A stretch of DNA of 64,000 bases from Nitrospirota bacterium. Lineage in GTDB: Bacteria; Nitrospirota; Nitrospiria; Nitrospirales; Nitrospiraceae. The stretch spans positions 372,001 to 436,000 of the forward strand of contig SCVN01000023.1 in the NCBI GenBank assembly GCA_004296885.1, given 5' to 3'. Under the pieces are notes generated by a model that saw only the letters and a program-made list of their open reading frames with translations, did no database searches and had not been told where the DNA came from. Below, one piece after another: positions 1-64,000 of the stretch; position 1 is the first letter of the stretch; every line of letters begins with the position of its first letter. The position numbers were made by a program, and so were the translations under genes.

Positions 1-927
1 CATGGGGTCGGTCGGGTCGGCGTTGCGCGTCACCGGCTCCCCCGTCTGGGGGTGGAGCCCAGCCAGCGGCGCCTGGGCTTCCCGCTCGACCGGCGACGGC
101 AGGCACCCGGCCAGCATGTCCAGCAGCAAGGTCGAGCCGATGTTCCGCACCGCCGAGCCGCAGAGGACCGGCAGGAAGCTCAGCCTTTGCGTCCCATTCT
201 TCAACCCTTTGGTGAGCTCTTCCGCCGTCAGATCGCCTTCGGCCAGATACTTTTCCAGCAGCCGGTCATCCGTCTCCGCCACCCCTTCCGCCAGTTTCTT
301 GCGCGCCTCCGCGCACTGGCCGGCCAGGGCCGCAGGAATCGTCCCCTGCTGCACCTTGGGACTGTCCTTGACCGGCCGCCAGCTCGCCCCTCCGACAAGG
401 TCCACCACCCCTTCCAACTGTGGCCCTTCCCCGATCGGGACTGCAACCGGCAATCCCTTGAACTCGAGCGCTTTCTCGCAGCCCTCCAGCGCCGGTCCAA
501 GGAGGGTCCGATCCTTGTCGAGGTCGTTCACGAACAATAGGCAGGGCAAGCCCAGCTCCTTGATGCTGGACCAAATCTTCTCCAGCTCAGTCTTCACGCC
601 GGCCGCCGCACTAACCACGATCAGGACACCATCGACCGCCCGAAGCGCCATCCTGGCCTCGCCTTGAAAGCTCAATGCCCCGGGGGCGTCAATGACATTG
701 AACCGGACCCCCTTCCAGTCGAAGTGGGCGACCGATGCGCCGATGGACACCTTGTGGTGCGTTTCTTCCGGCTCGTAATCGCAGACCGTCGTGCCGCTGG
801 GAATCGACCCCATCGCGGGAATGGCCCCGGCCGTATAGAGGAGGGCCTCGACCAACGACGTTTTCCCCGCGCCCGTATAGGAAACGAGCGCGATGTTGCG
901 GATGTTGCTGATAGTCACGTCTTTCAT
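1..927 (-). CDS. EF-G-like translational GTPase, 3' end cut by the window edge
   Basis: The 309 visible N-terminal residues form the GTP-binding domain of an elongation factor G relative. The P-loop reads SYTGAGKTSLVEAL (about residues 16-29) where canonical EF-G has GHVDAGKTT. The G3 element reads DAPGALSF rather than DTPGH. The G4 element reads FVNDLDKD, so the usual NKxD lysine is replaced. These differences place it with EF-G2-type paralogues rather than the housekeeping factor, and a ribosome-related role is only inferred. The ATG at 927 has a good ribosome binding site (GGGAGG, 4 nt upstream). It begins 13 bp after the yqgE stop, so the two are probably cotranscribed. The C-terminal domains lie outside the window. 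Confidence 0.85.
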   Translation of the reverse strand, partial: MKDVTISNIRNIALVSYTGAGKTSLVEALLYTAGAIPAMGSIPSGTTVCDYEPEETHHKVSIGASVAHFDWKGVRFNVIDAPGALSFQGEARMALRAVDGVLIVVSAAAGVKTELEKIWSSIKELGLPCLLFVNDLDKDRTLLGPALEGCEKALEFKGLPVAVPIGEGPQLEGVVDLVGGASWRPVKDSPKVQQGTIPAALAGQCAEARKKLAEGVAETDDRLLEKYLAEGDLTAEELTKGLKNGTQRLSFLPVLCGSAVRNIGSTLLLDMLAGCLPSPVEREAQAPLAGLHPQTGEPVTRNADPTDPM

Positions 928-940
928 GGCACCTCCCTGT

Positions 941-1702
941 TCAGCCCGCAACTGGGGTTTCAGGAACATGCGCATCAAATCCGACGATGGTCCGGGTTCC
1001 GGACGTCCCCCGTCGGTCGAGGGCTTGGATCTGGCCTGGGAGCTCCGGTCTGTCGTTCAACTCCTGCCAGAGATCGGCCGGATTTTTCTCGAAGATGCTT
1101 GCGGCATCCGCCGGCAGCACCCGCCAAGAGCCTTGGGCCATTTCCGATGCCAGTTGGCCCGGCCCCCATCCAGCATAGCCGGCAAAAGCCCGAAATGTCT
1201 CGGCCGGCGACGGCTTGGCAATGACCCGTTCGAGATCCTTGAGATTCCCGCCGAGGTAGATGCCCTCCAACACCCGACGCGCCTGCGCCGGCTCCTGCGT
1301 CAGCCGGAACAGCATGAGCAGGGCTTCCGGCTGCACCGGTCCGCCGGCAAATAAGAGATGGGCTGTGCCTTGCAAGGTCGGCACGTCGGACAGGGCCTCG
1401 GACAGGAGGAAATTGGTCGGACGATTGAGGACCAGCCCCAGCGTCCCCGCTGACCCATGGTCGCAAATCAGAATGACGGTGTGGCGGAAGTTCGGATCTA
1501 GAAGGCTGGGACTGGCGACGAGAAATACCCCTTTCCCCAGGGGCGTCGAGATTGCGCCGGTGAGACGTGCTCCGGCAACGACCGGCCGGGACGAGAGCGC
1601 CAGCACGGTTGCTGCGACCAGAGAGACGGCCAGGACCAGGCACACACCGAATGCCGGCCCCGTCGGGACCGTCCGCTGCGCCCTTGGCCCGTGGTTGGTC
1701 AT
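941..1702 (-). CDS. YqgE/AlgH family (UPF0301) protein with N-terminal membrane segment
   Basis: A 253-residue protein of the UPF0301 family (YqgE of E. coli, AlgH of Pseudomonas). Family signatures include GKGVFLVASPSLLDPNFRHT (about 56-75), then GTLGLVLNRPT, then FAGGPVQPEALLMLF. The biochemical function of the family is not established. Unusually, about 45 residues precede the conserved domain and include the hydrophobic run FGVCLVLAVSLVAATVLAL, a signal peptide or membrane anchor; E. coli YqgE begins directly at the domain and is cytoplasmic. The gene lies just upstream of the EF-G-like gene with a 13-bp gap. Family assignment is firm, export is inference. Confidence 0.88.
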   Translation of the reverse strand: MTNHGPRAQRTVPTGPAFGVCLVLAVSLVAATVLALSSRPVVAGARLTGAISTPLGKGVFLVASPSLLDPNFRHTVILICDHGSAGTLGLVLNRPTNFLLSEALSDVPTLQGTAHLLFAGGPVQPEALLMLFRLTQEPAQARRVLEGIYLGGNLKDLERVIAKPSPAETFRAFAGYAGWGPGQLASEMAQGSWRVLPADAASIFEKNPADLWQELNDRPELPGQIQALDRRGTSGTRTIVGFDAHVPETPVAG

Positions 1703-1796
1703 CCTCGACCACCCCCTGCCGACACTTCGTAACGAGCTTATAGTAAACCCACCGGCGCCCGCAAATGGATTCCGCGACCCCGCCCCTTCCCGTGCA

Positions 1797-2603
1797 TCAA
1801 GTATCCGACCCGTCTGGCCCGGACCGCTTCCGCAGGGCTTGAGGCCTACGTCCGCGCCGGCGCGTGGCCGGGACCGCAGTTCCGTCGGACAAGGGGCCGG
1901 CCCGCTCGCTCAACCAGCCCTGGTCGGCGAAACTGACATAGCGGCCGTCCCCGACGATCAGGTGATCCAGCACGGCAATGCCCAGGAGCTGGCCGACCGA
2001 AACCAGCCGTTCGGTCAGCAGCCGGTCCTCCTGGCTGGGAGCCGGGTCACCGCTGGGGTGATTGTGCAAAAAGATCACGGCCGCAGCCGATTCCCGCACC
2101 GCCAACGTAAACACTTCCCGCGGGTGAACGATGCTGAGCGTGAGGCTTCCCACGGACACCGTCGCGTCCCGAATGATGGCATGCTTCGCATCCAGCAAGA
2201 TGATCTTGAAGACCTCGTGACGCAGATCGCGCAGAAGCGGGTGATAGTGCGCGAACAAGTCCCGGCTGGACCCGATGCGCGTCCCCGTCGAGAGCGGGGC
2301 CGCCAACACGCGCTTACCCAATTCGATGGCCGCCTTCAACTGCGCCGCCTTGGCCGGACCGATCCCCGGCACTTGGCAGAGTTCCTCGAATCCCTGGCTC
2401 GCCAGACTCCCCAACCCGGACGATTGCGCCAACAGATCCATCGCCACCTGCACCGCAGACCGGTCCTGCCGCCCCACGCGCAAGAGAATGGCCAAGAGCT
2501 GCGCATCGGAGAGGGATTCCGGTCCCTCACGGGCCAGTCGCTCGCGTGGCCGCTCGCTCTCCGGCCACCGGTTGATGCCTCCGGGACGGCTCTGTTCTCC
2601 CAC
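1797..2603 (-). CDS. radC: RadC family JAMM-domain protein
   Basis: A protein of about 268 residues with the two-part RadC architecture. An N-terminal helix-hairpin-helix region carries VPGIGPAKAAQLKAAIELGK. A C-terminal JAB1/MPN (JAMM) domain carries the metal-binding motif HNHPSGDPAPSQED. RadC was once linked to DNA repair, but its cellular role is unclear. The open frame continues to a TTG at 2618. I prefer the GTG at 2603 because GAGAGG (2611-2616) sits 7 nt before it, while nothing like a ribosome binding site precedes the TTG. About 20 residues at the C-terminus are Arg/Pro rich and extend past the family domain. The gene diverges from the small zinc-ribbon gene. Confidence 0.9.
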   Translation of the reverse strand: MGEQSRPGGINRWPESERPRERLAREGPESLSDAQLLAILLRVGRQDRSAVQVAMDLLAQSSGLGSLASQGFEELCQVPGIGPAKAAQLKAAIELGKRVLAAPLSTGTRIGSSRDLFAHYHPLLRDLRHEVFKIILLDAKHAIIRDATVSVGSLTLSIVHPREVFTLAVRESAAAVIFLHNHPSGDPAPSQEDRLLTERLVSVGQLLGIAVLDHLIVGDGRYVSFADQGWLSERAGPLSDGTAVPATRRRGRRPQALRKRSGPDGSDT

Positions 2604-2757
2604 CTCACAACCTCTCAAGACAAAACGGAAAAACCACGTAGGTGTGACAATTATGACGCAGGAAAGTGACGATTTTTGGAATCATTGTCTTTGCTACGGC
2701 CATGTCATCACCTAGGCCAACATGCGTAACATATTGATATTACTTAAATGACATCCA

Positions 2758-2772
2758 TGGTCTGATATTTGC
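2758..2772 (+). promoter_or_regulatory. Possible sigma-54 (RpoN) -24/-12 promoter
   Basis: TGG at 2758-2760 and TTGC at 2769-2772 have the GG-N10-GC spacing of the -24/-12 consensus (TGGCACG-N4-TTGC). The site lies in the AT-rich gap (2604-2816) before the zinc-ribbon gene and would start transcription near 2784. Only seven conserved positions match, so it is tentative. No activator site was identified. Confidence 0.35.
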
Positions 2773-2816
2773 TTGATTTATCGCCCCAGTACAGCACCCG
2801 TGACCAGGAGGATGAC

Positions 2817-2990
2817 ATGGAATGTCCGAAATGCAACGGGTTGATGATGTCGGAGCGCTTCTCCGACTTCTTCCTCATCTTCTACGCCTGGAAGTGCATC
2901 AACTGCGGTTCGATCATCGACCGCACGATCTCCACGAATCGGCGGAAGAGCTTAGAAGCCCCGGACATGCACCCGGTGCCGACGCGCTGA
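2817..2990 (+). CDS. Small Cys4 zinc-ribbon protein (57 aa)
   Basis: A 57-residue protein with two CxxC pairs, CPKC near the start and CINC about 24 residues later, predicted to bind one zinc. The stretch between the pairs (FSDFFLIFYAW) is strongly hydrophobic. AGGAGG at 2806-2811 lies 5 nt before the ATG, the strongest ribosome binding site of its neighbourhood, which fixes the start and argues the gene is real despite its size. The reading frame stays open upstream to 2769 but without a better start. The stop codon is embedded in a perfect hairpin (2986-3006). I recognise very similar small proteins from Nitrospira genomes from memory; function unknown. Confidence 0.75.
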   Translation: MECPKCNGLMMSERFSDFFLIFYAWKCINCGSIIDRTISTNRRKSLEAPDMHPVPTR

Positions 2991-3006
2991 GCCGGTACGG
3001 CTCAGC
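2986..3006. terminator. Perfect 8-bp hairpin overlapping the zinc-ribbon stop codon
   Basis: GCTGAGCC (2986-2993), a 5-nt loop (2994-2998) and GGCTCAGC (2999-3006) form a perfect GC-rich stem that contains the TGA stop at 2988-2990. There is no following T-run, so it is not a classical intrinsic terminator. It may stabilise the mRNA 3' end or act with Rho. The rest of the gap to rsmD (3007-3207) shows no further feature. Confidence 0.35.
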
Positions 3007-3207
3007 CTCGGCGCCTCTTCGCGATTCCACCGCCGCCGTTCGCTCGCTTTTCGCGTACTACCTTCACCAAGTCACCTTCCACCCCGAGCAATTATAGGCG
3101 TTGGGCCCGACTCCGTCAAAATGAGCCGGTCGGCCGGCCACCCCTCGGAATCCGTTCGCCGAACACTCTCCTCGCTTCCCAACGTGCGGACCGGCCATTT
3201 CGTTGCC

Positions 3208-3235
3208 TTGACCCATGAAAAAACGCTGTGATAGA
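3208..3235 (+). promoter_or_regulatory. Candidate sigma-70 promoter for the rsmD-coaD operon
   Basis: TTGACC (3208-3213, 5/6 to the -35 consensus), a 16-nt spacer and GATAGA (3230-3235, a weak -10) lie 33 bp before the rsmD start. The position is right and the -35 is good; the -10 is poor. Confidence 0.35.
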
Positions 3236-3267
3236 GTCAGCCACGACTCATTTTCGGAGAGTAGAAA

Positions 3268-3834
3268 ATGCGGGTCATTGCCGGTGCGCAGAGAGGACGG
3301 CGTCTGATGGGACCGAAGGGCCCCGGGTTGCGCCCCACCTCCGACCGCGTCAAGGAGGCGCTGTTTTCCATCCTCAACCCCCGCCTCGCAGGAGCACGGG
3401 TTTTGGATCTCTATGCCGGCACCGGCGCGATCGGCATCGAAGCCTTGAGTCGAGGGGCCCGGCACGCCACCTTTGTCGAGCCCCATGCCTCCTCGTTGCG
3501 CGTCCTGCGCGCCAATCTTGAACTCTGCGGACTAAGCACCCAGGCTACCATCCACCCCTGCACAGCCGAGGCTTTTTTCAAGCGCCGGACTGCAGCGGAA
3601 CCGGCCTACGACATCATCTTTGCCGACCCACCCTATGACGACGAGGGCGCCTCCGCCTTGCTGTCCGTCTTCAGCCAACACACCAGCCTCCAGCCCACCG
3701 CTACGCTGGTGCTGGAACACGGCTCGAAGACCGAACCGGTCGTCGATGGGCTGGCCCTCATCCGGCGCTATCGCTATGGAGACACAACGTTGTCGCTATT
3801 CCGCCCTCGGCAGGAAGAGAGCCTCGCCCCATGA
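3268..3834 (+). CDS. rsmD: 16S rRNA (guanine(966)-N2)-methyltransferase RsmD
   Basis: A 188-residue enzyme that methylates N2 of G966 in 16S rRNA using S-adenosylmethionine. The N-terminus MRVIAGAQRGRRL and the following RPTSDRVKEALFSIL are hallmark RsmD sequences. The SAM-binding loop is VLDLYAGTGAIGIEALSRG (about 46-64). The catalytic motif IV is DPPY (about 119-122), as in N2-guanine methyltransferases. A GGAG ribosome binding site precedes the ATG. The stop overlaps the coaD start by 4 bp (ATGA), so rsmD, coaD and the aminotransferase gene form one translationally coupled operon. Confidence 0.95.
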   Translation: MRVIAGAQRGRRLMGPKGPGLRPTSDRVKEALFSILNPRLAGARVLDLYAGTGAIGIEALSRGARHATFVEPHASSLRVLRANLELCGLSTQATIHPCTAEAFFKRRTAAEPAYDIIFADPPYDDEGASALLSVFSQHTSLQPTATLVLEHGSKTEPVVDGLALIRRYRYGDTTLSLFRPRQEESLAP

Positions 3835-4319
3835 AAATCGGGGTCTATCCAGGCACTTTCGACCCCGTCACCCACGGCCACACGGATATCATCGCGCGGA
3901 GCCTGCGGGTCTTCGACCGGGTGATCGTCGCCGTGGCGTTGAACCCCAGCAAACGGCCGCTCTTCGACCTGGCCGAGCGCGTCGAGATGGTAAAGCTGGT
4001 CACCAAGAATCTGCCCCACGTGGAGGTGGAGGCCTTCGACGGGCTCCTGGTCGAGTACCTCCGACAGCACAGCGCTCATGCCGTGATTCGCGGCTTGCGG
4101 GCCATCGCGGACTTCGAGTACGAGTTTCAGATGGCGTTGATCAATCGCAAGCTGGACAACAACTTCGAAACGGTGTTCCTCATGCCCAGCGAAGAATATT
4201 CCTATCTCACCTCGAGCATCATCAAGGAAGTCGGAGGACTGGGCGGCTCGCTCAAGGACTTCGTGCATCCCGAAGTCGCCGACCGTTTGCGCCAGCGCTT
4301 GCGGAGGCCCACCGCATGA
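3831..4319 (+). CDS. coaD: Phosphopantetheine adenylyltransferase
   Basis: A 162-residue enzyme catalysing the penultimate step of coenzyme A synthesis, transfer of AMP from ATP to 4'-phosphopantetheine. It shows the nucleotidyltransferase motif YPGTFDPVTHGH (about 6-17), VVAVALNPSKRP, AVIRGLRAIADFEYE, and the C-terminal YSYLTSSIIKEV that carries the ISSS-like motif. Length and motif order match the family. It is sandwiched by ATGA overlaps between rsmD and the aminotransferase gene; the rsmD-coaD pair is a common arrangement in bacteria. Confidence 0.97.
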   Translation: MKIGVYPGTFDPVTHGHTDIIARSLRVFDRVIVAVALNPSKRPLFDLAERVEMVKLVTKNLPHVEVEAFDGLLVEYLRQHSAHAVIRGLRAIADFEYEFQMALINRKLDNNFETVFLMPSEEYSYLTSSIIKEVGGLGGSLKDFVHPEVADRLRQRLRRPTA

Positions 4320-5512
4320 AACTGGCAGCCCGCGCCGGACGCATCGTCCCCTCGCCGACGCTCAGCATTACCGCAACCGCCAAGGCGATGGCGGCCCAGG
4401 GGCTCGACGTCATCGACTTCGCCTCGGGCGAGCCGGACTTCGACACGCCCGAACCGGTCAAGGCGGCGGCGGAGGCGGCGATCCGGGCCGGGTTCACCAA
4501 ATACACGGCCTCATCCGGGATCGATGAACTCAAAAGCGCCATCGTCGACAAATTCCAGACCGAACAGGGATTGCGGTACGAGAAATCGCAGGTTCTGGTG
4601 TCCTGCGGCGCCAAACATACCCTCTATAATCTGGCCCAGGCTCTGTTCGATGCGGGCGATGAAGTCCTCATCCCCTCGCCTTTTTGGGTTTCCTACCGCG
4701 ATCAAGTCCTCCTGAACGATGCCACCCCGGTGTTGGTGCAGACGAGCGAAGCCTCCGGCTACGCCGTCACCAGGGCACTGCTGGAGGCGCACCTGACACC
4801 CAGGAGCAAGGCGATTATCGTCAACAGCCCCAGCAATCCGACCGGCGCCACGTACGACCGCGCCACCCTGGAGGATATCGCCGACATCGCCCTGCGGCAC
4901 GATCTCGTCGTGATTTCCGACGAGATCTATGAAAAGATTCTCTATGACGGAGCGAAGCACATCAGCATCGCCACCTTGAGCCCCGAGATCGCCGCGAGGA
5001 CCGTGGTCGTCAATGGAGTCTCCAAAGCCTACGCGATGACCGGCTGGCGCATCGGCTATGCGGCCGGCCCCAAGCCGCTGATTACCGCCATGGCGGACAT
5101 TCAAAGCCAAAGCACATCCAATCCCACCTCCATCTCGCAGAAGGCCGCCGTGGCCGCGCTGCGCGGGGGCGATGCCTTCCCCCGACTCATGGTCGTTGAA
5201 TTTGATCGGCGGCGGCGATTGATGGTCGAACGGCTGAACAAAATGCCCGGCATGAGCTGCCGCATGCCGGCCGGCGCGTTCTACGCGTTTCCCAACGTGG
5301 CAGGCCTCCTCCAACGCCGCCATGGCCAGACCCCCATTGATACGCCGGCGGCCTTGGCCGCCTATTTGCTCAAGGAAGCTCAGATCGCGGTCGTGCCCGG
5401 CGAGCCCTTCGGCAGCGCCTCCCACATCCGCCTCTCCTATGCCACCAGCATGGAAGCCATCACGCGCGGCATGGACCGGATGGAGGCCGCGCTGAAGAAA
5501 CTGACCTCGTAA
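4316..5512 (+). CDS. Class I PLP-dependent aminotransferase (aspartate aminotransferase type)
   Basis: A 398-residue fold-type I aminotransferase, most like the aspartate aminotransferases of the Ib subgroup. Features are FASGEPDFDTPEPVK near the N-terminus (substrate loop), VNSPSNPTGATY (Asn that contacts PLP), and SKAYAMTGWRIGYAAGP, where the Lys forms the Schiff base. The C-terminal RLSYATS includes the Arg that binds the alpha-carboxylate. It probably interconverts aspartate and oxaloacetate; aromatic or prephenate substrates cannot be excluded. The frame is open far upstream through coaD, but the ATG at 4316 overlapping the coaD stop marks the real start. Confidence 0.92.
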   Translation: MKLAARAGRIVPSPTLSITATAKAMAAQGLDVIDFASGEPDFDTPEPVKAAAEAAIRAGFTKYTASSGIDELKSAIVDKFQTEQGLRYEKSQVLVSCGAKHTLYNLAQALFDAGDEVLIPSPFWVSYRDQVLLNDATPVLVQTSEASGYAVTRALLEAHLTPRSKAIIVNSPSNPTGATYDRATLEDIADIALRHDLVVISDEIYEKILYDGAKHISIATLSPEIAARTVVVNGVSKAYAMTGWRIGYAAGPKPLITAMADIQSQSTSNPTSISQKAAVAALRGGDAFPRLMVVEFDRRRRLMVERLNKMPGMSCRMPAGAFYAFPNVAGLLQRRHGQTPIDTPAALAAYLLKEAQIAVVPGEPFGSASHIRLSYATSMEAITRGMDRMEAALKKLTS

Positions 5513-5598
5513 CCGTCAGACTCCCACAATGGGGCCAAGAACAGGTACAATGAGTATGCGTGCGCATCCGCTGAGAAGACTGTAGGGAGCGTGAGCGA

Positions 5599-5627
5599 TT
5601 GACTTTTTCGGATCGAGGGCTTATCTC
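5599..5627 (+). promoter_or_regulatory. Weak candidate sigma-70 promoter upstream of the FmdB-type gene
   Basis: TTGACT (5599-5604), a 17-nt spacer and TATCTC (5622-5627) lie in the 188-bp gap after the aminotransferase gene. The -35 matches 5/6 and the -10 only 3/6. It would give a leader of about 65 nt. No terminator was recognised in the gap. Confidence 0.3.
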
Positions 5628-5700
5628 AGCGGCAACGCCGGCAGCAAACCAATAAGAGGATCGGTTCCGCAGCGTAAGCTAGAGAGAGATGAGGTGAGTC

Positions 5701-6117
5701 GTGCCGATTTACGAATATGTCTGTCAGGGCTGCGAACATCGCTTTGAAATCAAACAAAAGATGAGCGACCCGCCGGTGACTGGGTGCCCGCGCTGCGGGC
5801 AACCGGTCACCAAGGTGATCTCGGCCCCGGCCATCATGTTCAAAGGAACCGGCTGGTATGTCACCGACTACTCGGACAAGATGAAGCCGCCCGGACAATC
5901 GGAATCCGCCGGAAAACCATCGAACGGCCAATCCGAACAAAAGAAAGACGCGATGACAACTCCGGCGGCGCCGGCCGCCGGCGCCTCGGAAAGCGCACCC
6001 GCTGCTCCTTCGTCCAGCAGCGGAACGGGCGGAACGAGCAGCAGCGCCCCATCAAGTCAACCGGCCGGCACGTCGTCGTCCTCGACTCCGACTTCAAGCG
6101 CATCCAAGACGCCTTAG
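5701..6117 (+). CDS. FmdB-type zinc-ribbon protein with Ser/Ala/Pro-rich tail
   Basis: A 138-residue protein starting at GTG (GAGGTGAGTC upstream serves as ribosome binding site). Residues 1-50 form the CxxC_CXXC_SSSS / FmdB zinc ribbon: MPIYEYVCQGCEHRFE with CxxC, then CPRCG about 20 residues later, followed by the usual VTKVISAPAIMFKGTGWYVTDY. The rest (about 65-138) is low-complexity Ser, Ala, Pro, Thr and Gly, probably disordered. The family was named after a proposed regulator of formamidase/methanol genes, but most members have no defined function. It converges with the next gene with 9 bp between stops. Confidence 0.85.
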   Translation: MPIYEYVCQGCEHRFEIKQKMSDPPVTGCPRCGQPVTKVISAPAIMFKGTGWYVTDYSDKMKPPGQSESAGKPSNGQSEQKKDAMTTPAAPAAGASESAPAAPSSSSGTGGTSSSAPSSQPAGTSSSSTPTSSASKTP

Positions 6118-6126
6118 GCCGCTCCC

Positions 6127-6549
6127 TCAGACTTTTTTCTTGGCATGGGCCTTCGCCTGAGTCTTGGCCGCCGGTTTCTTCTTCGCCGGGGCCGGCGCAG
6201 GCTTGGCTGCCGCCTTGGGAGCCGCCTTCGTACCGGACTTGCCCAGCTTGGCGGTTTTCTCACGTTCCGCATCCAGGGCTTGCTTGAGGTTGGCAATGTT
6301 GCCGGCCAGTTCGCGATTCAACCGTGACAGTTCATCCAGTCGCGCCTGAATCTCCTCCTTGGCCTTCACCGCGTCCTTCAGCTGGTTGTCGAGGTTGGCC
6401 CGTTCCGCGGCCGCCGTCTGCACCTCGGCTTTGAGCTGCTCGATCTGAGCCTGGAGCGCCGGCGGCCAATAGTCGCAGCCGGTAAGCATCATGGCCATTC
6501 CCGCCGCCAACACCAGTCCCCGCACACTGGTCCTCATTGCAGACGTCAT
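6127..6549 (-). CDS. Coiled-coil lipoprotein with lysine/alanine-rich tail
   Basis: A 140-residue predicted outer or inner membrane lipoprotein. The N-terminus has a signal peptide ending in MLTGC, a lipobox with Cys near residue 25. Residues about 30-105 are heptad-like and charged (QIEQLKAEVQ, LDELSRLNREL), a long coiled coil. The tail is Ala/Lys/Pro-rich and strongly basic, ending KAHAKKKV, reminiscent of a peptidoglycan- or nucleic-acid-binding tail. The ATG at 6549 is chosen because GGAAGGAG lies 9 nt upstream; an ATG four codons later is possible. No family name can be given. It converges with the FmdB-type gene. Confidence 0.75.
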   Translation of the reverse strand: MTSAMRTSVRGLVLAAGMAMMLTGCDYWPPALQAQIEQLKAEVQTAAAERANLDNQLKDAVKAKEEIQARLDELSRLNRELAGNIANLKQALDAEREKTAKLGKSGTKAAPKAAAKPAPAPAKKKPAAKTQAKAHAKKKV

Positions 6550-6637
6550 GCTTGTCCACTCCTTCCTTTCCGAATGGTTACGTACCTGCCGAACTTTCAC
6601 ATCATACCTGCCCGGGCGAACGGCGTCATCCGATTCC

Positions 6638-7327
6638 TCACAGGGACGACGCCAATCCCGCCTCTGCCAGGACCGCCAGGATCTGCGCAGAGGCAATCGG
6701 CCCTTCCCGCAATACCCGAACAGCACCGCTGACATCGACCACTGTCGAGGGCCGCGCCGCCGGCGTCGGCCCTCCGTCGAGAATCATATCCACCTCGTCC
6801 CCCACGGCCTGGTCGACTTCCTCCGCCGTCCTCGCCGGAGGCGCACCGGATCGGTTCGCGCTCGTGCCGGTCAAAGGACCGGTCCGGCGCAGCACTTCCT
6901 GCAAGAGGGGATAGGCCGACAGCCGGATCCCCACCGTACCGGTCCCGGCGGTCAGCTCATCGGGCAACCCCTCGGCTGCGGGAAACACGATCGTCAGCGG
7001 ACCAGGCCAGAACTGCTGCATCAGCACCGTTGCAGCGCGAGGCACCGAGGCCACCAGAGAATCCAACTGGGCATGGTCTGCAATCAACACCAGCAAGGGC
7101 TTGCCGTCTCCCCGCCCCTTGATGCGGCAGACGCGGCCAATCGCTTCCACTTGCCTTGCAGCACAGCCGACCGAAGCGCCGAGCGCATAAAAACTTTCGG
7201 TCGGCACGGCCAAGACCCCGCCGGCCTGCGCGATGCGGCCCGCCTCCTCCAGCGCCAATCCCATGGCGGACGGGTCGGTCCTGGTCAACGTCAGTACGCG
7301 TGCCACGGATGTTCCATTCCGTCCCAT
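6638..7327 (-). CDS. tsaC: L-threonylcarbamoyladenylate synthase (Sua5/YciO/YrdC family)
   Basis: A protein of about 229 residues with the YrdC domain that makes threonylcarbamoyl-AMP from Thr, bicarbonate and ATP, the first step of t6A modification of ANN-decoding tRNAs. Matching segments are GGVLAVPTESFYALGASV, KGRGDGKPLLVLI, FWPGPLTIVFPA, and PLTGTSANRSGAPP. It lacks the extra C-terminal Sua5 domain, so TsaC is the better name. The frame is open up to 7453 inside purD; the ATG at 7327, 13 bp after the purD stop, is more plausible. It is downstream of purH and purD in the same direction. Confidence 0.88.
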   Translation of the reverse strand: MGRNGTSVARVLTLTRTDPSAMGLALEEAGRIAQAGGVLAVPTESFYALGASVGCAARQVEAIGRVCRIKGRGDGKPLLVLIADHAQLDSLVASVPRAATVLMQQFWPGPLTIVFPAAEGLPDELTAGTGTVGIRLSAYPLLQEVLRRTGPLTGTSANRSGAPPARTAEEVDQAVGDEVDMILDGGPTPAARPSTVVDVSGAVRVLREGPIASAQILAVLAEAGLASSL

Positions 7328-7340
7328 TGCATGCCGGCCT

Positions 7341-8618
7341 TCACACAGTGGGCCGAATCGCCCTGGCTCCGATATCCGACCGGAACTGGCAGCCGTCGAA
7401 CGAAATGGCACGAGCCTGGCCGTAAGCGCGATCGCGGGCTTCTGCCAGCCCATTGCCGGTCGCGGTCACACCCAGCACCCGGCCTCCGGCAGTCACCACC
7501 GTTCCATCTTGCCGCTTCGTGCCTGCATGAAACACCATGACGTCGGATGCCGACGGGGCATCCGGGAGTCCGGTGATCGGCATACCGGTGGCATAGGCCC
7601 CGGGATACCCGCCGGCAGCCATGACCACGCAGACGGCCGCCCGATCATGCCACTCGATCGGCAGTTGGTCGAGACGATGTTCGACCACCGCTTCCAGCAC
7701 CGTCACCAGATCGGTTTTCAGGAGCGGCAACACCACCTGCGTCTCCGGGTCGCCGAACCGGGCATTGAACTCCAGAACATAGGGCTGGCCGCGCACGATC
7801 ATGAGGCCGGCATACAGGACCCCCTGAAAGGGACTGCCCATTTTCGACAGGGCCTCGATCGTCGGACGGAGCACCCGTTGTAACACCGTTTCACGAAGCG
7901 CGGGCGTCGCCAAGGGGGCCGGCGCATAGGCCCCCATGCCTCCCGTGTTGGGTCCCGTGTCGCCATCCCCCACCCGTTTATGGTCCTGGGCTCCCACCAT
8001 CGGTATCACGGTCCTGCCATCGGCGAAGGCCATGAGGGTCAATTCCTCGCCGTCCAAAAACTCCTCGATCACCACCCGGCGGCCGGCCTGCCCGAACGCA
8101 TCTTTTTCCAACATATCCGTCACAGCCTGCACCGCCTGTTCTCGGCTGGTGGCAATGACAACGCCCTTACCCTGCGCAAGCCCGTCGGCCTTCACCACGA
8201 GGGGGAACGGATGTCGCTCCAGATAATCCAGCGCCGGCTTGAGCGTATCGAAACTACGCGCGGCGGCGGTGGGAATGCGCTGCCTGACCAACAGGTCCTT
8301 CGTAAAGCTTTTACTGGCCTCGATCTGCGCGGCCGCACGGGTCGGCCCGAAGATGCGAAGCCTGGCCTTCCGGAACTCGTCCACAATGCCCAGAGCCAGC
8401 GGCGCTTCCGGTCCGACCACGGTCAGATCGATCCGCTCCGTCGTCACAAACGCCTTCAGCGCCGCCACATCGTCCGCCTTGATCGGAACGCACTTCGCTA
8501 ATTGTTCGATGCCGGCATTGCCGGGCGCGCAGACGATGGAAGACACCCGCGGGCTCTGGGCAAGCTTCCACACGAGGGCATGTTCGCGTCCCCCGCTACC
8601 GATGACGAGCACTTTCAT
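7341..8618 (-). CDS. purD: Phosphoribosylamine-glycine ligase (GAR synthetase)
   Basis: A 425-residue ATP-grasp enzyme of purine synthesis that joins glycine to 5-phosphoribosylamine. It starts MKVLVIGSGGREHALVWKLA, the PurD signature N-terminal domain. The ATP-grasp core shows PLVVKADGLAQGKGVVIA (about 138-155) and GVLYAGLMI, and the metal/ATP segment VLEFNARFGDPETQ. Length is normal for PurD. It follows purH with a 144-bp gap that holds a degenerate palindromic repeat, and precedes tsaC. Confidence 0.97.
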   Translation of the reverse strand: MKVLVIGSGGREHALVWKLAQSPRVSSIVCAPGNAGIEQLAKCVPIKADDVAALKAFVTTERIDLTVVGPEAPLALGIVDEFRKARLRIFGPTRAAAQIEASKSFTKDLLVRQRIPTAAARSFDTLKPALDYLERHPFPLVVKADGLAQGKGVVIATSREQAVQAVTDMLEKDAFGQAGRRVVIEEFLDGEELTLMAFADGRTVIPMVGAQDHKRVGDGDTGPNTGGMGAYAPAPLATPALRETVLQRVLRPTIEALSKMGSPFQGVLYAGLMIVRGQPYVLEFNARFGDPETQVVLPLLKTDLVTVLEAVVEHRLDQLPIEWHDRAAVCVVMAAGGYPGAYATGMPITGLPDAPSASDVMVFHAGTKRQDGTVVTAGGRVLGVTATGNGLAEARDRAYGQARAISFDGCQFRSDIGARAIRPTV

Positions 8619-8669
8619 GAGAAAACCGCACAGGGAGGAACTGTTTGCGATGGGATGCTAGAAAGACGC

Positions 8670-8762
8670 CGGATGCTCAAAAAATTCTCCAACGAGGCCG
8701 CAAGGAGTGAGAGGCCCGAGGTGGCACAGAGCAAGCTCCGCTTGAACCGCTTTCAGCATCCG
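8670..8762. repeat. Degenerate palindromic repeat abutting the purH stop codon
   Basis: This 93-bp element has imperfect inverted ends: CGGATGCTCAAAAA at the left (8670) and the complement of CGGATGCTGAAAGC at the right (ending 8762), 11 of 14 identical. It ends exactly at the base next to the purH stop (8763-8765). Inside, CAAGC-TCC-GCTTG followed by AACCGC (8732-8750) matches the first hairpin of the two-hairpin unit seen at 28.7 and 48.0 kb; the second hairpin is missing. It looks like a decayed member of a dispersed family that includes 28586-28820. Confidence 0.65.
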
Positions 8763-10316
8763 TCAATGGCGGAAGTGGCGCATACCGGTCAAAATCATCG
8801 CCATCTGATGCTCGTCCGCCGCTGCAATCACTTCCTGGTCGCGAATCGATCCGCCCGGTTGAATGACGGCCGTGATCCCCGCCTGCGCCGCCGCATCCAG
8901 CCCGTCCCGGAAGGGGAAAAAGGCATCCGACGCCATTACGCAGCCCTTCACAGGCAACACCGCCTTCATGCCGGCCAGCTTAACGGAATCCACCCGACTC
9001 ATCTGTCCGGCCCCGATCCCGACAGTCTGTCCCACCCGCGCATAGATGATGGCGTTGGACTTCACATGCTTGCAGACTTTCCAGGCAAAGGCGCAGGCTG
9101 CGTACTCCTCATCCGTGGGCTTCCGCTTGGTCGGCACCGTCAGCTTGCGCAGATCGCCCAGGGCGCCGAGGTCCCGGTCTTGCACGATCAGCCCGCCCAC
9201 TAACTTCTTCAAGTCCACCCCGTCTCGCGTCGACAACGTCAGCGGTCCGACATCCAGCAAACGCAAATCTTTCTTGCGCTTCAGTTCGGTCAGCGCATCC
9301 GCTTCATACCCGGGGGCCACAACCACTTCCACAAACGTGGAGGTAATTTCCTTGGCCGCCGCCAAATCCACCGGTCGATTGAAGGCAATCACGCCGCCGA
9401 AGGCCGAAACCGGATCGGTCTCTCTGGCCTTCACATAAGCTTCTACCGGACTGGCCCCCACTGCCACCCCGCAAGGATTGTTATGTTTCACAATCACAAC
9501 AGCGGTCGAATCGGTGAACTCTTTCACCAGCTCCAAGGCTGAATTCGCGTCCAAGAAGTTGTTGTAGGACATGGCCTTGCCATGCAGCGTCTTGGCACGA
9601 GACACAGACGGCTCGCGGGCGCCCAGCTCACGGTAGAAGGCCCCCTGCTGATGCGGATTCTCCCCGTAGCGAAGCGTTTCGACTTTCTCAAAAGCCAGCG
9701 ACAACATCGGCGGGAACTGAACGCTCCCTCCCTGTTGCTGCGCCAGATAGTTGGCAATCAGGCTGTCATAGCGGGCCGTATGCTGGAACACTTTTCCGGC
9801 CAACTCCAGACGGAGTTCCTTGGTCACCGTCCCGGCCTTGAGCGCCTCCAACACCCGGCCATAGTCGGCCGGGTCTACGACCACCGCCACATCTTCGTGA
9901 TTCTTGGCTGCGGACCGGAGCATCGACGGCCCACCGATGTCGATGTTCTCAATCGCGTGCTCAAAGGTGCAGTCGGGCTTGGCAATCGCGGCCTCAAAGG
10001 GATAGAGATTCACGACCACGACATCGATGGGACCGATCCCCTGCTGCTGCATCTGCGCGACGTGCTGCGGCAGCGAACGGCGCCCAAGAAGGCCGCCGTG
10101 AATCTTGGGATGCAAGGTCTTGACGCGGCCGTCCAGAATCTCCGGCGAACCGGTATAGGCGGCCACGTCCGTGACCGCCACGCCCGCGTCCCGCAGCGCC
10201 TTGGCCGTGCCGCCGGTGGACAGGATTTCCGCGCCCAGCGCGGCCAACCCCTGGGCCATCTCCACGACGCCGGTCTTGTCCGAGACACTGATCAACGCCC
10301 GCTTGATTCCGGCCAT
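8763..10316 (-). CDS. purH: Bifunctional AICAR transformylase / IMP cyclohydrolase
   Basis: A 517-residue enzyme for the last two steps of IMP synthesis. Residues 1-200 form the IMP cyclohydrolase (MGS-like) domain with RALISVSDKTGVVEMA, STGGTAKALRDAGV and GGRVKTLHPKIHGGLL (as DGRVKTLHPKIHGG). The remainder is the AICAR transformylase with YGENPHQQ, MSYNNFLDANSALEL, the KHNNPCGVA segment with the catalytic Lys-His, and SDAFFPFRDG. GGGAGAGGAC precedes the ATG. A candidate promoter lies at 10361-10390. purH and purD probably form one purine transcription unit with tsaC downstream. Confidence 0.97.
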   Translation of the reverse strand: MAGIKRALISVSDKTGVVEMAQGLAALGAEILSTGGTAKALRDAGVAVTDVAAYTGSPEILDGRVKTLHPKIHGGLLGRRSLPQHVAQMQQQGIGPIDVVVVNLYPFEAAIAKPDCTFEHAIENIDIGGPSMLRSAAKNHEDVAVVVDPADYGRVLEALKAGTVTKELRLELAGKVFQHTARYDSLIANYLAQQQGGSVQFPPMLSLAFEKVETLRYGENPHQQGAFYRELGAREPSVSRAKTLHGKAMSYNNFLDANSALELVKEFTDSTAVVIVKHNNPCGVAVGASPVEAYVKARETDPVSAFGGVIAFNRPVDLAAAKEITSTFVEVVVAPGYEADALTELKRKKDLRLLDVGPLTLSTRDGVDLKKLVGGLIVQDRDLGALGDLRKLTVPTKRKPTDEEYAACAFAWKVCKHVKSNAIIYARVGQTVGIGAGQMSRVDSVKLAGMKAVLPVKGCVMASDAFFPFRDGLDAAAQAGITAVIQPGGSIRDQEVIAAADEHQMAMILTGMRHFRH

Positions 10317-10360
10317 GTCCTCTCCCTTGTGATGCAGTTGGCACCGTCAAAAGCGCGGCA

Positions 10361-10390
10361 AGAATATCAGATACCTTCCCGAAGTTTCAA
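10361..10390 (-). promoter_or_regulatory. Candidate sigma-70 promoter for purH-purD
   Basis: On the minus strand, TTGAAA (10390-10385, 5/6), an 18-nt spacer and TATTCT (10366-10361, 4/6) precede purH, predicting a start near 10354 and a leader of about 38 nt. The gap 10317-10470 also holds a small hairpin CCCCT/AGGGG near 10426-10442. No PurR-like operator was recognised. Confidence 0.4.
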
Positions 10391-10470
10391 GGCAAGCACG
10401 AGGCAAATGAAACGAATTGCCCTCCCCCTAGCTTAAGGGGAAAAGGCCAGCGTGAGGGAATAATGAAAGG

Positions 10471-12033
10471 CTATTGCGCGCGCTCGACCAAGCGGCCAGC
10501 GCCCTTACGGAGCAGGTCAGGACTGGCCAAGAGTTGCGGCGTCTGTTCGTTGTTCAACTGCTTGCGAGCCACTCGCTGCACCTGCGGCCTGACATATTCG
10601 AACAGTTCCGCCATCTCAATCGAACCGTCCTTATTGAGATCTCCGGCTCCTTGCAGGCCTTTCAAGAAGAAATAGGTCAGCAGGCCATGGCCCTTCTCTG
10701 AATAAGCGCTGGAAGTCTGATCGCCCGAACTGGCTGCCAGCACTACCGTCTTTCCACCAGCAACCATGAAGTTTTCGACAGAGAGCACCATTGGCTTGAC
10801 GCCCTGGGCCAGCACCGACCGCCCGCCCGCTCCAGAGAAGCAGGAGTCCAGCACAACGGTGATATCCTTAGCCGGCAGTTTGTCGAGTGCTGCATAGAGC
10901 CGCTTCAGCGGGTAACCGGTTTTCTCGATGAAGGTGGGGTCGCCATCGTAAGGCACCAGAAAAGCATCGCCGGACTTTGTGTTGGGCGTGCCATGTCCGG
11001 AGTAATAGATGAAAATGGAGCTGTCCTTCTCTACATTGTTCGGCAGCCAGGCCTCGAAATACTTCTCCATATCCGTTCGAGCCGCCTTGTCGTTGACCCG
11101 CACCACGACATTCTCTTCAGGATAGCCGAGAACCTTGGTCAGATACTCGCCCATCAGAATCGCGTCCCGATCGGCAAAGTCCGCCTTGGGAAGGCGTTCC
11201 CGGTACTGCTCAATGCCAATGACCACCGCATAGGCATGGGGCTTCGGCTTAACCGCCAGACTGGGGACCCGTTCGACGTCCCCCGCCAGACCAGCCGGTG
11301 GGGATACGGAAATCTGACCGGACCGCAACGCGGGAGTCTCCGCCGTGACCGCTTGAACCGCCGGCGCCCTTCGGATGGCCTGCGCATACTGAATAAATTT
11401 TGGGGCATTCGTCATGCTGATCAGCACGTTCCTGATTACACCGGCAAAGGTCTCCTGCAGGCTGTAGTCTGAACGCGCGGTGCCCGTATACGCGGCCTCC
11501 CCGATAACCCCTTGCCCGGATCCGTCGGTCAGGCGGGCACTGACTTCCAACTGGTAAGTCCATCGTTCCGGCGGATAAAACAAGGGCCAAATTTGCCAGA
11601 ACGCGATAACTTGGATGAGACATATGCTATCCGGAACGACTTTCGGGGGGTTGAACTCCACCAAGACATCGTAATGCCCCGCCGCTTTTGCTTTATCTGA
11701 GACCAGATCGACGGACTGAAAGGTCTGCGAAACCATCTGATAAGCCAGCTGGCTGAATTCCTGATCATAGGGAACGGTCACGATCGTCTCGCCGAATGCA
11801 CAGCGCGTGCTCACGACAACCGGCGGCATGGCCGATATCTCAGGCACCACCACGCCTGCACGCAACGGTATGGGGCTGGTACCGGAAGCCGGTATCTGAA
11901 AGCCCGGCCTGAAGGTCACCCCGTGCTGCAACGTACAAGCGACCAAGCCCCCACTTACGAGACAGACCAGGAGGCCTCCCAGGATGCGCAGCCGAGGCAC
12001 AGGATTTCCTGATGGTTCCGTATGGTCGAACAT
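10471..12033 (-). CDS. Caspase-like (C14 family) lipoprotein with EF-hand loop
   Basis: A 520-residue predicted lipoprotein. The signal peptide ends with lipobox LVAC (Cys33). Residues about 35-225 are an unrecognised secreted domain. Residues about 265-505 form a caspase/metacaspase-like peptidase domain: AYAVVIGIEQY, the catalytic His in YYSGHG (His347), and the nucleophile in DSCFSG (Cys398). Near the C-terminus DLNKDGSIEMAE (465-476) matches a complete 12-residue EF-hand calcium loop, relevant because metacaspases are often calcium-dependent. The frame is open to 12378, but the ATG at 12033 with GAGG upstream gives the signal peptide. A paralogue lies at 36600-37955. The substrate is unknown. 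Confidence 0.85.
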   Translation of the reverse strand: MFDHTEPSGNPVPRLRILGGLLVCLVSGGLVACTLQHGVTFRPGFQIPASGTSPIPLRAGVVVPEISAMPPVVVSTRCAFGETIVTVPYDQEFSQLAYQMVSQTFQSVDLVSDKAKAAGHYDVLVEFNPPKVVPDSICLIQVIAFWQIWPLFYPPERWTYQLEVSARLTDGSGQGVIGEAAYTGTARSDYSLQETFAGVIRNVLISMTNAPKFIQYAQAIRRAPAVQAVTAETPALRSGQISVSPPAGLAGDVERVPSLAVKPKPHAYAVVIGIEQYRERLPKADFADRDAILMGEYLTKVLGYPEENVVVRVNDKAARTDMEKYFEAWLPNNVEKDSSIFIYYSGHGTPNTKSGDAFLVPYDGDPTFIEKTGYPLKRLYAALDKLPAKDITVVLDSCFSGAGGRSVLAQGVKPMVLSVENFMVAGGKTVVLAASSGDQTSSAYSEKGHGLLTYFFLKGLQGAGDLNKDGSIEMAELFEYVRPQVQRVARKQLNNEQTPQLLASPDLLRKGAGRLVERAQ

Positions 12034-12265
12034 GATCAGCCTCACAGCGATGGAGGGGGTGGCAAGGGCAAAGCCTAGAGAAGTTGAAACGGAAACGCAA
12101 GAACCTCTGCCGCCTGTCCACCAAATGAACGGATCCAGGTCTCGGCAGAAAATCTGTCGCGGCAACGAGGGCTCGCCCTCCTTCATTTCATCCGGCCGGA
12201 TGGAACGAATGCGGGCTGAGAGAAGCGGCATGGCGAGCAACTGCCTATCGGAAGCCATACAGAGT

Positions 12266-12304
12266 GCCGCGCCCCGTTCCGCTATTCCGATAAAGGGGCG
12301 CGGC
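12266..12304. other. Strong 10-bp hairpin in the caspase/dnaE divergent gap
   Basis: GCCGCGCCCC (12266-12275) and GGGGCGCGGC (12295-12304) are a perfect inverted repeat with a 19-nt loop. It lies in the 416-bp gap 12034-12449 between the divergent caspase-like gene and dnaE. No gene is supported in that gap; frames there continue from the caspase gene without a better start. No clear -35/-10 pair for dnaE was found. The hairpin could be an operator, a structured leader or a bidirectional barrier. Confidence 0.45.
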
Positions 12305-12449
12305 CAATGTAATCGCATCACCAGACCACCCGGCCACAACGCATCATGCCGCAATCGAACGCACGCGTCGTTCGTCATCCGGCCCCCCTACCCTTTCCAT
12401 TGACTTCCCAGGGGGGTGCGACTACAATTTCCCCACTGAGGAACCCCCC

Positions 12450-15400
12450 GTGCCTGCCCAATTCGTTCACCTGCACCTCCATACCCAATACAGCCTGCTC
12501 GACGGGGCGAACCAGATTGACCCGCTGATCCAGCAGGTCAAGGGTTTCGACATGCCGGCCGTGGCCATCACGGACCACGGGAACATGTTCGGCGCCATCG
12601 AGTTCTATCAGAAGGCCAAGGCCGGAGGCGTGAAACCGATCATCGGCTGTGAGGCCTATCTGGCTCCGGGGAGCCGCACAACCAAAGACAGCGGCCTCGC
12701 CAACAACGACTACTATCACCTGATCCTGCTTGCGGCCAACCTCAAGGGCTATCAGAACCTGATCAAGCTGGTGAGCAAGGCCTATCTGGAAGGTTTTTAT
12801 TACAAGCCGCGCATGGACAAGGAGCTGCTCAAGGAACATCACGAAGGGTTGATCGCCTTGTCCGGCTGTCTGAGCGGCGAAGTGGCCTACCTGATCGGGC
12901 AGAAGGACTTGGAGGGGGCGACTAAGGCGGCCGGCGAGTACCAGGATATCTTCGGGAAAGACCATTACTACCTGGAGATCCAGGCCAACGGACTGGAGCA
13001 CCAGCGGATCGCGAATAAAGGGCTGCTGGAGATCCACAAGAAGCTGGGCATTCCCCTCGCTGGCACCAATGACTGCCACTACCTGAACAAGGGCGACGCC
13101 AAGCCGCACGACGTCATGCTCTGCCTCCAGACCGGTAAGACGCTGAACGATCCGAACCGGATGAAGTTCGACACGGACCAGCTCTACGTCAAATCCACCG
13201 ATGAGATGGTGGCGGAGTTCGGCGAGACGCCGGACGCCGTGCTGAACACCTGCCGCATCGCGGAACAGTGCGACCTGAACCTGCCGCTGAACAAGAGCTA
13301 TCTCCCCCAATACAAAGTTCCGGATGGAGAGACCCGGGAGAGCTACCTGGAGAAACTCTCCCTGCAGGGACTCGCCGACCGCCTCAAGGAACGTCCGCCC
13401 AGTGCATTGCGCGAAGCCTACGATTTGCGTCTGCGCGAGGAACTGACCGTCATCATGACGATGGGCTACGCCGGGTATTTCCTGATCGTGTGGGACATCA
13501 TCAACTATGCCCGCTCCCACCGCATCCCGGTCGGCCCGGGCCGCGGCTCGGCCGCAGGCAGCCTGGTCGCCTATGCGCTGCGGATCACCGACCTCGACCC
13601 CCTGGCCTACGGCCTCCTGTTCGAGCGGTTCCTGAACCCCGAACGCATCTCTCTCCCCGACATCGACATGGACTTCTGCATGGATCGCCGGGGCGAGGTC
13701 ATCAACTATGTGATCGACAAGTACGGCAAGGACCACGTCTGCCAGATCATCACGTTCGGCACGATGAAGGCCAAGGCCGCGATCCGGGACGTGGGCCGGG
13801 TGCTGGAGATGCCCTATGCGGACGTGGACCGCATCGCCAAGCTGGTGCCGGACGATCTCAAGATGACCCTGGACAAGGCCCTGGAACAGGAACCGCGCCT
13901 GAAGGAGCTGACGGAGACCGACCCGAAGGTGGCCGAGCTGATGGAGACGGCCCGCGCGCTGGAAGGGCTGGCCAGACATGCCTCCACCCATGCCGCCGGG
14001 GTCGTCATTTCCGACGAGCCCCTCACGGACCACGTGCCTCTCTACAAGGGCGCGAACGACGAAATCGTGACCCAATACTCGATGGGGGACGTGGAAAAGA
14101 TCGGGTTGGTGAAGTTCGACTTCCTCGGCCTCAAGACCCTGACCATGATCGCCCATGCCGAACGGCTGATCAACGCCAGACGGCCAGAGGGGCCGCTCTT
14201 CTCGACGGCGACCTTGCCTCTGGACGACGCCCAGACCTTCGCCCTCCTCTCTTCCGGCAAGACCATGGGCCTCTTCCAGCTGGAAAGCGCCGGGATGCGC
14301 GACCTTCTCGTCGGGCTCCGTCCGGACCGGTTTGAAGACATCATCGCCATCATCGCCCTCTATCGCCCCGGCCCGATGGACCTGATCCCCGACTTCATCA
14401 AAGCCAAGCAGGGCAAGATTCCCGTCACCTACTTCGGCATTCCCGCGCTGGAACCGATCCTCAAGGAGACCTATGGGGTCATCGTGTACCAGGAGCAGGT
14501 GATGGCGATCGCCAACAAGATGGCGGGCTTCTCGCTCGGGCAAGCCGATATTTTACGGCGCGCCATGGGCAAGAAGAAGCAGGAGGAGATGGACAAACTC
14601 CAGGCCAAGTTTCTGGAGGGCGCCAAGCAGCACAAGCTCTCCGAAAGCAAAGCCCAGACTCTGTTCGAGCTGATCAAAAAATTCGCCGGGTACGGGTTCA
14701 ACAAGTCCCATGCGGCGGCCTATGCACTGGTCACCTACCAGACCGCCTATTTGAAGGCCCATTACCCGACCGACTTCATGGCCGCCCTGCTCACCAGCGA
14801 AATGGGGAACACCGACAAGGTGGTGCGGTACATCGCCGAATGCCGCGAGCTGGACATCCGCATCCTGCCGCCGGACGTGAACGAAAGCGACAAGGACTTC
14901 TCGGTGACGACGGAGGGTGTCCGATTCGGCTTGGCGGCCATCAAGAACGTCGGGGACGGACCGATCGAGGCCATTATCGAGGCGCGCACCAAACAGGGAC
15001 ACTATGCCTCCTTCTTTGATTTCTGCCATCGGGTGGATACGAGAAAAATCAACAAACGGACCATCGAATGCCTGATCAAAGCCGGCGCCTTCGATTCCAC
15101 AGGCGCGAGGCGGGCTCAAATGGCCGCCGTACTCGACCGCACTGTAGACCAGACGGCGGCGGCCCAGCGGGCGGCGTCACACGGACAGACCAGTATTTTT
15201 TCGGCGATGGAGCCGGAAACGGACGCCACGACGGGCCGGGCCGTGCTGCCCGTGGACGAGAGCCTGCCGGAGGTGCCGGAATGGGACCAGGGGCAACGGT
15301 TGAAATACGAACGGGAACTGACCGGGTTTTACATCACGGCCCACCCGCTGGCCCGCTACGAAGCCGCCATCGCCAAGTTTGCGACCACGAGCACGGAAAA

Positions 15401-15920
15401 ACTCGCAGATACACCCGATGGCAAAGAAGTCAAACTTTGTGGCATCATTACGACGATCAAGAGCCTGACGACCAAGAAAGGCGACCGGATGGCCTACGTC
15501 CAGCTCGAAGATCCCCAGGGCTTGGTGGAAGTGATCGTGTTTCCCAACCTCTTCCAAGCAGCCGGCCCGCTCCTCACGGCCGAAAGCATCATCCAAGTGA
15601 CCGGAACCGTGGACCGAGCAGAGAAGGGCATCAGGATCAAAGGCACCAAGATCGAAGCTCTGCCGGAACTCCAGACCCGCTCGGTGGCGAAGGTTCACCT
15701 CCACCTCGGCGACGCACCGGAGACGGCCCAACGCTTGCACCAGCTCTATACCGTCCTGAACCGGCATCCGGGGCCAGCGGCGATTTCGTTGACGTTTCAT
15801 CTGCACCCTGACGTGGAGGCGGATACAGCCCCGCTTCCAAGCCTCACCGTGTCGCCGAGCGAGAAGTTCGTCACCGAGGTGGAAGACTTGATGGGAAAGG
15901 GAACCGTAGCGTTACTGTAA
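12450..15920 (+). CDS. dnaE: DNA polymerase III alpha subunit
   Basis: The replicative polymerase catalytic subunit, 1156 residues, typical of the DnaE1 type. The N-terminal PHP domain begins FVHLHLHTQYSLLDGAN with the metal-binding HxH. The polymerase core has GPGRGSAAGSLVAYAL, PDIDMDFC with catalytic aspartates (about 405-412), GLARHASTHAAGVVIS and YQEQVM. After the helix-hairpin-helix region, an OB-fold (about 1000-1080) carries LCGIITTIKSLTTKKGDRMA. Translation starts at GTG with GAGGAA 8 nt upstream. A long antisense open frame is a shadow. accA follows after 43 bp and is probably cotranscribed. Confidence 0.98.
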   Translation: MPAQFVHLHLHTQYSLLDGANQIDPLIQQVKGFDMPAVAITDHGNMFGAIEFYQKAKAGGVKPIIGCEAYLAPGSRTTKDSGLANNDYYHLILLAANLKGYQNLIKLVSKAYLEGFYYKPRMDKELLKEHHEGLIALSGCLSGEVAYLIGQKDLEGATKAAGEYQDIFGKDHYYLEIQANGLEHQRIANKGLLEIHKKLGIPLAGTNDCHYLNKGDAKPHDVMLCLQTGKTLNDPNRMKFDTDQLYVKSTDEMVAEFGETPDAVLNTCRIAEQCDLNLPLNKSYLPQYKVPDGETRESYLEKLSLQGLADRLKERPPSALREAYDLRLREELTVIMTMGYAGYFLIVWDIINYARSHRIPVGPGRGSAAGSLVAYALRITDLDPLAYGLLFERFLNPERISLPDIDMDFCMDRRGEVINYVIDKYGKDHVCQIITFGTMKAKAAIRDVGRVLEMPYADVDRIAKLVPDDLKMTLDKALEQEPRLKELTETDPKVAELMETARALEGLARHASTHAAGVVISDEPLTDHVPLYKGANDEIVTQYSMGDVEKIGLVKFDFLGLKTLTMIAHAERLINARRPEGPLFSTATLPLDDAQTFALLSSGKTMGLFQLESAGMRDLLVGLRPDRFEDIIAIIALYRPGPMDLIPDFIKAKQGKIPVTYFGIPALEPILKETYGVIVYQEQVMAIANKMAGFSLGQADILRRAMGKKKQEEMDKLQAKFLEGAKQHKLSESKAQTLFELIKKFAGYGFNKSHAAAYALVTYQTAYLKAHYPTDFMAALLTSEMGNTDKVVRYIAECRELDIRILPPDVNESDKDFSVTTEGVRFGLAAIKNVGDGPIEAIIEARTKQGHYASFFDFCHRVDTRKINKRTIECLIKAGAFDSTGARRAQMAAVLDRTVDQTAAAQRAASHGQTSIFSAMEPETDATTGRAVLPVDESLPEVPEWDQGQRLKYERELTGFYITAHPLARYEAAIAKFATTSTEKLADTPDGKEVKLCGIITTIKSLTTKKGDRMAYVQLEDPQGLVEVIVFPNLFQAAGPLLTAESIIQVTGTVDRAEKGIRIKGTKIEALPELQTRSVAKVHLHLGDAPETAQRLHQLYTVLNRHPGPAAISLTFHLHPDVEADTAPLPSLTVSPSEKFVTEVEDLMGKGTVALL

Positions 15921-15963
15921 AGACGATATTTATCGTTTGACTACAATAACTTAAAAGAAAATC

Positions 15964-16932
15964 ATGAAGGACTATCTGGAGTTTGAAAGGCCGATCCGCG
16001 AACTGGAGGAGCGGATCGAGAAGCTAGCCGGCACCGCGGCTGGTCGCGCCTCGGTACAGGATGAGATCCGCAAGCTGAAGGCCAAGCTGGCCCAGACCGA
16101 GACGGAGATTTACGCCTCCCTCACACCGTGGCAGCGGACCCAGATTGCCCGCCACGCCCAGCGACCTTCGATCCTGGACTATATCAATGCCTGCTGCCGC
16201 GACTTCGTGGAACTTCATGGAGATCGGGCGTTTGCCGACGACCAAGCCATCCTGGGCGGCCTGGCGACATTCGGCGGTCGCTCCGTCATGGTCATCGGCC
16301 ACCAAAAAGGCAAGACACTGAAGGAACGGATGCAGCGGAACTTCGGCATGCCGAACCCTGAGGGCTACCGCAAGGCCCTGCGTCTCATGAAGCTGGCGGA
16401 AAAGTTCGGCCGGCCGATCCTGACGCTTATCGATACACCCGGTGCCTACCCAGGCATCGGCGCTGAAGAACGGGGGCAGGCGGAAGCCATCGCACGCAAT
16501 TTGCTGGTCATGGCGCGGCTGCGGGTGCCGATCGTCTCGGTGGTAATTGGAGAGGGCGGAAGCGGAGGAGCCCTGGCACTGGGTGTCACCGACCGCGTTC
16601 TAATGTTGGAACATTCTGTCTATTCGGTGATTTCGCCGGAGGGTTGTGCCGCCATTCTCTGGGACGATCCGGCCAAAGCGCCGGACGCGGCTGCGGCGCT
16701 CAAAATGACCGCCAGCGACCTGGCGGCCCTCAAGATCATCGACGAAATCCTCCCCGAACCGACCGGAGGGGCACACCGAGAGCCGCAGGCCATGGCGGAA
16801 CGAGTGGCCAAGGCTCTCACGACCCATCTGTCTCGGTTGGAAGAACTGCCGGTGGAGGAGTTATTGGCCCAGCGAGATCAAAAGTACCGGCAAATGGGAG
16901 TCTTTACCGATCCACCCGCCCCGGCTGCCTGA
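15964..16932 (+). CDS. accA: Acetyl-CoA carboxylase carboxyltransferase subunit alpha
   Basis: A 322-residue alpha subunit of the carboxyltransferase that moves the carboxyl group from biotin to acetyl-CoA, producing malonyl-CoA for fatty acid synthesis. It starts with the usual YLEFERPIRELEERIEKL helix. The crotonase-like core shows TPWQRTQIARHAQRP, GRSVMVIGHQKGK, LTLIDTPGAYPGIGAEERGQ and VIGEGGSGGALALGV. The partner AccD is not in this window. The dnaE-accA order is also common in other bacteria. The 43-bp gap before it is AT-rich. It converges with the helicase gene. Confidence 0.97.
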   Translation: MKDYLEFERPIRELEERIEKLAGTAAGRASVQDEIRKLKAKLAQTETEIYASLTPWQRTQIARHAQRPSILDYINACCRDFVELHGDRAFADDQAILGGLATFGGRSVMVIGHQKGKTLKERMQRNFGMPNPEGYRKALRLMKLAEKFGRPILTLIDTPGAYPGIGAEERGQAEAIARNLLVMARLRVPIVSVVIGEGGSGGALALGVTDRVLMLEHSVYSVISPEGCAAILWDDPAKAPDAAAALKMTASDLAALKIIDEILPEPTGGAHREPQAMAERVAKALTTHLSRLEELPVEELLAQRDQKYRQMGVFTDPPAPAA

Positions 16933-16967
16933 CACAGACTCCGGATCAGGCGCATGCGAGCCCCCGT

Positions 16968-18098
16968 TTAACCCGCGACGAGCTGATGCTTCCCCAGGGG
17001 AACCCGCGTGCCCAACAATTGCTCGATGGCGTGGAGCTGGCCCTTTTCTTCCGGCGTCACGAAGCTGGAGGCCCGGCCCGTGGCTTCGACGCGCGCCGTC
17101 CGGCCGATGCGGTGGACGTAGTCCTCGGGCGAGTTCGGCAGGTCATAGTTGATCACATGGGCGATCCCGGTCACGTGAATGCCCCGCGCCATGATGTCGG
17201 TCGCCACTAACACTCGGTATCGTCCCCGCTTGAACCCTTCCAGCGCTTCCCGCCGCTGGCCCATCGTCCGATCCCCGTGCAGCACCGCCACGGGAAGCCC
17301 GTCCGCCTGAAGCATCTTGCCCAGCCGGTCGGCCCGCGACTTCGTGCGCGTAAAAACCAGAGTTGAACCGGACTCTTCCTTCAGCAGCCGGCGCAGCAAG
17401 ATCGTCTTCTGCTCCCGGCTGGTATGGAAGAGATGTTGTTCGGCCCTCGCCGCCACCGTCCCGCTGGGTGCGATTTCGATCCGGGCCGGATGTTTGAGGC
17501 TGGCCTTGGCCAATGCCGCCACATCGCTCGGCATGGTGGCCGAGAAGAGCATGGTTTGCCGCTCTTCCGGCAAGGCGTCCAGAATCTGGTTGATCTGCGG
17601 GGCGAACCCCATGTCCAGCAGCCGATCCCCCTCGTCGAGGACGAAGATTTGCACGGCCAGCAGATTGATATTGCCCCTCCACATGTGGTCGAGAACCCGG
17701 CCCGGCGTGGCGACCAGCACATCCGGCCGCTGCTTGAGCGCCCGCTCCTGCTGGGCCATGTCAGCGCCCCCGACGATCAGGGTGGCGTACACCCCTCGGG
17801 TTTTCCCGAGCAGTTCGAAGGTTTTCTGGATTTGCATCGCCAATTCGCGCGTCGGAGCCAGGATCAGGGCACGCGGCCCCTCTCCCCCGGCGAGCCGCTC
17901 GATCATCGGAATCGCAAAGGCGGCGGTTTTCCCCGTGCCGGTCTGCGCGCAGCCGATGACGTCTTTCCCGGCCAGGGCCGGGGGAATGGCACGGGCTTGG
18001 ATCGCCGTCGGTTCGGCATATCCGGCCTTGGCCACCGCCTGCAACATAGCGGCGGAGAGGCCGAGGTCATGAAATGATTGGATCGTTGGTGTGGTCAC
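16968..18098 (-). CDS. DEAD-box RNA helicase (RhlE/DeaD-like)
   Basis: A 376-residue ATP-dependent RNA helicase core with little C-terminal extension. Motifs in order are the Q motif (AEPTAIQARAIP), Walker A AQTGTGKTAAFAIP, PTRELAMQ, TPGRVLDH, DEGD (in place of the usual DEAD), SATMP, and HRIGRTAR. The DEGD variant of motif II keeps the acidic residues D, E and D needed for Mg-ATP but has Gly for Ala. It starts at GTG with AAAGGA upstream. It is preceded by a strong promoter (18285-18313) and a leader of about 180 nt, as is common for cold-responsive helicase genes. Confidence 0.92.
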   Translation of the reverse strand: MTTPTIQSFHDLGLSAAMLQAVAKAGYAEPTAIQARAIPPALAGKDVIGCAQTGTGKTAAFAIPMIERLAGGEGPRALILAPTRELAMQIQKTFELLGKTRGVYATLIVGGADMAQQERALKQRPDVLVATPGRVLDHMWRGNINLLAVQIFVLDEGDRLLDMGFAPQINQILDALPEERQTMLFSATMPSDVAALAKASLKHPARIEIAPSGTVAARAEQHLFHTSREQKTILLRRLLKEESGSTLVFTRTKSRADRLGKMLQADGLPVAVLHGDRTMGQRREALEGFKRGRYRVLVATDIMARGIHVTGIAHVINYDLPNSPEDYVHRIGRTARVEATGRASSFVTPEEKGQLHAIEQLLGTRVPLGKHQLVAG

Positions 18099-18284
18099 AC
18101 ATCATCCTTTAGTTGGGGTCGCTGCGTGGGGCAGGGAGTCAACAAGTGGAAGGCGCAAGGCGGGACAACGATCGTGAACCAGCCACTCTGAATGAATCCA
18201 AACTCTCGCGGACCCGATGTCGGCCCGTGTCTCTTGCTGACTGCATGCCGCCGCCACAGACCGTTGGAAACGACGACAAAACAC

Positions 18285-18313
18285 ACTATACAGGAAAAAC
18301 CCTACATTGTCAA
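18285..18313 (-). promoter_or_regulatory. Strong sigma-70 promoter with about 180-nt leader for the DEAD-box helicase
   Basis: On the minus strand, TTGACA (18313-18308, perfect), a 17-nt spacer and TATAGT (18290-18285, 5/6) form the best housekeeping promoter found in the window. The start would be near 18278, leaving an untranslated leader of about 180 nt (18099-18278) before the GTG. The leader holds no open frame with a convincing ribosome binding site. A long leader suggests post-transcriptional control, for example cold or autoregulation; this is inference. Confidence 0.7.
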
Positions 18314-18332
18314 TGCAAGTTCCCCCGTTTGC

Positions 18333-18611
18333 TCAGGGATTCTGCCACATGGCCCCGTCGTGGACGGGATTGAACTGATGGGTCAGCTTCACCGTATCCC
18401 CATCCCTGACTTTCGAGTCCAACCCGCCGACTTTTCGATTGACCGTGATGAGCAATTCCCCCTTGTTCATGAACGGCAGGAGCGCGCCGAGACGATCCCG
18501 ATTGCTTTCCAGCAACGCCTTGAACGTCACCGGCGCCGAGACCTCGCACTGGAACTCGGATTCGCCCATGGCTTGGCGCAAGGTTTCCCCGAACAATAAG
18601 AGTGTGACCAT
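18333..18611 (-). CDS. MoaD/ThiS-like beta-grasp protein lacking the C-terminal Gly-Gly
   Basis: A 92-residue protein with the ubiquitin-like fold of the sulfur carriers MoaD and ThiS: a first strand VTLLLFGETLRQAMG, the central TFKALLESNRDRLGALLPF, and the LLITVNRKVGGLDSKVRDGD strand-turn followed by VKLTHQF. Sulfur carriers normally end in Gly-Gly, which is adenylated and thiocarboxylated. Here the chain continues past the last strand and ends in MWQNP with no GG, so carrier function is doubtful unless it is processed. GAGAGGGGACT precedes the ATG and overlaps the stop of the diheme gene, 10 bp away, suggesting cotranscription with the dehydrogenase. Confidence 0.75.
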   Translation of the reverse strand: MVTLLLFGETLRQAMGESEFQCEVSAPVTFKALLESNRDRLGALLPFMNKGELLITVNRKVGGLDSKVRDGDTVKLTHQFNPVHDGAMWQNP

Positions 18612-18621
18612 AGTCCCCTCT

Positions 18622-18867
18622 CTATCCTCCCTCCGCCTGACGGTGGCACCGAAAACAATCCTGACGCTTGGGGTGCCGCTCGACCAAGGGACGGCTCTGC
18701 CCCACCGCATGACACCCGAGGCAGTCCTTCTCCGACGTCAGGCTACGATGCTCTGGAGTGCCCGGGATCGGCGGATTCCGCTCACGGGGCGACGGAAGCA
18801 GCGAGACCATAAGCACCACCAGTCCCGCCGCTAAAAGGAATAACCAGTCTGCCCGTCTGATCGTCAT
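18622..18867 (-). CDS. Membrane-anchored diheme mini-cytochrome c
   Basis: An 81-residue protein with an N-terminal membrane helix (about 8-25, WLFLLAAGLVVLMVSLL) and two haem-attachment motifs, CLGCH (49-53) and CFRCH (71-75). His40 and His65 are candidate distal ligands, as in NapC/NrfH-like bis-His haems. The haem part should face the periplasm. Its start overlaps the stop of the large FAD/Fe-S dehydrogenase by 4 bp (ATGA), so it probably acts as a linked electron carrier for that enzyme. It is much smaller than ordinary c-type cytochromes and does not fit a named family I know. Confidence 0.8.
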   Translation of the reverse strand: MTIRRADWLFLLAAGLVVLMVSLLPSPRERNPPIPGTPEHRSLTSEKDCLGCHAVGQSRPLVERHPKRQDCFRCHRQAEGG

Positions 18868-21692
18868 GATGCAACAACCGGAGGCGGCTCGTGAGCGGCT
18901 TCCTGCAGCAACTCCGCCACGTGCGCGACCCGGACCCGGTCATCCAGCCCATTCCTCAATTGGATCATACAGGCCGGACAACTGGTCGCCACCACCTCCG
19001 CCCCGCTTTCCAGGATCGCGCGCCGCTTCCGCTCGAAGATGTTCTGCGAGGTCGCATAGTCCTTGACAAGATAGGTCCCCGCCCCTCCCGCACAGCGATC
19101 CGCATCCTGCATCTCGACGAACTCAACGCCCGGCAACATGGCCAAGACCTGCCGCGGCTGCTTCGTCACCCCGGCCGCACGTAGATGACAGGAGGAATGG
19201 TAGGTGACCCGCTTCCGGCCAAGTTCATTCCGATACTGTATGGGTTTCGGGGATGCCGCCACCACCTCCGTCACGTGCTTGACCTTGGCCGCCAACCGAT
19301 CGGCCGCGTCCCGCTCCGGACCGGCCTCGAACAGCTTGGGATAATCCTTGAGCATCAAGGTGCAGGAAGCGCAGCCGGTCACGACGACTTCGAACGGTGC
19401 CAAGGAGACCAGATTGAACCGGGCCGCCTCGAGCACCCAATCGGTATGGCCGTATGTTTGAATGGGGGTGCCCGAACAGCGCTGCGGCGGCAGGGCCGGC
19501 TCGATCCCATGCTGGCGCAGGACGGCGATGACGGCATCCCCGACCCCGTCGTCGAAATACTTGGCGGCGCATCCGTGAAAGTAGGCCACCTTCTGCCCTG
19601 CCGGTCCGCCGCCAAATGTCGCAAGCTCAGGGTATCGGTCGGGCAGCTGCCGGGTCGCCAAGCGCGGGAGCCGTAAGTCATGCGAGAGCTTGGCCGTCTT
19701 GGCCAAACAGCGCATCACCGGACCCGTGAGCCGTTCCAGCCAGGCGCGGGGTCCGGGACGGTCCCAGAACGGTTGCGTCACCGCGACGCATTTCAACAAC
19801 AGGTCAAACAACCACTGCTGCGCCTGCACCCTAAAGATCAGGCCGGCCAGCCGGTTGGGCTGCTCCGCACGACGCTTCAGGATCAGATCCGACACATCCA
19901 CACCGGCGGGGCAGATGGTCCGGCAGGATTTGCAGTTCAGACAGGCTTCCACCACCCGCTTCGAGTTCAGGTAACTGTAGTCCTTGGCCGTGACGATCTC
20001 AAACCAGCCGCGCGCGCTCATGTCTTCGGACTGGAACACATCGTAGACCGGGCACACCGAGTTGCATTTGGCGCAAGTCGCACAAGGCTTGGCCAGCCGG
20101 GTGAAGTCGATATGGTCGGTAAACGGCGCCTCGCTGATCTTCACCCCGGGATTCAACATCCCGGCCGGATCCAGGCTGCGCTTGACCTGGACGAAGAGGT
20201 CATAGAGTTCGGGCCCGAACATCCGGCGGACGAATGAGGCGCGCACCCGCCCGTCCCCATGCTCGCCGCAGATGGAACCGCCGAAACGGGTGAGCACCGT
20301 CTCGTGAATCTCGCGGTACCCCTCGACCATCCGGGAAAAATCGGCCTTGTCGTTGACATCCAGCAAGGGCACGATGTGGGCATTGCCGTTCCCGATGTGG
20401 CCGAAGATGGCGACGGGGACTTGCTGCGCACCGAAGTACCCTTCCAGATATCGGATCAGCTCGCCGATCCGCTCCGCCGGCACCACGACATCATCCACGT
20501 AGTTGATCGGCTTCTTCCTGGGATCATAGCGATAGAGCGTGGGATAGAGCGCCCTGCGCGCCTTCCATAAGGCATCCCGTTGCTCCCGCTCGAAGGCCAC
20601 CGCCGGCTCCCCCGCCAGACGGTAGCGTCGGCAGACCGAGAGCAGGCGGGTGGCCAGCTCCTCGAGGCCAGGCCCTCCCGCCTCCTGATCCAATTCGGCC
20701 AACAGCGTGGCGGCAGCATCGGGCGGGACGCCGTGCGCGGCCCGCCCGATCAGATTCAACGTATTGCCATCCATGACCTCCAGCGCACTGGGGGACAGGG
20801 CCAGCAGGTGGGGGATCGCCTCCCCGACCTCCTCCAGGTGCCGAAAGTGCAGAAGGGCCGTGGCGCTGGCCTTCGGGCGGTCCACCAGTCTGATTGTCGC
20901 TTCGCTCATGACCCCCAGCGTGCCCTCGCTGCCGACGAAAAGACGCGGCAGGTCGAACTGCGCCCGATCCAGTCCATCGACCAATCCGAACAGATTGTAC
21001 CCGCAGCTGTTCTTGCTGACGGTTGGACGCCTGGCCCGGATGGTCTCCGCATGGTCCTGCACGAGCCGCAAGACTCCGCGTAACGAGGGATGGTCGCTCA
21101 GAACCTGCGCCAACGCCGGATCGGTTAAAGGAAAGGAATGCGCATCCAGCCAGCCGGAGGCCAGGCAGACCCGCAAGGTCAGGACATTATCCTTCACCGA
21201 GCCATAACGGAGGGTATGGGGCCCCGAGGAATTGTTGGCCAGCATCCCGCCCAACTTGCACATGTCTCCGCTGGACGGATCCGGACCGAACAGCAGATCG
21301 GATGAGGCGAGCCGGCGATTCAGCTCCGCATAGACGATCCCGGGCTGCACGCGCGCCCATCGCTCTTCCCGATTGACCTCCAAGATCCGGTTCAGCTTGG
21401 AGACGTCGAGAATGATGCCCGGACCGATTGCGGAGCCGGTGAGATTGGTCCCGGCCGCCCTGGGCGTCAGCGGCACACCCAGCCGGACCGCATAATCCAC
21501 TGTCCGTTCGATATCCGCCTCGGATTCCGCCAGCACGACCGCCAGCGGAACGATCTTGTAGATGCTGGCGTCGACGGCATAGGCGGTCAACGTGGGAGCA
21601 TCGTCGCGCACCCGCTCGGCGCCCAACAGGCGGCGCAAATCCGAGGCCACGGACCTGGTCTTTTCAGGCAGGAGCAGTTCCATACGATGCAT
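18864..21692 (-). CDS. FAD-linked oxidase / Fe-S dehydrogenase (GlcD-GlcF fusion, D-2-hydroxyacid type)
   Basis: A 942-residue fusion. The N-terminal half is a PCMH-type FAD domain (PRAAGTNLTGSAIG, about 77-90) and a FAD-oxidase C domain, as in GlcD and D-lactate dehydrogenase. The C-terminal half has two 4Fe-4S motifs, CATCAKCNSVCP and CLNCKSCRTICP, and two cysteine-rich CCG domains (GCASC, CPAC) as in GlcF. This layout resembles YdiJ-type D-2-hydroxyglutarate or D-lactate dehydrogenases; the substrate cannot be read from sequence. The following diheme protein overlaps by 4 bp and is a likely electron acceptor toward the respiratory chain. Confidence 0.9.
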   Translation of the reverse strand: MHRMELLLPEKTRSVASDLRRLLGAERVRDDAPTLTAYAVDASIYKIVPLAVVLAESEADIERTVDYAVRLGVPLTPRAAGTNLTGSAIGPGIILDVSKLNRILEVNREERWARVQPGIVYAELNRRLASSDLLFGPDPSSGDMCKLGGMLANNSSGPHTLRYGSVKDNVLTLRVCLASGWLDAHSFPLTDPALAQVLSDHPSLRGVLRLVQDHAETIRARRPTVSKNSCGYNLFGLVDGLDRAQFDLPRLFVGSEGTLGVMSEATIRLVDRPKASATALLHFRHLEEVGEAIPHLLALSPSALEVMDGNTLNLIGRAAHGVPPDAAATLLAELDQEAGGPGLEELATRLLSVCRRYRLAGEPAVAFEREQRDALWKARRALYPTLYRYDPRKKPINYVDDVVVPAERIGELIRYLEGYFGAQQVPVAIFGHIGNGNAHIVPLLDVNDKADFSRMVEGYREIHETVLTRFGGSICGEHGDGRVRASFVRRMFGPELYDLFVQVKRSLDPAGMLNPGVKISEAPFTDHIDFTRLAKPCATCAKCNSVCPVYDVFQSEDMSARGWFEIVTAKDYSYLNSKRVVEACLNCKSCRTICPAGVDVSDLILKRRAEQPNRLAGLIFRVQAQQWLFDLLLKCVAVTQPFWDRPGPRAWLERLTGPVMRCLAKTAKLSHDLRLPRLATRQLPDRYPELATFGGGPAGQKVAYFHGCAAKYFDDGVGDAVIAVLRQHGIEPALPPQRCSGTPIQTYGHTDWVLEAARFNLVSLAPFEVVVTGCASCTLMLKDYPKLFEAGPERDAADRLAAKVKHVTEVVAASPKPIQYRNELGRKRVTYHSSCHLRAAGVTKQPRQVLAMLPGVEFVEMQDADRCAGGAGTYLVKDYATSQNIFERKRRAILESGAEVVATSCPACMIQLRNGLDDRVRVAHVAELLQEAAHEPPPVVAS

Positions 21693-21778
21693 TCACCCCC
21701 TGCGGGTCATTCTAGGGAGGATGCAGACGGAGGGCAAGGGCCGTGGAGGGAAAGCGGCAACGGATGAACGGGCGCCGG

Positions 21779-22588
21779 TCAGACTTGCTCCAGCGTTTCC
21801 TGCTCGATCGGCTCGGAGGGCTCCTCATCAGCGGCAGGGCCAGACCCGACCACCACGAGAGGATCGTCGCCGACCGGCAGCATCTCCTGCTCCGGCTCCC
21901 CCAGTTCCTTGAACTCCCGCAACGGCGGCAGTTCCGCGAGGTCACGCAGGCCGAAGTGTTGCAGAAAATACTTGGTCGTTCCGTACATGATGGGGCGGCC
22001 GGGCATCTCTTTCCGTCCCACCATGCGGATGAGTTTGCGCTCGAGCAAGGTGCGGATAACCCCCGAGGCTTCCACACCGCGAATCTGCTCGACCTCCGCA
22101 CGGACGATCGGCTGTTTATAGGCAATGATCGCCAGGGATTCCAGCGCCGATCGCGACAGCTTCGGGGCCGGCTTATTCTTCTCCAACCGTTTGATCCAGG
22201 GGCCATAATCGGCCCGGGTGACGAGCTGAAACCCTCCGGCGACCTCGACGATCTGCAGTCCCCGTCCCGCCTGGTCAAACTCTTCCCCCAAGCTACGCAA
22301 GGCCTGCCGCACCTCGGTCTTCGGCACCCCTTCCAGCACCGAGGCCAACCGTTCCACCGTCACCGGTCCGTGCGACACGAACAAGAGCGTCTCGAGAATC
22401 GCCTTCAACTCCCGCAGCGCGAGCGCATCGGACGCGGCCGACGCTTGGAGAGCTTCTGGAGTCTGCTCCTTTGCCGCAGCCTGTTCCTTGTCGCCGCCGG
22501 CCGCCGCCAGCTCTTCGAACAAGACCAGGTCGCCGGCCGCCTGCTCCGGCACGACGTCAGACACCGGCGCCTCAGACCTTGCGCTCAT
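21779..22588 (-). CDS. scpB: Segregation and condensation protein B
   Basis: A 269-residue ScpB, the winged-helix partner of ScpA and SMC in chromosome condensation and segregation. The family core runs about 60-220 and includes LKAILETLLFVSHGPVTVERL, SRSALESLAIIAYKQPIVRA, EVEQIRGVEASGVIRTLLER and GRPIMYGTTKYFLQHFGL. About 55 N-terminal residues (Ala/Glu/Gln-rich) and a Glu/Pro-rich acidic C-terminus extend past the core. It follows scpA after 9 bp, so the two form an operon. Confidence 0.95.
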   Translation of the reverse strand: MSARSEAPVSDVVPEQAAGDLVLFEELAAAGGDKEQAAAKEQTPEALQASAASDALALRELKAILETLLFVSHGPVTVERLASVLEGVPKTEVRQALRSLGEEFDQAGRGLQIVEVAGGFQLVTRADYGPWIKRLEKNKPAPKLSRSALESLAIIAYKQPIVRAEVEQIRGVEASGVIRTLLERKLIRMVGRKEMPGRPIMYGTTKYFLQHFGLRDLAELPPLREFKELGEPEQEMLPVGDDPLVVVGSGPAADEEPSEPIEQETLEQV

Positions 22589-22597
22589 ACCATCCTC

Positions 22598-23371
22598 CTA
22601 GGCGTAATCCGAGAACTCCCCCTCAATGTCCTGTTCCATCGGTGCAAACGCTCGGGTGAGCAGAATCTGTCCGAAGGTTTCGGACTGGAATACCCGGACC
22701 AACTTAAGCCGCGTCAACTCCAGCAAGGCCAGGAACGTCACGATGATGAACAGCCTGTGCCCTTGCTCCTCAAACAGCGCCACGAAGGTGACCGATTCTT
22801 TCCCTTCCAGGATTTCCAGAATCGCGTTCATCCGGTCCTTCACCGTGAGTTGGTCGGCAGCGATCTCCATCAACTGACGATGCGGCGTTCGGACCAATAC
22901 CGACTGCAGGGCATCCACGAGATCAAAGAGCGTGACCTCTTCCAGTAGCGTCTCCGCCGCCTTGGCCGGCGTCGGCAGAACTTCCACCCTGGCAAAGACA
23001 TCACGCCATTCCCGCTCTCGGGTGTCCAGTTGGCTGGCAACGTCCTTGAACTGCTTGTACTCCAAGAGCCGCCGGATCAACTCCTCACGCGGGTCGGGCC
23101 CATCCTCTTCATCCCCTTCGATCTGCTCGGCCGGCAGCAGCATCCGCGCTTTGATTTGCACCAAGGTCGCCGCCATCACGAGGAATTCTCCGGCCACCGT
23201 GAGGTTCAGCGACTTCATGAGACTCAAATACTCGATATACTGTTGGGTTATCAGCGCGATAGGGATGTCGTAGATATTGATTTCGCTCTTTTTAATCAGG
23301 TGGAGCAGGAGGTCAAGCGGCCCTTCGAACTTCTCAAGCCGAACTTGATATGGAATTTCAAGCTGTTCCAC
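22598..23371 (-). CDS. scpA: Segregation and condensation protein A
   Basis: A 257-residue ScpA (kleisin) that bridges the SMC head domains. Typical sequence is YQVRLEKFEGPLDLLLHLIKKSEINIYDIPIALIT at the N-terminus and the Leu-rich VAGEFLVMAATLVQIKARMLLP. The C-terminal winged-helix region includes ELTRLKLVRVFQSETFGQI. It starts at GTG with AGGAAGAG a few bases upstream, and a possible promoter lies at 23409-23437. It is followed by scpB; smc is not in this window. Confidence 0.95.
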   Translation of the reverse strand: MEQLEIPYQVRLEKFEGPLDLLLHLIKKSEINIYDIPIALITQQYIEYLSLMKSLNLTVAGEFLVMAATLVQIKARMLLPAEQIEGDEEDGPDPREELIRRLLEYKQFKDVASQLDTREREWRDVFARVEVLPTPAKAAETLLEEVTLFDLVDALQSVLVRTPHRQLMEIAADQLTVKDRMNAILEILEGKESVTFVALFEEQGHRLFIIVTFLALLELTRLKLVRVFQSETFGQILLTRAFAPMEQDIEGEFSDYA

Positions 23372-23408
23372 AGGTCTCTTCCTATTTTCAGGCTAAATGA
23401 CCTAGACG

Positions 23409-23437
23409 CTTATACTATCTTATGGGGACAAACGCAA
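23409..23437 (-). promoter_or_regulatory. Candidate sigma-70 promoter for scpA-scpB
   Basis: On the minus strand, TTGCGT (23437-23432, 3/6), a 17-nt spacer and TATAAG (23414-23409, 5/6) lie about 38 bp before the scpA GTG. The -10 is good, the -35 weak. Confidence 0.4.
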
Positions 23438-23488
23438 GATAATTTCTATATGTAGTGGGTCTGTGGATAACATTCCCTACGAAACAGC

Positions 23489-24583
23489 TCAGGAATGCTT
23501 TTTCAGCAGATAGACGAACCAGAATAGAAACAGGATCAAGGCCGCCACAATCCCATACATGATTCGAGGATCCTGCAAGCCGCGCGGGATCGGACGTTCC
23601 CCGGTCAGCTTGGTCCTGGTGAAGCGCGGTTCGGCCGAGAACAGGACCTTGGAAAAATCCTCCAGCCCGCGGAACTCCGCGTCCGAGAAGTCGGCCACCC
23701 CCACAAACGTCGCGCGGCGAAAATAGGCGTCTTTCGCAAACAGCGTATGCGTGAAAAACGCTTCCCGATCGAACCGCGCTTCGGAAAAATCCAGCAGGCC
23801 GCCGAACCGGCTTCCCGAAAACCCGGTGCCCAACTTGAAATACGTCTGGGCAAACTGGGCCTCCTGTCGAAACTGAACTTCCAGAAACTCGGCCAGTCCG
23901 TTGAAGCCCGCCCGCTTGAACGTGACCGGCCCGGCGAACGTCGCCTTGTGAAAGCGTGAGTGCGTGCCCAATGCGGTGGCTTCAAACCGGGCCCCCTCGG
24001 TAAACCGGGCATGGATGAAAAACCCTTCGCGCAGCAGGATGGCATGCGAAAAATCAACCGGCCCGCCGAAGACCGCATAAGATAAATCTACCATGCGTTC
24101 AAAGGTCGTCCCGGTCATCGTGACGGGCCCATTGATCACCAGCAGCCCGGTCGTAAGGTTGGTCTCGATGGTTCCCCGCACCAGCGAATCCTTGATCGCC
24201 ACCGGGCCGGCGATCAAACGGACATCCCGAATATCTTCCACAGGAATGATGTCTTGAATGCGCGGGGGGAGCTTGAACACGGCTTCAGGAGTCAGCAGAG
24301 GCAATTGGTCCAACGCCACATCCCCGACCACCACCACCCCTTCGAGATCGAGTCCCCGTCCGGCCTGCAACGCCGCCAGCAACTCCGCCGCGGGAACAGC
24401 CTGCGCTTCGCGTTCCTGCTGGGTGCAGTCCTGCCCGAAGTGTCTGGTGAAGGGTGCCGGTGCCCCAGCCCCGCGCTCGATCAGGCAGGCACCAGCGGCG
24501 GAAGCCCAGAGGGTCAAAACCACGAAAAGAAGCGGCGCGAAAACAGCCGACCAAGGATTCGAGGCTCGTGCGAACAATCGCAT
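23489..24583 (-). CDS. Secreted pentapeptide-repeat protein with C-terminal membrane anchor
   Basis: A 364-residue exported protein. A signal peptide (FAPLLFVVLTLWASAAGA) precedes a variable region, and about residues 170-330 form a series of pentapeptide-like repeats centred on Phe, such as VDFSHAILL, ARFEATAL, ATFAGPVTFKRAGF, LDFSEARFDREAF and ADFSDAEF. Pentapeptide repeats fold as a right-handed quadrilateral beta-helix. Near the C-terminus a transmembrane helix (IVAALILFLFWFVYLL) ends in KKHS, so the repeat domain should be held on the periplasmic face. The ATG at 24583 is the only one that gives a normal signal peptide. It diverges from the Lon-like gene with 85 bp between starts. Function unknown. 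Confidence 0.75.
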   Translation of the reverse strand: MRLFARASNPWSAVFAPLLFVVLTLWASAAGACLIERGAGAPAPFTRHFGQDCTQQEREAQAVPAAELLAALQAGRGLDLEGVVVVGDVALDQLPLLTPEAVFKLPPRIQDIIPVEDIRDVRLIAGPVAIKDSLVRGTIETNLTTGLLVINGPVTMTGTTFERMVDLSYAVFGGPVDFSHAILLREGFFIHARFTEGARFEATALGTHSRFHKATFAGPVTFKRAGFNGLAEFLEVQFRQEAQFAQTYFKLGTGFSGSRFGGLLDFSEARFDREAFFTHTLFAKDAYFRRATFVGVADFSDAEFRGLEDFSKVLFSAEPRFTRTKLTGERPIPRGLQDPRIMYGIVAALILFLFWFVYLLKKHS

Positions 24584-24668
24584 CGCGCTTCTTATACGAG
24601 CGACGGATGTCAAAAGCAAGGAGCCGCCCTCACTCTTGACTGGGCCAGCATGCCTCCCTACACTAAAA

Positions 24669-25379
24669 ATGATGGGCACCAACCGATGCATAGACCGGAC
24701 GGGGCCGACACGACTTCTCTCTCCACTCCTGTTAGTACTCCTCTACGGAGTCGTGGCGACCTGGCTCCTGATCGATGCCGGCCAGGCCTCAGCCGCCCAT
24801 GTGGTGGAAGTGCCGGTCTTGTCGGCCGTCAATTTCAATAATAAGGGCGCCTTCCAAGTCATGGTCATAAGTTGGGACCAGCAGGCAACGCCGGACCCAG
24901 TCGAGGCCAAGTGGGGCAATAACCGCGTGAGAGTCAAAGGGACTGCGCTCGACGCCTTGGGCAAGGCATTCTTCTATGCGGTGAGGCAGAGTGATTCGCT
25001 TCACCCGACCGGCACGATTTCGATCTACGGGGCTGCGTACGCACCGGTCAGCAACGACGGTCCCAGTGCCGGCGCAGCCATGGCCATTGGGTTTCTGGCC
25101 GTCTTGCGGGGAGACCCGATTCTCCGCGGAGTCGCCCTCACCGGCACGCTGCAACCGGAAGGGCGGATCGGCCCGGTGGGTGCGATCCCGGACAAAGTTC
25201 GTGCGACGGCGCGCGAGGGGTATCGCACCATCCTCATTCCCCAAGGTCAACTCGACAATGGTCGATTTAGCGACCCCAAATGGAATCTCAACGGGTTGGC
25301 CATGGAACTGGGATTGACGATCAAGGAAGTCGCGACAATCGCCGAGGCCTATGAACTCATGACCGGCCGCCGGCTGTGA
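24669..25379 (+). CDS. Exported Lon-type (S16) protease domain protein without ATPase
   Basis: A 236-residue protein with an N-terminal signal peptide or anchor (LLSPLLLVLLYGVVATWLL) followed by a stand-alone Lon proteolytic domain. The Ser of NDGPSAGAAM is residue 133 and the Lys of AIPDKVRAT is residue 176. Their 43-residue spacing equals that of the Ser679-Lys722 dyad of E. coli Lon. TGTLQPEGRIGPVGAIPDKV also matches the Lon segment before the Lys. No AAA+ or PDZ domain is present. It is probably an ATP-independent peptidase acting outside the cytoplasm. It shares an 85-bp divergent promoter region with the pentapeptide-repeat gene. The start may be at 24669 or the adjacent ATG at 24672. 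Confidence 0.8.
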   Translation: MMGTNRCIDRTGPTRLLSPLLLVLLYGVVATWLLIDAGQASAAHVVEVPVLSAVNFNNKGAFQVMVISWDQQATPDPVEAKWGNNRVRVKGTALDALGKAFFYAVRQSDSLHPTGTISIYGAAYAPVSNDGPSAGAAMAIGFLAVLRGDPILRGVALTGTLQPEGRIGPVGAIPDKVRATAREGYRTILIPQGQLDNGRFSDPKWNLNGLAMELGLTIKEVATIAEAYELMTGRRL

Positions 25380-25409
25380 CAGGCTCCGGAGACCGCCCCA
25401 TCGTCCACG

Positions 25410-25871
25410 CTACACAGGACCACGCAATCCCCCTAGCCCATTGAGCAGCGCAGCATACTGTTCCCGGGTGACACGATGCATCCCAAGGTTCAGACGGCGG
25501 GTCAACTCCGCCTGATCGGGCACCTCGAGCACCTGATGCAATAGGGTCAAGCTGGCCTCGGGAGTACTCTGCCAACTCTGCGTGACCTGCACCCGCACGA
25601 ACCCGTAGCGCGTTTCCTCACGGAGTTCGTCCCGGACAAACTCACCCAACTCTTCCGGAGGCAGCACACGAGACCGGATGGCAAAGCCGGCTCGGAGACC
25701 TTGCTTCAAGACATAGACCAGCCCGCAGGAGTCATCCGTCAGGTAGGTACGCAGGTTGTCCCGAATTAGCGCGGTGCGAAGCCCCCAGAGCCCATGCGAC
25801 AACTGGACTTCCGCGCTGGCCTGGGAACTGCGCTCCCGCAGCGCACCGGCAATAAACAAAAAATGACTCAT
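25410..25871 (-). CDS. Hypothetical protein (153 aa)
   Basis: A soluble-looking 153-residue protein with no family I can name. It begins MSHFLFIAGALRERSSQ and is a mixed alpha/beta-looking, moderately acidic sequence, with no signal peptide, Cys motifs or repeats. A central stretch (SCGLVYVLKQGLRAGFAIR) and a C-terminal VTREQYAALLNGLGGL are the most ordered-looking parts. No ribosome binding site is obvious before the ATG at 25871. It converges with the Lon-like gene and is downstream of the histone-like gene. Confidence 0.6.
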   Translation of the reverse strand: MSHFLFIAGALRERSSQASAEVQLSHGLWGLRTALIRDNLRTYLTDDSCGLVYVLKQGLRAGFAIRSRVLPPEELGEFVRDELREETRYGFVRVQVTQSWQSTPEASLTLLHQVLEVPDQAELTRRLNLGMHRVTREQYAALLNGLGGLRGPV

Positions 25872-25987
25872 GTCGTAACAAAGATGAAGAGACGTTGGGA
25901 GGAGATCGCGCCGGAGCCTACGCCCAGCGCATCCATCACGGAAGCTGAGAAGCCCGTTCCATCTCCATTGACAATCAGGCAGGCAGA

Positions 25988-26515
25988 TCAGGCATTGTGG
26001 TAGTCGTCACTCTCCCCTGAGAGGTCATCCGGTTTGTCCAAGTAATCAGGCTCCGCCTCCTCATCATCGAGCGACAATTCCTCGTCGCGCATCTCCTCGC
26101 CCAACTCTTCTTCCATCTCTTCCTCGGGAAGCTCCAACTCTTCCGCCAGCTCTTCATGCATGGCTTTCGGCTCTTCCTCTCGCATGGGACGGGCCGGCCG
26201 GTGCAAGGCCTTGGCCGGAGATGGAGCCGGAGCAACGGTTTTCTTGATGACGGGGGCGGGAGTCGCTGCGGGGGCGGCTTTCTTCGTGGCCTTCGCGGCA
26301 ACCTTCTTTGCAGCCCGAGCCGCTTTTTTAGGCTTGGTGGTCGTCTTGCGTTTGACGGCCGCTTTCTTGACCGCCTTCTTCGCGGCGACCTTCTTGCTCG
26401 CGGTTTTAGCCTTCTTGGTCTTGGTCTTACCCTTAGCCCCTCGCCCCTTAGCTCCGGCTTTCTTGGCAGTCTTCTTCGCGGATGCTTTGCTCGGCTTTTT
26501 CCGTTTCGTCGCCAT
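25988..26515 (-). CDS. Histone H1-like protein with basic N-terminus and acidic C-terminus
   Basis: A 175-residue protein of two opposite halves. Residues 1-105 are Lys/Ala-rich with repeated AKKA/KKA motifs (KRKKPSKASAKKTAKKAG), like the C-terminal tail of eukaryotic H1 and bacterial H1-like DNA-binding proteins. Residues about 115-175 are very acidic (EELELPEEEMEEELGEEM) and end in SGESDDYHNA. The basic part probably binds DNA or RNA without sequence specificity; the acidic part may mask it or contact other proteins. No structured domain is visible. Low-complexity sequence limits family assignment. Confidence 0.72.
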   Translation of the reverse strand: MATKRKKPSKASAKKTAKKAGAKGRGAKGKTKTKKAKTASKKVAAKKAVKKAAVKRKTTTKPKKAARAAKKVAAKATKKAAPAATPAPVIKKTVAPAPSPAKALHRPARPMREEEPKAMHEELAEELELPEEEMEEELGEEMRDEELSLDDEEAEPDYLDKPDDLSGESDDYHNA

Positions 26516-26690
26516 CGTCCCCTCCTCTGCTCACAATCCCGGCGGATCCCCGCCTCTCGCGGCACCCATCTAGCATGAATCAGGCACGGCTTGCAACCAT
26601 GGCCAAAGCCGAAGCAACAGGCATCTTCCTCGAGCTTCCGACAGGCCCGCAACAGACGCTGGATCGTGAAAAGCGAGGTAACGGAAGGAG

Positions 26691-27701
26691 TTAGGGGACT
26701 ACCCACACGTTGACGAATACCGGCATGCTGTCGGCGCCTTTGACCGTATCCGGTCCTTTCATGTCCGTCACCCGCAGTTTGAATCGAAATAAGCGCTTGG
26801 CTGACACCTTGGGCGCGACAAAGGTCGCCTTGGAGGAGTCTGCGTCGAGCAACGACACCTTGTTGCCCCGTACTTGTGCCCATTCATATCGAAGGGGGTC
26901 TCCATCCGGGTCCCTGCTTTGAAGCGCGCTGAGCACCACTGTCGCTCCGGCTTGCACGGTTTGGTCGGGACCGGCTTGGGCGATCGGCACCCCGTTGGGC
27001 TCCGCCTCCGATTTCACCACCACATCCAACCGCCCTTCACGGCCACGATTCTTGACCGTCAGCGTGGCGGTCCCGTTTCCGATGACCCGCACGAAGCCTC
27101 CCGGATAGATCGCCAGCACCCCTTCGTTTGAGCTGTCATAACGGCTGCCCGCCGACGTCCCACCGATCCAGCGGGCGACACCATCGGCGAACTGGCCGAT
27201 GACCGGCACCTCGAGGATCTTGCCGATGGTATCCAACCGCCAGGGCTTTTCGACCTCGAACTCGATCCCCGTCAACGCCGCCGGGGGCTCAACCTGCAGG
27301 AGGATTTCATCGAACTCTTCCTGGCCGGCAAGGCGGCCCCTGGTCACCTCGCCGACAGCCAGCAGCCGCATGGCGCCGATCACCCCGTTCGGCACGGTCA
27401 GACGCCCCCCGAACGGCGGCGTCGCCGCGCTGATGGACTCCAGCGCCAATATCGCCTGCTGCGCCACAAGCGGCTCCTCCCCCAAGCGATACCAGTAGTA
27501 CAGGACCCGGCTGACGCCGATCTCCGTCCCAAGGTCCACCCGGACATCCAGCGATTGGCCGGCCACCAGCACCGCCCCCTCCGTGGGAGCCGTGACCCGA
27601 AACGCCCAGGCAGGAGTCGAAGCCCAGACTAAGCCGACAAGGGACATGAACGACAGAACGACAAGAAGGCAGATACGGTGACGGGACAGGAATCGGCGCA
27701 T
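26691..27701 (-). CDS. Secreted PKD/Ig-like domain protein
   Basis: A 336-residue exported protein with signal peptide RHRICLLVVLSFMSLVGLV up to about residue 35. Residues about 36-130 look like an immunoglobulin-like beta domain (VTAPTEGAVLVAGQSLDVRV). About 155-240 carry a second, Big-2-like segment (SSNEGVLAIYPGGFVRVIGN). About 245-336 form a PKD/REJ-type domain with AGPDQTVQAGATVVLSALQS and SRDPDGDPLRYEWAQV. These domains serve adhesion or surface scaffolding. The ATG at 27701 is preferred because AAGGA lies 6 nt upstream; in-frame ATGs at 27707 and 27716 are alternatives. No catalytic motif is seen. Confidence 0.78.
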   Translation of the reverse strand: MRRFLSRHRICLLVVLSFMSLVGLVWASTPAWAFRVTAPTEGAVLVAGQSLDVRVDLGTEIGVSRVLYYWYRLGEEPLVAQQAILALESISAATPPFGGRLTVPNGVIGAMRLLAVGEVTRGRLAGQEEFDEILLQVEPPAALTGIEFEVEKPWRLDTIGKILEVPVIGQFADGVARWIGGTSAGSRYDSSNEGVLAIYPGGFVRVIGNGTATLTVKNRGREGRLDVVVKSEAEPNGVPIAQAGPDQTVQAGATVVLSALQSRDPDGDPLRYEWAQVRGNKVSLLDADSSKATFVAPKVSAKRLFRFKLRVTDMKGPDTVKGADSMPVFVNVWVVP

Positions 27702-27824
27702 GCTCATTCCTTGCATACCGAGATGGTCGCGCGCCGCCAGTATAGCAAGATCCAAGACCCTGGTCACCGACGGCCGATTCCGCTACACTGGCGAACGCAG
27801 CGTCCTTTCCATGCCGGGGCAACG

Positions 27825-28490
27825 ATGAACGTGAAGGAACAGACGATTCTGAAAGTGCTGGTCGGCTCCCAGGCTCATGGGCTGGCCGGGCCGGACAGCG
27901 ACGCGGATTATCGGGGTGTCTTCGTCACTCCGACCGAGTGGCTGTTTCGTCTCGACTTCAAATACAAGGGCAGCCGCTGGACCGAAGGCCAGGAGGATGA
28001 AACCTATTGGGAAGTCGGCCGGTTCCTCTCGCTGGCGACCCATGGCCATCCGTTGGTGCTGGAGACCTTCCTGGCGCCGGTCGTGACGGCGGACTCATGG
28101 GGCCGGGAACTCCTGGCGCTGTTTCCCTCCGTCTGGACTCCCCTGACGGCCTACGAGGCCTTCGTCAGCTATGCGTTCAACCAGCGCAAAAAGTTTCTCG
28201 AGAAAAAAGATGCGCGGCCCGGCAAATACGCCCTGGCCCACTTACGGGTTCTGTTCAATCTCTGCGAACTGCTCGAAACCGGAACGTTCACCATCCGGAC
28301 TGCCGACACCAGCCTCGGCGAGACGCTCCGCCAGGTGAAAGCCGATGCGCTCACGGCCGGCCAGATCGTCGACGCAGGCGAACGGCTGTTCCAGGAGGCC
28401 ACTCAGCGCCTGGCCCGCTGTACCCATCAACCCAATCTCGAATCCGTCAATGCCTTCCTGGGCCGGTTGAGAAAAGCCTTCCTCGCCTAA
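27825..28490 (+). CDS. Nucleotidyltransferase of the DNA polymerase beta superfamily (RlaP-like)
   Basis: A 221-residue protein with the nucleotidyltransferase signature VLVGSQAHGLAGPDSDADYRG (GS...DxD, about 10-30), the catalytic acidic pair in DSDADYRG. The rest (YWEVGRFLSLATHGHPLVLE, RKKFLEKKDARPGKYALAHL) resembles the predicted nucleotidyltransferases grouped with RlaP (PF10127), some of which occur with RNA repair ligases. No ligase neighbour is present, so the function is open. It diverges from the PKD-protein gene (starts 123 bp apart) and is followed by the 28586-28820 palindromic element. Confidence 0.75.
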   Translation: MNVKEQTILKVLVGSQAHGLAGPDSDADYRGVFVTPTEWLFRLDFKYKGSRWTEGQEDETYWEVGRFLSLATHGHPLVLETFLAPVVTADSWGRELLALFPSVWTPLTAYEAFVSYAFNQRKKFLEKKDARPGKYALAHLRVLFNLCELLETGTFTIRTADTSLGETLRQVKADALTAGQIVDAGERLFQEATQRLARCTHQPNLESVNAFLGRLRKAFLA

Positions 28491-28585
28491 ACACCGACCA
28501 CAGGCACGCTCTAGCAGGCATTGAAAAACTATTTGGGAACCACTCGGACCCCAGCTCGACGGTCTAGGATGGCTGGAGAATCCCC

Positions 28586-28820
28586 GCAGGATGGTCAAAA
28601 AGGCCACTTTCTCACCCGCCCGCCCCGCGTGCGTCGAACGCACGCTGTTCCCGTGGCTTGGCCGCAGCAAGCGAGTGGCGAGGAGGTACATACCAAGCTT
28701 TGCTTGAACCGCTCGCTTCGATCAAATGCGAGCGGAGAAGTACTTTGCCTCTTGTCTTCCCGTACGTGGAGCCTCTGAGCGATGTGAGAACAACGCTGGC
28801 GGACTTTTTCAACATCCTGC
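28586..28820. repeat. 235-bp palindromic element with 20-bp inverted ends
   Basis: The left end GCAGGATGGTCAAAAAGGCC (28586-28605) and the complement of the right end (28801-28820) are 17/20 identical. The element contains internal complementary segments, codes for nothing convincing, and carries a nested copy of the two-hairpin unit. Its last base is also the third base of the esterase stop codon (28820-28822), so it sits exactly at a gene end, like the shorter relative at 8670-8762. A further fragment resembling the end (GCAGGCATTGAAAAAC, 28514-28529) suggests an older or larger insertion. It has the form of a MITE or REP/BIME-like unit; no transposase is linked. It occupies most of the gap 28491-28819. 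Confidence 0.75.
28693..28751. repeat. Two-hairpin unit nested in the palindromic element
   Basis: First stem CAAGC (28694-28698), loop TTT, GCTTG (28702-28706); linker AA; second stem CCGCTCGC (28709-28716), 11-nt loop TTCGATCAAAT, GCGAGCGG (28728-28735), perfect 8 bp; then GAGAAG and a T-rich tail ending CCTC. The first 46 bp are identical at 43 positions to the copy at 48064-48109. Confidence 0.75.
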
Positions 28821-30043
28821 TAACGTACGACCGCCGCCAGAAAGCGTTCCACCACATAGGTGCTGAGTTGGCCGCAAGGCCCGCTGAAGTTGGCGTCACA
28901 GCCATGGGTCGCCCAAGGCAGCCGCAGCAAGAACAGGGACCGTCCCGCCTGAGCCAGCCGTACCGCGAGCCGCTCGCTCTGGATCGGCTTGACCAGTTCG
29001 TCCCGTTGCCCATGGATGAGCAAGGTGGGAGGCGTGCCGACGCCGACGAAATTCAGCGGCGAGGCGGCAGCATAGGCTTCCGGCCGTTGTTCCGGACTGC
29101 CCCCCAAATAGGCCGTGAGCACGCCGCGCGAGTCCAGTACCAAGGGATTGCCCGGATGCTCATAGCTATATCGCAAATCGGCCGGCGCATAAAAAGCGAT
29201 GGCGCCACGGATCGCCGGATCACCGGCCGTATAGGCCACCAACAGTGCCAGTTGGCCTCCGGCCGAACGGCCCAACAAGACCATTCGTTGCGGATCGAGC
29301 CCCAGTTCTGACGCATGGGTTTGCAGATAGGCCACCGCAGCCCGCACATCGTTCCTGGCTGCGGGAAATGGCCACCGTGGGGCAAAGCGATAGCCGACTG
29401 CAGCCACGACATAGCCTCGGGAGGCAAGATGACGATTGAGATCGGCCAGTTGGCTTCGATCTCCGCTCTGCCACGACCCCCCGTGAATCACGATAACCGC
29501 CGGAGCCGGTAAGGAGAGACTCGCCGACCGGTACAGGTCCAGCCGCAGGGGTTCTCCCTCCGGCGCCGCATAGACTAGGCTGCTTTGCTGTACCGGCTCC
29601 TGCGCCACTCCCGACAAGAGGTGCGTGAATTGCAGAGGGCTGCCACCAGCCGGCTCGACGCTAGTGTCGGATGAGGGAGCCGGACCCAGAGGAAACGCCG
29701 CCGCCAGGTCCTGTTCAAGCCGCTCAGCCACCAGCAGCGCCCGCAAGAGCGGGGCCAGGAGCAGCAAGGCGCCGACCAGGGCCAACACACGGCCCAACTG
29801 GCCGGCTCCTCGCCAGCGGACGCTCGCTTCTCCCGAGCAACGATTGCGGAATGGAAGGAGGGCGCAAGCGAACGCGATGGGAACCAGCCAATAGCCCCAT
29901 TCGGTGGCGCCGATCGCCACGATCCACAAGAAATGGGTCGGCGCCTCTATGACCGTCAGCAAACCAACCACGACGGCAAGAGCCCCGACAAGGAGGCGAA
30001 TGGCGGCACCCACGGAACCAGCAGCACAGAAAGGGTTGACCAT
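28820..30043 (-). CDS. Alpha/beta hydrolase (esterase/lipase of the HSL/BD-FAE type) with N-terminal membrane segments
   Basis: About 407 residues. The N-terminal 100 residues hold several hydrophobic helices (VGALAVVVGLLTVIEA, GYWLVPIAFACALLPF, VLALVGALLLLAPLL), so the enzyme is membrane-anchored. The hydrolase domain starts near residue 160: oxyanion motif HGGSW, nucleophile elbow GRSAGG, catalytic Asp in HGQRDELVKP and His in ATHGCD. This is an esterase; the natural ester is unknown. A GTG at 30046 and an ATG at 30043 are both possible; GAGG spacing favours the ATG. The stop codon shares a base with the palindromic element. Confidence 0.83.
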   Translation of the reverse strand: MVNPFCAAGSVGAAIRLLVGALAVVVGLLTVIEAPTHFLWIVAIGATEWGYWLVPIAFACALLPFRNRCSGEASVRWRGAGQLGRVLALVGALLLLAPLLRALLVAERLEQDLAAAFPLGPAPSSDTSVEPAGGSPLQFTHLLSGVAQEPVQQSSLVYAAPEGEPLRLDLYRSASLSLPAPAVIVIHGGSWQSGDRSQLADLNRHLASRGYVVAAVGYRFAPRWPFPAARNDVRAAVAYLQTHASELGLDPQRMVLLGRSAGGQLALLVAYTAGDPAIRGAIAFYAPADLRYSYEHPGNPLVLDSRGVLTAYLGGSPEQRPEAYAAASPLNFVGVGTPPTLLIHGQRDELVKPIQSERLAVRLAQAGRSLFLLRLPWATHGCDANFSGPCGQLSTYVVERFLAAVVR

Positions 30044-30127
30044 CACACCTCGATGGTTATGAGATGAAGGAGTCCTGTGGGCATCCTCTGGCCCCGAAGA
30101 GAATGGTATAATAACCCATAAGTCCCG

Positions 30128-30526
30128 ATGAGGATTAAGACCATGTTTGTCAGCCTGACTCGGATGTTCATTGCGGCAGCCGTCGGTTTGCTGGGAATGG
30201 GAGTATGGCCCGGTTCCGCCGCGCTGCCCCCGCTCCAGATCACCATTGAAAGCAGCTCACCTTATTATTTGCCGGCCTCCGCAACGGTTTCAGCCGGCGC
30301 CCCCATTCAATGGGACAACCCCACCGCCTCCCACCATACTGTTACGCATGACGGATGCGAATCGGATGGGCCTTGCGCCTTCGACTCAGGCTCCGTGGCC
30401 CCCAATGGGAGCTTTGCCCTGCCTGGCCTCCCGCCAGGCCGCTACCCCTATCACTGCACCCTGCATCCTATCATGCGCGGCATTCTCACCGTCGTAGACC
30501 CGGCGCCGCTCCCGTCTACCACCTGA
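30128..30526 (+). CDS. Secreted cupredoxin (plastocyanin/azurin-like blue copper protein)
   Basis: A 132-residue exported protein. A signal peptide (FIAAAVGLLGMGVWPGSAA) precedes one cupredoxin domain. The type-1 copper ligands are visible: His in ASHHTVTHDG (His69 or His70) and Cys110, His113 and Met116 in YHCTLHPIM. Two more Cys (CESDGPC) lie in a loop and may form a disulfide. It is probably a periplasmic electron carrier; the fused P-rich tail is short. The upstream gap to the divergent esterase is 84 bp. Partners are not evident, but it precedes the PqqD-like/methyltransferase gene in the same direction. Confidence 0.88.
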   Translation: MRIKTMFVSLTRMFIAAAVGLLGMGVWPGSAALPPLQITIESSSPYYLPASATVSAGAPIQWDNPTASHHTVTHDGCESDGPCAFDSGSVAPNGSFALPGLPPGRYPYHCTLHPIMRGILTVVDPAPLPSTT

Positions 30527-30632
30527 CCCCCCTCAACAGGGCCGTCACGCTGCTTGCCTCGCCCCATGGCTTGGTGTACCCTGCTGCCCTTGCTCATTGC
30601 GTCATCATCGATCACGAGAGCATAGGACGACC

Positions 30633-32117
30633 ATGGAGTCCAAATCCGTCATACGGGAACCGCTCCCCCTCACCGGCGACCAGCTGACCCAGCGGGCATG
30701 GAGAATGCCGGACATGGTGGTGTACCAACACACGCCGGAGGAATGGTGGCTCACGCCGTTGGACGACCACCTTCCCCTGGTACGGCTGAACCGGATGGGG
30801 ATCGAGCTCCTGACCTCCATGGACGGCAAGGCATCGGTCGGCTGGCTCCTGGATAAGTTCGGCAAATGGGTCTGCGGACCGGATGGAGAAACCGGCCGCT
30901 GGCATCTGGAACGGTGGGCCCTGCCCCGCTACGCCCTCTGTTACTACGGCACCGAACCCCCGACCGGACAGCACCGGAGCAACGCCAAGTGGGACCTGCT
31001 CCTGCAACAGATTCGCGAAGGCTGGTCCGGCTCCCGCGAATTCGAGGGGGAAGACCATCTCCACGCGTTTCACCTGCGCGACATCGCCACCCAGGAAGGG
31101 CACTTCGACCAGATCGAGACGACCGTGTCCCACCTGTTCCGTGAGCCCAGCGAGGCGCTCCAAGGCCTGACCTATGGACGGCTCCTGGCCAAACACCTGC
31201 GCCGTCTCGGCTGGTGGTCGCCCAAACCGAAGCTGGTCGTGGAAGTTGGCGGGGGTCTCGGGTATGTCTCCCGTGAAATCGCGGCCGAGCTGTCGCCGGT
31301 CGAAAAACAGGGCGTTCTCTATACGTTTCTGGATATCACCCGCCCCTTCCTCCCCTCCCAACTGAAGCTGGCCGGCGAAGCCGGGTGGCGGTGCGGCGGC
31401 ACCCAGGCCAATGCCGAATGGCTCCCCTTTCGCAACAACAGCGTGGACCTGGTCATCGACAACGAAAACCTCGCCGACATGACCCCGGTGCAGCTCGCCA
31501 AGCGGGAGATCGAAACAGGCAGGGGGGACACGCCCTTGCATCAGGAGGCTCTGGACTGGATCAGGCGCATCCGCTTGCCGCTCGAGCCGGACCTCCCCGA
31601 TGAAGTGATGTTCAACCTCGGCCCGATCCGGTTTCTCGCGGAACTCTGGCGGGTCTTGAAGCCGGGCGGACGGGCGATCCTGATCGAATTCGGCATCGAA
31701 CAGGGCTGGCCGGCCCCGGTCAAGCTGCCTGGCCATACGGAATATGAGGTGCAGTACCAGCACCTCCGCCATGCGGCCAAATGGCTGGGGTTCCAGGAAC
31801 AGTACTTTGCCCTGCCCCAGTTCTTCGTCATCCGGCCTGATACCCGCCTGCTCTGCACCGGCGCCGCCTACACGATCCAGCGTTTCTGCCAGGCTCAGGG
31901 GAAACCCTTTTCCATCCGGGCCTACACCGAAGCCGAGCTGAGCAAGGCCCTCGGAGACATGCTGCCCAAGCTGATGGGCTGTCACTACCACGAGGTGATC
32001 AACCCGGCCTGGTTCGGACTCTGGGACTTCAAAGTGCTGTTGGTGGAAAAACCAGGCGCCGCGCCGCGCCCGACGTTCCAAGAGACAAAAGGCTTTCGCT
32101 GGTATTCACAACGATAA
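30633..32117 (+). CDS. PqqD-like domain fused to a class I SAM methyltransferase
   Basis: A 494-residue protein. Residues about 25-80 resemble the PqqD peptide-binding fold: VVYQHTPEEWWLTPLDDHLP then LVRLNRMGIELLTSMDGKAS and VGWLLDKFGKWV. Residues about 185-400 are a Rossmann methyltransferase with LVVEVGGGLGYVSREIA (SAM motif I), VDLVIDNENL and LKPGGRAILIEFG. The C-terminal region shows FCQAQGKPFSIRAYTEAEL and is unassigned. PqqD domains recognise peptides in ribosomally made natural product pathways, but no precursor peptide is evident nearby. The ATG at 30633 is preferred over an upstream in-frame ATG at 30597. Confidence 0.65.
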   Translation: MESKSVIREPLPLTGDQLTQRAWRMPDMVVYQHTPEEWWLTPLDDHLPLVRLNRMGIELLTSMDGKASVGWLLDKFGKWVCGPDGETGRWHLERWALPRYALCYYGTEPPTGQHRSNAKWDLLLQQIREGWSGSREFEGEDHLHAFHLRDIATQEGHFDQIETTVSHLFREPSEALQGLTYGRLLAKHLRRLGWWSPKPKLVVEVGGGLGYVSREIAAELSPVEKQGVLYTFLDITRPFLPSQLKLAGEAGWRCGGTQANAEWLPFRNNSVDLVIDNENLADMTPVQLAKREIETGRGDTPLHQEALDWIRRIRLPLEPDLPDEVMFNLGPIRFLAELWRVLKPGGRAILIEFGIEQGWPAPVKLPGHTEYEVQYQHLRHAAKWLGFQEQYFALPQFFVIRPDTRLLCTGAAYTIQRFCQAQGKPFSIRAYTEAELSKALGDMLPKLMGCHYHEVINPAWFGLWDFKVLLVEKPGAAPRPTFQETKGFRWYSQR

Positions 32118-32128
32118 TGGGAGCTGTT

Positions 32129-32202
32129 AGCTGTCAGCATTCAGCCGTCAGCGAAGGTCAATCCTTCCAACACTGAAAGCTGATCACTGAAGGCTGTCAG
32201 CT
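32129..32202. repeat. Imperfect inverted repeat between convergent genes
   Basis: The arms 32129-32152 and 32179-32202 are complementary at about 19 of 24 positions and consist of AGCTGTCAGC-like sequence. The right arm includes the ppx stop codon. It lies between the convergent methyltransferase and ppx genes and could act as a two-way terminator, though no T-run is present. It is also the kind of sequence that recurs in dispersed palindromes. Confidence 0.55.
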
Positions 32203-33129
32203 ATTCTTCAGGCGGGCCGCCAGGTCCAACAGGACCCCCTCGCGCAGCCCCAGGTCACTGACCAGGCAAGTCCGGAAGCCCAGGGTTTCCATAACCCCGC
32301 GCAGAATGATCGTCCCGGCCACGATCACATCTTCGCGCCCCAGTTCCAGCCCCAACAGCCCTTCGCGCTGCGCCTTCGTGCGGCTCAGGATATCCGCCTC
32401 AAGTCCCTTGATCGTCTCCAGCTCCAGCCGGTAGTTGTGGATCCGCGACCCCACGTAGGCCGGCAGTTTCTGGGCCATGGCCGCGAGCGTCGTGATCGTG
32501 CCGGCCGTGCCGACAAAGGTCGCACCGGCCAGGTCGCCGAGCGTGAGGCGAGCGTCTTGTGCGGTCTGTTGGACAAGGTCTCTGGCTGCCTGCAACTCGC
32601 CGACCGTCGGCGGATCGTGAAGCAGGAGCCGCTCGGTGAGCCGCACCACGCCGATTTCCTTGGAACAGACGATCGGGGTTCTGCCGGGCTGATCCAGGAT
32701 GAATTCCGTACTGCCGCCGCCGATATCCAGCCCGAGCATCTTCGCGACTCCGGCGGGGAGACCGGACCGGATGCCGAGCAGGGTCCGGCGGGCTTCCTCT
32801 TCTCCGCTGATGATCTCGACCGTGAAACCGGTTTCGCGCCGCACCAGGTCGAGAAATGCATCCCGATTGCTCGCCTCTCGGACCGCGCTGGTCGCCACCA
32901 CGGCCACCGCCTCGGCCCGGTGCGTCGTCACCTGACCCTTCCACTCGCGCAAGACCTCGATCACGCGCTGCGCGGCGGCCGGACTCAGCTTGCGGCTGTG
33001 ATCCAACCCCTCGCCCAGCCTCAGGACCCGCCGCTCGGAATGCAACTCGACGAGCGGCCGGTTGGCCTGCCACCTGGCAATCAAGAGCCGACAGGTCAGG
33101 GTTCCAATATCAATCCCGGCCAGGATCAT
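32197..33129 (-). CDS. Exopolyphosphatase / pppGpp phosphohydrolase (Ppx/GppA family)
   Basis: A 310-residue protein containing only the actin-like phosphatase core of the Ppx/GppA family. Motifs: AGIDIGTLTCRLLIA (phosphate 1), VVATSAVREASN, EIISGEEEARRTLLG, GLDIGGGSTEFIL (phosphate 2), GTAGTITTLAAM. It lacks the C-terminal HD-type and later domains of E. coli Ppx (about 500 aa), matching the short form found in many bacteria. It hydrolyses polyphosphate and/or pppGpp, so it ties to phosphate storage or the stringent response. It is 50 bp downstream of a small coiled-coil gene and of recG. Confidence 0.9.
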   Translation of the reverse strand: MILAGIDIGTLTCRLLIARWQANRPLVELHSERRVLRLGEGLDHSRKLSPAAAQRVIEVLREWKGQVTTHRAEAVAVVATSAVREASNRDAFLDLVRRETGFTVEIISGEEEARRTLLGIRSGLPAGVAKMLGLDIGGGSTEFILDQPGRTPIVCSKEIGVVRLTERLLLHDPPTVGELQAARDLVQQTAQDARLTLGDLAGATFVGTAGTITTLAAMAQKLPAYVGSRIHNYRLELETIKGLEADILSRTKAQREGLLGLELGREDVIVAGTIILRGVMETLGFRTCLVSDLGLREGVLLDLAARLKNS

Positions 33130-33179
33130 GACGGAGCCTTCTGCGGAATGAATGAGCGGCGGGAGGCGGTTGAAGAGAG

Positions 33180-33503
33180 TCAGGACGAGGCTTTGGCATC
33201 TTCCATTTCGGCCAGCAACTTGGCCCGCTGGAGTTTCAGCTCCTGAGCCTGGTCCGCGCCACGCACGATTTCGAAATCGGAGAGGATCTGTTCCGTCGTC
33301 ACGTTCCGTTCCTGCAGCTCCACGGCGCGCTCGCCGATGTCGCGGGACAGGTCGCCGAACCGGCCGTCCAACTTGCGCAACTCCCGACGCAACTGCAACA
33401 ACTCCGTTTCCACCATCGCACGGTTGGCCGCCTGCGCCGCCCCATAGCGCAGGCTCGCCCAGCCGACCCTCAAATCCTGTTTGACTCGTTGCAGCAACCC
33501 CAT
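33180..33503 (-). CDS. Small coiled-coil hypothetical protein (107 aa)
   Basis: A 107-residue, highly helical protein with heptad-type charge patterns (LLQLRRELRKLDGRFGDL, LKLQRAKLLAEMEDAK). It has no signal peptide and no Cys. The N-terminus GLLQRVKQDLRVGWASLRYG could be an amphipathic helix. It has no named family. It sits between recG and ppx in the same direction, 19 bp after the recG stop, and is likely cotranscribed with both. Confidence 0.65.
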   Translation of the reverse strand: MGLLQRVKQDLRVGWASLRYGAAQAANRAMVETELLQLRRELRKLDGRFGDLSRDIGERAVELQERNVTTEQILSDFEIVRGADQAQELKLQRAKLLAEMEDAKASS

Positions 33504-33522
33504 AGTCCCCTCCCCACCCGGG

Positions 33523-36078
33523 TCAGCTGACGGACCCGAGATCCAGCTTGTCCTTCCAGCGCCGCAGCATCACGGTCCGCAACGCTTGGTGGCGCGGCTC
33601 GGACAAATGCGGGTCCGACGCCAGCAACGCAAACGCTTCCTGCCTTGCCGATTCGAGTAAGACCCCGTCCCGGATGAGATTGGCCACCCGTAATTCAGGC
33701 AACCCCCACTGGCGCACACCGAAAAATTCCCCCGGCCCCCGGATGCGGAGGTCTTCTTCCGCAATGACAAAGCCATCGGTCGAGTTGACCAAGGCCTCCA
33801 GGCGTTGGCGCGAAGGGCTGGCTCCGGCTCCCCTTGGGGACCCGGATCGAGCCGCTGGCTGCCAACTCTGCTCCTCACGGTTCCCGGCGGCTCCCCGCCC
33901 CGAAGCCAGGAGCAGACAGTAGGACTGGATCGCGCTCCGCCCCACCCGGCCCCGCAGCTGATGCAGTTGCGCCAGCCCAAACCGCTCGGCATGTTCCACG
34001 AGTATCACAGTCGCGTTCGGCACGTCCACCCCGACTTCCACGACGGTGGTCGCCACAAGAATCTGAATCGTGCCGGCCTTAAACGCCGCCATCGTCCGTT
34101 CTTTCTCGTCGGCCTTCAAGCGCCCATGCAGGAGCCCCACGCGGGCGTCGCGGAACTCCTTGGCCTGAAGTTGCTCGGCCGCCTGGATCGCCGCCTGCAG
34201 ATCGACCTTTTCCGACTCCTCCACCAGAGGATAGACGATATAGCCTTGCCGGCCGGCCCGCACTTCATCGTGCACCAACTGATAGGCCCGGCGACGCTGG
34301 GATTCGTTGAACAGCCAGGTCCGGACCGGGCGACGCCCCGGCGGCAACGCGTCGATCACCGAGATATCCAAATCCCCATAGACGGTCATAGCCAAGGTCC
34401 TGGGGATCGGCGTGGCCGTCATGACCAGCACGTCCGGGTGATAGCCCTTCTCCAGCAAGGTCTTCCGTTGAAGCACCCCGAACTTGTGCTGCTCGTCGAT
34501 CACCGTCAGCCCCAGCCGCGCGAATTGGACGCCCTTCTGGATCAGCGCATGGGTGCCGATCACGACATGGGCCGCGCCGCTTTCGATCTGCGCGAGCGTC
34601 GCCGCTTTCGCCTTGGCCGCCCCCCCACTCTTGAGCAGCACCACCGTCAGCCCCAGCGAATCCAGGAGCGGACGCAAGTTGAGGTAATGTTGCTCCGCCA
34701 GGATTTCGGTCGGCACCATAAGGGCCGCCTGGTAGCCGGACCCGCAGGCAATGACCATCGCGATCAGCCCGACGATCGTCTTGCCGCAGCCCACATCGCC
34801 CTGGATCAGCCGATTCATCGGCCGCAACGATGCCATGTCCCGCTGGATTTCGCCCAACACCCGCTCCTGAGCCGCCGTGAGCTGAAACGGCAAGAGGGTC
34901 CGAAGCTTGGCCGCCAGTTGCGTGCCGGTATCGAACCGGATGCCTTTCACCTCTTCCTTGACGGTCCGTTGGCGCATGGCCAAAGCCAGCTCCAGCACGA
35001 AAAATTCCTCGAACGCCAGCCGCCGGTGCGCCGGAGTCGTCCCGCGATCGAGCGCTTCCATCGAACCCTGGCCGGCCTGGCGGCCCGGCACGGGAGGGAA
35101 ATGGAGATCGGGAATCGCGCGGTGGATCGACGGGAGGCGCAGCTTGGCCAGCAATGAGGCCGGCACGATGTCTTCCATGCCTGGCGCATACTGATCCAGC
35201 AAGCCCTTGACGATCGTTCGGAACTGGCGGGACGTGAGCCCCTTCGTCTCATGGTAGATCGGCACGATCCGGCCGACGTGCAACGGCGTATCCTGTTCCT
35301 CCCCCAAGACCTCGTATTGAGGAGACTCCAGGCCGAGATCGGTCCAGCCTTTGCGGCCGGCCGACACTATGCCGCTCAGCATCACGCGGGCCCCCGGCTT
35401 TAACTGCGTTTCCAGATAGGGCTGATTGAAGAAGACCGCATGTACCGAGCCGGTTGCGTCCTCCACCGTCACCTCCAGAATGGAGAGACGACGCCTGGCC
35501 GCGCGCTTCAGCTCGCTGCTGTGCACGATCCCGCAGACGGTCGCCAGCTTGCCCGGCGCCAGTTGCCCGATGGAAGTCACGACCGACCGGTCCTCGTAGC
35601 GCCAGGGCAGGAACCAAAGGGCATCTTCAACCGTCCTGATCCCCAGCCGCTCCAGCAACGGCGTCCGCTTGGGCCCGACACCCCGAGCAAACTGGATCGG
35701 AAGATTCCACAGGTCGGAAGCAACGGGGCCGGAACTCGGGATGTGAGGATGGGTCTGCCCCTGCCCTGCGCCTCGCGCTTCTTCCTTCGCGTCTATGTCC
35801 ATCGAGCGCAGCCGGCTCAGGATCGCCTGCGCGCTTGCCAGCCGGCGCTTGCGCTCGGCCTGATCGGGAATCTGGTCGTAATCGGCGAAGAGTTGGCGGA
35901 TCGTCAGCAAATCGGTTTCGACGGCGGCCGAGTAGACATCGTCAGCCAAGGCCTCCACAACCTGGCGCGACACGAACGGGCCGAGGCCTTTCACCGTCGA
36001 GAGATACGCGTAGGCATCGCGGCTGGCGAAGTCAATGGGACGGGCCAGGCGCTGCACAATGTGCTGCAGTCGCTCCAT
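33523..36078 (-). CDS. recG: ATP-dependent DNA helicase RecG
   Basis: About 851 residues, a branch-migrating helicase that rescues stalled forks. An N-terminal extension of roughly 130 residues precedes the wedge (OB) domain, whose start is near PIQFARGVGPKRTPLLERLG. Helicase motifs: GDVGCGKTIVGLIA (Walker A), DEQHKFG (motif II), MTATPIPRTLAM, LLHGRLKADEKE, HQLRGRVGRS (motif VI). After motif VI, where E. coli has a short linker, about 28 Gly/Arg/Ser-rich residues are inserted before TDGFVIAEEDLRIRGPGEFFG. A TTG at 36114 in frame could be the start; I prefer the ATG at 36078. Confidence 0.93.
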   Translation of the reverse strand: MERLQHIVQRLARPIDFASRDAYAYLSTVKGLGPFVSRQVVEALADDVYSAAVETDLLTIRQLFADYDQIPDQAERKRRLASAQAILSRLRSMDIDAKEEARGAGQGQTHPHIPSSGPVASDLWNLPIQFARGVGPKRTPLLERLGIRTVEDALWFLPWRYEDRSVVTSIGQLAPGKLATVCGIVHSSELKRAARRRLSILEVTVEDATGSVHAVFFNQPYLETQLKPGARVMLSGIVSAGRKGWTDLGLESPQYEVLGEEQDTPLHVGRIVPIYHETKGLTSRQFRTIVKGLLDQYAPGMEDIVPASLLAKLRLPSIHRAIPDLHFPPVPGRQAGQGSMEALDRGTTPAHRRLAFEEFFVLELALAMRQRTVKEEVKGIRFDTGTQLAAKLRTLLPFQLTAAQERVLGEIQRDMASLRPMNRLIQGDVGCGKTIVGLIAMVIACGSGYQAALMVPTEILAEQHYLNLRPLLDSLGLTVVLLKSGGAAKAKAATLAQIESGAAHVVIGTHALIQKGVQFARLGLTVIDEQHKFGVLQRKTLLEKGYHPDVLVMTATPIPRTLAMTVYGDLDISVIDALPPGRRPVRTWLFNESQRRRAYQLVHDEVRAGRQGYIVYPLVEESEKVDLQAAIQAAEQLQAKEFRDARVGLLHGRLKADEKERTMAAFKAGTIQILVATTVVEVGVDVPNATVILVEHAERFGLAQLHQLRGRVGRSAIQSYCLLLASGRGAAGNREEQSWQPAARSGSPRGAGASPSRQRLEALVNSTDGFVIAEEDLRIRGPGEFFGVRQWGLPELRVANLIRDGVLLESARQEAFALLASDPHLSEPRHQALRTVMLRRWKDKLDLGSVS

Positions 36079-36120
36079 GCAGACAGACGGCACCAAGGTA
36101 GGCTTGTCAGACAAGACGCC

Positions 36121-36136
36121 CGTATGGTAGCATACG
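36121..36136. promoter_or_regulatory. Perfect inverted repeat (possible operator) between recG and rpmB
   Basis: CGTATG-GTAG-CATACG is a perfect 6-bp palindrome with a 4-nt spacer in the 108-bp divergent gap 36079-36186. It could be an operator or a small hairpin. No clear -35/-10 was assigned for rpmB or recG. Confidence 0.3.
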
Positions 36137-36186
36137 CCCCGTGTACAGACAATTTTGACCGTCTCGTGAGGGAAGGAGTTCGAACC

Positions 36187-36378
36187 GTGGCTTTTTCATG
36201 CGACCTCTGCGGCAAGAAGCATCAATCCGGCCATAACGTGAGCCATGCCAACAACAAAACCAAGCGCATCTTCGCGCCCAATCTCCAGCGGGTCAAGGCG
36301 GTGGTGGAGGGCGCGACCAAGCATATCCGCGTCTGCACCCGCTGCCTGCGCACCGGATTGGTCAAGAAAGCGGTCTAG
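36187..36378 (+). CDS. rpmB: 50S ribosomal protein L28 (zinc-binding form)
   Basis: A 63-residue large-subunit protein with the L28 signature GKKHQSGHNVSHANNKTKR (about 9-27). It keeps four cysteines, CDLC (6-9) and CTRC (about 50-53), the zinc-coordinating C+ form. It starts at GTG with GGAAGGAG upstream. The gap after it (36379-36599, 221 bp) holds no recognisable gene, and no T-run terminator was found. Confidence 0.96.
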   Translation: MAFSCDLCGKKHQSGHNVSHANNKTKRIFAPNLQRVKAVVEGATKHIRVCTRCLRTGLVKKAV

Positions 36379-36599
36379 CACCCTCGTCACACAGCACATT
36401 CCGCTTCGACGGTTTCATCGCCAGACCGACCGCATCCTCCCGCGTATTCCCGTTCCCCATCCGGTATTCGCCCAAGTCCATACGCATCCTCAAGGCTAAC
36501 AGCAAGAACGGGAGCACGTGCGGTGCGCAGACGTGGCGACGCCAGGGCAACAGAGAGCTGTCATCAATCCCCCACGGGGAACTGGGGCAAGCAGGCAGG

Positions 36600-37955
36600 T
36601 TAGTTCGGTTCGAGGAGACGCACGCCTTTCTTGAGCATGTCCGGACTGCCCAGGAGTTGAGGACTCTGTTCATTGTGAAATTCTCGTCGGGCCACCCGTT
36701 CGACCTGCGGCTTCAAATACTCGAACAACTCCCTGAGATCGATGCTCCGATCCTTGTCGCGACCTCCCTCTCCCTGCAGGCCTTTCAAGAAGAAATAGGT
36801 CAGCAAGCCGTGGCCCTTCTGATCGTAGGTTGACGAGACTTGCTCGCCGGAACTGGCGGCCAGCACCACGGTCTTGCCCTTGGCCAGCAGCGGATTTTCC
36901 ACGGACAGTACCATGGGCCTCATCCCCTTGGCGATCACGGAACGGCCGCCAGCGCCGGAGAAACAGGAGTCGAGCATGACCACGACTTCCTTCGCCGGCA
37001 GATCAGCCAGCTTGGCGTAGAGCCGATCCAGCGAGTAGCTAGTCTGGTCCACGAAGGTCGGGTCACCGTCGTAGGGTACAAGAAATGCCTTGCCGGTTTT
37101 CGGGTTGGGTGCCCCGTGCCCCGAATAGTAGATGAAGACCGAGTCGTCTTTCTCCACGTGATCGGGCAACCACCCTTCGAGATACTTCTCTATCCCCGTC
37201 TTGGTCGCCCGTTCGTTGAGCAACACCACGACGTTCTCCTCCTGGTAGCCCAACGTCTTGGTGAGATATTGCCCCATGACCTCGGCGTCATGTGCGGCAA
37301 AGTCCGCCTTGGGCAGCTTCTGCTGATACTGCTCGATGCCGACGAGGATCGCATAGGCATGGGTCCTGGCCTTGACGTCCGACGCGGGCACACGATCCAC
37401 ATCGCTCGCGGGCACAACCGCCGCCGCGGGCGGGGCTGCCGTCAGCGGCGCGGAAGACGACGGCACGCCCAGCTTGGCCAATTCCTTCTCCTCGGCATAT
37501 TCAAGCAATCGCGCGACTTTGGTGTTCCCCGTATGCTTGGCATATTGGAGCGAGGTGCACATGTTGATGTCGAATCCGCCGGAATCGCAGACCTGGACCT
37601 GCGCGTTGTTCGTTTCCGCTCCCCGCTCCAGCAGGAATTGGACCATCTGCACATCGCCTCTGCCCACGGCCGCATCGAGGGGCGTCATGTTCCAATTGGT
37701 CTTGGCATTCACGTCGGCGCCACGCTCCAACAGGAATTTGGCCACCGGCTGATTGCCCGACCAGACCGCGCAGAACAAGGCAGTCTCTCCGGCATTCATG
37801 CCACAGGCGTCCTTCTCGTTGACGTCTTGCCCCTGCTCCAGCAATGCGCTCATCGCTTTCAGATCGCCTCGTCCCGCCGCATCGCCCAAGGGGGTGGCGC
37901 AACCGGCGAGCAGAAGGAGCAACAGTCCCGTAAGGAGTCGAACCGGCGCAGTCAT
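36600..37955 (-). CDS. Ankyrin-repeat caspase-like (C14) lipoprotein
   Basis: A 451-residue predicted lipoprotein. Signal peptide LLTGLLLLLLAGC with lipobox Cys19. Residues about 22-150 form three to four ankyrin repeats (GDLKAMSALLEQGQDVNEKD, VAKFLLERGADVNAK, VQMVQFLLERGAETNN). Residues about 198-440 are a caspase-like domain: ILVGIEQYQQKLPKADFA, catalytic His280 in YYSGHG and Cys331 in DSCFSG. The loop matching the EF-hand of its paralogue is degenerate here (GRDKDRSIDLRE). It is a clear paralogue of 10471-12033. The frame is open through the tRNA gene to 38144; the ATG at 37955, with GGAGG upstream, is the true start. Confidence 0.87.
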   Translation of the reverse strand: MTAPVRLLTGLLLLLLAGCATPLGDAAGRGDLKAMSALLEQGQDVNEKDACGMNAGETALFCAVWSGNQPVAKFLLERGADVNAKTNWNMTPLDAAVGRGDVQMVQFLLERGAETNNAQVQVCDSGGFDINMCTSLQYAKHTGNTKVARLLEYAEEKELAKLGVPSSSAPLTAAPPAAAVVPASDVDRVPASDVKARTHAYAILVGIEQYQQKLPKADFAAHDAEVMGQYLTKTLGYQEENVVVLLNERATKTGIEKYLEGWLPDHVEKDDSVFIYYSGHGAPNPKTGKAFLVPYDGDPTFVDQTSYSLDRLYAKLADLPAKEVVVMLDSCFSGAGGRSVIAKGMRPMVLSVENPLLAKGKTVVLAASSGEQVSSTYDQKGHGLLTYFFLKGLQGEGGRDKDRSIDLRELFEYLKPQVERVARREFHNEQSPQLLGSPDMLKKGVRLLEPN

Positions 37956-38111
37956 AATCGACCTCCGCTTGGCTGGCGGCAATCCCAGCGCAATACAATG
38001 GACATGAAAGAAAGATGGAAGGACGTCAGCCAAGAAACACGTGACGTGCTTCTTTATAGGCATCAATGACGCTAAGGCAATAATAAACCGATGGGTCATG
38101 CAAGCGAGGTA

Positions 38112-38186
<75 letters not shown>

Positions 38187-38218
38187 CCTCAGGATATGTG
38201 CGATGAGAGAACGACCGA

Positions 38219-38247
38219 ATCCTACGCTGCGGCTTCGAGCAAGTCAA
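38219..38247 (-). promoter_or_regulatory. Candidate sigma-70 promoter for tRNA-Gly
   Basis: On the minus strand, TTGACT (38247-38242, 5/6), a 17-nt spacer and TAGGAT (38224-38219, 4/6) lie 33 bp before the tRNA 5' end, as expected for a stable RNA promoter placed after the tyrS stop. Confidence 0.5.
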
Positions 38248-38266
38248 GGGCGACTGAACGCTTAAA

Positions 38267-39487
38267 TCAGGAAGCTTTGTATTCAACGGTCGCAAATTTT
38301 CGCTTGCCGATTCGAAGCCGGTATTGCCGGCCGGCGACCAAAGGGGTGGTTGCGTTCGGGTCGGTCTGCTTCTGCTCATCCATCTCCACCCCGCCCTGGA
38401 CGATCAGCCGCCTGGCTTCGCTCTTGCTGGGCACCAGCTTGGTTCTGGCCACCAGATCCACCAGCCCAATCGCCGGCGCAGCCGGATCGGCCACATCGGC
38501 AGCGGTCAACATCACCCTTGCATCCGGCTCATCCGGAAATTCCTTCTCGCTGAAGCGGTGGGCAAATTCCTGCCTGGCGCCTGCCGCCGCGTCGGCCCCG
38601 TAGTACCGGGTGACGATCAGTTCCGCCAGCTTCTGCTTGGCCTGCATCGGATGGGCCGATTTGACCTGCTCCAAATTCTCCGTTGTCAGCAACTCATAGT
38701 ACCGGAGCATCAGTTGATCGCTGATGGACATGAGTTTGCCGAACATGTCGTTGGGGACGTCCCTGATAGCGATGTAATTCCCAAAGCTCTTGCTCATCTT
38801 GCGGACCCCGTCGGTCCCTTCCAGCAAGGGCATCGTCAGCACGACTTGCGCCTCCTGCTTGTAGTCCCGCTGCAAATCGCGCCCGACCAGGAGATTGAAC
38901 TTCTGGTCCGTCCCGCCCAGCTCCACGTCGGCCTTGAGCTCCACCGAGTCGTAGCCCTGGATCAAGGGATAGAGAAACTCATGGATACTGATCGGTTTCT
39001 GCTCGTGATAACGTTTGTGAAAGTCCTCCCGTTCCAGCATCCGCGCCACGTTGTAATGGGCGCTGAGCTGGATCAACTGGTCGGCCGTCATCCGGCTCAT
39101 CCAGTGGCTGTTGAAGACGATCTCCGTCTTCGCCGGATCGAGGATCTTGAAGATTTGCTCCTGATAAGTCCTCGCGTTCTCTTGGACCTTCTCCTTGGTC
39201 AATGCCACGCGCGTCTCGGACACGCCGGTCGGGTCCCCGATCATGCCGGTGAAATCGCCGATCAGGAAGAGCACATGGTGTCCCAGGTCCTGAAAGTGCT
39301 TGAGCTTGTGGATCAGGACCGTATGGCCCAGGTGCAGGTCAGGCGCGGTCGGATCGAACCCGGCCTTCACGCGCAGGGGCCGCTTCTCTTTGAGCGAGCG
39401 GGTGAGCTTGGATTCCAGCTCGTTCTGCTGAATGACCTCCACGGCCCCGCGGAGAATCAAATCGAGTTGCCTGGTCAGTTCGCTCAT
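38267..39487 (-). CDS. tyrS: Tyrosyl-tRNA synthetase
   Basis: A 406-residue class I synthetase charging tRNA-Tyr. The catalytic domain has [18 protein letters not shown] (HxGH motif as HLGH) and KMSKSFGN (KMSKS). The C-terminal S4-like RNA-binding domain (about 340-406) has [20 protein letters not shown] and VEMDEQ. The [20 protein letters not shown] variant corresponds to the TyrS form common in Gram-negatives. The start overlaps the stop of the ComEA-like gene by 4 bp (ATGA). Confidence 0.97.
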
Positions 39488-39990
39488 CGTTCCGCCTGAT
39501 CTTTGGCCCGTGGGGCCGCTTCCTGTCGGGGTTTGGGCGCAGGCGTCGCGCCGGCAACCGGCGCACTGAATGAACCGACCGTCACCAACGGCCTGATCTG
39601 CCGCAGTTTCTTCTCCCCGATGCCTTTGACGTGATTCAATTCGTCCACCCTCTTGAACGGTCCCCGCTCACGCCGCCATTGCACGATACGCTGGGCCAGC
39701 ACCGGACCGATGCCCGGCAACTGTTCCAGTTCGCCGGCGGTCGCCCTGTTCAAATCCAATTTCTGAGACGCGTCGGTCGTTCCGCCGGCCTTGGGCCCAC
39801 TCGCTCCCGGTTGAATCGTGTTCCTACCTATTGCGCTGTCCCGGACAGACTCCGCTCGGGGCATCGGAGCGGGAGTTGGCCCCTCCCCCTCCTCCGGCCC
39901 CGACTCATCCGGCATCGGCCAGCCGATCCAGAACACCAGAGCGACCGCCGCAGCCAGCATGGCCAGCTTGATCAGCAGCGACTGCACCAT
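39484..39990 (-). CDS. ComEA-like helix-hairpin-helix DNA-binding protein
   Basis: A 168-residue protein with an N-terminal membrane helix ([19 protein letters not shown]), a low-complexity Pro/Ala/Glu linker (about 27-75), a pair of helix-hairpin-helix motifs in about 78-140 ([20 protein letters not shown], then [20 protein letters not shown]) and a disordered tail. This is the ComEA domain, which binds double-stranded DNA during uptake. ComEC is not in the window. It is translationally coupled to tyrS. Confidence 0.85.
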
Positions 39991-39996
39991 AGTCCA

Positions 39997-40061
39997 TAAA
40001 GTCAGAAAGTCAAAAAGTTGCAGGCCTCAAGACGTGACGACTTGCTGACTTTCAGACTTTA
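39997..40061. repeat. Inverted repeat flanking the lpdA/ComEA-like boundary
   Basis: The arms 39997-40012 and 40046-40061 are complementary at 15 of 16 positions (TAAAGTCAGAAAGTCA against its complement with one mismatch), separated by 33 nt. The right arm contains the lpdA stop codon. It lies in the 68-bp gap between lpdA and the ComEA-like gene, both on the minus strand. The stem is AT-rich; it may be a weak terminator or a dispersed repeat. Confidence 0.5.
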
Positions 40062-41489
40062 CGACATTCTTTTTCTCGCCTGATGGATCGCCATTCCCGC
40101 GACGTCTTCCGCCGCTTCCATCAGACCCTCGGCCAGGGTCGGATGGGCGTGAATCATGTCGGCCATCGTGGACACGGTCGCTCCCGCTTGCATGGCCAGG
40201 GCCGCTTCATGGACGAGGTCGGCCGCATGGGCTCCGACGATGTGGGTTCCCAGCACTTTTCCCGTCTTCCCATCGGCGATGACTTTGAACAGGCCCGTGG
40301 CATCCCCCGTCGCTTGCGCCTTACCCAATCCCAGATACCGGAACCGCCCCACTTTCACGTCCTGTTCCGGATTCCCTCCCCGTTGGGCGCACCGTTCTTT
40401 GGCTTGCTGCTCGGTCAGTCCCACCCGGCCGATTTCCGGCAGGGTGAAGATGCCCGCCGGCACCACATCATAGGAGATCGCCTCCGGATGGCCCATGATA
40501 TTGGCCGCCGCCACTTTCCCCTGCGCGGAAGCCACATGGGCCAGCATGGCCTTCCCGACCACGTCTCCGATTGCATAAACACCCTTGACGGTGGTCTCCA
40601 TCCGGTCGTCGACCAGGATCTCGCCCCTCCGACCGAGCTGGACACCGACGGTTTCGAGGCCGATGCCCTTCGTGTTGAAGCCGCGCCCCACCGAGACGAG
40701 CAGCTTGTCCCCCGTCAGCCTGGTCCCGTCCTTGAGCAGGGCCGTCACGGCATCGGCTTCCCGCTCGACGCGTTCGACCGTCGTCCCGGTGCGCACCTCC
40801 ACCCCTCGCTTTTTGAGCTCCCGCTCCATGAAGGAGGCAATCTCTTCATCTTCGAGCGGCAGGAGACGGGCCATCAACTCGACGACCGTCACCTTGGTTC
40901 CCAGACCGCTATAGAGCGCCGCGAACTCGCAGCCTTCGACGCCGCCGCCGACGATCAGGAGGCTGGCCGGAACCGCCGTTTGGTCCAGGGCCTCCTTGCT
41001 GGTGATGATCTGCCGCCCGTCGACGGGGAACAGCGGCAGGTTCGGCCAGGAGGAGCCGGTGGCCACGATCACCGCATCCGCCTGCACTCTGATCTCGGTC
41101 CCGTCCGGCTTTCTCACCAACAGCGTTCGCGCATCCAGCAGCTCGCCGGTCCCGGCTATGTGTTCGACGCCCCAGGCTTTGAACAGAGTGGCGATGCCCT
41201 TGACCAGCCCTTCCACGACCTTGTTTTTTCTCGCCACCATGCGGGCGAGGTCGTAGGTCACGCCCCCGCCCAGCCGCAGGCCAACGTCCGCCGCCTTCTT
41301 GGCCCTGTCCCCCAACTCTACGACGGCGAGCAGCGCTTTGCTGGGAATACAGCCCCAGTTCAGACATACGCCTCCCAAGGCCTGGTTCTCCACGACCGTC
41401 ACCCGCGCCCCGAGCTGGGCGGCTCGGATCGCCGCCACGTACCCGCCGGGCCCCGCGCCCAGGATCGCGATGTGTGTCCGGTCCGTCAT
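40059..41489 (-). CDS. lpdA: Dihydrolipoyl dehydrogenase
   Basis: A 476-residue flavoprotein (E3). The N-terminal FAD motif is AILGAGPGGYVAAIRAAQLG, the redox-active disulfide GGVCLNWGCIPSKALL, the NAD-binding GGGVEGCEFAALYSGLG, and the C-terminal catalytic His in HAHPTLAEGLMEAAED. It reoxidises lipoyl groups of 2-oxoacid dehydrogenases or glycine cleavage. gcvH is 14 bp upstream in the same direction, so an H-protein-linked role is likely. The long antisense frame over it is a shadow. Confidence 0.97.
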   Translation of the reverse strand: MTDRTHIAILGAGPGGYVAAIRAAQLGARVTVVENQALGGVCLNWGCIPSKALLAVVELGDRAKKAADVGLRLGGGVTYDLARMVARKNKVVEGLVKGIATLFKAWGVEHIAGTGELLDARTLLVRKPDGTEIRVQADAVIVATGSSWPNLPLFPVDGRQIITSKEALDQTAVPASLLIVGGGVEGCEFAALYSGLGTKVTVVELMARLLPLEDEEIASFMERELKKRGVEVRTGTTVERVEREADAVTALLKDGTRLTGDKLLVSVGRGFNTKGIGLETVGVQLGRRGEILVDDRMETTVKGVYAIGDVVGKAMLAHVASAQGKVAAANIMGHPEAISYDVVPAGIFTLPEIGRVGLTEQQAKERCAQRGGNPEQDVKVGRFRYLGLGKAQATGDATGLFKVIADGKTGKVLGTHIVGAHAADLVHEAALAMQAGATVSTMADMIHAHPTLAEGLMEAAEDVAGMAIHQARKRMS

Positions 41490-41503
41490 GCTGTCAGTCG
41501 GTG

Positions 41504-41890
41504 CTACTTTTTCTGAGAGGCGAGGAAGGTCTCGTACTGTGCGGCGGTCATGAGCTTATCCACTTGCGCGGGATCGGACAGCTCGATCACCGTCATCCAC
41601 CCCTTGCCGTAGGGATCGGCGTTGACCGCTTCGGGATGGTCTTTGAGGTCGCCGTTGATCTTGGCGATGGTGCCGCTCACAGGGGTGTAGATGCTGGAGG
41701 TCGTCTTGGTGGATTCCACTTCGCCGATCTGCTGCCCCGCCGTGACCGCAGTCCCCGGCTTCGGCAGGTCGATGAAGACGATATCACCCAGCGCATCCTG
41801 GGCGAAATTGCTGATGCCCAGGGTGGCCTGCTTGCCTTGCACCCGGATCCATTCATGTTCCTCGTGGTACCGCAGATCGTTGGGTTCCAT
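41504..41890 (-). CDS. gcvH: Glycine cleavage system H protein
   Basis: A 128-residue lipoyl carrier. It shows the H-protein core YHEEHEWIRVQGKQATLGIS, IVFIDLPKPGTAVTAGQQIG and the lipoylation site VESTKTTSSIYTPVSG with its Lys. The Lys replaces the more usual EV/ESVKAAS context but is retained. The P and T proteins of the glycine cleavage system are not nearby, so this H protein may serve glycine cleavage encoded elsewhere or another lipoate relay. It probably forms an operon with lpdA. Confidence 0.94.
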   Translation of the reverse strand: MEPNDLRYHEEHEWIRVQGKQATLGISNFAQDALGDIVFIDLPKPGTAVTAGQQIGEVESTKTTSSIYTPVSGTIAKINGDLKDHPEAVNADPYGKGWMTVIELSDPAQVDKLMTAAQYETFLASQKK

Positions 41891-41980
41891 GCTCTCCTCT
41901 CGTGTCGTAGGGCGCGGCCGGCGGCGCGCAGTTCGTCTCGCAAAACGGTTTGGGGATCGTAGTGCAGGAGGTAGGGTTTG

Positions 41981-43429
41981 TCAAGGAACGGAGCCGGCCG
42001 GCATCACGTACCAGAGACCGATGCCCGGCGGAAGCCCGGCCTGTGCGATCGCCGCGGGCAGCCGCTCGTCCAACTTCATGGGATCGCCGCCCTGCAGCCG
42101 AGTCTCCATCCAGATCGGACGCCGTTCCCCGAGCAACGCAACCGCCTTCGTCACGACTCCGGCCTGGCCCTTCCCCTGCCCCATGGAGGGTGACGGCCTC
42201 GGCATGATCACATAAAAATCCCATGCGCTCTGATTGGCTTCCAGGACATCTTCCCGGTAACGGACCAGGGCGGCCACCGGCTCCGTGACCGTTTCCTCAT
42301 GCACTTCCAGTCCGACCTGCATCGTGGCGGACCGTTTGCGCACCGCTTGCGCCAGCCGGTCCAGCACTTTCACCGACTGACGGGACTCCCAGCCCAGCCA
42401 GCGCCAGACTTCAGGCGCATAACCCCGCTGATCGCCCCTCAAGGATTCGGGATCGAGCCTGACTCCAAAGTCCCGTTCGACCGCTTCCCGCGCAAACCGG
42501 CTGAGCCGCTCGCCTGGGTCGGCGCCGGGCGGCGCGCGAAACAGGACCCCGTCCGCGCCGGAACCGGCCAGATCCGTTACTAATCCGACGAGGTACTCCT
42601 GAAACGCCGGATGGAAGAGGTCCAAAAATAGGGATGGCCTGAATTGGCCGCCGGCGGCATCGTAAGCCTGGGCTTGCCACCCGAGCGCCGGGTCCACCCA
42701 GGCCATCCGCCAGGGATTGACCGTGACATAGACCGCCATCCCTTGCCGATGGGCCAAGGGGACCAGCTGCCCGATCGTATCCTGGACGGTAAAGGCCCAG
42801 TCCGTTCGGAAATACACTCCGGCCGGCGCTGTCGGAGCACCTCCGGACTTTTGACTCCGGGCCTCCTCTGTGCCCGCCTCCAACACCAACGTGGTGACCC
42901 CTGCCTTGGCCAATGAACGTAGCCATCCATCCAACAAGGACGGCTGCGGGAGGCGTTGCGTGGGCAGCCCGAGAGCCGTCTGCTTCCCGGCAAGACGCGG
43001 CGGGCCTTCGGCAGGCCGTTCCAACGAAGCGATACGGCTGCGCGCCGCAGCAACCAGTTCACTGTCCCCGCCGGCCTGCACGACGCTTCGATACTGAGCC
43101 AGGGCCGCGTCGAGATCGCCGGCCTGTTCGTAGGAACGGCCCAGCCACCAATGGGCTTCCCAGGCCAACGGCGAGCGTGGGTATGTCCGCAACCACCGCT
43201 CCAGGAGTTGCACCGCCGCCTGGCTCCGGCCTTGACGGTGGAGCTCCTGCGCATCCCGGAGGAGCCGACGCTGGATCTCAAGGCTCGGTTCGGAAGGAGC
43301 CGGCGCGCCTGGCGGGGCGGAGACCCGAGGGCCGGCGCAGCCGGCCCAGACCAGGACACAAGCCAGCCCCAGCAGGGCCAGCCACCCGGCAATAGGAGCC
43401 TTGTTCCAATGACAGGCAGGCCGCTTCAT
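41981..43429 (-). CDS. Lipoprotein with TPR and glycoside-hydrolase-like (PgaB/GHL) domain
   Basis: About 482 residues. The signal peptide ends in the lipobox VWAGC near residue 31. Residues about 52-125 hold TPR-like repeats (AQELHRQGRSQAAVQLLERWL, WWLGRSYEQAGDLDAALAQY). Residues about 170-480 resemble the TIM-barrel GHL/PgaB C-terminal hydrolase group: VTTLVLEA, GVYFRTDWA, VTVNPWRMAWVDPALGW, PAFQEYLVGLVTDLAGSGAD, FYVIMPRP. PgaB-type domains act on poly-N-acetylglucosamine. Hydrolase function is inferred; the catalytic acids are not firmly identified. An upstream in-frame ATG at 43480 is also possible. It may link to the glycan cluster. Confidence 0.65.
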   Translation of the reverse strand: MKRPACHWNKAPIAGWLALLGLACVLVWAGCAGPRVSAPPGAPAPSEPSLEIQRRLLRDAQELHRQGRSQAAVQLLERWLRTYPRSPLAWEAHWWLGRSYEQAGDLDAALAQYRSVVQAGGDSELVAAARSRIASLERPAEGPPRLAGKQTALGLPTQRLPQPSLLDGWLRSLAKAGVTTLVLEAGTEEARSQKSGGAPTAPAGVYFRTDWAFTVQDTIGQLVPLAHRQGMAVYVTVNPWRMAWVDPALGWQAQAYDAAGGQFRPSLFLDLFHPAFQEYLVGLVTDLAGSGADGVLFRAPPGADPGERLSRFAREAVERDFGVRLDPESLRGDQRGYAPEVWRWLGWESRQSVKVLDRLAQAVRKRSATMQVGLEVHEETVTEPVAALVRYREDVLEANQSAWDFYVIMPRPSPSMGQGKGQAGVVTKAVALLGERRPIWMETRLQGGDPMKLDERLPAAIAQAGLPPGIGLWYVMPAGSVP

Positions 43430-43513
43430 GCTTCCGCAGGAAGGAACGAGCGCAGGCCGGATGGAGGAAGCAAGAGGCATCTCTCGCTTCCCGTTGCGTC
43501 GACGTGGCGCGAT

Positions 43514-43936
43514 TTACCGGGCAACCAAGTCCATTTCAGGAAAGAAGTAGCCGATCTCGAATCGAGCGGTGTCCGCGGAATCGGACCCGTGGACCGCGTT
43601 GAATTCAATGTTGGTCCCATGCACGGCCCGGAGAGTCCCGGGATCGGCCTTGGCCGGGTCCGTCGCGCCCATCAGCTCGCGATGCCGCTTGATGGCGTTG
43701 TCTCCGGCCAGCACCACGACCACGACGGGACCGGAGGACATGAAGGCCGTCAGGCTGTTGAAAAACGGCCGCTGCTTGTGCACCGCGTAGAACCCTTCGG
43801 CAGCCGTCTTCGTGAGCTGCATCATCCGGATGGCCACCGGGTGCAGATTCGCCGCTTCATACCGCTTGATGATGTCCCCGATGACCTGCTTCTTGACCGC
43901 ATCGGGCTTGATGATCGCCAACGTCCGTTCGCTCAT
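43514..43936 (-). CDS. ndk: Nucleoside diphosphate kinase
   Basis: A 140-residue NDK that transfers the terminal phosphate among nucleoside di- and triphosphates. It starts [20 protein letters not shown]. The active-site segment NAVHGSDS carries the phosphohistidine and is followed by the terminal [27 protein letters not shown] is typical. The length matches the short bacterial form. It is downstream of mtnA in the same direction (gap 97 bp). Confidence 0.97.
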
Positions 43937-44033
43937 CGTCCGTCACTTTCTCCATAATAAGGTGAAAAGATGCGCCGCGCTGCATCCGACCGCGCGGCAT
44001 TCTAGTCGAAGCGCAGGCCGGTTGCAACCTCCG

Positions 44034-45065
44034 CTACGTGCGGAACCGCTCGGCCAGCTCTCCCGGCTTGAACACGCCTCGTTCCGTAATGATCGCGGTG
44101 ATGTAGGCGGCCGGCGTCACGTCAAAAGCCGGATTCAGCACCGGAACGCCGACCGGCGCTACGACCGTCTTGCCGCAAATCGACGTGACCTCCCCCGGCT
44201 GTCGCTGCTCGATGGGAATCTGTTCGCCCGACGGCGTCTTCAGATCGATGGTCGAATAGGGAGCGGCGACATAAAAGGGAATGCCGTGCGCCTTGGCCAG
44301 CACCGCCACCGAGTAGGTCCCAATCTTATTGGCCACGTCTCCGTTGGCCGCGATCCGATCCGCCCCCACGACACAGAGGTGCACCAGTCCCTGCCGCATC
44401 AACGCCCCGGCCATGTTGTCCGTGATCAACGTGACCGGAATGCCGTCCTGCATCAACTCCCAGGCCGTCAATCTGGCTCCTTGCAGCACGGGTCTCGTCT
44501 CATCGGCCAGCACCTTGATCTTTTTGCCCTGCTCCCAGGCAGCCCGGACCACCCCCAAGGCCGTTCCATAGCCGGCCGTCGCCAAAGCCCCGGCATTGCA
44601 GTGGGTCAGAATCGTCTGCCCATCTTTGACGAGCGCCGCTCCATGACATCCCATGGTCTTGTTCATGGCGATGTCTTCATCCAGAATGCGCTGCGATTCG
44701 TCCACCAGCCGCCGCTTGATGGCCTCCACCGGCAACTGTCGGCTCTCGGCCAGGACCCGCTTCATCCGTTCGATGGCCCAGAACAAATTCACCGCCGTCG
44801 GGCGCGTCGCGGCCAGCACGTCACAAATCTCATGCACCTCTTTAGAGAACACATCGAAGTTACTAGACTTCAATGAGTTCGCTCCCAATGCCACACCCAT
44901 CGCCGCCGTTACGCCGATGGCCGGCGCCCCCCGCACCCGCAGCTCACGGATCGCCCGGGCCACCGTCTGGTAGTCGCGACAATCCAGAAAGACCACTTTC
45001 TCCGGGAGCTGAGACTGATCCAGGAGCCGGACCGCTCCCTCTTTCCACTCCACTGTCGGTACCAT
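44034..45065 (-). CDS. mtnA: S-methyl-5-thioribose-1-phosphate isomerase
   Basis: A 343-residue enzyme of the methionine salvage pathway, converting methylthioribose-1-phosphate to methylthioribulose-1-phosphate. Signature segments are [21 protein letters not shown] (as [18 protein letters not shown]), [29 protein letters not shown] and [19 protein letters not shown]. The 2Cys-like catalytic pair around HCNAG is present. It lies between the WecA-like gene and ndk, all on the minus strand; no other methionine salvage gene is visible here. Confidence 0.95.
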
Positions 45066-45093
45066 ACGGCTATTCTCCTCGTCAGTTGTTCAA

Positions 45094-46248
45094 CTACGGT
45101 TCGTTCTCGTGCCGAGCGTAATGCTCCAGGATGGTAATCATGATCATGATCAAGGCGGCCTGGGCCAGCAGGAGGATCGCCTCCGTCGTGCCCACTTTGC
45201 GCAACACGATGGCGGCCAGTCCCAAGATTATTACTAACGCGAAGATCAGCTCGACGCTGGCCCGCCGGCTGCCCAGCATCCGTGCAAACCGATGGTGCAA
45301 GTGATCCGTGCCCACATAATCGATCCATTGCTTCACCGACGCAACCTTGCCGGTCCGGACCCGCTCCACGGTGATATGGATCATGTCATAGATCAGCACC
45401 CCGAAGATCAGCAAAGGATTGCTGAACGACACGATCGGATTGTTGTCGGCCCATTCGCCCTTGACGGCCAGACAGGCGAGGGTAAAGCCAAGGAAAGTCG
45501 ACCCGCCGTCGCCCAAAAAGATCAGGGCAGGCCCCCTATCGAGCCTGAAATTGAAAAAAAAGAACCCCAGGCAGGAACCGATGATCGCCACGGCCAGCCA
45601 GGCCAATCCCGGCTGGTTCGTCTCATAGGCCACGACCCCCATAAAGAAGGCCATCAGCATGGCCATGCCGGACGCCAGTCCATCCATGCCGTCGAAGAAG
45701 TTGAAGGCGTTCGTGATGCCGACGATCCATAAGAACGTGAGCAAGACGTTCATGGTCGTGCCGAAGAGGCCCGGAGAAAACAACGTGAGCATCTTGCCGG
45801 TCGCAATCACCATCCCGGCGCCCAGCAGCTGGACCCCCAATCGAAACCAGGCCGGAAGCCCTCTGGCATCATCGACAATTCCGACCACAAGGAGCAGTGA
45901 ACCGGCCAACAGAATGGCCACCATCCAGTCTTCCAGAATCGAATTGAGCAAGATCGCCACGACGAATCCGAGATAGACGGCCAGACCGCCGATGCGCGGG
46001 GTCGGCGTCGCGTGAATCTTCCGTTCCGAAGGCTGGTCCACTAACCCCCACTTGACGCCCAAGCGGATCAGGAGCGGCGTAAGCGTAAAGGCCATGACAA
46101 ACGACAAGAGCAAGATGTAGAGCCACCGGCGCCCCCCCACGATGTAGAATTCGCGTGTGGAGGGAATGAGGAGCAGCACCAGAGCGGCCAGCCCGATCCA
46201 CAGGGCCCAACCGGGCCACCTCGGCTCGTCGCGCTCGACCGTCGTCAT
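45094..46248 (-). CDS. WecA/MraY-family polyprenyl-phosphate sugar-1-phosphate transferase
   Basis: A 384-residue membrane enzyme with about eleven transmembrane segments. Family motifs: LVDQPSERKIHATPTPRIGG, DDARGLPAW, NAFNFFDGMDGLASGMA and FLGDGGSTFLGF; DHLHHRFARML is the WecA-type HxHHR element. It most likely transfers a HexNAc-1-phosphate to undecaprenyl phosphate to begin a surface glycan. MraY itself usually lies with murein genes, which are absent here. The start overlaps the DegT stop by 4 bp (ATGA), consistent with an operon with the cluster above. Confidence 0.9.
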   Translation of the reverse strand: MTTVERDEPRWPGWALWIGLAALVLLLIPSTREFYIVGGRRWLYILLLSFVMAFTLTPLLIRLGVKWGLVDQPSERKIHATPTPRIGGLAVYLGFVVAILLNSILEDWMVAILLAGSLLLVVGIVDDARGLPAWFRLGVQLLGAGMVIATGKMLTLFSPGLFGTTMNVLLTFLWIVGITNAFNFFDGMDGLASGMAMLMAFFMGVVAYETNQPGLAWLAVAIIGSCLGFFFFNFRLDRGPALIFLGDGGSTFLGFTLACLAVKGEWADNNPIVSFSNPLLIFGVLIYDMIHITVERVRTGKVASVKQWIDYVGTDHLHHRFARMLGSRRASVELIFALVIILGLAAIVLRKVGTTEAILLLAQAALIMIMITILEHYARHENEP

Positions 46249-47315
46249 CGGAACTCCTCACACAGGGCTTGGATCACCGAAGCCACTTCGGCATCCGTCA
46301 ACGAGGGATAGATGGGGAGCGATAAGGCCCGAGCATGGGCTTCGTCGCTGACGGAAAATCCTGACGCTCCCAGGTACTGATGGATCGGCCGAAACACAGG
46401 TCGCCGGCACTGGACGCCCCGTCCCTCCAGCCGCTGCATGATCCCGTCCAAGGGCCCAGCCGACTCTGGAATCCGCACCACATATCGATAGTAGACATGC
46501 GTGCGCCCGTCCGGGACGGCCGGCAACGTGAGCCCCAAGGTGCCGAGCGCCGCCCCGTACCTGGCGGCAATGACCGCCCGCCGCTGCGCGAGCTCGTGAA
46601 ACCGGTTGACCTGGACGAGACCAAGCGCAGCCTGAAGATCCGTCATCTTGCGGTTGAAGGAACGAGGGTCCAACCGGTCACCTTCATCGTATGTGCGCAG
46701 ACTCCGCCCTTTTTCCAGTAATCCGGCGTCGTTCGACAGCACCATACCGCCTTCGCCCGCACACAAGAGCTTGGTAGCGTAAAAGGAACAGATGGTCACG
46801 CGTCCCACGCTCCCGACCCGCCTGCCTCGCTCAAGAGCCCCCACCGTTTGCGCGCAATCTTCGATCAAGGGAATTCCGCAGGATTCCAGGGCGGTCAGGT
46901 CCGCCGGCAAGCCAAACAAATGCGGCACGATAACCGCCCGCGTGCGGGGCGAGAGGGCCTTCCGGACGGCAGCCGGATCGATGTTGCAGGATCGTCGCTC
47001 GATCTCCACGAGCTTTGGAATCGCCCCCACTCGGGTCACGGCCAACCAGGGCGCGACGCAGACGTAGGTCGGGAGAAGAACTTCGTCACCGGGACCGATG
47101 CCCAGAGCCAGCAGCGCGACTTCCAGTGCGACCGTGCCGGAACTGACGGCGACGCCGCCGCGGACCCCCAGCAACTCCGCTACGGCCCGCTCGAACGCAT
47201 CGGTTTGCGGCCCCTGAGCCACCTGCCCCGAGGCGAGCACCGAAGCCACGGCCTGGGCTTCAGCCTCGCCGAGGGTGGGACGCGAATGGGGGATCAGCGA
47301 AACACCGTGGGTCAT
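46245..47315 (-). CDS. DegT/DnrJ/EryC1/StrS sugar aminotransferase
   Basis: A 356-residue fold-type I PLP enzyme making amino sugars from keto-sugar nucleotides. Seen: IPHSRPTLGEAEAQAVASVL at the N-terminus, SSGTVALEVALLALGIGPGDEVL, PHLFGLPADLTALE, IEDCAQTVGA, and CSFYATKLLCAGEGG, whose Lys forms the internal aldimine. A C-terminal domain binds the substrate. Some DegT proteins lack the Lys, but this one keeps it, so transaminase activity is plausible. It overlaps the WecA-like gene and lies 4 bp from the PIG-L gene. Confidence 0.92.
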   Translation of the reverse strand: MTHGVSLIPHSRPTLGEAEAQAVASVLASGQVAQGPQTDAFERAVAELLGVRGGVAVSSGTVALEVALLALGIGPGDEVLLPTYVCVAPWLAVTRVGAIPKLVEIERRSCNIDPAAVRKALSPRTRAVIVPHLFGLPADLTALESCGIPLIEDCAQTVGALERGRRVGSVGRVTICSFYATKLLCAGEGGMVLSNDAGLLEKGRSLRTYDEGDRLDPRSFNRKMTDLQAALGLVQVNRFHELAQRRAVIAARYGAALGTLGLTLPAVPDGRTHVYYRYVVRIPESAGPLDGIMQRLEGRGVQCRRPVFRPIHQYLGASGFSVSDEAHARALSLPIYPSLTDAEVASVIQALCEEFR

Positions 47316-47319
47316 GGCA

Positions 47320-47955
47320 TTAGGGCAAGAACATGCGCAACGGCACGAACCCTTCCGCGTTCCTCACCCGTCCCTGGATGCCGCGAAAATGCGCGGCCGA
47401 CTTCGTCACTTCAACGATGCTCAGCCCTTCTACGTTAGTTTTATTGACCTGGGACGCATGGGCTTGCAGCGCCTTGATCTTTTCGTCCAGGACCGCCCCG
47501 ATGTCCACAAAGACCGTCGGGGAGAAATGCTGCGTCGTCGGCCCTTCGTAGAAAAGCACGTTTTTGGTATAGCGTGACGCCGAGACGGTGCTCATCGCCA
47601 GATGGCGGTGATCCTGGTGCGTATCATCGGGGAAATGCACGAAAATCACATGGGGAGCGACCTCCTGCACCACCCGTTCGATCTTCTGCACCAACCCTCG
47701 ATCGTTGGGAATGGCGGTATCAGGATAGCCGCCCCAATAGACCTTGTCGACTCCCAGAATCTTTGCCGCATCGCCTTGCTCGGCCGTGCGGACCCGCGCA
47801 TCGCCTCCCAACTCGCCTTCGGTCATGACCATCAAGAAGACCCCATGGCCTTGCTTCGAGTACCGCAGGAGAGCTCCCCCGCACCCGGCCTCGATATCGT
47901 CGGGATGCGCACCCAGTGCCAAAATACGAATCCGGTTCGAGTCCTCCGAAGCCAT
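47320..47955 (-). CDS. PIG-L family deacetylase (LmbE-like)
   Basis: A 211-residue zinc-dependent N-deacetylase. The metal motif AHPDDIEAGCGG sits near the start, and FPDDTHQDHRHLA carries the third zinc histidine. The family deacetylates GlcNAc-type substrates (GlcNAc-PI, mycothiol precursors, antibiotics, sugar nucleotides); here the neighbours suggest a nucleotide or lipid sugar. The ATG at 47955 is chosen because GGAGG lies 5 nt upstream, although an in-frame ATG at 47967 inside the first repeat unit is possible. The two-hairpin repeats lie directly upstream, in the likely 5' leader. Confidence 0.9.
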   Translation of the reverse strand: MASEDSNRIRILALGAHPDDIEAGCGGALLRYSKQGHGVFLMVMTEGELGGDARVRTAEQGDAAKILGVDKVYWGGYPDTAIPNDRGLVQKIERVVQEVAPHVIFVHFPDDTHQDHRHLAMSTVSASRYTKNVLFYEGPTTQHFSPTVFVDIGAVLDEKIKALQAHASQVNKTNVEGLSIVEVTKSAAHFRGIQGRVRNAEGFVPLRMFLP

Positions 47956-47965
47956 CGCCACCTCC

Positions 47966-48167
47966 ATACCAACCTTCGGTTGAACCCGGCACTTCGATCA
48001 AGTGTGCCGGGAGAAGTTTTTTACCTCCAGTGAAATATCAACCAACCTTCGGTTGAACCGCCATACCAAGCTTCGCTTGAACCGCTCGCTTCGATCAGAT
48101 GTGAGCGGATAGTTTTTGCTACCGGTATTCTTTCCGATCATTTGCGGGCGGAGAAGGTTTTTGCCTC
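47966..48167. repeat. Array of structured two-hairpin repeat units upstream of the PIG-L gene
   Basis: It fills most of the 273-bp gap 47956-48228. Unit 1 (47969-48027): CAACC-TTC-GGTTG, then CCCGGCAC (47985-47992), 11-nt loop TTCGATCAAGT, GTGCCGGG (48004-48011), then GAGAAG-T6-ACCTC. Unit 2 keeps only the first hairpin (48043-48055). Unit 3 (48066-48123): CAAGC-TTC-GCTTG, then CCGCTCGC (48082-48089), loop TTCGATCAGAT, GTGAGCGG (48101-48108). Unit 4 (48131-48167) keeps the loop, right arm GCGGGCGG and the tail. Stems differ but pairing is preserved. Another copy is at 28693-28751. The remainder (48168-48228) shows nothing recognisable. Confidence 0.75.
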
Positions 48168-48228
48168 GTACGATTCTCTCACACCTCGTATCTCATAAAG
48201 CGGACCTCGCTCTGCTGCGTCCGACACT

Positions 48229-48927
48229 TCACGCCTCACAGGATTGTTGCCGCGCGCGGCGCAGGAGCCGGAGCGCCTCGCCGCCGCAGGCAAAGAGCAG
48301 GTCAATGGCGGCCATGCCGGGCATGAATGGTTCATAACATTGAGCATAGACCGGATGGTGAAAGTCCTGCACCTCCAAGCGTATCCCCGAGGCTTCGAAC
48401 CTCGGCCTATCCATGTATCCGGCCGCGCCAGCCCCGGCCAGATAGCTGGTGCCGCCCACTGTCCGGCAGATATCGATCAGCCGATCCGTCGGCTCATCCC
48501 GGAGCGTCATCTCCGACGCCATGCGCAAAGGCGTCGTGATGCCGTAGGCGTCCAGCAGCCACGCGAGCACCGCCACATTGAGATCCGACAAGCGTTCCCA
48601 GGGCCGCCGGCAAATCGCGCGCAACCCCTCCAGGAACGGCTCACGGTACGGCGCACGAGCATAGTGCATCTCGATCGTCCGCACGTGCTTGGCGCCCCAT
48701 GCCTCGCTCGGATTGATGCGGACTTCATTGATCGGCTGCCCGAACCGATGGAGCACGGGCACGGTCACCCACTGGCAGCCCTGCGCCGTCCGGATGCGAT
48801 TGCGGTTTTGCCATTCGTTCTTCTTGAACTGAACGGTGTCCAGTATCACAAAGACATCGGCCCGATCAATCTTATCCAGATAGCCCAACCAGGGCAGATA
48901 TTGAGGTTGATGGATCGCGACCCGCAT
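48229..48927 (-). CDS. WbqC family protein
   Basis: A 232-residue member of the WbqC family found in O-antigen and polysaccharide loci. It starts RVAIHQPQYLPWLGYLDKID, the hallmark, followed by DVFVILDTVQFKKNEWQNRNRI. Function is not established; the family is suggested to act in glycan assembly. Its ATG shares a base with the stop of the PHP gene (TAATG), so it is coupled to it. The stop precedes the repeat array. Confidence 0.92.
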   Translation of the reverse strand: MRVAIHQPQYLPWLGYLDKIDRADVFVILDTVQFKKNEWQNRNRIRTAQGCQWVTVPVLHRFGQPINEVRINPSEAWGAKHVRTIEMHYARAPYREPFLEGLRAICRRPWERLSDLNVAVLAWLLDAYGITTPLRMASEMTLRDEPTDRLIDICRTVGGTSYLAGAGAAGYMDRPRFEASGIRLEVQDFHHPVYAQCYEPFMPGMAAIDLLFACGGEALRLLRRARQQSCEA

Positions 48928-50519
48928 TACAACCCTTGCGACCCCACGGCCTGAGCCGGAGCCGCATCCGGCTGTATCGGCCTGCCCATCTCATCATACT
49001 GAGCGGCGGGCACCGGCCCGACGAAAATCGGGTTGCTCAGGATCTCGCTGCCCTTGCCCTGGATCGAAACCCGATAGAAATTCCAGACTCCCGGGGGGGC
49101 TCCTGGATCGGGAATCGTTTGCTCGAACGGCGTGATACCCGTCAGGGTCACGGCTACCTGGCCCGAGCGGATCAGCGTCAGCGTAATGGGATGCGCGCCC
49201 TGATCCACAGCCGTGACTCTCAGCCGCACCACCACATCCCTGGCCCCGTTGGGGTCCAACGACTCGCCGCTCCCGGCTCCCCTGGCACCGCCCTCGCATT
49301 CGACGCGGAACTGATCGAGGCGCAGGCCGGCCCCCTTGAGGTATTGGCCTGCCGAATAGAGCCTCCCGCTGCGGAGCGCCTCCACCAGCCCGGCGGCGCT
49401 CCGCTGGCGGACCCAGAAAATTGTCAGAACCTGGTCGAGTTCCCTGGTGTCCCGATTGACGCCGTGGAAGGCAATCTCCCCGACCGTGAACGGCGGAGCC
49501 TGGCCCTTGCGCTGCGTCGCATACTGAGCCAGGATTTGGTCCCAATCATTGCCCGGATTGATCACCGTCCGATTGTCCTGATAGATCCCGCCAAACCCTG
49601 TGTAACCGCTGGTCATCACCAAGGCATCCGCGTATGGCTCCGTCTTGACCGTCACCTTCCCCAAGGGGCCGTAGTCGAACACATTGAAGTCTCGCGCTTC
49701 GGGCATGGACCAGATTGTCACCCCGCCACGCGCCGCCACGGCGTCAATAAACGTTTGATAGGGCTTGTAGCTCAGGTGATCGTCATAGATGCTGTAGACC
49801 GGCGAGCCGACCGGCCAGGCATTGAACAAGAGCAACGAGGCGGCGACAGCCAGCATGAAAGAGGCCAGGCGGTGCTTGCGACGCACCCGATAGGTGACCC
49901 GCCCATCACGCGAAATCCTGGGGCTCCGACGGAACCAGAGCCGGACCGCCGGCACGAACAGCAGCACCGGCAATAAGGCCACACCGCTGGCCCCATCATA
50001 GTGGTAGGAACCGGGGTTGCCGTTCGCCGGCAGGGCAGCATAGTCTTCCGCACGCGCCAAGCCGAACGCCAGGATGTTTTTCTGGGAATTGTGCATCGTC
50101 AGGTTCCCCTCGAACAGGGAACCGGTCCAATAGTAGTGGGGCACAGCCTCGACGCCGGGAATCAACAATACCTTGGGGTGGCGAGCCTGCGCCGCCGCCA
50201 CATCGTTCAGATACCGCTCCACCCCGTTATCGAGGACCGAGTGCAGCGAATAGGTGTACTTGAGCAATCCTCGCAGCGGATAGAGGCCGTACTCATAACG
50301 AAGAACGAAGTTGTCGGTCAGGACCACCGCATCCAGCCCCACGGCTTCCGCCTGCTCGGCCACTTGATCCAACGAGAGATCGCCGGTGCTGGCCCGGCTG
50401 TGCACGTGAAAGCTGGTCACCAACGGCGTCAATGTCGGCTGGTCCGCCCTGGCCTGGACGACAGCCGCGGCCATCCAGAGGCCAGCCAGCACGATCGGTA
50501 TCAGCCGCCGACGGTTCAT
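48927..50519 (-). CDS. PHP-domain protein with signal peptide and internal membrane segments
   Basis: A 530-residue protein. After a signal peptide (PIVLAGLWMAAAVVQARA) a PHP metallohydrolase domain begins with SFHVHSRAS (metal-binding HxH) and DAVVLTDNF. Two hydrophobic helices (about 180-195, GVALLPVLLFVPAVRLWF, and about 218-238, ASFMLAVAASLLLFNAWP) interrupt the domain, an uncommon arrangement. The later part carries IWSMPEARDF and VVRLRVTAVDQGAHPITLT, beta-rich. It may be a periplasmic phosphoesterase or sugar-processing enzyme. It is coupled by overlap to the GT4 gene (ATGA) and to the WbqC gene (TAATG). Confidence 0.75.
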   Translation of the reverse strand: MNRRRLIPIVLAGLWMAAAVVQARADQPTLTPLVTSFHVHSRASTGDLSLDQVAEQAEAVGLDAVVLTDNFVLRYEYGLYPLRGLLKYTYSLHSVLDNGVERYLNDVAAAQARHPKVLLIPGVEAVPHYYWTGSLFEGNLTMHNSQKNILAFGLARAEDYAALPANGNPGSYHYDGASGVALLPVLLFVPAVRLWFRRSPRISRDGRVTYRVRRKHRLASFMLAVAASLLLFNAWPVGSPVYSIYDDHLSYKPYQTFIDAVAARGGVTIWSMPEARDFNVFDYGPLGKVTVKTEPYADALVMTSGYTGFGGIYQDNRTVINPGNDWDQILAQYATQRKGQAPPFTVGEIAFHGVNRDTRELDQVLTIFWVRQRSAAGLVEALRSGRLYSAGQYLKGAGLRLDQFRVECEGGARGAGSGESLDPNGARDVVVRLRVTAVDQGAHPITLTLIRSGQVAVTLTGITPFEQTIPDPGAPPGVWNFYRVSIQGKGSEILSNPIFVGPVPAAQYDEMGRPIQPDAAPAQAVGSQGL

Positions 50520-51775
50520 TGCATCCCCTGTTGACCGGCTGCCATGCCGGCCTTGTCGTAGACAGACTCAATGGCGCGCACCATCGACTCGGCACCAAAC
50601 CGGTCGCCGATGCTCCGACTGGCTGCCGCGCCAAGCTCTCTGGCCCATTCCGGCTTCTGGATCAGCTCCTCCAAGGCGGATGCCAGAGCCCCGGCATCGC
50701 CGGCCGGCACAAGCAGTCCGGTACGACGATCCTCCACGATCGCCGGGACGCCGCCGACCTTGCTGGCCACCACGGGAAGACCGGCCGCCATGGCTTCGAT
50801 CAACGCCCGCCCCATCCCTTCATTCAACGAAGGAAGCACGAACAGGTCCATGCCGGCCAGACATTCCGGCACATCCTGCCGATCCCCCAGCAAGTGCACC
50901 GAGCCGTGCACCCCCAACCGATCCGCCAGGGCCAGATAGGCGTCGCGCAAACCGCCGCTCCCCACGATCACCAGGTGCAGGCTCGGATGCGACGGTTTCA
51001 GCTTGGCAAAGGCTTCAATCAAAAACCGGTGTCCCTTCACCTCCGTCAACCAGCCGACCGATCCTATCACAATGGCTTCTGGGGAACAGCCAAACCAGGA
51101 TGGACGTGCACGATGCCCCTCCATGGCGGCGGCCCGAAACCGACCCAGATCGATTCCGCTGGGCACGACGGAAAACTGCTCCGCGCGGCCGACACCGAGG
51201 ACGAGATGCTCGTCCCGCTCGGCCTCCGTCAAAGCAATCAGCCCGGTCGTGCCTCGCGCCAACACCCGCTCGATCCACAGAAAAAACCGGGACGTCGCGC
51301 GGCCGAAATGGCCGTAGAAGACATGGCCGTGGGGCGTGTGCACGACGACCTGCACGCCGGCCAACCAGGCGGCGAGTCTGCCCAGCACGCCGGCTTTGGA
51401 TGTATGGGTATGGACAATCGCCGGCCGTTCCAGCCGGAACAACGTGGCCAGCCGCCAGAGAGTTACCAGATCCTTGAACGGATTGATCTCGCGCGTCAGC
51501 GTCGGCAACAGCATCCATCGTATGCCGGCCTCGGTCAGACGCCGACAATTGGCCTCGGTCGCTTGATCACCGCCTTGCGCGTCCCACCGTCCGGCGCGCC
51601 CCGCCACCACGAACGGCTCGAATTTAGTCCGATCGTGCCCAAGCGCCGTCAGCAGCGTGTTCTGCGCCGAGCCCCCCCGATCCAGCCTGGCAATGCAGTG
51701 CACGACTTTGACTACGGGACGGCCTGCGTGCCCTCGGACAGGGTCTGGTGAAGCTTCGTGGCAAGGCTCGCCCAA
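50516..51775 (-). CDS. Group 1 (GT4) glycosyltransferase, TTG start
   Basis: About 419 residues, a GT-B retaining glycosyltransferase. The N-terminal Rossmann part has VHCIARLDRGGSAQNTL and HTHTSKAGVLGRLAAWLAG; the C-terminal part has the E-x7-E motif PSLNEGMGRALIEAMAAG and GGVPAIVEDRRTGLLV. The TTG at 51775 is chosen because GAGGAGGA (51789-51782) lies 6 nt upstream; an in-frame ATG at 51793 is inside this SD. The start lies inside the preceding gene (overlap 64 bp). It ends in an ATGA overlap with the PHP gene. Confidence 0.87.
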   Translation of the reverse strand: MGEPCHEASPDPVRGHAGRPVVKVVHCIARLDRGGSAQNTLLTALGHDRTKFEPFVVAGRAGRWDAQGGDQATEANCRRLTEAGIRWMLLPTLTREINPFKDLVTLWRLATLFRLERPAIVHTHTSKAGVLGRLAAWLAGVQVVVHTPHGHVFYGHFGRATSRFFLWIERVLARGTTGLIALTEAERDEHLVLGVGRAEQFSVVPSGIDLGRFRAAAMEGHRARPSWFGCSPEAIVIGSVGWLTEVKGHRFLIEAFAKLKPSHPSLHLVIVGSGGLRDAYLALADRLGVHGSVHLLGDRQDVPECLAGMDLFVLPSLNEGMGRALIEAMAAGLPVVASKVGGVPAIVEDRRTGLLVPAGDAGALASALEELIQKPEWARELGAAASRSIGDRFGAESMVRAIESVYDKAGMAAGQQGMQ

Positions 51776-52875
51776 TTCAGTTCCTCCTCGCATCTTCTCC
51801 GTCCATTTCGCCCAAGCCGCCTGGCATACTCCTGGTCTTGACCGATACGCACCACAGCCTGCGCGATGGCCTGCACGTCCAGCGGGTCAACCAGGAGCCC
51901 TGTCACTCCGTCAAGGACCGCGTCCGGCATCCCTCCGGAATTCCCTCCGATGACGGGCTTGCCGCACGCCCCCGCTTCCAGAAACACGATGCCAAAACCT
52001 TCGACAAGGTCCAGCCGACCGGGCATTTCCCTGCTTGGCATGATGAACAGATCGCACAGATTGTAGTAGTCGACGAGATCCGCCTCCGCAACCGTGCCGA
52101 CCATCTTGACGATGCCCGTCAGGCCCAAACGATCAACGAGCTGCCCCAACCGTGCGCGTTCCGGCCCCGCCCCAACAATGACATAAGCAATCCCTGGAAT
52201 ATGTTCGCGCACCAGGGGAAGCGCACGAAGCACGACATCGTGCCCTTTGTGCAAATCCAGTCGCCCGACCGTGAGCAGGACGGTGGTAGCCGGCCCGAGA
52301 CCCAGCCGGCTCATCAACGCCGGGCTTTTCGGAGCAGGGCGAAAGACGTCCGTATCCACTCCGTTATGCAGCACCCTCATGGGCGCCACCACGCCGGCCT
52401 TGGCAAGTTGCTCTCTTGTGTAATGACTCACGGGCAACACCCACGCAGCCTGCCGAAACATATATCCCTTCCAGGCCCTGCATAGACTCTTGACGGCTCG
52501 CCGCACGGTCACATAATCATCAAATATCTCTGATCCATGCGCGGCAACGGCATATTTGATTCCACGCAGGTTGTGGCTCGCATGCGCCAGCAAGCCACAG
52601 GGGAACCACACGGCACTGACAATCCAATCGATGGGTTCGGTGCGGTGGATGCGCAGGATCGCTCTCAGAAAAAGAGCTTCCCGCAAAAGCGGAATATTGG
52701 GAACCCGGACCGTCATGAACGTCTGGCCCTTATCAAATTCCTTCCATCCAGGCGTCCGCACCGTAAGCACCTTCACCTGATCGTGCGTCGCCAGAGCCTT
52801 GGCTATCTGATAGGTATACTGGGCGATGCCCCCGATCACAGGAGGGTAGTCTGTCGAACACACTATGACGTGCAT
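51712..52875 (-). CDS. Group 1 (GT4) glycosyltransferase
   Basis: A 387-residue GT-B glycosyltransferase. It begins MHVIVCSTDYPPVIGGIAQY, typical of GT4 enzymes. The C-terminal domain has LLTVGRLDLHKGHDVVLRAL, VIVGAGPERARL, and EGFGIVFLEAGACGKPVIGG with the E-x7-E pair. It likely transfers a hexose from an NDP-sugar. The ATG at 52875 lies inside the end of the preceding methyltransferase gene (13-bp overlap), and the next GT4 gene starts before its stop; both support one operon. Confidence 0.9.
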   Translation of the reverse strand: MHVIVCSTDYPPVIGGIAQYTYQIAKALATHDQVKVLTVRTPGWKEFDKGQTFMTVRVPNIPLLREALFLRAILRIHRTEPIDWIVSAVWFPCGLLAHASHNLRGIKYAVAAHGSEIFDDYVTVRRAVKSLCRAWKGYMFRQAAWVLPVSHYTREQLAKAGVVAPMRVLHNGVDTDVFRPAPKSPALMSRLGLGPATTVLLTVGRLDLHKGHDVVLRALPLVREHIPGIAYVIVGAGPERARLGQLVDRLGLTGIVKMVGTVAEADLVDYYNLCDLFIMPSREMPGRLDLVEGFGIVFLEAGACGKPVIGGNSGGMPDAVLDGVTGLLVDPLDVQAIAQAVVRIGQDQEYARRLGRNGRRRCEEELNWASLATKLHQTLSEGTQAVP

Positions 52876-53927
52876 GACCCTGCCTTGCGTCCTTTCGCCC
52901 AGACCCACGAATCGCCGACGAGAGTGGTTTCAATCTCCGCCAGTCCCGCCCGCCGAAACCAACCCAACATTTCTTCCTCGCTGTACGAATGGCTGACCGG
53001 AGCCGCAAGCCGGTCGAACCAATCCGTATAGCTGGCATAAAAATCATAGCCGGCATACTCCTTGATCCGCAGGGGCGCGTATTGTTCAACCACCGCGAGG
53101 CGCCGGAACAAGCGATAGGCATTCACAAAGACCCCATAATCCAGGACCGTGGCAAACCAGGCCACGCCTTTGGCGAGCCAGAGCGGCAGGCGGGTCGTCA
53201 CCCTGCGCGCATGCTCAAGAAGCTCCTTGCGTGTGGTTCGTTGGTACACCCATATGAAGATCACCGCACCAGGCTTGAGCAGCGGCATCAGCCCACGGAA
53301 CCCCTCTTCCGGATCCGGCAAATGATGGAGCACGCCCAGACTGTAGATGAAATCGAACGAAGCCTGACGGAACGGCGCACGACGGATATCCGCCTGTACG
53401 AACTGGGTCGTCCTCTCCTCCGGATCACGACGGACCGCCACGTCAACGGCCTGGCTCAGATCCATTCCGATAATCTGGGCGCCTAAGGTCGCCGCCTGCT
53501 GAGCATGACGTCCTGCCCCACAACCCACATCCAACCCCAGCTTGCCGGCGAAAAACCCCTCCCCCAACGGCTTGATGAACAAGCTGAAATTATCCACGGC
53601 ATACCGGTTGAATTCCGTCCACTCATAGCCGAAACTCGCCTGCGTGTGAAGCACCGTCCGCGCCGCCACGTCCTTGCTCGACCGGTTGACCGATGCCTGG
53701 CATGACCCTCCGGTGGCCGGCTGGTTCTGGACCGAGCCGAGCGCCTGTGCCCGCAAGTCGCCGATAAGCAGCCGCGGCACGGAGCCGATAATAGGAAACG
53801 TCTCGCCGCACGGACACTCGAGCCGCCCATTTCTGATCGAGTCGTTCGGACCGGCGTCAACAGTGACGGCCGTCAAATCGGCGCCGCAGACAGGACAACA
53901 GAGAATGTTCAACAGTCGTTTCTGCAT
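52863..53927 (-). CDS. Class I SAM methyltransferase with N-terminal zinc ribbon
   Basis: A 354-residue protein. Residues about 8-48 hold a Trm112-like zinc ribbon (CCPVCGADL, then CPCGETFPIIG). Residues about 125-230 are a SAM methyltransferase: LGLDVGCGAGRHAQQAATLG, IGMDLSQAV, FDFIYSLGVLHHLPDP, LKPGAVIFIWVYQR. Long C-terminal helices follow. In polysaccharide loci such proteins may methylate sugars or carboxyl groups; the acceptor is unknown. It overlaps the GT4 gene by 13 bp and follows asnB after 44 bp. Confidence 0.88.
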   Translation of the reverse strand: MQKRLLNILCCPVCGADLTAVTVDAGPNDSIRNGRLECPCGETFPIIGSVPRLLIGDLRAQALGSVQNQPATGGSCQASVNRSSKDVAARTVLHTQASFGYEWTEFNRYAVDNFSLFIKPLGEGFFAGKLGLDVGCGAGRHAQQAATLGAQIIGMDLSQAVDVAVRRDPEERTTQFVQADIRRAPFRQASFDFIYSLGVLHHLPDPEEGFRGLMPLLKPGAVIFIWVYQRTTRKELLEHARRVTTRLPLWLAKGVAWFATVLDYGVFVNAYRLFRRLAVVEQYAPLRIKEYAGYDFYASYTDWFDRLAAPVSHSYSEEEMLGWFRRAGLAEIETTLVGDSWVWAKGRKAGSCTS

Positions 53928-53971
53928 GGCTGAATTGCCTCATGGTTGTCAATGCCCCAGCAGCTTCCCAC

Positions 53972-55900
53972 TCAGCCGCACCTCCGGTGCCACAATTCCA
54001 GAACGACCATGGCATAAATCTGATCGGCAAAATTCCGCCGCCCGGCGTCGTGCTCCCGGAGCAGCCACCGCACATATTCGGGCTTCACATAACCCCGGCG
54101 ACGCACGGTCTCGTCGCTGAGCAGATCCCGGACCATTTCGCGGAGATCTTCGCGCAGCCAGCGCGCGATCGGCACCTGAAAGCCGCGCTTGGGCGCGTTA
54201 AGAATCGCGGGTGGCAAGAAGCGGCCCAACGCTTTTCGCATGAATCCTTTCAAAGTCCACCCGTCGAACCGGACCGACGGCGGCAGGCTACAGGCGAACG
54301 CCAGCAATTCATGATCGCAAAAGGGCACGCGCAACTCCAACGAATGGGCCATGCTAAGCCGATCCCCCATCCTAAGGAGATCATCGGGTAGATAGGTCTG
54401 GAGATCCAGCCCCATGGCCCGGTCCGATGGAGCGTCGGCGGGCCAGCGATCAAACCGCTCCCGATAGGCCTGGGCGACCAGCTCCGGCCCTCTCCCGGCC
54501 AAACAGACCGGAGTGAAGGCCGAATCGCCCCACTCAGCCGGCAAGAACGTGATCCATCGGACATATTGCGCGGACAGATCCAGACGGCCGTCGCGCAAGA
54601 ACCGCTTGAGCCGACCGAGTTGATCCCGGCTGCCCTCCCCTTCGCGCAACAGCGGCGCCACCCATGCTCCCACCCACCCGCGCACGATGGCCGGCACCAG
54701 CGCATAGCGGGCAGCGGCGCGCACCCCCAGATATCGGGGATATCCTCCGAACAACTCATCCCCGCCGATTCCCGACAGGGCCACGGTGACGGATCGACGA
54801 GCAACGGCCGAGACCAGGTAGGTCGGAATGGCCGAGGAATCAGCGAAGGGCTCCCCCATGGCCGCCACGATCTTCGGCAACAGGGTCACGACATCCGGCG
54901 TCAACCGCTCTTCCGTATGCTCCGCGCCAAAGTGGTCCGCCATGAGGCGGGCCGCGTCAAGTTCGTTGTAGGACCGATCCGCCGGTGCCCCGTAGCCGAT
55001 CGAAAAGCTTTTGATCGGCCCGTTGGTCACCGAGCGCATCATGGCCAGAATCGCGCCGGAATCAAGCCCGCCGGACAGAAAGAGGCCCAAAGGGACATCG
55101 CTTACGAGGTGCGCTCGGACCGTGTCCTTGAGCAAGGCCAGAAACCGTTCTTCCGTCTCGGGTTCGGATTCCCTTCGGTGCGCCAGCGAGGCACGCGCCG
55201 ACTGAGCGGCGCTCGGGCGCAGGGCTTCGCTCGGATGATAGTAGCGCCCGGTTTCGATCTTACCGCCTTCCACCTTCAGCCATTCTCCGGGCGGGAGTTG
55301 CCGCACCCCCTCGTACATCGTTCCCGGCCCGGGCACGTAGAGCAGGGTCAGATACTGGGCCACCGCCGAGGGGTCGACGGAACGGGACGGGAGGGCTTCC
55401 AGGAGAGACGGCAGCTCGGAGGCAAAGGCCAGTCCCGGCCCGCCCCCCTCCGCGCCAGGCACCAGCGCGTAATAGAGAGGTTTGATGCCCAGCCGGTCGC
55501 GGACCAGGAGCAAACGGCGACGCTCGCGATCCCACAGTGCGTAGGCGAACATACCGCGGAGCCGTTGCACGCCGGCCTCGCCCTCCTGCTCGTACAGGTG
55601 GACGAGCACCTCGGTATCGCAGTTGGTCGTAAACCGATGGCCCTTGTCGATCAACTCCCGCCGCAGTTCCCGGTAGTTGTAGATTTCCCCGTTCATCACC
55701 ACCCAGACCGTCCCGGTTTCGTTGGAGATCGGCTGATGTCCGCCTTGCGGGTCGATCACGCGCAGCCGTTGCGTCCCCAGTCGGATGCCGGCCTCCTGGT
55801 GCACCCCGTTCTCATCCGGTCCCCGATGCTCCAAGCGGCGCATCATGCGCGCCAGGACCGCCTCGTCTCCCTGTCCAACCAGACCGCAAATCCCGCACAT
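53972..55900 (-). CDS. asnB: Asparagine synthetase (glutamine-hydrolysing)
   Basis: A 642-residue class II glutamine amidotransferase. MCGICGLVGQ exposes Cys2 as the N-terminal nucleophile, so the frame extension to 55933 is not used. The glutaminase part has RLRVIDPQGGHQPISNETGT and NGEIYNYRELR. The synthetase part has LFLSGGLDSGAILAMM (SGGxDS ATP-PPase motif) and GIGGDELFGGYPRY. It makes Asn from Asp and Gln; homologues in glycan loci are often proposed to amidate uronic acids, which could apply here. It lies between a GT2 remnant and a methyltransferase gene. Confidence 0.94.
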   Translation of the reverse strand: MCGICGLVGQGDEAVLARMMRRLEHRGPDENGVHQEAGIRLGTQRLRVIDPQGGHQPISNETGTVWVVMNGEIYNYRELRRELIDKGHRFTTNCDTEVLVHLYEQEGEAGVQRLRGMFAYALWDRERRRLLLVRDRLGIKPLYYALVPGAEGGGPGLAFASELPSLLEALPSRSVDPSAVAQYLTLLYVPGPGTMYEGVRQLPPGEWLKVEGGKIETGRYYHPSEALRPSAAQSARASLAHRRESEPETEERFLALLKDTVRAHLVSDVPLGLFLSGGLDSGAILAMMRSVTNGPIKSFSIGYGAPADRSYNELDAARLMADHFGAEHTEERLTPDVVTLLPKIVAAMGEPFADSSAIPTYLVSAVARRSVTVALSGIGGDELFGGYPRYLGVRAAARYALVPAIVRGWVGAWVAPLLREGEGSRDQLGRLKRFLRDGRLDLSAQYVRWITFLPAEWGDSAFTPVCLAGRGPELVAQAYRERFDRWPADAPSDRAMGLDLQTYLPDDLLRMGDRLSMAHSLELRVPFCDHELLAFACSLPPSVRFDGWTLKGFMRKALGRFLPPAILNAPKRGFQVPIARWLREDLREMVRDLLSDETVRRRGYVKPEYVRWLLREHDAGRRNFADQIYAMVVLELWHRRCG

Positions 55901-55939
55901 CAGTGTCTCAACTCCCGGATGACTTGCACGCAACCATCC

Positions 55940-56023
55940 CTAGCCGCGGGAAAACCAGAATTTGTAGACGGGCATCACCACGGACAGCCGCGGCGGGCCC
56001 TGTTGCCCACGCTCACCGATCAT
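55940..56023 (-). pseudogene. 27-codon remnant of a family 2 glycosyltransferase
   Basis: The frame starts MIGERGQQGPPRLSVVMPVY, which has the N-terminal beta-strand and RLSVVMPVY signature of GT2 enzymes, but then runs KFWFSRG and stops (TAG at 55940-55942). It begins 5 bp after the stop of the preceding GT2 gene and leads to the asnB start 39 bp after its stop. The rest of a GT2 domain is absent in all frames here, so I read it as a truncated relic from a deletion, not a leader peptide, though the latter cannot be excluded. Confidence 0.55.
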
Positions 56024-56028
56024 AATCG

Positions 56029-56973
56029 TCACGCCTTCTTCCGCCACCGTTCCTGGAGAAAGCCGACCGCGTAGGCGACCTCGCAAAGACACCAAATCGG
56101 CTTTCCGGTCAGCAGCGCCTTTGCTAGCTGCCATGGAAACCTGACCGCCCGGACCCAAAATGGAACCCTGAGCGTGAAGGCGCCGTGGTCCGACGGCGTC
56201 TCGATCGCCCATTGCGGATAATGGCGATTCACAAACGCCGCTTGCCTCCCGTTGCGGACGAATTGCCGGAGGAGCCCCCGCCAGGTCGTCGGCGGCAGGT
56301 GAGAATAGAGCACGCCGGGCGCGACAACGACCCGTTTACCAAGATCACGGAACGCCTGACGCAGGTACGGATCCAGCCCGCGAGGCAGCAATTCGTTCTC
56401 ACCACCGACAGCCTTGAATTCCTCGGTCCGCATCACCAAACAGGGATGTTCGGCCAAGTCGGATTCCGTCACCTCCTTCACCGGCATCCACGAACGCCGC
56501 GGGATCTGCCGCATCGCCCGCCGCACGAACGGACTGGCATCATCCGGAATCACATTGTTCCCGCCGACCATGCCGATCTCGGGACAGGTCTCCAGCACGG
56601 CCACCAGGTTCGCAAACGTTTCCGGCGCATGGATGGAGGTATCGTCGTCCAACGTGAGCACGTAGCGCCCCTGCGCCAGGGCCGCCGCGACATTGATGGC
56701 CCGCCCCTGACGCGGATCACCGAGCACGACGATCAGTTCATACTGCTGCAGCGTCTGCCGACTGATCTGTCCCAACAGCTGTGCGAAGTAGCCGCCCCGA
56801 TCCGCATCGATCGTCGGAATGACCACGGTCACCAACGACGCGCCGGGCCCCCGGCCCACCTGCCAGAACACCCCGGGCGAAGGCGCAGGATGGGGGTGGC
56901 GCACGAAAGGCCGGGCGATCTCCCCGGCCGGCCGCCACACGGCTGATTGAAATTTATCCCGCAGATCCTGCAT
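56029..56973 (-). CDS. Family 2 glycosyltransferase
   Basis: A 314-residue GT-A enzyme. VTVVIPTIDADRGGYFAQLL opens the nucleotide-binding region, RGRYVLTLDDDTSIHAPETF supplies the DxD-like LDDD metal motif, and GGENELLPRGLDPYLRQAFR is a substrate-site segment. C-terminal helices (VRFPWQLAKALLTG, CEVAYAVGFLQERWRKK) may touch the membrane. The ATG at 56973 is preferred over in-frame starts up to 57030. It is followed by the GT2 remnant and asnB. The sugar is unknown. Confidence 0.87.
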   Translation of the reverse strand: MQDLRDKFQSAVWRPAGEIARPFVRHPHPAPSPGVFWQVGRGPGASLVTVVIPTIDADRGGYFAQLLGQISRQTLQQYELIVVLGDPRQGRAINVAAALAQGRYVLTLDDDTSIHAPETFANLVAVLETCPEIGMVGGNNVIPDDASPFVRRAMRQIPRRSWMPVKEVTESDLAEHPCLVMRTEEFKAVGGENELLPRGLDPYLRQAFRDLGKRVVVAPGVLYSHLPPTTWRGLLRQFVRNGRQAAFVNRHYPQWAIETPSDHGAFTLRVPFWVRAVRFPWQLAKALLTGKPIWCLCEVAYAVGFLQERWRKKA

Positions 56974-56995
56974 GGCCGCGCGTCCGCTTTCCTTC

Positions 56996-57319
56996 CTAGG
57001 CTCCCTGTGCCCACTCTCGCAGCGCAGCAAAGAGCGGAGAGCACTTCACATACCGAAATACCGTGAAGAGCACAACATTGACCGAAACCCAGAGCGCAAG
57101 TCCCTGCCGGTGCCGCCTGACCGCATGCGGAAGCCGCTGGCGGAAAAGATCAGCATGAGCGGCTCGAGCGGCAGGCGGAAACCTGGAGAACCGTAACAAC
57201 CAGCATGCGAACAGGAGGGCCAGGAGCAGCACCTGCACGAGCCGCTCATTGGAATCCAGGTCTCGCTCTTGGCTCGCCAGGCCATCAGGCCGGTCATAAC
57301 AAGAGGACGGACTATCCAA
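56996..57319 (-). CDS. Possible small two-helix membrane protein, start uncertain
   Basis: An open frame with coding-like codon use that ends in TAG at 56996-56998. The last 80 residues have two hydrophobic helices, VQVLLLALLFACWLLRF and LALWVSVNVVLFTVFRYV, separated by a basic loop rich in Arg and His, and end LREWAQGA. No ATG exists in frame downstream of the methyltransferase; a TTG at 57319 or a GTG at 57238 would start it, neither with a strong ribosome binding site. It fills the otherwise empty gap 56974-57368. It could also be the tail of a broken gene. Confidence 0.4.
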   Translation of the reverse strand: MDSPSSCYDRPDGLASQERDLDSNERLVQVLLLALLFACWLLRFSRFPPAARAAHADLFRQRLPHAVRRHRQGLALWVSVNVVLFTVFRYVKCSPLFAALREWAQGA

Positions 57320-57368
57320 CCCATCGAGCGATCGACCGACGGCCCTTGCCCCTCCCCGTCGTCCACCG

Positions 57369-58241
57369 TCACCTCCCCTTGTCCTTGACGGCCACCATGA
57401 GTAAGTCATGCGAGGTATCGAACCACCAGGGAAACCATTCCAGCATGCCGTCGACCGCGCAGACGAACGCGAAGAGGAGCGGGTGACGGGCCAGCCAGGG
57501 ATAACCATAGACCAACGTGCTCCCACGTCTGAGCCTAACCTGGAATCCCACCTCCCGGGCCAGCTCCCGCCAGGCTCCGGCCGGCTTTTCCGACACGTGT
57601 CCGAAAATCCCAGCCGCTTCCTGCGGGGAGAACCCGGTGCCGGCGCTACGCTCGATCATCCCGGCGTAGGCCTGTTCCCGGAGACGTCCTTTCATGATAC
57701 GATCCGCCCAATCGCCGACCTTTCGCGGATAGTTCGACAGATTCGGTGTCGTCACGATGGCCGTGCCCCCCGGCGCGAGCACGCGCCAGATCTCCTCCAG
57801 AAGCAGCCGCGGCTCGCGCAAATGCTCGATGACTTCGGAGCAGAGGATCAAATCTGCGCTGCCCGGCGGCAGGCCTGTCCACATCACATCGCCGAACCTG
57901 AGTTCCACGTTGGCATAGCGACGGTAGGCACACCGACTCGCGGCATGCCCGAGGGCCGTCCGCTCCAGGTCGATCCCGATGTACCGGATGCCCTCCCGTT
58001 CCACCCGACGGCGCAGCGCCAGGAGGTTGAGCCCTTCCCCGCAGCCAAGATCCACAACCGTAGCCTGCTCCCTGCCGGCCAACAGCTTCGCCATGCAATC
58101 CACAATCCGGTGATGCTGGACAAAATGCGCATATGCGACCGTATAATTCTCCTCGACGAAGATGGCTTCCTGCCAGCGGACCGTCTTGATGTCGGTTTCG
58201 CTCAACTGGTCCCGGTTTGGGATCGGCATCGGCTCGCTCAT
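57369..58241 (-). CDS. Class I SAM methyltransferase
   Basis: A 290-residue methyltransferase. VVDLGCGEGLNLLALRRRV is the SAM-binding loop, YIGIDLERTALGHA the acidic loop, and ADLILCSEVIEHLREPRLLL the post-motif region; LAPGGTAIVTTPNLSNYPRK follows. The start is the ATG at 58241, which overlaps the stop of the preceding gene (ATGA). The frame continues upstream to 58577 without a better signal. It most likely methylates a lipid-linked or nucleotide sugar. Confidence 0.9.
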   Translation of the reverse strand: MSEPMPIPNRDQLSETDIKTVRWQEAIFVEENYTVAYAHFVQHHRIVDCMAKLLAGREQATVVDLGCGEGLNLLALRRRVEREGIRYIGIDLERTALGHAASRCAYRRYANVELRFGDVMWTGLPPGSADLILCSEVIEHLREPRLLLEEIWRVLAPGGTAIVTTPNLSNYPRKVGDWADRIMKGRLREQAYAGMIERSAGTGFSPQEAAGIFGHVSEKPAGAWRELAREVGFQVRLRRGSTLVYGYPWLARHPLLFAFVCAVDGMLEWFPWWFDTSHDLLMVAVKDKGR

Positions 58242-59032
58242 GGCTGCGTCACCTCCAGCACAAAGATCCGGCGGTAGGGATCTTTCGCGTCCCATCGGCT
58301 GCCCAGGTTCACGATCCAGCCCGTCAAGAGTCGCCGCACATAGTTCCGTGGAATGGCGATGTCCAGAGCCTCCAGGGCATACCACAAGCGGAGAGGCGCA
58401 TTGCCGATGACTCGCAGCCTGCCTTGGGGTACGGCCGTCCGAATCTCGCGGACAAACGCGGTTTCCTCCGGGAGCCCGTGCTCCCAATGCTCCACGAGCC
58501 AGCGATTGGACAACCCAAACCGTTTCCGGTGGTACCGATCCAGCCGCTTTTCCATGTCCATCGCCCTCTGCCCGCATGGCACCGCAATCACGACAGAGGA
58601 GCGGGCGACTCGCGCCATCTCCCGCAAGGCCCTGTCGCGCACCGAAGCGGGCAGATGCTCGAACATGTCCACGGCGATCACGGCGTCGAACGAGGCATCC
58701 GGAAAGGGCAGGTGTTCGATCCTGCCCCGCACGGGCAACACGAGGCCCTCCGCCCTGCTCAGATTTTCCCGATCAAAGCGGAGATCCAGCGCCACCACCC
58801 GCTGCCCAAGAAACGGAGTGATCCCGCGATCGGCCGAGCCGACTTCCAGCACGGGCAGCGCCGTGCCGGAACGAATCCGTCTCAGGAGCCTCACAATGGG
58901 AAGATAGCGAATGGCATGGGACCCGTACCAGTCATTGTTCCAGAGCAGATACTTCCGGAGCCACCGCGCGAGACAGCCCGGTGGAAGATCCGGCTCATTC
59001 CATCTGAGCCAGCGTTTCATCCCGCCGATCAT
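58238..59032 (-). CDS. Class I SAM methyltransferase
   Basis: A 264-residue methyltransferase with VLEVGSADRGITPFLGQRVV (motif I), ALDLRFDRENLSRAEGLVLP and FDAVIAVDMFEHLPASVRDR. The C-terminal part (AIPRNYVRRLLTGWIVNLGS) is helical. The ATG at 59032 shares a base with the previous gene's stop (TGATG); an ATG three codons earlier (59041) is the alternative. It overlaps the next methyltransferase by 4 bp. The acceptor is unknown. Confidence 0.88.
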   Translation of the reverse strand: MIGGMKRWLRWNEPDLPPGCLARWLRKYLLWNNDWYGSHAIRYLPIVRLLRRIRSGTALPVLEVGSADRGITPFLGQRVVALDLRFDRENLSRAEGLVLPVRGRIEHLPFPDASFDAVIAVDMFEHLPASVRDRALREMARVARSSVVIAVPCGQRAMDMEKRLDRYHRKRFGLSNRWLVEHWEHGLPEETAFVREIRTAVPQGRLRVIGNAPLRLWYALEALDIAIPRNYVRRLLTGWIVNLGSRWDAKDPYRRIFVLEVTQP

Positions 59033-59976
59033 CAGGCCCATTGCTTCCGGTCCTCTCGCGTCACCCAAGCCGGCCTGGCACCAAGGAGCGCCTTCACCGC
59101 TTCCCTGAAGGCCACCGCCTGTTCGGCCCTGCCCAGAACAGTGGCCAGCAGCCACTTGACGAATAGGATGCACGCCAGCGGCAGGCGCAACAGAATATAG
59201 GACGAGGCACGATTGGTCTGCATGAAATGCAAGAACCCCAGAGTCACCGAGAGCAGAACCACCGTACCGCTCCGTTTTCCGCCACTGGAGCCGGAATGGT
59301 GATGCACCATGGCCGGCATGGGGTAAAACCATACCCCATACCCCGCGTGCCGGACCTTCCAGGCATAGTCCAGCTCCTCCACCCCAAAGAAATACCGGCG
59401 GTCGAACCCGCCCACCTGCTTCCAGAGGGCCAGTCGCGTCAGCAGGCAGGACCCTTCGACCGCGTCAACGGGAAAGGGGTCCGTACCTTCAAGCTGTCGG
59501 CCATAGGGCCGCAACAATCGGCAGTGCGGCATCACGCGATTCAATCTGGTCTCGTACAACAGGATCGTGGCGGTCGTCGGGAATCGTGTCGCCGAAACAT
59601 AGGGGACGCCGTCGGACGTGAGCAGCCTCGGCCCCACCACGCCAATGTCCGGACGGGCCTCCATGAATGCAACCAGTCGTGCCAGCGACCCCTTGATCAA
59701 GGCGCCATCGGGATTGAGCAACAACAGATACTCGCCGGACGCCAGAGCGGCGGCTTGATTGACGGCCGGCGCGAAGCCGATATTTTCTTTGTTCTCTATC
59801 CAGCGCACGCCTGGGAATCGAGGCTTGAGCGCTTCCACGGTTCCATCCCCGGAGGCATTGTCCACGCAAATGACCTCCCGGGTTCCAGAAAACCCGTTGT
59901 CCTCGATAGACCGCAGGCAGGCCGCCAGCAGGTCGCGCACCCGATAAGAGACGATGATAATGCTCAGTATGGGCAC
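59032..59976 (-). CDS. Family 2 glycosyltransferase (rhamnosyltransferase-like)
   Basis: A 314-residue GT-A enzyme starting at GTG with AAGGAAG upstream. ILSIIIVSYRVRDLLAACLR leads into VICVDNASGDGTVEALKPRF, NIGFAPAVNQAAALASGEYL and LLNPDGALIKGSLARL, the family 2 pattern seen in dTDP-rhamnosyl transferases. VDAVEGSCLLTRLALWKQVGG and FFGVEELDYAWKVRHAGYGV carry the acceptor-site acidic residues. A C-terminal hydrophobic helix (LLRLPLACILFVKWLLATVL) anchors it to the membrane. It overlaps the preceding GT2 gene by 13 bp. Confidence 0.9.
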   Translation of the reverse strand: MPILSIIIVSYRVRDLLAACLRSIEDNGFSGTREVICVDNASGDGTVEALKPRFPGVRWIENKENIGFAPAVNQAAALASGEYLLLLNPDGALIKGSLARLVAFMEARPDIGVVGPRLLTSDGVPYVSATRFPTTATILLYETRLNRVMPHCRLLRPYGRQLEGTDPFPVDAVEGSCLLTRLALWKQVGGFDRRYFFGVEELDYAWKVRHAGYGVWFYPMPAMVHHHSGSSGGKRSGTVVLLSVTLGFLHFMQTNRASSYILLRLPLACILFVKWLLATVLGRAEQAVAFREAVKALLGARPAWVTREDRKQWA

Positions 59977-60908
59977 AGGTCTTCCTTTGTTATGGCCACC
60001 GGCCGCAACCCGACGATCGCCCGCAGGATCTGGCGATAGGCCCAGCGCCGCGGATCGCTCCACCGGACAATGAGCAGCTTCACAGCGAATTCGACGAAGA
60101 GCAGCCCTTTGAGAAACAAGAGTTCAAGCCCGCTCCGGTGCTTCTGAAAATACCGCAACTCGCTCACAGTCCCCGAGAGAGTCAACAAGCCGCCTCTGGC
60201 CTTTTCGCTGGACCCGCCGCCGTGATGCACGATCCGTCCTTGGGGCACGTACTCGACCAGCCACCCAGCCCGGCGTGCCCGCTCGCAAAGATCGGTTTCC
60301 TCCATATAAAAGAAATAGCCCTCGTCGAAGCATCCCACCTCTTTCAATACCCGCCGGCGCACCATCAAGCAGGCGCCGGACAGCCAGTCCACCGCCACCG
60401 GCTCCCCGCTCCGGCGAGCCCGCTCCCAGACCTGTCGATAAGGATTGATCCTGGCATTGGTATAGAAATAATGCCGCAACCCCGTGTGGGTCAGGAAGAG
60501 AAACCACAAACCCGGAGCCGGACAGATGGTGGGATAGGCAGGCCCTCCCTCAAACTCCTCGGTGGGCCCCACGATCCCGACCTGTGGCTGTTCATCCAGA
60601 CGCCTGAGCAACGGGCCGAGCGAGTCCGGCAACAGGCAAGTATCGGAGTTGAGAAACAAAATAATGTCGCCCGTCGCCAGCGCCAACGCCTGATTGTTGG
60701 CGGCGGCAAATCCGCGATTGTCCGGATTGGCGATCAGGCGCACCTCGGAAAACTGCTCTGCAACGAGCTCCGGGCTGCCGTCCTTGGACCCGTTGTCCAC
60801 GACGAACACCTCGTAAGACTCCGCCGGCGGATGGGTGCGGATGGACCGGAGACATTGCTCCAGCATCCCCTTGGTATTGAAACTGACGATCAGGATCGAC
60901 AGGATCAC
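59964..60908 (-). CDS. Family 2 glycosyltransferase (rhamnosyltransferase-like)
   Basis: A 314-residue GT-A enzyme, a paralogue of its downstream neighbour. LSILIVSFNTKGMLEQCLRS, VFVVDNGSKDGSPELVAEQF, NRGFAAANNQALALATGDII and LNSDTCLLPDSLGPLL are typical. DWLSGACLMVRRRVLKEVG and FFYMEETDLCERARRAGW give the substrate site. Start at GTG, overlapping the stop of the GT4 gene's partner in a GTGA arrangement. The chain ends near a hydrophobic segment (LLFLKGLLFVEFAVKLLIV). Confidence 0.9.
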   Translation of the reverse strand: MILSILIVSFNTKGMLEQCLRSIRTHPPAESYEVFVVDNGSKDGSPELVAEQFSEVRLIANPDNRGFAAANNQALALATGDIILFLNSDTCLLPDSLGPLLRRLDEQPQVGIVGPTEEFEGGPAYPTICPAPGLWFLFLTHTGLRHYFYTNARINPYRQVWERARRSGEPVAVDWLSGACLMVRRRVLKEVGCFDEGYFFYMEETDLCERARRAGWLVEYVPQGRIVHHGGGSSEKARGGLLTLSGTVSELRYFQKHRSGLELLFLKGLLFVEFAVKLLIVRWSDPRRWAYRQILRAIVGLRPVAITKEDLCPY

Positions 60909-62017
60909 CGGCTTGCCCCCAGAAGCTCCGCATAGACCCGCTCAAAGCGTTCTACGATCCGATCCCAGCCGTACTGCGCCCCCGCCTCTCTCGCCGCTCG
61001 ACGCATCGACTCTTGCAGGGCTTGATCGGCCAGGATGCGGCGCATGGCGTCAGCCAAGGCCTGGGAATCCGCGGGCGGCACCACCAAGCCGCTTCGGCCT
61101 TGCTCCACCGCCATCGCACTGCCGCAGGCCGTCGTCACGACGACGGGACAGCCCTCATTGAGCGCCTCCACCACGACGATCCCGAAGGGCTCCATTACGC
61201 TGGAGAGCACGAACAGGTCCACCTGTCGCATCAGGGCGAGAACGGTGTCGTGCGGCAGCCAGCCGTAAAACCTGACGAGCGAGGCGATGCCGAGGCGGAG
61301 GGCCAGCGCCTCCAACTCGGTGCGCAACGGCCCGTCTCCGACCATGTGCAGAGTCACTCCCGGCCAATCCTTGGCCAGCATGGCCACAGCCGGCAAGAGA
61401 AAGGTTTCGCCCTTGTCCGGCTCCAGGTGTCCCACAAAGAGCAGGTTCGGTCCGGCCGTACTCATCATGCGCCGGGCCGTCGCCTCCACCTCCGGCGCAA
61501 TCCGCTCCGGCTGATAGCCGTGCGGCAGCGACTGGACCGGACCGGCGGCGTAAGGCCTGATCGCCGTGGCGAACAGGTCGCTGACAGCCAGAGTTTTGGT
61601 CGCGTAGCGAATCGCCGGGCCCACTTCCAATATCCGGCGGAGCGGCCCCGCTTCATGAAAGTCCATGCCCTGGACATAGGTGATGGAGGGGATCGACAAC
61701 CACCACCCCACCACAACCGCAAAGAGACCGCATGAAGCCGCCTGCCCCTGCACGAGGTCGGGACGGATCTTGCTCGCCAGCAGAAGAATCCGTACCAACC
61801 GCTGCACGGTCCCGGTAAACGGCACGTTCCAGACCGCAAGACGGCGGACTCGCACCAGGCCGACCGTTTCTTCGGAGGGCGCCCCCTCGGAGCGGGCGAC
61901 GATCACCTGGACCTCCCACCCACGCCGGGCCAGCGCCTGGGCCAGCGAGGCCGTGGCCATGGCGGTTCCGCGCAACTGCTGAGGAGGAAACTCATTGACG
62001 ATGAGGAGAATTCTCAC
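60905..62017 (-). CDS. Group 1 (GT4) glycosyltransferase
   Basis: A 370-residue GT-B glycosyltransferase. It starts MRILLIVNEFPPQQLRGTAM with TASLAQALARRGWEVQVIVA. NLLFVGHLEPDKGETFLLPA opens the C-terminal half, and SSVMEPFGIVVVEALNEGCP supplies the E-x7-E motif. Start at GTG, GTGA overlap with the stop of the GT9 gene. Retaining sugar transfer in the periphery of the inner membrane is expected; the sugar is unknown. Confidence 0.92.
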   Translation of the reverse strand: MRILLIVNEFPPQQLRGTAMATASLAQALARRGWEVQVIVARSEGAPSEETVGLVRVRRLAVWNVPFTGTVQRLVRILLLASKIRPDLVQGQAASCGLFAVVVGWWLSIPSITYVQGMDFHEAGPLRRILEVGPAIRYATKTLAVSDLFATAIRPYAAGPVQSLPHGYQPERIAPEVEATARRMMSTAGPNLLFVGHLEPDKGETFLLPAVAMLAKDWPGVTLHMVGDGPLRTELEALALRLGIASLVRFYGWLPHDTVLALMRQVDLFVLSSVMEPFGIVVVEALNEGCPVVVTTACGSAMAVEQGRSGLVVPPADSQALADAMRRILADQALQESMRRAAREAGAQYGWDRIVERFERVYAELLGASR

Positions 62018-63150
62018 GGCAACAGGTTCCTGGCCGCGGCATAGACCTCGTCCACCGTAATGGCCCAGGGAAAAGCCGCGTCCTTGCGGTCCCGTATATC
62101 GAAGGGAAGCGGGTTCTTCAAGATCACGGCCTCATCGGGGGCATAGCGGTGATAGCGGGTTCTGCCCGGCCCGATCAAGCCGATCGTCGGGCGTCGCCTC
62201 GCAATCGCCACGTGCATGGGGCCGGAATCGTTCCCGATGAAGAGGTCCGCCACATCGATGAAGGCCGCCATCTGAAACAGATCGGTCATGCCGGCGACAT
62301 TCAAGACCGCCCCCGGAGGCAAGGAGCCGGCCAACTGCTCCGTGAGGCTTCGTTCCTCTTTCGTGCCGATCAGCACAATTCCATCCCCCTCGGCTTGCAA
62401 TCGACGGGCAAGGTCGAGAAAGCGCTCGATGGGCCAGAGCTGCGCGGCATGAGTCGCCCCCACGTGCAGGCAGACCATGCGATGCCGATCCGGCATGGCC
62501 TGCCGGACCTGGTCCCTGGCCTGCTGGATCTCGGCCGGCTCCAGCGGAAATTCCGTGGCCAGATCGTTCCCCGCCTCGCCCACGAGTCCCACCACCTCCA
62601 GAAACAATGGCCGGTAATGGCGATCGCCCAGTTGAGATTCCGGCAAGGCCCGATCGAAGACCCCGGACCCCGCCACACAATCCGGATTGATCCCCACGGC
62701 AAAGCGTGCACCGGAGCGGGCCGCGACCCAGAGCTCGAACAGGTACCATTGCGACAGCCACGTGTGGTGAAAGCTCACGTAGAGGTCGCATGGTTCCTGC
62801 CGGAGGAAACGGATCGGCCGATCCAGGCCCAGCCAGAAGGCAGGCGTCCAGATGCGCCTCAGCTCCAACTCGAACAATGGGAACTCGCAGCCGCGACGCA
62901 TGTATGGAAGGCGAAAGAGGAACACCGCATTTTCCAGCTTGTACGTGATCAAATCGATCCGGGCTTCCGGATACAGCCGGTGCAGGGCCCGCAGCGCCGG
63001 TGTGATCAAGAGCAGATCCCCCACCCCGCTCATCTGCAGCACGACAATCCGGTGTACGGACCGGGGATCCGGCAGGGCTCGCCACCCCCGCACCGCCTGC
63101 GCAACGGACGAGCAGAGGCGGATGAGTGTTCGGACCAGGAGCTCTTTCAC
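62014..63150 (-). CDS. Family 9 glycosyltransferase (heptosyltransferase-like)
   Basis: A 378-residue GT-B enzyme of family 9. IVVLQMSGVGDLLLITPALR is the signature N-terminal loop. VCLHVGATHAAQLWPIERFL and GIVLIGTKEERSLTEQLAGS form the ADP-heptose-like donor side, and FIGNDSGPMHVAIARRRPTI is the conserved C-terminal motif. Heptosyltransferases build the LPS core, but family 9 also appears in other glycan loci. It starts at GTG inside a GTGA overlap with the previous methyltransferase gene; longer in-frame starts up to 63336 are unlikely. Confidence 0.92.
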   Translation of the reverse strand: MKELLVRTLIRLCSSVAQAVRGWRALPDPRSVHRIVVLQMSGVGDLLLITPALRALHRLYPEARIDLITYKLENAVFLFRLPYMRRGCEFPLFELELRRIWTPAFWLGLDRPIRFLRQEPCDLYVSFHHTWLSQWYLFELWVAARSGARFAVGINPDCVAGSGVFDRALPESQLGDRHYRPLFLEVVGLVGEAGNDLATEFPLEPAEIQQARDQVRQAMPDRHRMVCLHVGATHAAQLWPIERFLDLARRLQAEGDGIVLIGTKEERSLTEQLAGSLPPGAVLNVAGMTDLFQMAAFIDVADLFIGNDSGPMHVAIARRRPTIGLIGPGRTRYHRYAPDEAVILKNPLPFDIRDRKDAAFPWAITVDEVYAAARNLLP

Positions 63151-63992
63151 CCGTCCCGCTCCTTGCGCGCCACCAGCAAGGTCCCCGCCGCCACTCCCTC
63201 CGGCCCGACGGCTTCGTCGTAGAACGGCCGGATCATCCGGACAAAGACCCGTTTCCAGAAGCGCTCTCCACCCAATCTCCGCAAGAGGCCCGACAGGAAA
63301 TAGAACGTGCCGGAATGGGTCCAGAAACCGGGGCACGGAAACGGCCGCGCCAGGATCGACTCCAGCAGGGTGGTAAACCGGGCCCCCCGCGCGGTCAGGT
63401 AGGGGTCGAACGCGACCGGTTCAAGCCCGGCCCGACGAAACTTCACGGTCCATTCTTCAGGCCCGAACAGGTTGAGGTGCGCCACCGTTCGGTCATGCGC
63501 ATCCACGATCTTCCGGCCGAGCCGGGGCCATCCCAAGGCCGAGAAAAACCGGTTCCAGACGTAGAGCTCCTTCCAATGGGCACTGGGGACCGAGGCGATC
63601 AGGATGCCCCCCGGACGCAAGACACGGGAGGCCTCCGCCAAGCAGAGGTCGATATCAGGAAAGTGTTCGATCGCACAGTTGCCGAAGACCGCCCCGAAAG
63701 TCCGGCTCCGGAACGGCAGGCGACGCGCATCCGCCCGAGCCACTCCGCGCAGGAACTGTTTGGCTTTCGGGAGCGACGTCGAGTCCCAATCGATCCCGAT
63801 CGAGTCGAATTCGGCCAGGAACAGCCGATTAATCTCTCCATCTCCACACCCGAGATCCAAAATGGGCGACGCCAGCAAGGCGTGCCGGCGGCGGACGCCC
63901 CGTCGCTCCAGCGCGCGAAAGAGGGCCAGCGAAGGCTTCCACGGAAACAGATCAACCAGGATCTCCAGATCCGATTCCCCTGCCGCGGTCAT
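63147..63992 (-). CDS. Class I SAM methyltransferase
   Basis: A 281-residue methyltransferase, first gene of the visible cluster. PILDLGCGDGEINRLFLAEF is motif I, FDSIGIDWDSTSLPKAKQFL the acidic loop, and FGAVFGNCAIEHFPDIDLCL the post-I region; RVLRPGGILIASVP follows. The ATG at 63992 is only 8 bp from the window edge, so an earlier start is possible. The stop overlaps the GT9 GTG. The role in the glycan locus is unknown. Confidence 0.88.
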   Translation of the reverse strand: MTAAGESDLEILVDLFPWKPSLALFRALERRGVRRRHALLASPILDLGCGDGEINRLFLAEFDSIGIDWDSTSLPKAKQFLRGVARADARRLPFRSRTFGAVFGNCAIEHFPDIDLCLAEASRVLRPGGILIASVPSAHWKELYVWNRFFSALGWPRLGRKIVDAHDRTVAHLNLFGPEEWTVKFRRAGLEPVAFDPYLTARGARFTTLLESILARPFPCPGFWTHSGTFYFLSGLLRRLGGERFWKRVFVRMIRPFYDEAVGPEGVAAGTLLVARKERDG

Positions 63993-64000
63993 GGGCCTAC

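Follow-up and report, generated by a model that had tools for sequence, protein, structure and literature searches.

What are the short two-hairpin repeats that stand between two genes of a Nitrospira genome, and how did they come to stand there? Bacterial intergenic space is full of small palindromic repeats, whose choice of site is mostly obscure. In the window, i.e., the whole 64,000-nucleotide stretch of DNA analyzed here, repeat units on the plus strand sit between the minus-strand genes for WbqC (48229-48927) and PIG-L (ORF 47320-47967, minus strand; PF02585 match, E = 1.5e-26), followed by genes for DegT and Glycos_transf_4 (WecA-like). The PIG-L translation start is likely the ATG at 47955-47953. 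An earlier note on this DNA had correctly placed units by the PIG-L/DegT/WecA genes and had described three units with one shared architecture, a description that is borne out by folding: as single-stranded DNA, units 1 to 3 yield precisely the two described hairpins (z of −3.4 to −4.0). Their location was also right, while the starts had been set one base too early (Table 1). The adjacent and partial copies that had been noticed are present as well and can be described more precisely as unit 2 nested inside an older unit.

Table 1. Coordinates of repeat units and associated features in the window
Feature	Coordinates	Strand	Details and basis
Unit 1, type A core	47966-48031	+	Sequence, fold, covariance-model match E = 9.8e-20 (419961-420043 of contig)
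Unit 1, ATACC	47966-47970	+	
Unit 1, hairpin 1	47970-47982	+	CAACC-TTC-GGTTG
Unit 1, hairpin 2	47985-48011	+	CCCGGCAC-TTCGATCAAGT-GTGCCGGG
Unit 1, tail		+	AGAAGTTTTTTACCTCCAGT
Unit 1 target	47961-47965	-	Plus-strand CCTCC, complement of the PIG-L Shine-Dalgarno sequence GGAGG; directly abuts unit 1
Unit 2, type A, nested in older unit	48063-48128	+	Sequence, fold, covariance-model match E = 1.2e-19
Unit 2, hairpin 1	48067-48079	+	
Unit 2, hairpin 2	48082-48108	+	
Older unit, left half	48043-48061	+	Hairpin 1 CAACC-TTC-GGTTG, then AACCGC, broken by unit 2; sequence
Older unit, right half	48134-48167	+	CCGATCATTTGCGGGCGGAGAAGGTTTTTGCCTC; sequence; partial nhmmer match at 48134
Unit 3, type A, MITE passenger	28690-28755	+	Sequence, covariance-model match E = 1.5e-23
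Unit 3, hairpin 1	28694-28706	+	
Unit 3, hairpin 2	28709-28735	+	
MITE carrying unit 3 in apical loop	28587-28819		TIRs CAGGATGGTCAAAAAGGCC (28587-28605) and GGACTTTTTCAACATCCTG (28801-28819)
Degenerate type-B unit	38030-38112	-	Starts at CCA (38114-38112) of tRNA-Gly; type-B model match E = 9.8e-7 (410018-410116 of contig)
tRNA-Gly gene	38115-38186	-	tRNA call
Decayed MITE	8671-8765		GGATGCTCAAAAA ... TTTCAGCATCCG with hairpin 1 remnant GCAAGCTCCGCTTGAACCGCT; sequence; weak type-A model match E = 0.34

Anatomy of the units and compensation in their stems

The units are approximately 65-80 bases long and consist of two hairpins. Type A reads 5'-ATACC, a 5-bp stem with a 3-nt loop, AA, an 8-bp stem with the 11-nt loop TTCGATCANRT, followed by ATAGTTACTTTGCCTCCAGT. 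Type B shares ATACC and hairpin 1 with type A, but its second hairpin has a loop of 24-29 nt containing ..TATCGTAATTGAT and its tail is GAGAAACACCTCAAGTG; it is found between and beside type-A units. A reading of the TTCGATC loop as a T-loop, i.e., as a tRNA mimic, was considered and left as a coincidence. The right end is blurred: conservation reaches as far as CCAGT and, in half of the copies, as far as AGGCTTAGATTCTTC. The consensus tail is ATAGTTACTTTGCC, and a T-run is not conserved but occurs in some copies; the GAGAAG and T-rich tail that had been taken as a shared feature differs from the family consensus ATAGTTACTTTGCCTCCAGT.

The two arms of the stems change together, as the earlier note had claimed. 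In an alignment made from the sequences only, 8 of the 13 pairs are altered on both sides and 96.7% of the cells are paired, compared with 0 of 500 shuffles that match the observed pairing and only 24-36% pairing for slid partners. Among 1416 stem pairs, 1383 (97.7%) are Watson-Crick, 10 are G.T, 11 are A.C, and 12 are other; with just 2.3% of pairs departing from Watson-Crick, half-changed intermediates are scarce. For the type-B training set, in which a perfect hairpin 2 was the selection rule for 11 of 14 copies, the variation counts and the pairing percentage does not. Stems differ between copies as whole blocks (CCGCTCGC, CCGCCGCG, and CCGGCCCC), and the inner stem pairs turn over while the loop, like the outer C-C/G-G pairs, is constant, with the qualification that most loci were retrieved with type-A models or patterns, so that the loop conservation is partly ascertained.

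Copy number and taxonomic range

Using a covariance model trained on 14 type-A copies and a cut-off of E ≤ 1e-3, we identified 58 type-A copies in the 3.26-Mb Nitrospira genome. A type-B model added 19 units, for a total of 77. These occupy 52 sites, including 16 with arrays of 2-4 units each. The genome contains 66 occurrences of the loop pattern TTCGATCANRT and 0 of the reversed control pattern, although about half of the 66 are plain coding matches. Copies are present in 24 of 41 relatives and, across the phylum, in 61 of 296 genomes, of which 59 belong to the same family, 1 to the same order, and 1 to another family; the unit family is near-confined to Nitrospiraceae. The named records with matches in a pattern scan are Nitrospira and Nitrospiraceae MAGs; the ten matches outside Nitrospirota are at chance level (an estimated ~7 expected), none being a full-length profile match, and 0 viral contigs have units. 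In an Rfam search of the window, the units matched no family, and the sole match above the gathering score was a tRNA.

Units abut tRNA CCA ends and Shine-Dalgarno sequences

For same-strand tRNA-adjacent copies in which the left end is present, the offset is −1 in 18 of 18, i.e., the tRNA ..CCA runs into TACC; some of these 18 loci overlap, making the independent sites fewer. Thirteen of 43 tRNA genes clearly bear a unit at the CCA junction, compared with ~0.0005 expected by chance, and another three have a related hairpin there. At the junction occupied by the degenerate type-B unit beside the tRNA-Gly gene of the window, the orthologue in the related genome G001 has a type-A unit. At a tRNA-Ser gene that begins with GGAGG, units lie antisense at the 5' end.

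Other small repeats occur at tRNA ends. A third hairpin type (CCCGAACTTGTTTGGCGGGAG...GATCCGC) likewise begins exactly after the CCA ends of tRNA-Ser and tRNA-Val (L243, L067, and L068), and a further repeat (..GGCGCGCCAG..TACCAAC..GGTGTCGC) lies 3' of tRNA-Ser genes. Several small repeats thus seem to share tRNA ends as a hotspot. Separately, a comparison of two tRNA-Asp loci (L210 and L188) revealed that G001 has a 171-bp insertion and a duplicated 25-bp tRNA 3' end, resembling the scar of an integrated element.

The second class of site is the Shine-Dalgarno sequence. CCTCC directly precedes 25 of 84 solo copies compared to a background of 0.18%, and the junction CCTCC/ATACC on the unit strand corresponds to GGAGG-spacer-ATG on the gene strand, as in the window copy at 47966. 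The sorting into classes such as solo, made over 178 non-redundant copies, follows simple text rules by which some copies are misclassed; for example, a few Shine-Dalgarno copies are listed under "other" or "array" and one tRNA-Thr copy under Shine-Dalgarno. Relative to transcription, the units are in sense orientation after tRNAs and antisense before protein genes.

Filled and empty sites, arrays, and nesting

The unit at 47966 is absent from the G001 counterpart of the locus. One conserved gene (L043) has a unit directly after the CCTCC of its Shine-Dalgarno site in 4 genomes, all of the same genus, while 26 orthologues are empty; in nearly all of these, an unrelated spacer comes after a retained CCTCC or close variant of it. 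Sister lineages have two different hairpin pairs at this site, reflecting either whole-hairpin turnover or two separate insertions.

The older unit that is still intact in L104 has, in L058, a 94-nt type-B unit placed precisely between its ATACC and CCTCC. Similarly, in L067, a type-B unit precedes a type-A unit at the antisense CCTCC of the tRNA-Ser 5' end, while L083 and L198 (G001) have type A alone. Arrays therefore expand as further units insert at a target already in use. Units also lie inside the second hairpin of another unit at three loci, i.e., L050 (in the window), L094, and L138; the nesting junction ttgaaccgc/CATACC of the latter two is the same as that of the older unit in the window. 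A comparison of L053 with L245 shows a gene segment bordered by units in the former but missing between the corresponding G001 units, a difference that possibly reflects deletion by recombination between units.

A MITE family carries the unit

Unit 3 resides in a MITE whose terminal inverted repeat (TIR) CAGGATGNTSAAAAAGNCC has 68 matches in the genome compared to 0 for a control. An alignment of empty and filled elements revealed that the MITE also exists unit-free as a 119-bp element with the apical loop GTAC..CGTAC. Based on its occurrence with and without the unit, the unit entered the MITE loop and the compound then multiplied, the window copy at 28690 being one such. Of the 178 non-redundant copies, 82 are MITE-borne and 84 solo. 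A GCTA direct repeat is present at one insertion of the MITE compound, and a one-sided MITE lies at L194:14341. TIRs are present in the carrier at 28587-28819, and the TIRs and target duplications that define MITEs are not found in solo units. In G015, the unit rides in a different repeat (..GCGAGCACGCCCGC/CATACC). We also note that the 119-bp MITE is a Nitrospira family in its own right, with further loci (L316-L327), and that a gene of the RlaP family (RNA repair pathway DNA polymerase beta) lies beside the MITE at 27678-28490 of the window.

Search for a mobilizing enzyme or parent element

The earlier note had proposed looking for a TnpA-REP (Y1 transposase) gene. None (PF01797) was detected in the host genome (G000), in G001, or in G007, each of which has ~43-65 copies, and some genomes with Y1 genes hold zero copies. 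An autonomous parent element was sought in the genome by matches to the left half of the unit, and all matches fell in or at known units or a decayed MITE, giving no sign of a larger autonomous element with such ends.

Discussion

The units have one orientation, with ATACC directly after 5'-CC, which is provided by the tRNA CCA end, by the Shine-Dalgarno complement, or by the CCGC of another unit. We suggest that, with good probability, they form a Nitrospiraceae family of very small, non-autonomous mobile elements inserted by an enzyme acting in trans, a model built from sequence comparisons. This putative enzyme would recognize the hairpins as DNA and join the 5' end of the unit to its CC target while generating no long target duplication, for which a single-strand (HUH-like) reaction would be the nearest model. 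Because no long duplication would be made, the tRNA CCA or Shine-Dalgarno sequence would stay intact and the insertion would be tolerated. CCTCC, the Shine-Dalgarno complement, is also the 16S rRNA 3' motif. It is conceivable, if rather improbable, that the enzyme targets, as DNA, conserved ends belonging to the translation apparatus (tRNA CCA and CCTCC), perhaps guided by tRNA or 16S rRNA 3' ends, with both signals kept intact.

The conserved loop, the compensated stems, and the exact position beside tRNA ends and Shine-Dalgarno sequences could also be expected if the hairpins of 5' leaders and tRNA 3' trailers worked as a terminator or other functional RNA element, acting in processing, termination, or translation. 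We consider this unlikely, as opposite strands of the unit are transcribed in the tRNA and protein-gene settings, most tRNA genes and the 26 orthologues of one gene lack the unit, and Rfam provides no match. Moreover, selection at the RNA level on one strand should favor G.U over A.C, and neither strand has such an excess (10 G.T versus 11 A.C, which are small numbers), which counts against RNA. The barrier to transcription proposed in the earlier note finds no backing either, in that the tail is not a T-run in the consensus and no terminator was called at units on the plus strand. Altogether, the non-conserved T-run, the missing G.U excess, and the differing orientation to transcription argue for a DNA-level element rather than a terminator or RNA element. 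The near-perfect Watson-Crick arms and the lack of a G.U excess fit a need for the hairpin at the level of DNA, and stem pairing is likely under selection, as the earlier note had proposed; however, they also fit replication template switching, in which one arm is copied from the other and corrects it. The whole-block variation of stems and the scarcity of half-changed intermediates make this origin of the paired changes a possibility of some weight, if the less likely one. It concerns the stems only and is compatible with mobility: it accounts for the symmetry of arms but not for dispersal, and a constant loop and constant outer pairs with inner turnover would also be expected from an enzyme that reads structure. 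Finally, spread of the unit only as the interior of the AGGATGTTGAAAAAG MITE could explain the MITE-borne copies but is hardly tenable, being refuted by the 84 solo copies, which lack TIRs and have other exact junctions; in addition, the MITE is known without the unit, and the unit of G015 has a different repeat context.

The idea of a REP-like mobile hairpin thus survives in the broad sense, given the dispersed copies, the filled and empty orthologous sites, and the nesting, but membership in REP/RAYT does not. Like REP/RAYT systems (PMC2817692, PMC6006769), the units are short intergenic hairpin repeats with tens to hundreds of copies per genome, arrays, lineage specificity, and compensatory stems, and they are short, palindromic, mostly extragenic, and present in many copies (58 + 19 units). 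REP/RAYT elements are defined by a GT[AG]G head tetranucleotide at the hairpin foot (PMC6006769), which is absent at both hairpins on both strands of the unit consensus; their other hallmark, a Y1 (PF01797) transposase gene between inverted repeats, is missing from the three copy-rich genomes. The units also differ in their fixed two-hairpin plan and their exact abutment to tRNA CCA and the Shine-Dalgarno complement. Mobilization as classical REP elements by a RAYT or IS200-IS605 Y1 transposase would agree with the abundance of short intergenic palindromes in arrays and with insertion beside a short motif without evident target duplication; it is quite improbable, and already disfavored, given the missing head, the copy-rich genomes without PF01797, and the copy-free genomes with Y1.

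Among other known systems, MITEs are likewise small and non-autonomous, and one MITE family carries the unit, whereas solo units lack terminal inverted repeats and evident target duplication. Integron attC arrays consist of head-to-tail hairpin units to which new ones are added at one end. The Nitrospira arrays resemble them in both respects but have no conserved GTTRRRY/RYYYAAC boxes in the unit consensus and no cassettes, and the units are dispersed over ~50 sites. CGTC-tagged REPs are also palindromic repeats without associated transposase genes (PMC3733652); however, the unit consensus lacks the CGTC tag, and the paper describing them does not mention Nitrospira and reports no target preference (PMC3733652). 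Palindromes derived from IS200/IS605, in which single-stranded DNA inserts by a short target (PMC6006769), share the single orientation, the short strand-specific motif, and the hairpins. By contrast, our units use several related CC motifs instead of a single tetranucleotide, no TnpA was found for them, and they are single small units rather than two ends; their left junction is exact at ..CC/AT, and the right end is not sharply fixed. Thus, the family is akin in its working to REP or IS200/IS605 palindromes, yet it lacks the head motif and the Y1 gene of REPs. A search of the open literature, with subscription papers outside its scope, found no description of the unit family; Nitrospira moscoviensis features solely as one row of a generic table of REP counts (PMC12306157).

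The surprising part is the exact siting at tRNA CCA and Shine-Dalgarno sequences: throughout a bacterial family, two gene-boundary signals are chosen with unusual exactness, accompanied by empty sites, nesting, and a MITE carrier. If true, targeting of translation ends would be a safe-site strategy undescribed before for such small elements. The units alter the trailers of tRNAs as well as many gene leaders, and they offer a clean system for finding an unrecognized mobilizing enzyme in Nitrospira, the main nitrite oxidizers.
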